From the NCBI GenBank assembly GCA_001803565.1, contig MHDQ01000059.1, positions 1-7,951 of the forward strand: a stretch of 7,951 nt of DNA, read 5' to 3'. The position numbers and the translations under genes were made by a program. Under the pieces are notes generated by a model, which saw nothing but the letters and a program-made list of their open reading frames with translations, ran no database searches and was not told the origin of the DNA. Source of the stretch: Nitrospinae bacterium RIFCSPLOWO2_12_FULL_45_22 (lineage in GTDB: Bacteria > 2-12-FULL-45-22). Below, piece by piece: positions 1 to 7,951 of the stretch (positions within the stretch are counted from its first letter, which is position 1; each line of letters starts with the position of its first letter).

Positions 1-12
1 AAACTTTTTCAT
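1..12 (-). CDS. Probable first codons of a further gene (cut by window edge)
   Basis: Three bases after the GT2 stop an ATG (12-10) begins ATG AAA AAG TTT (MKKF). Tight spacing and a Met-Lys-Lys start fit the next gene of the same unit, but only four codons are visible and the upstream purine stretch (GAGATAAGAA) is a poor ribosome site. No function can be suggested. Confidence 0.35.
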
Positions 13-15
13 TTC

Positions 16-798
16 TTATCTCATAAAACGATACTTAATAAGGGCCCAGACCGCCTCGGCTCCATCCCTGAAACGGATCTTTTTCCCTTCCAGGATATTG
101 CGTCCCTGATAAGAGATTGGGACCTCATATATCCGGTACCCCAGCTTGCTTATCTTGGCAGTAACCTCAGGGCAGAATTCAAAGCGGCGGCATTTAAGAT
201 CAATCTGATCAAAGATCTCTCGCCGAAAGACCTTGTAAGCTGTAGCCTCATCAGAGATCCTTGTACCATAGAGAAGGTTGGCCAAAAAGGTCAGGAATCT
301 ATTAGCAAGGTAATTTCGCACCTTCATCCCCTGGGGTCTGGTGAAAAACCGGGATCCATAGACTACATCAGACAGCCCTTCGATAATAGGATTTACCAGT
401 TGTGGATATTCTTCCGGGTTGTATTCTAAATCTCCATCCTGGATTAGGATGATATCTCCGTTGGCATATTTGAGACCAGTTCTTACCGCGATCCCTTTTC
501 CAAAGTTGAGCATTGATTTGTGGAGCTTAAATTGAAATCGCTGTGTCAGAGTTGTTAAAAGCTCCATTGAGCCATCGCTTGATCCATCATCAACAACGAT
601 GATCTCTTTTTGGACATTGGGAGCGATATCAACAGCAGCGACTCGTTCAAGGATTTGCTCGATGTGTTGGCGTTCATTGTAGATTGGAATTATGATCGAT
701 ATCAAGACAGGCGGTTTCAGAGGCTCAAGCTTGCTGTAACGTCTTATACGAGGCGAATCAGGTTGTGGGGATATTGAGAGATCCTTACCCTCCACCAT
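16..798 (-). CDS. Glycosyltransferase family 2, DPM1/GtrB-like (polyprenyl-phosphate sugar synthase type)
   Basis: 260 residues from the ATG at 798; the frame stays open to an ATG at 912 (38 more codons), but that extension has no ribosome site and an unconserved-looking sequence. The GT-A fold is clear: SIIIPIYNE (about 34-42), VVDDGSSDG (68-76), NFGKG (98-102) and the DGD metal/nucleotide motif (Asp121, Asp123) followed by LEYNPEEYP. YGSRFF and RFEFCPEVTAKI (about 205-216), then a basic KKIRFRDG near the end, are typical of the dolichol/polyprenyl-phosphate mannose or glucose synthase group. These enzymes move a sugar from a nucleotide donor to a polyprenyl phosphate on the cytoplasmic side, for later use outside by membrane glycosyltransferases. 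There is no C-terminal membrane domain of the GtrB type, so it is the soluble or peripheral form. The sugar is not identifiable. Confidence 0.93.
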   Translation of the reverse strand: MVEGKDLSISPQPDSPRIRRYSKLEPLKPPVLISIIIPIYNERQHIEQILERVAAVDIAPNVQKEIIVVDDGSSDGSMELLTTLTQRFQFKLHKSMLNFGKGIAVRTGLKYANGDIILIQDGDLEYNPEEYPQLVNPIIEGLSDVVYGSRFFTRPQGMKVRNYLANRFLTFLANLLYGTRISDEATAYKVFRREIFDQIDLKCRRFEFCPEVTAKISKLGYRIYEVPISYQGRNILEGKKIRFRDGAEAVWALIKYRFMR

Positions 799-806
799 TC
801 CCTTTT

Positions 807-810
807 CCCT
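807..810 (-). promoter_or_regulatory. Shine-Dalgarno deciding the GT2 start
   Basis: AGGG lies 8 bases before the ATG at 798, within the purine run AGGGAAAAGGGA. The alternative in-frame ATG at 912 is preceded by an AT-rich stretch with no such site. Confidence 0.55.
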
Positions 811-844
811 ATTATCTGGGCACCCTTCCTCTTCTGAACCCGAC

Positions 845-862
845 GGCCAGAAGTGGCTGGCC
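845..862 (-). other. Hairpin between radical SAM gene and GT2
   Basis: GGCCAG and CTGGCC form a perfect 6-bp GC-rich stem around a 6-base loop. No T-run follows, so it does not look like a terminator. It lies in the 150-base stretch between the radical SAM stop and the preferred GT2 start, and could affect RNA stability or GT2 translation. It would be inside the coding region if GT2 starts at 912. Confidence 0.3.
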
Positions 863-948
863 AATGGGAGACAGTATGCTCTTTTCAATTTTTGAAACCA
901 TAGGTAGAACATATTTTTGAGAGCACTGTAATGATCGGTTGTATTTTT

Positions 949-2367
949 TTAGCTCCTGTGCCCGGTTGCAAAAATTGCTTGAACTCCTCTGAACGCCATC
1001 CGGAGATCACGAAAGGACCGGAGCTTCTTGAGACGTTTCATAAGATAGGCGGGCCGGAAAAAGAAACGCCTATAGGCCTCTTTATAAGCGTGTTCTATCT
1101 CCCGGCTGCTTATAGTGGGGAGTTCCATAACATAATGATAGTAGTCATATAGGGACCAGTCCTCAGTGAGCAAATAATTATTTTCTTTGGCCCACTTATA
1201 CATCTCTGAGCCAGGATAGGGGGTTGTAATGTTAAACTGGACCATATCAGGATCAACATCAATCGCAAATTGTATTGTCTTTTCGATTGTCTCCCTGGTT
1301 TCCCCTGGATTTCCTATCATAAAAGAAAGGCGAACTTCTATCCCTGTCTCCTGGGTCATCCGGACCGCTTTACGGACTTGCTCAAGGTTGATGTTCTTTT
1401 TGATGGTAGCAAGGATTGTGGGATCGGCTGACTCTACTCCATAGCAGATAAGGTGGCAACCAGCCCGGGCCATCACGGAAAGGACTTCTGGATCGGCATA
1501 ATCTACCCGCGACATACAGGTCCAGGTTAGGTCAATATGACGATCGATCAGAAGACGGCAAAGTTCTACTACCCGTGTTTTACTGGCACAAAAGGTATCA
1601 TCATAGAAAGAGACCTCCCTGATTCCATAATTGCTCGTAAGGAGATCAATTTCACCGAGGATGTGCTCGGCGGAGCGGAATCTCAGATGCTTACCAAAAA
1701 CCTGGCTATTACAAAAGGTGCATCTGCCCGGACAGCCCCTGGTGGTCAAAAGACTAAGAGAGGGTTCTCGCCTGGCACTCCCCAGAGCAGTATGATACAG
1801 CTTTATAGGTAATAGATGATAAGCAGGGTAGGGGAGTTTATCAAGGTTATTTATACATACTTGTGGTCCTACATGAACCAGGTGCCCATCCTTTTTAAAG
1901 GATATCCCGTCAATAGTATTAGGGTCGTTCCCCCGAACAAGGGAGAGAAGGGGTTTTTCTCCCTCTCCCCGTATTACATAATCTACATTGAGATTGGAAA
2001 GGACCTCTTCTGGCATGATAGTAGCATGCACCCCTCCGATTACAACCAAAGCTGTACTCGTTTGTTTTACTACACGGGCCAGATCAAGGGCATTTTTTAT
2101 AAGGACCGATGTCGCCGTAATCCCGACAAATATCGGCTGGATCTGTTCAAGACGCTGGCAAAACTCCTGCTCCCGGAAATCTTCTGCCTGGTAATCTATA
2201 ATCGTAGCCTTTATTCCACTTTGCTCCAGATAAGCAGCAAGGATACCGAGTCCCAACGATGGTAAACAACTTGCGACCGACTTCCAGATATTTCCCTTCT
2301 TCTTCTCCCATGGAGGGTTAAGGAGTAGGATTGACCGGTCGACGGAGGATTTCTGCTGAATAGCCAT
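949..2367 (-). CDS. B12-binding-domain radical SAM protein
   Basis: 472 residues from the ATG at 2367 (488 if the ATG at 2415 is used). The N-terminal part is a cobalamin-binding Rossmann-like domain: ILLLNPPW at the start, PSLGLGILAAYL, GGVHAT (about 111-116), DYVIRGEGE (about 129-137). The radical SAM barrel follows, with the CX3CX2C cluster motif in RGCPGRCTFCN (Cys212, Cys216, Cys219 in this numbering), a YDDTF strand, YGVESADP (about 309-316) and the MIGNPGET loop. A helical tail (YKEAYRRFFFRPAYLMKRL) is usual in this large COG1032-type family. Members bind a 4Fe-4S cluster and S-adenosylmethionine, many also cobalamin, and do methylations, cyclisations or ring chemistry on very diverse substrates. 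The substrate here is unknown; between glycosyltransferases, a sugar or lipid-carrier modification is a reasonable inference. It heads the downstream transcription unit, followed by the GT2 gene after 150 bases. Confidence 0.92.
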   Translation of the reverse strand: MAIQQKSSVDRSILLLNPPWEKKKGNIWKSVASCLPSLGLGILAAYLEQSGIKATIIDYQAEDFREQEFCQRLEQIQPIFVGITATSVLIKNALDLARVVKQTSTALVVIGGVHATIMPEEVLSNLNVDYVIRGEGEKPLLSLVRGNDPNTIDGISFKKDGHLVHVGPQVCINNLDKLPYPAYHLLPIKLYHTALGSARREPSLSLLTTRGCPGRCTFCNSQVFGKHLRFRSAEHILGEIDLLTSNYGIREVSFYDDTFCASKTRVVELCRLLIDRHIDLTWTCMSRVDYADPEVLSVMARAGCHLICYGVESADPTILATIKKNINLEQVRKAVRMTQETGIEVRLSFMIGNPGETRETIEKTIQFAIDVDPDMVQFNITTPYPGSEMYKWAKENNYLLTEDWSLYDYYHYVMELPTISSREIEHAYKEAYRRFFFRPAYLMKRLKKLRSFRDLRMAFRGVQAIFATGHRS

Positions 2368-2375
2368 ACAATCAA

Positions 2376-2379
2376 TCCT
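2376..2379 (-). promoter_or_regulatory. Shine-Dalgarno favouring the ATG at 2367
   Basis: AGGA lies 8 bases before the ATG at 2367. The in-frame ATG at 2415 has only a GAGAG three bases ahead of it, too close for a normal site. Confidence 0.45.
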
Positions 2380-2451
2380 GAAGGGGTAAAGGTCACTTTT
2401 TGAATATTTTAGCATTGTCTCTCGATAGATTATCTAATAAAAAGTGAATAT

Positions 2452-2480
2452 ATTTTACCTAACTATCAAGGCCTAGTAAA
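2452..2480 (-). promoter_or_regulatory. Candidate promoter for the radical SAM-GT2 unit
   Basis: On the minus strand, TTTACT (2480-2475), a 17-base spacer and TAAAAT (2457-2452) match sigma70 -35/-10 boxes at four and five of six positions. The site lies between the terminator and the next gene, where a promoter is needed if termination is efficient. Transcription would begin near 2445. The region is very AT-rich, so chance matches are likely; a second TATAAT-like hexamer (about 2525-2530) has no good -35. Confidence 0.33.
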
Positions 2481-2541
2481 GGTTTATAAACTTGGAGCAC
2501 TTTTATCAGAAGCCTTCCCAGAACATTATATATATTTGATT

Positions 2542-2565
2542 AAAAAATACGGCCTTATTTAAGGC
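2542..2565 (-). terminator. Rho-independent terminator after the ligase gene
   Basis: On the minus strand, GCCTTAAATAAGGC (2565-2552) is a perfect inverted repeat (5-6 bp stem, short loop), followed within four bases by six T (2547-2542). It starts six bases after the ligase stop codon. The stem is short, so read-through is possible, but position and T-run are typical. Confidence 0.65.
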
Positions 2566-2571
2566 TTTAAC

Positions 2572-5500
2572 TTATGGGGAGGTCCGGCAATTATCCAGAA
2601 AATATGTTAAGCCAACAATTAACCAGAAAGTGCCATATAATCGTTCATCGGCAAAATTCATATAAAACAGACTTAGGACAAAAAGGCTTAAATAGATAGA
2701 GACGAGGGCCAGGGCATGTCGGGACATGGGGTCTTGAGAAGGATTAAGGCATAGCTTCAATGAGGTTTTCAGGGGTAGCAAGTACCAGAGGGCAAATAAA
2801 AACATACCCGCTATACCGAAGCCTATGCCCATAGCCAGATAGTCATTATGGGGATGAGTATAAATCTGAGGGAGAAAGTCTTTGTATTTCTTATAATATT
2901 GAGGGTAGATGATCGGGAAGGTATAATAACCCACTCCCAATAATGGATGGTCTTTGATGATATCCCAGCATAAGGACCACATAAGTATCCGGTCATGACT
3001 GGTTTGGTCCTTCTCAGTAAAATACCTAAATAAATTGTCCAGCCAACCTTTGGTAAGCTCTTTCTGACTTAAACGGGCTATATCAGATTTATCTAGAGAA
3101 AGAAGGGGAGGGTTGATGACATTGTTTTTTGCGTCCAGCAAGAATATTTGATAGAGATTTTTAGGCATGTTAGAGATAGGGGAGTGGCCAACTTCTTCCC
3201 AGTTTCCCGTAATATCCAGAAAACTTTTAATATCTTGATTTTGATAAGGCAGCCCTGCCCCAACCACTACTCTATTTTTAATAATATCTTTCTTGTTGTC
3301 CTTCACTAGTTCTAGCACAACTTCCAATCTATTCTTTTTTAGGGTTAAATTTTTAGGTAAAGGTATCTTGTACCAGTCCCTTTCCGTTGGAAGTCCCCTC
3401 GGGAAGTTTTTCACTAATAGACCATTGGCTATGATATTAAGCTGATAATCCTTTCCCGGACCCCCCGCCAAATTTATAATCAAATCCTTATACCTATTCA
3501 GAGATCCTTTGTCTAATTGAAATACTTGCTTGATCTTATTCCCATTATTAAACAGCTCTGTAACAATAGGAATGGCATAAGTAGAATAGACACTGGAGGG
3601 TGAATCAAGGTAGATATGATAAGCACCTCCCTGGATTCCTTCCCTGATGGACAGGTCAAAATCTATCCATTTGTTCCCGTCAAACAGGAAGCTCTTAATA
3701 TTTTCTGCAGCAGGGTAGTCATTACCGTAAATTTTTACCCAATTTTCTCCTTGGTCCAGTTTGCCAAAGGCTTCTAGCTCTACATTGATAAAGTCCTTGC
3801 CTGTTAATAGGTCTTCTGGTATTTGTAGCTCATACCATCTCGGATGGACACTAATCTTATGCTCAAAAGTCTTAATAATTTTACCATCTACCCTTATCCG
3901 GAAACCATAATTATCCCCCATGGCCCCGCTCAATAACAGATAAAGTTTCCCTCTATCTCTTTCCTTGGGCAAGAGTATCTTCTGTAAGACTTTATGATGA
4001 GGGTCAGCCAGGAACATATCCCAGTTGGGTGAAAAACCTCCTGGTGAGACAGCCTTTGGTGAAGGAGTTTGACCACCCAAAAAAATATGATAAGCCCCAC
4101 GCTGGAGTCCCTCATCTGGTGAAAGGTCATAACTCTGCCAGCTTACTCCATCATAAAATAGACTCTTTACTGGGGCTCCTTCAACTAATCCTCCCCTGAG
4201 CATAAACCAATTCTCCCTGGCATCCAGCTTTCCGGTACCTTCCACTATGATCTCAATTTCTTTCTTGTTTTTACTGAGGGCGGCTGGGAGCCTTACTTTA
4301 TACCAATAAGGAACTTTATTCAAATGATTGTACTGGGCAATTACCTTGCCTTCAGCTAGTATCTTGAGGCCATAACTAGGCCCAGAGCCCCCAGCCAATT
4401 CCAGATACAAATCGGTTTCCTTTTCTTCTTCATCAATACTTATGATCTGTTTAATCTTGTATCTATTATCTGTTATTAAGCAATCCCATACCTTCACCTT
4501 CTCTTCTTGGCCCGGACAGCATCCCCTGTTTTGTCCCAAAAAGATATGATATACCCCGCTCTGGAGGCCTTTTTCTGGTGACAGGTCGTAATCTTGCCAA
4601 CTGCTCCCATCATAAAAGGCGCTCTTAATATCTGGTCCAGTTCCTGAGCTACCCTTCACTAAAAACCAGTTTTTATTAGAATCCAGCTGGCCGGTTCCTT
4701 CTAGGATAATTTTTAGCTTCTCTTTTCCTTCTAGAATCCCTTCAGGGACCCTAACTCGGTACCATTTAGGATTATTTTCTAAGGGGCCCAATTCCTCTAC
4801 TAGCTTACCTTCTACCGATACTCTTACTCTATAATTTTTCCCGGCCCCACCGGCTAGATTGAGATATATATCCTGCTTCTCTTTTATTCTTTCTTTCAAC
4901 GATATAATCTGCTCTATCTTGTATTTGTTGTTATTGACTACTATATCCCAGCTCTTATCACCTGCTAATAACCTCCCGGCTGTTTCTTTCTGGTCTTCCC
5001 CATTACCTTTAAAGAAAAGGTAATAAACTCCTCTCTGAACCCCGCTGCGTAAGGAGAGGTCCTGATCACTCCATTTGATTCCATCATAGAGATAACTTGT
5101 GACCCTTTCCTGGCTCGGGTTTTTCCCACCATATACTACTACATAGTTATTTTTTGCCTCCAACTTTCCGTTTACCTCTAAAGACGCAATGATTTCCTTT
5201 TTATTGCGGAACATCTGTTCCGATATAGCTACCTCATACCACCTGGGAGTGGGCTCTAACTCGTCTTTGAAAACCTTGACTATTTTACCGTCCACTTTCA
5301 GGATTAACTGATAAGCTTCACCTTTACCACCTGCAAGGTAGAGATACAACCTACCGTTAAGCGAGGTGGGAGAAGGACGGATAATTTGTCTTATTTTATG
5401 GTTTTCATTTATCAGGTAGCACTCCCAGCTATCATCTTGTTTAAGAGGTTGAGCGCGACTTATTTCTACGTGCTGGAATAGATAAAAGGTTAATAGATAA

Positions 5501-6303
5501 CTGACTGCCAGGAAAGGCAACGCAGAAAATATATATATTTGTAAAAATTTTCTTTTAGAAGAGAATGCCAGGGTTATCAGGGGAAATAAAAGGGCCAAGG
5601 CCAAATAACCAGCCCGGGAAGAGGTAAATAAAAAGATGATTAAAGTCAAAACAGTAAAAATTATATTTTCTGTCGAGAAAATTGTCCCCTTTTTATAAAC
5701 ATTATGGCTAAAGATTAAAGGGAAGATCATGAATATAAATGCTACTAGCACATTTGGTCCACCGCCCCGGAAAATACCATAGACCTCCCCCATACCCTCA
5801 TTAATAAAATAAGGGTATTCTCCAATATTCAATAAATTAAAGGCCTTTAATGATTGGGCCAGGGCTAGAATTAAAACTAAAAAATACATGGCTTTATAAA
5901 AATTCATGACCCGATAAAATTGATCTATTTTTTGGAGGTTGAATAGGACTGCAAAGACGATTAAGAAATGGAAGATAAACCATCGGAAACTTACAAAACT
6001 CTGCCGGGCAACATCTTCTGGAAATAAATCGGTCGAATGGTGCTGGGAAAAAAGACCCAGGATAATAAAACCTATCAGGGCAGGTAGTAGAAACTTCAGA
6101 TCAGGAGAGAGATTTTTCTCCCTTTGTCTCAGGAAGGAAAGGGTACCGGCCAGTAAAGTGCCAGTAATAATGCCGATATTAGAAGTTAAGTGACCAGCTT
6201 GAATGGGGAAGAGAATCCCTAAAAAGAGGAAAGATAACCCTATCTCAGTTTTCCAGAAGGTAATTAAAAATGATAAACCTGTTACTAAAAAAGTTAGCAG
6301 CAT
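2572..6303 (-). CDS. O-antigen ligase/polymerase-like membrane protein (Wzy/WaaL superfamily) with five tandem beta-type modules inserted in its outer loop
   Basis: 1243 residues, about three times the usual 400-450 for the family. The first 280 residues contain about ten hydrophobic segments, with family-like PNVLVAFIFMIFPLIF (183-198) and FTSSRAGYLALAL (226-238). The C-terminal 140 residues hold the rest of the Wzy_C-type signature: RILMW (1105-1109), HPLLGVGYYTF (1119-1129) and THPHNDYLAMG (1149-1159), whose Arg and His residues correspond to those usually conserved, then three more membrane segments. Known members transfer lipid-linked glycan to an acceptor, or polymerise repeat units, on the outer face of the cytoplasmic membrane. 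Between the halves, residues about 280-1100 form a hydrophilic insertion with five copies of a ~155-residue module (listed separately). There is no frameshift or stop, and both halves of the core look intact. The ATG at 6303 overlaps the GT4 stop and has no Shine-Dalgarno within 20 bases, so translation probably depends on coupling. The DNA is visibly more AT-rich than the two downstream genes. Ligase versus polymerase cannot be decided. Confidence 0.9.
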   Translation of the reverse strand: MLLTFLVTGLSFLITFWKTEIGLSFLFLGILFPIQAGHLTSNIGIITGTLLAGTLSFLRQREKNLSPDLKFLLPALIGFIILGLFSQHHSTDLFPEDVARQSFVSFRWFIFHFLIVFAVLFNLQKIDQFYRVMNFYKAMYFLVLILALAQSLKAFNLLNIGEYPYFINEGMGEVYGIFRGGGPNVLVAFIFMIFPLIFSHNVYKKGTIFSTENIIFTVLTLIIFLFTSSRAGYLALALLFPLITLAFSSKRKFLQIYIFSALPFLAVSYLLTFYLFQHVEISRAQPLKQDDSWECYLINENHKIRQIIRPSPTSLNGRLYLYLAGGKGEAYQLILKVDGKIVKVFKDELEPTPRWYEVAISEQMFRNKKEIIASLEVNGKLEAKNNYVVVYGGKNPSQERVTSYLYDGIKWSDQDLSLRSGVQRGVYYLFFKGNGEDQKETAGRLLAGDKSWDIVVNNNKYKIEQIISLKERIKEKQDIYLNLAGGAGKNYRVRVSVEGKLVEELGPLENNPKWYRVRVPEGILEGKEKLKIILEGTGQLDSNKNWFLVKGSSGTGPDIKSAFYDGSSWQDYDLSPEKGLQSGVYHIFLGQNRGCCPGQEEKVKVWDCLITDNRYKIKQIISIDEEEKETDLYLELAGGSGPSYGLKILAEGKVIAQYNHLNKVPYWYKVRLPAALSKNKKEIEIIVEGTGKLDARENWFMLRGGLVEGAPVKSLFYDGVSWQSYDLSPDEGLQRGAYHIFLGGQTPSPKAVSPGGFSPNWDMFLADPHHKVLQKILLPKERDRGKLYLLLSGAMGDNYGFRIRVDGKIIKTFEHKISVHPRWYELQIPEDLLTGKDFINVELEAFGKLDQGENWVKIYGNDYPAAENIKSFLFDGNKWIDFDLSIREGIQGGAYHIYLDSPSSVYSTYAIPIVTELFNNGNKIKQVFQLDKGSLNRYKDLIINLAGGPGKDYQLNIIANGLLVKNFPRGLPTERDWYKIPLPKNLTLKKNRLEVVLELVKDNKKDIIKNRVVVGAGLPYQNQDIKSFLDITGNWEEVGHSPISNMPKNLYQIFLLDAKNNVINPPLLSLDKSDIARLSQKELTKGWLDNLFRYFTEKDQTSHDRILMWSLCWDIIKDHPLLGVGYYTFPIIYPQYYKKYKDFLPQIYTHPHNDYLAMGIGFGIAGMFLFALWYLLPLKTSLKLCLNPSQDPMSRHALALVSIYLSLFVLSLFYMNFADERLYGTFWLIVGLTYFLDNCRTSP
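3136..3561 (-). repeat. Ligase insertion module R5, divergent (residues 915-1056)
   Basis: The last copy keeps NKIKQVF (922-928), NLAGGPG (944-950), NG (960-961), DWY (976-978), DIKSF (1024-1028), W1035 and YQIFLL (1051-1056). It has lost the leading Trp, the (F/Y)DG turn (replaced by LDITGNW), the DLS motif and the GLQxG motif. About 50 residues then lead to RILMW of the membrane core. It may be a structural cap that no longer shares the binding surface of R1-R4. Confidence 0.75.
3607..4023 (-). repeat. Ligase insertion module R4 (residues 761-899)
   Basis: Landmarks: W761, HKVLQKI (770-776), LLSGAMG (790-796; the LAGG motif is altered to LSGA), DGK (806-808), RWY (822-824), FGKLD (846-850), NW (854-855), LFDG (873-876), W879, FDLS (882-885), GIQGGAYHIYL (889-899). 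A Pro/Ser/Gly-rich linker (TPSPKAVSPGG) precedes it. Confidence 0.85.
4075..4488 (-). repeat. Ligase insertion module R3 (residues 606-743)
   Basis: Landmarks: W606, YKIKQII (615-621), ELAGGSG (635-641), EGK (651-653), YWY (666-668), EGTGKLD (688-694), NWF (698-700), FYDG (716-719), W722, YDLSP (725-729), GLQRGAYHIFLG (732-743). The linker before it holds a Cys pair (C595-C596), and C608 sits two residues after its first Trp; a disulfide outside the membrane is possible. Cysteines are otherwise rare in the array. Confidence 0.88.
4534..4953 (-). repeat. Ligase insertion module R2 (residues 451-590)
   Basis: Landmarks: W452, YKIEQII (461-467), NLAGGAG (482-488), EGK (498-500), KWY (513-515), EGTGQLD (535-541), NWF (545-547), FYDG (563-566), W569, YDLSP (572-576), GLQSGVYHIFLG (579-590). 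It is the closest relative of R3: over the last 32 residues (from IKS/VKS to FLG) 24 positions are identical by direct count. Confidence 0.88.
5008..5430 (-). repeat. Ligase insertion module R1 (residues 292-432)
   Basis: First copy, directly after the tenth membrane segment. Landmarks: W293, HKIRQII (302-308), LYLAGG (321-326), DGK (338-340), RWY (354-356), GKLEAKNNY (379-387), LYDG-x2-W (405-411), DLS (415-417), GVQRGVYYLF (421-430). The longest linker in the array (about 20 residues, GNGEDQKE...) separates it from R2. The mix of alternating hydrophobic strands, aromatic residues and 'xVxGKxV' turns suggests a beta-sandwich; the carbohydrate-binding role is inference. Confidence 0.85.
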
Positions 6304-7499
6304 TGGTTTGATTGAGGGATGTTTTGATGTGAGCCATTTTTGGTGATAGTTTGGATATATAGTTCTTCCATCTCCTTGATCATCTTATTAATATCAAAAT
6401 GATTTTTAACCCTTTCTTGGCCGGCTAGACCCATTTTTCCGGCCTTTTCCCTGTCTCGCAATAAGGTTAATATCCCATTGGCTAAAGCTTCCGGATTTCG
6501 GGGAGGCACTACAATACCGGTCTCTCCCGGGATAACCATTTCAGTATTGCCACCTACATCGGTTACTACTAAGGGATTGCCAGCCGCCATACCCTCTAGT
6601 ATGGCATTAGAGAGGCTTTCTTCATGAGAAGCCAGTACCTGAATATCGATCAGGGCCAGCAGGGCTGGGATATCATTCCTGGCGCCGGTAAATATTAGAG
6701 TATCCATAATGTTTAAAGTTCGGGCTAGATTCCTGAGATCTTCTCCTATCCCATCATCCCGGCCGATTATTAAGTATTTGGTATCAGGAAATTCTTTATT
6801 AACAATGGAAGCAGCTTCTATAAATTCCCTATGTCCCTTATAGGGAATTAGATTAGCTACGATTCCTACTACTGGAGTATCCCTGTCAAGCCCTAACTGT
6901 CTCTGCAATTCGGCCAAATCATTACCAGTGTTATGACTATATTGAGCGGTATCAATGCCATTATAAATTAACTTAATCTTTTTTGCTAAGTGCTTCCCCC
7001 GCTGGCTTTCTATCTCTCGTAATTTATTAGAATTAACGGTTATGACATCCGTTGTTTTATCTATAAATTTTTCTATTATGTCAAGAAAAGGCTTTTCCTG
7101 GCGATAAGTTCCTAAACCCCTCTTCCCTACAAAGAAGGTTGGTACCCGGGCTAATCGCGATGCCAGAAAACCCATAATATAAGCCGCTGGGAGATAGGCA
7201 TGGACAATATGGGGCTTTTCTCGTCTTAAGAAACGTACCAGTTGATAAAAAACCCCAAGGGAGGAAAACAAATTCCCTATTTTTAGCCTGCCATTCGAGC
7301 GAAGCCCTGGATAATTAAACACTTCTACACGTATTTTTTCTTTTTCAAATTCTGCTTGTAGTTCGCCCCTCCCCATTAAACTTATAACCAGGGGATCGAA
7401 TCTCTCTTTATCGATCCTTTTTGTAACCTCCAGGATATGTTTCTCGGTGCCACCGATCTCTAGCTTAACGGTTAGAAAGGCAACCTTTATCTTTTTCAT
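6294..7499 (-). CDS. Glycosyltransferase family 4 (GT-B fold)
   Basis: The protein is 401 residues from the ATG at 7499; an in-frame TTG at 7526 would add nine residues but lacks a ribosome site. Length and layout fit GT4 enzymes, which transfer sugars from nucleotide-sugar donors with retention of configuration, usually at the cytoplasmic face of the membrane. The N-terminal Rossmann half starts KKIKVAFLTV and carries the GGTEKH acceptor-side loop (about 16-21) and a KPHIVHAYLPAA segment. YNGID (about 179-183) ends the linker. The C-terminal half starts with VVGIVANLIPYKGH (about 210-223) and contains EESLSNAILEG with the EX7E pair (Glu294, Glu302) that contacts the donor, followed by TDVGGNTE and GETGIVVPP. 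No signal peptide or membrane segment is evident. Its last codons overlap the ligase start by 10 bases, implying co-translation and a shared pathway. The sugar and linkage cannot be told from sequence. Confidence 0.95.
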   Translation of the reverse strand: MKKIKVAFLTVKLEIGGTEKHILEVTKRIDKERFDPLVISLMGRGELQAEFEKEKIRVEVFNYPGLRSNGRLKIGNLFSSLGVFYQLVRFLRREKPHIVHAYLPAAYIMGFLASRLARVPTFFVGKRGLGTYRQEKPFLDIIEKFIDKTTDVITVNSNKLREIESQRGKHLAKKIKLIYNGIDTAQYSHNTGNDLAELQRQLGLDRDTPVVGIVANLIPYKGHREFIEAASIVNKEFPDTKYLIIGRDDGIGEDLRNLARTLNIMDTLIFTGARNDIPALLALIDIQVLASHEESLSNAILEGMAAGNPLVVTDVGGNTEMVIPGETGIVVPPRNPEALANGILTLLRDREKAGKMGLAGQERVKNHFDINKMIKEMEELYIQTITKNGSHQNIPQSNQCC

Positions 7500-7558
7500 T
7501 ACCCTTTTTCCCCTTGCATCTGCCAACCGTATAAACCCGGAAGGTGAAATAATAACAT
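7499..7558 (-). CDS. Possible 19-codon leader ORF overlapping the GT4 start
   Basis: An ATG at 7558-7556 opens a 19-residue frame beginning MLLFHLPGLYGW and ending in EKG. Its TAA (7501-7499) shares one base with the ATG of the glycosyltransferase (TAATG), a classic arrangement for translational coupling or reinitiation. It lies wholly inside the leader expected from the promoter candidate at 7605-7632. Against it: no good Shine-Dalgarno is seen at the usual distance (an AGGA lies about 12 bases upstream), and the downstream gene has its own ribosome site inside this ORF. It may be chance. Confidence 0.2.
   Translation of the reverse strand: MLLFHLPGLYGWQMQGEKG
7510..7515 (-). promoter_or_regulatory. 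Shine-Dalgarno deciding the GT4 start
   Basis: AAGGGG ends 10 bases before the ATG at 7499, and a second purine run (AAAGGG) lies immediately before that ATG. The upstream in-frame TTG at 7526 has no such site. The ATG is therefore the better start. Confidence 0.6.
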
Positions 7559-7604
7559 TTTTTAACTCAGTCCTACTCGCCTAATCTTTTAGGTCTTCTT
7601 TATC

Positions 7605-7632
7605 ATAATAGGCTCTAGGTAGGTGCTGCCAA
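7605..7632 (-). promoter_or_regulatory. Candidate sigma70-type promoter upstream of the GT4-ligase pair
   Basis: Reading the minus strand, TTGGCA (7632-7627) is separated by 16 bases from TATTAT (7610-7605). Each differs from consensus at one position. A start of transcription near 7597 would leave a leader of about 100 bases before the ATG at 7499. It lies in the only spacer between the upstream gene and the glycosyltransferase. Such matches also occur by chance in AT-rich DNA. Confidence 0.42.
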
Positions 7633-7686
7633 TCGTAATCGTTCACCAAATGTTCTCTATCATTATCATTTACTCTGGATTTAGGT

Positions 7687-7951
7687 TTATTCTATGCTAG
7701 AGGTAATATTGCTTGGAGTGGGTCTTTCCCGGTATATATCTACTTCGGTTAAGGCAACTTTGGCTCCTTCTATTGGCTGGAGGCATATTTTAACATACCG
7801 CGCTCTCGTATCAATCTTTCCTGAATAAAGGATAAACGAACCCTGGCTAATGAAAGGGTGTTTGGGAAAGCTATCGGCCAAATGATAATCTTGGCCTTCT
7901 TTACTTAAATAGATATCGGTTTTAGGAAAGACATAGTCAGGAAAATGATAA
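7687..7951 (-). CDS. C-terminal part of a protein ending in a discoidin/galactose-binding-like domain (5' end outside window)
   Basis: The reading frame enters at the window edge (first whole codon at 7950) and runs open for 87 codons to a TAA at 7689-7687. A TTG at 7881 could be taken for a start, but the frame is open and protein-like before it (FPDYVFPK, then TDIYLSKEGQDYH), so this is a 5'-truncated gene. The pattern is that of the last strands of an F5/8 type C (discoidin) or related galactose-binding-like beta-sandwich: a 'xVxVYxSxDGxxY' strand pair (TDIYLSKEGQDY), then ARYVKICLQPIEGA, then the closing VALTEVDIY strand. Such domains usually bind carbohydrate in secreted or surface proteins. 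The catalytic or other part of the protein is not visible. It is transcribed in the same direction as the glycosyltransferase that follows after 187 bases, and I see no T-tailed hairpin between them. The family assignment rests on pattern only. Confidence 0.75.
   Translation of the reverse strand, partial: YHFPDYVFPKTDIYLSKEGQDYHLADSFPKHPFISQGSFILYSGKIDTRARYVKICLQPIEGAKVALTEVDIYRERPTPSNITSSIE

Follow-up and report, generated by a model that had tools for sequence, protein, structure and literature searches.

Enzymes of the WaaL/Wzy_C family (CAZy GT121; solved ligase structure 7tpg) combine a transmembrane core with a large catalytic loop, which in WaaL and WadA is periplasmic (PMC9938171). 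Two arginines and a histidine of this family, R215, R288 and H338 in the WaaL of E. coli, are functionally important and are conserved in PglL (PMC3643930). The ligase WadA is bimodular; its additional domain, of family GT25, is cytoplasmic (PMC10920833, PMC9938171).

Carbohydrate-binding domains are known from membrane glycosyltransferases with other cores. The mycobacterial arabinosyltransferases EmbB, EmbC and AftD, the core of which is PMT/ArnT-like GT-C, use a lipid-linked sugar and carry periplasmic carbohydrate-binding β sandwiches, two of these modules (CBMs) being present in EmbB (PMC7341804). In EmbC and AftD, these sandwiches contact the acceptor; that of EmbC is an acceptor-binding CBM, in which substitution of tryptophans inhibits chain extension, with loss of activity (PMC3044687). 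The ribofuranosyltransferase ORF12 (GT136) of Citrobacter youngae has a single C-terminal periplasmic CBM, which binds its O-polysaccharide but, in the assay conditions used, was not needed for activity (PMC11127046). For the Bcs machine of E. coli, guidance of the chain has been proposed as the role of the stacked carbohydrate-binding modules of BcsB (PMC11470070); BcsB is a separate periplasmic subunit, placed where the glycan leaves a membrane synthase, and in BcsB these domains alternate with flavodoxin-like ones.

The window analysed here spans all 7951 bases of contig C59, from a 3.67-Mb genome (321 contigs, 85% complete), and encodes a protein of 1243 residues which shares with the WaaL/Wzy_C family the Wzy_C match, the R/R/H positions, the transmembrane core and a large, predicted periplasmic catalytic loop. 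It differs by about 800 extra residues between the two arginines, which six sister proteins of the same genome do not have; the additional domain of WadA is instead the cytoplasmic GT25 domain. The Wzy_C core also sets it apart from EmbB, EmbC and AftD, as do five modules in tandem inside one catalytic loop versus two CBMs in EmbB; with ORF12, which has a different core and a single C-terminal domain, it is compared by layout. No precedent for the five-module layout was found in literature searches or family libraries. The statement of the first-pass annotation that no ligase of such layout is known holds as far as the families and papers searched go, but it has to be qualified by the glycan-binding domains known on such enzymes (EmbC, EmbB, AftD, GT136 ORF12): the module family and the layout are new, whereas the enzyme core and the principle of a CBM on a membrane glycosyltransferase are known.

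Enzyme core and site of the insertion

The window has the following genes, given in the order in which the minus strand is read:

7950..7687, minus strand: fragment, the C-terminal 87 residues of a gene truncated by the contig end
6294..7526, minus strand: GT4-family glycosyltransferase (Pfam Glycos_transf_1, E 1.5e-35)
2572..6303, minus strand: Wzy_C/WaaL-type membrane enzyme of 1243 residues with an inserted five-module array (open reading frame, Wzy_C match, 7tpg profile match)
949..2415, minus strand: B12-binding radical SAM protein, the downstream neighbour (Pfam Radical_SAM and B12-binding)
16..912, minus strand: GT2-family glycosyltransferase resembling polyprenyl-phosphate sugar synthases (Pfam Glycos_transf_2, E 1.8e-30; NCBIfam AglJ 100 bits, under the cut-off of 325)

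The frame of the membrane enzyme is free of internal stops and its start is overlapped by 10 bases by the upstream GT4 gene. The Pfam match of the protein to Wzy_C (PF04932) totals 75 bits, for a cut-off of 31.7, and is split into two stretches, the better of which covers residues 1091–1171 (model 74–149); in the genome search the two halves appear separately, at 2791–3045 (model 74–149) and 5338–5658 (model 2–88) of the window, about 2.3 kb apart. Wzy_C is the only Pfam family matched by the core, with no match of the PMT/ArnT type, and NCBIfam TIGR03097 reaches only 32 bits on the protein (cut-off 188). A profile made of this protein and its six Wzy_C sister proteins matches the solved WaaL ligase 7tpg with an E value of 3.8e-11. 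The motifs SRAG (229), RILMW (1105), HPLLGVG (1119) and HPHNDYL (1150) are all located, and in the alignments R230 (SRAG), R1105 (RILMW) and H1152 (HPHND) pair with R191, R265 and H313 of 7tpg, the correspondence of which to the E. coli WaaL residues is based on the similar spacing of arginine to arginine and arginine to histidine (74/48 versus 73/50). As the respective values of the 1243-residue protein are 875/47, its extra length lies nearly all between the two arginines.

Judged by these sequence features, the catalytic core is intact, with the conserved R/R/H present, in agreement with the Wzy/WaaL-like core split by an insertion that the first-pass annotation had described; the enzyme is thus classified as a WaaL/Wzy_C-type GT-C glycosyltransferase, a putative ligase or polymerase. 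The genome encodes six further Wzy_C proteins, and the family searches gave the enzyme no specific assignment. Neither a relative of the full protein, in a whole-protein scan of genome contigs, nor an orthologue with a different module number was found.

The protein is divided as follows:

5467..6303, minus strand: N-terminal core part, residues 1–279 (hydropathy), with R230 of SRAG at 5614–5616
3055..5466, minus strand: insertion of about 800 residues (about 280–1083) in a loop predicted to be extracytoplasmic (sister-protein alignment; positive-inside loops)
2575..3054, minus strand: C-terminal core part, residues 1084–1243, with R1105 at 2989–2991, GVG (1123–1125), H1152 at 2848–2850 and the last transmembrane segments

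The distance between the first arginine and the glycine of GxG is 895 residues here versus 85–101 in the six sister proteins. The array starts about 12 residues past the last N-terminal transmembrane helix and stops about 25 residues ahead of the second conserved arginine; the first-pass coordinates of the insertion were correct to about 20 residues. Hydrophobic segments occupy residues 1–279 and 1154–1236, and the loops 61–65, 201–208, 249–253 and 1177–1194 are rich in lysine and arginine. Hydropathy and charge together put the insertion-bearing loop (278–1155) on the side opposite loops 249–253 and 1177–1194. From charge and family topology, the array is predicted to be periplasmic rather than cytoplasmic, outside the membrane as had been claimed, which is consistent with the large periplasmic loop of WaaL and WadA. 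In a survey of 145 genomes, 126 of which had Wzy_C matches, every span among the matches listed was at most 657 bases; this survey favours uninterrupted proteins, as a split enzyme would score low, and is thus no proof that the insertion is unique.

The modules, their predicted fold and their other carriers

The insertion consists of five repeats of about 155 residues each, as proposed by the first-pass annotation:

4963..5436, minus strand: module R1, residues 290–447 (repeat alignment; AlphaFold pLDDT 71.6, pTM 0.75)
4495..4965, minus strand: module R2, residues 447–603 (repeat alignment; AlphaFold pLDDT 83.4, pTM 0.81)
4030..4497, minus strand: module R3, residues 603–758 (repeat alignment; 48% identical to R2)
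3550..4026, minus strand: module R4, residues 760–918 (repeat alignment)
3058..3552, minus strand: module R5, residues 918–1082 (degenerate; nearest the C-terminal core half)

Pairwise identity is 25–48%, with R2 and R3 the closest pair, and in Smith-Waterman comparisons each of the ten pairs scores between 11.6 and 67.6 standard deviations above shuffled sequence, which excludes chance for the repeats. R5 is without the DLSxxxGxQxG motif; Gly, Tyr, Trp and Asn are invariant at four positions across the eight modules found (five here and those described below), and a conserved Trp-Tyr corresponds to W514 and Y515 in R2. Pfam, NCBIfam, PHROGs (nothing beyond chance) and PDB sequences yielded no family match for the modules, nor any family describing the insertion, and up to an E value of 1 no CBM family of Pfam, CBM6, CBM35 and CBM36 included, matched any of the eight.

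The AlphaFold models of R1 (built on five sequences) and R2 (on eight) are jelly-roll β sandwiches, so the modules are, by prediction, of the beta type that had been claimed. Searched against the PDB with Foldseek, both have carbohydrate-binding domain 1 of BcsB as the top match (E 2.7e-4 for R1, 2.8e-4 for R2). In VIA-align, residues 66–189 of 5eiy_B align with R1 at Z 9.9 (rmsd 3.4, 113 residues aligned) and with R2 at Z 9.2 (rmsd 3.7, 110 aligned), followed by CBM36, CBM6 and CBM35 at Z of about 7–8, a likeness which may be general; for the R2 model, two phage baseplate/fibre domains lie slightly above BcsB (Z 10.2–10.8). A Z of 8–11 on so common a fold as the β sandwich may reflect a shared arrangement only. 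Direct homology of the modules to BcsB is not supported, as the hhalign comparison of profiles gave a non-significant probability of 0.9%; the BcsB family profile (PF03170) had no Pfam match on the protein or its modules and none in the host genome. Together, the fold matches and the profile comparison support a carbohydrate-binding type of fold, but not a homologue of BcsB.

The same module recurs in two other places. On contig C11 of the host genome, a membrane protein of the PMT_2 (GT-C) type has a module at its C-terminal end, within which the contig stops; beside its gene, on the opposite strand, lies a small frame in which a single module follows a hydrophobic segment at the N-terminus. 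In the metagenome-assembled genome CP070758.1, deposited as Gemmatimonadota bacterium bin29 and the sole genome of its phylum in the searched set, another PMT_2 protein ends in one module. The two PMT_2 assignments are from Pfam, and the layout of both proteins resembles that of ORF12 with its C-terminal CBM. As these carriers are PMT_2 proteins and the window protein is of the Wzy_C type, all membrane-enzyme carriers found are glycosyltransferases.

Among 752 distinct genomes searched, two, the host and CP070758, have the module; its distribution is under-sampled, as the host phylum was represented by one other genome only and the larger phyla were picked blind. A four-row module alignment used as probe, which included a hand-made consensus, retrieved CP070758 only. 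Plasmids, phages and viral contigs gave no match to the module. In a fold search of BFVD, no entry reached an E value of 0.001, so a viral origin is not supported. For the single-module frame on C11 (L018:2511-3113), no ATG, GTG or TTG is listed upstream of the hydrophobic segment, the first listed start being the TTG at 2691; it either has an unusual start codon or is a decayed gene.

Proposed function of the array

In analogy to the systems above, the modules probably serve to bind the acceptor or the growing glycan, keeping the chain near the active site. On the outer side of the inner membrane, the enzyme would join or extend lipid-linked glycans. Its catalytic loop, predicted to be periplasmic, is enlarged by the tandem array of five modules of predicted jelly-roll fold, and the array is anchored to the membrane enzyme at both ends. 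By keeping the bound glycan close to the active site, the array would raise the local glycan concentration, and transfer might become more efficient or more processive. The predicted fold, with BcsB and CBM6/35/36 as neighbours, and the recurrence of the module on GT-C (PMT_2) enzymes, both in the host genome and in CP070758 of another phylum, speak for the glycan-binding array proposed in the first-pass annotation; the binding itself, its effect on catalysis and the glycan concerned are what we infer from them. Counterpoints are that the phage baseplate/fibre domains fit the fold equally well, that the profile comparison with the BcsB domain is not significant, and that GT136 could do without its CBM under the conditions of its assay. 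LpxC is encoded in the host genome, so an outer membrane with lipid A is probable and lipid A-core is a possible acceptor.

The modules might instead be docking or scaffold domains which recruit a protein partner, such as a flippase, a co-polymerase or an acceptor protein, and bind no glycan at all. Jelly-roll folds also mediate contacts between proteins, the best matches of fold include phage baseplate domains, and the separate single-module frame with its hydrophobic N-terminal segment adjoins the GT-C gene of C11. The remaining fold neighbours, however, are mostly carbohydrate-binding domains and the membrane-enzyme carriers are without exception glycosyltransferases, and docking in place of glycan binding appears unlikely.

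Quite unlikely, too, is that the array serves as a periplasmic track or ruler, in which stacked modules thread the polymer outward and their number sets chain length or processivity, one polypeptide taking the place of Wzz or of the BcsB crown. It would fit the stacking of modules in tandem within one chain and the rank of BcsB as first Foldseek match of both models; moreover, the ORF12 report mentions that CBM mutants of EmbC yield less and shorter arabinan (PMC11127046). Against it, R5 is degenerate, and the other carriers show one module (that of C11 being truncated), so module number is not fixed across carriers. If it were true, the module would be a new carbohydrate-binding family dedicated to membrane glycosyltransferases.

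Wall-binding modules often occur in tandem, and five of them could bridge some distance; still, the tether to the cell wall or S-layer that had also been suggested found nothing in its favour and is very improbable, as the array is fixed at both ends within the enzyme loop and has no free end, Pfam and NCBIfam give no wall-binding or SLH match, and the outer membrane that LpxC makes probable argues against it. Although the window is a whole contig of a metagenome assembly in many pieces, an artefact of assembly or binning, with the array misjoined into the ligase gene, can hardly be believed and a chimera is unlikely: a single frame runs unbroken through both junctions, the repeats are diverged, unlike a collapsed or expanded assembly repeat, third-position G+C shows no jump (0.41 in the insert versus 0.38 and 0.47 in the flanks), and homologous modules exist elsewhere in the same genome.

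It is poorly understood how Wzy/WaaL-type enzymes keep hold of long glycans and how they determine the end of the chain. With a putative glycan-binding array of its own within the catalytic loop, this enzyme provides a system in one protein, in which the number of modules can be altered and the length of the product read. An undescribed module family on glycosyltransferases of two phyla that use lipid-linked sugars, in turn, gives a lead towards carbohydrate-binding domains of a new periplasmic class.

Genes near the module-bearing enzymes

Near the GT-C gene of C11 lies a GT2 gene (L018:5114-5809) resembling polyprenyl-phosphate sugar synthases, as expected for a lipid-linked donor. A small membrane protein (L018:4733-5104) adjoins it, and the two look like a donor-supply unit for the module-bearing PMT_2 enzyme. 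In both clusters, genes for B12-binding radical SAM proteins adjoin the module-bearing glycosyltransferases (949–2415 in the window; L018:3281-4732 and 6861-8270), their products having HpnJ/BchE-like scores below the cut-off. The truncated product at 7687–7950 of the window (minus strand) is of beta-type appearance and has no family match; it may be another domain of the carbohydrate-binding type beside the cluster. Finally, another Wzy_C protein of the same genome (L020:13990-16059, minus strand), close to the end of which there are undetermined bases, carries at its C-terminus a different domain, about 130 residues long and unmatched in Pfam, so the Wzy_C enzymes of the host may often have additional outer domains.
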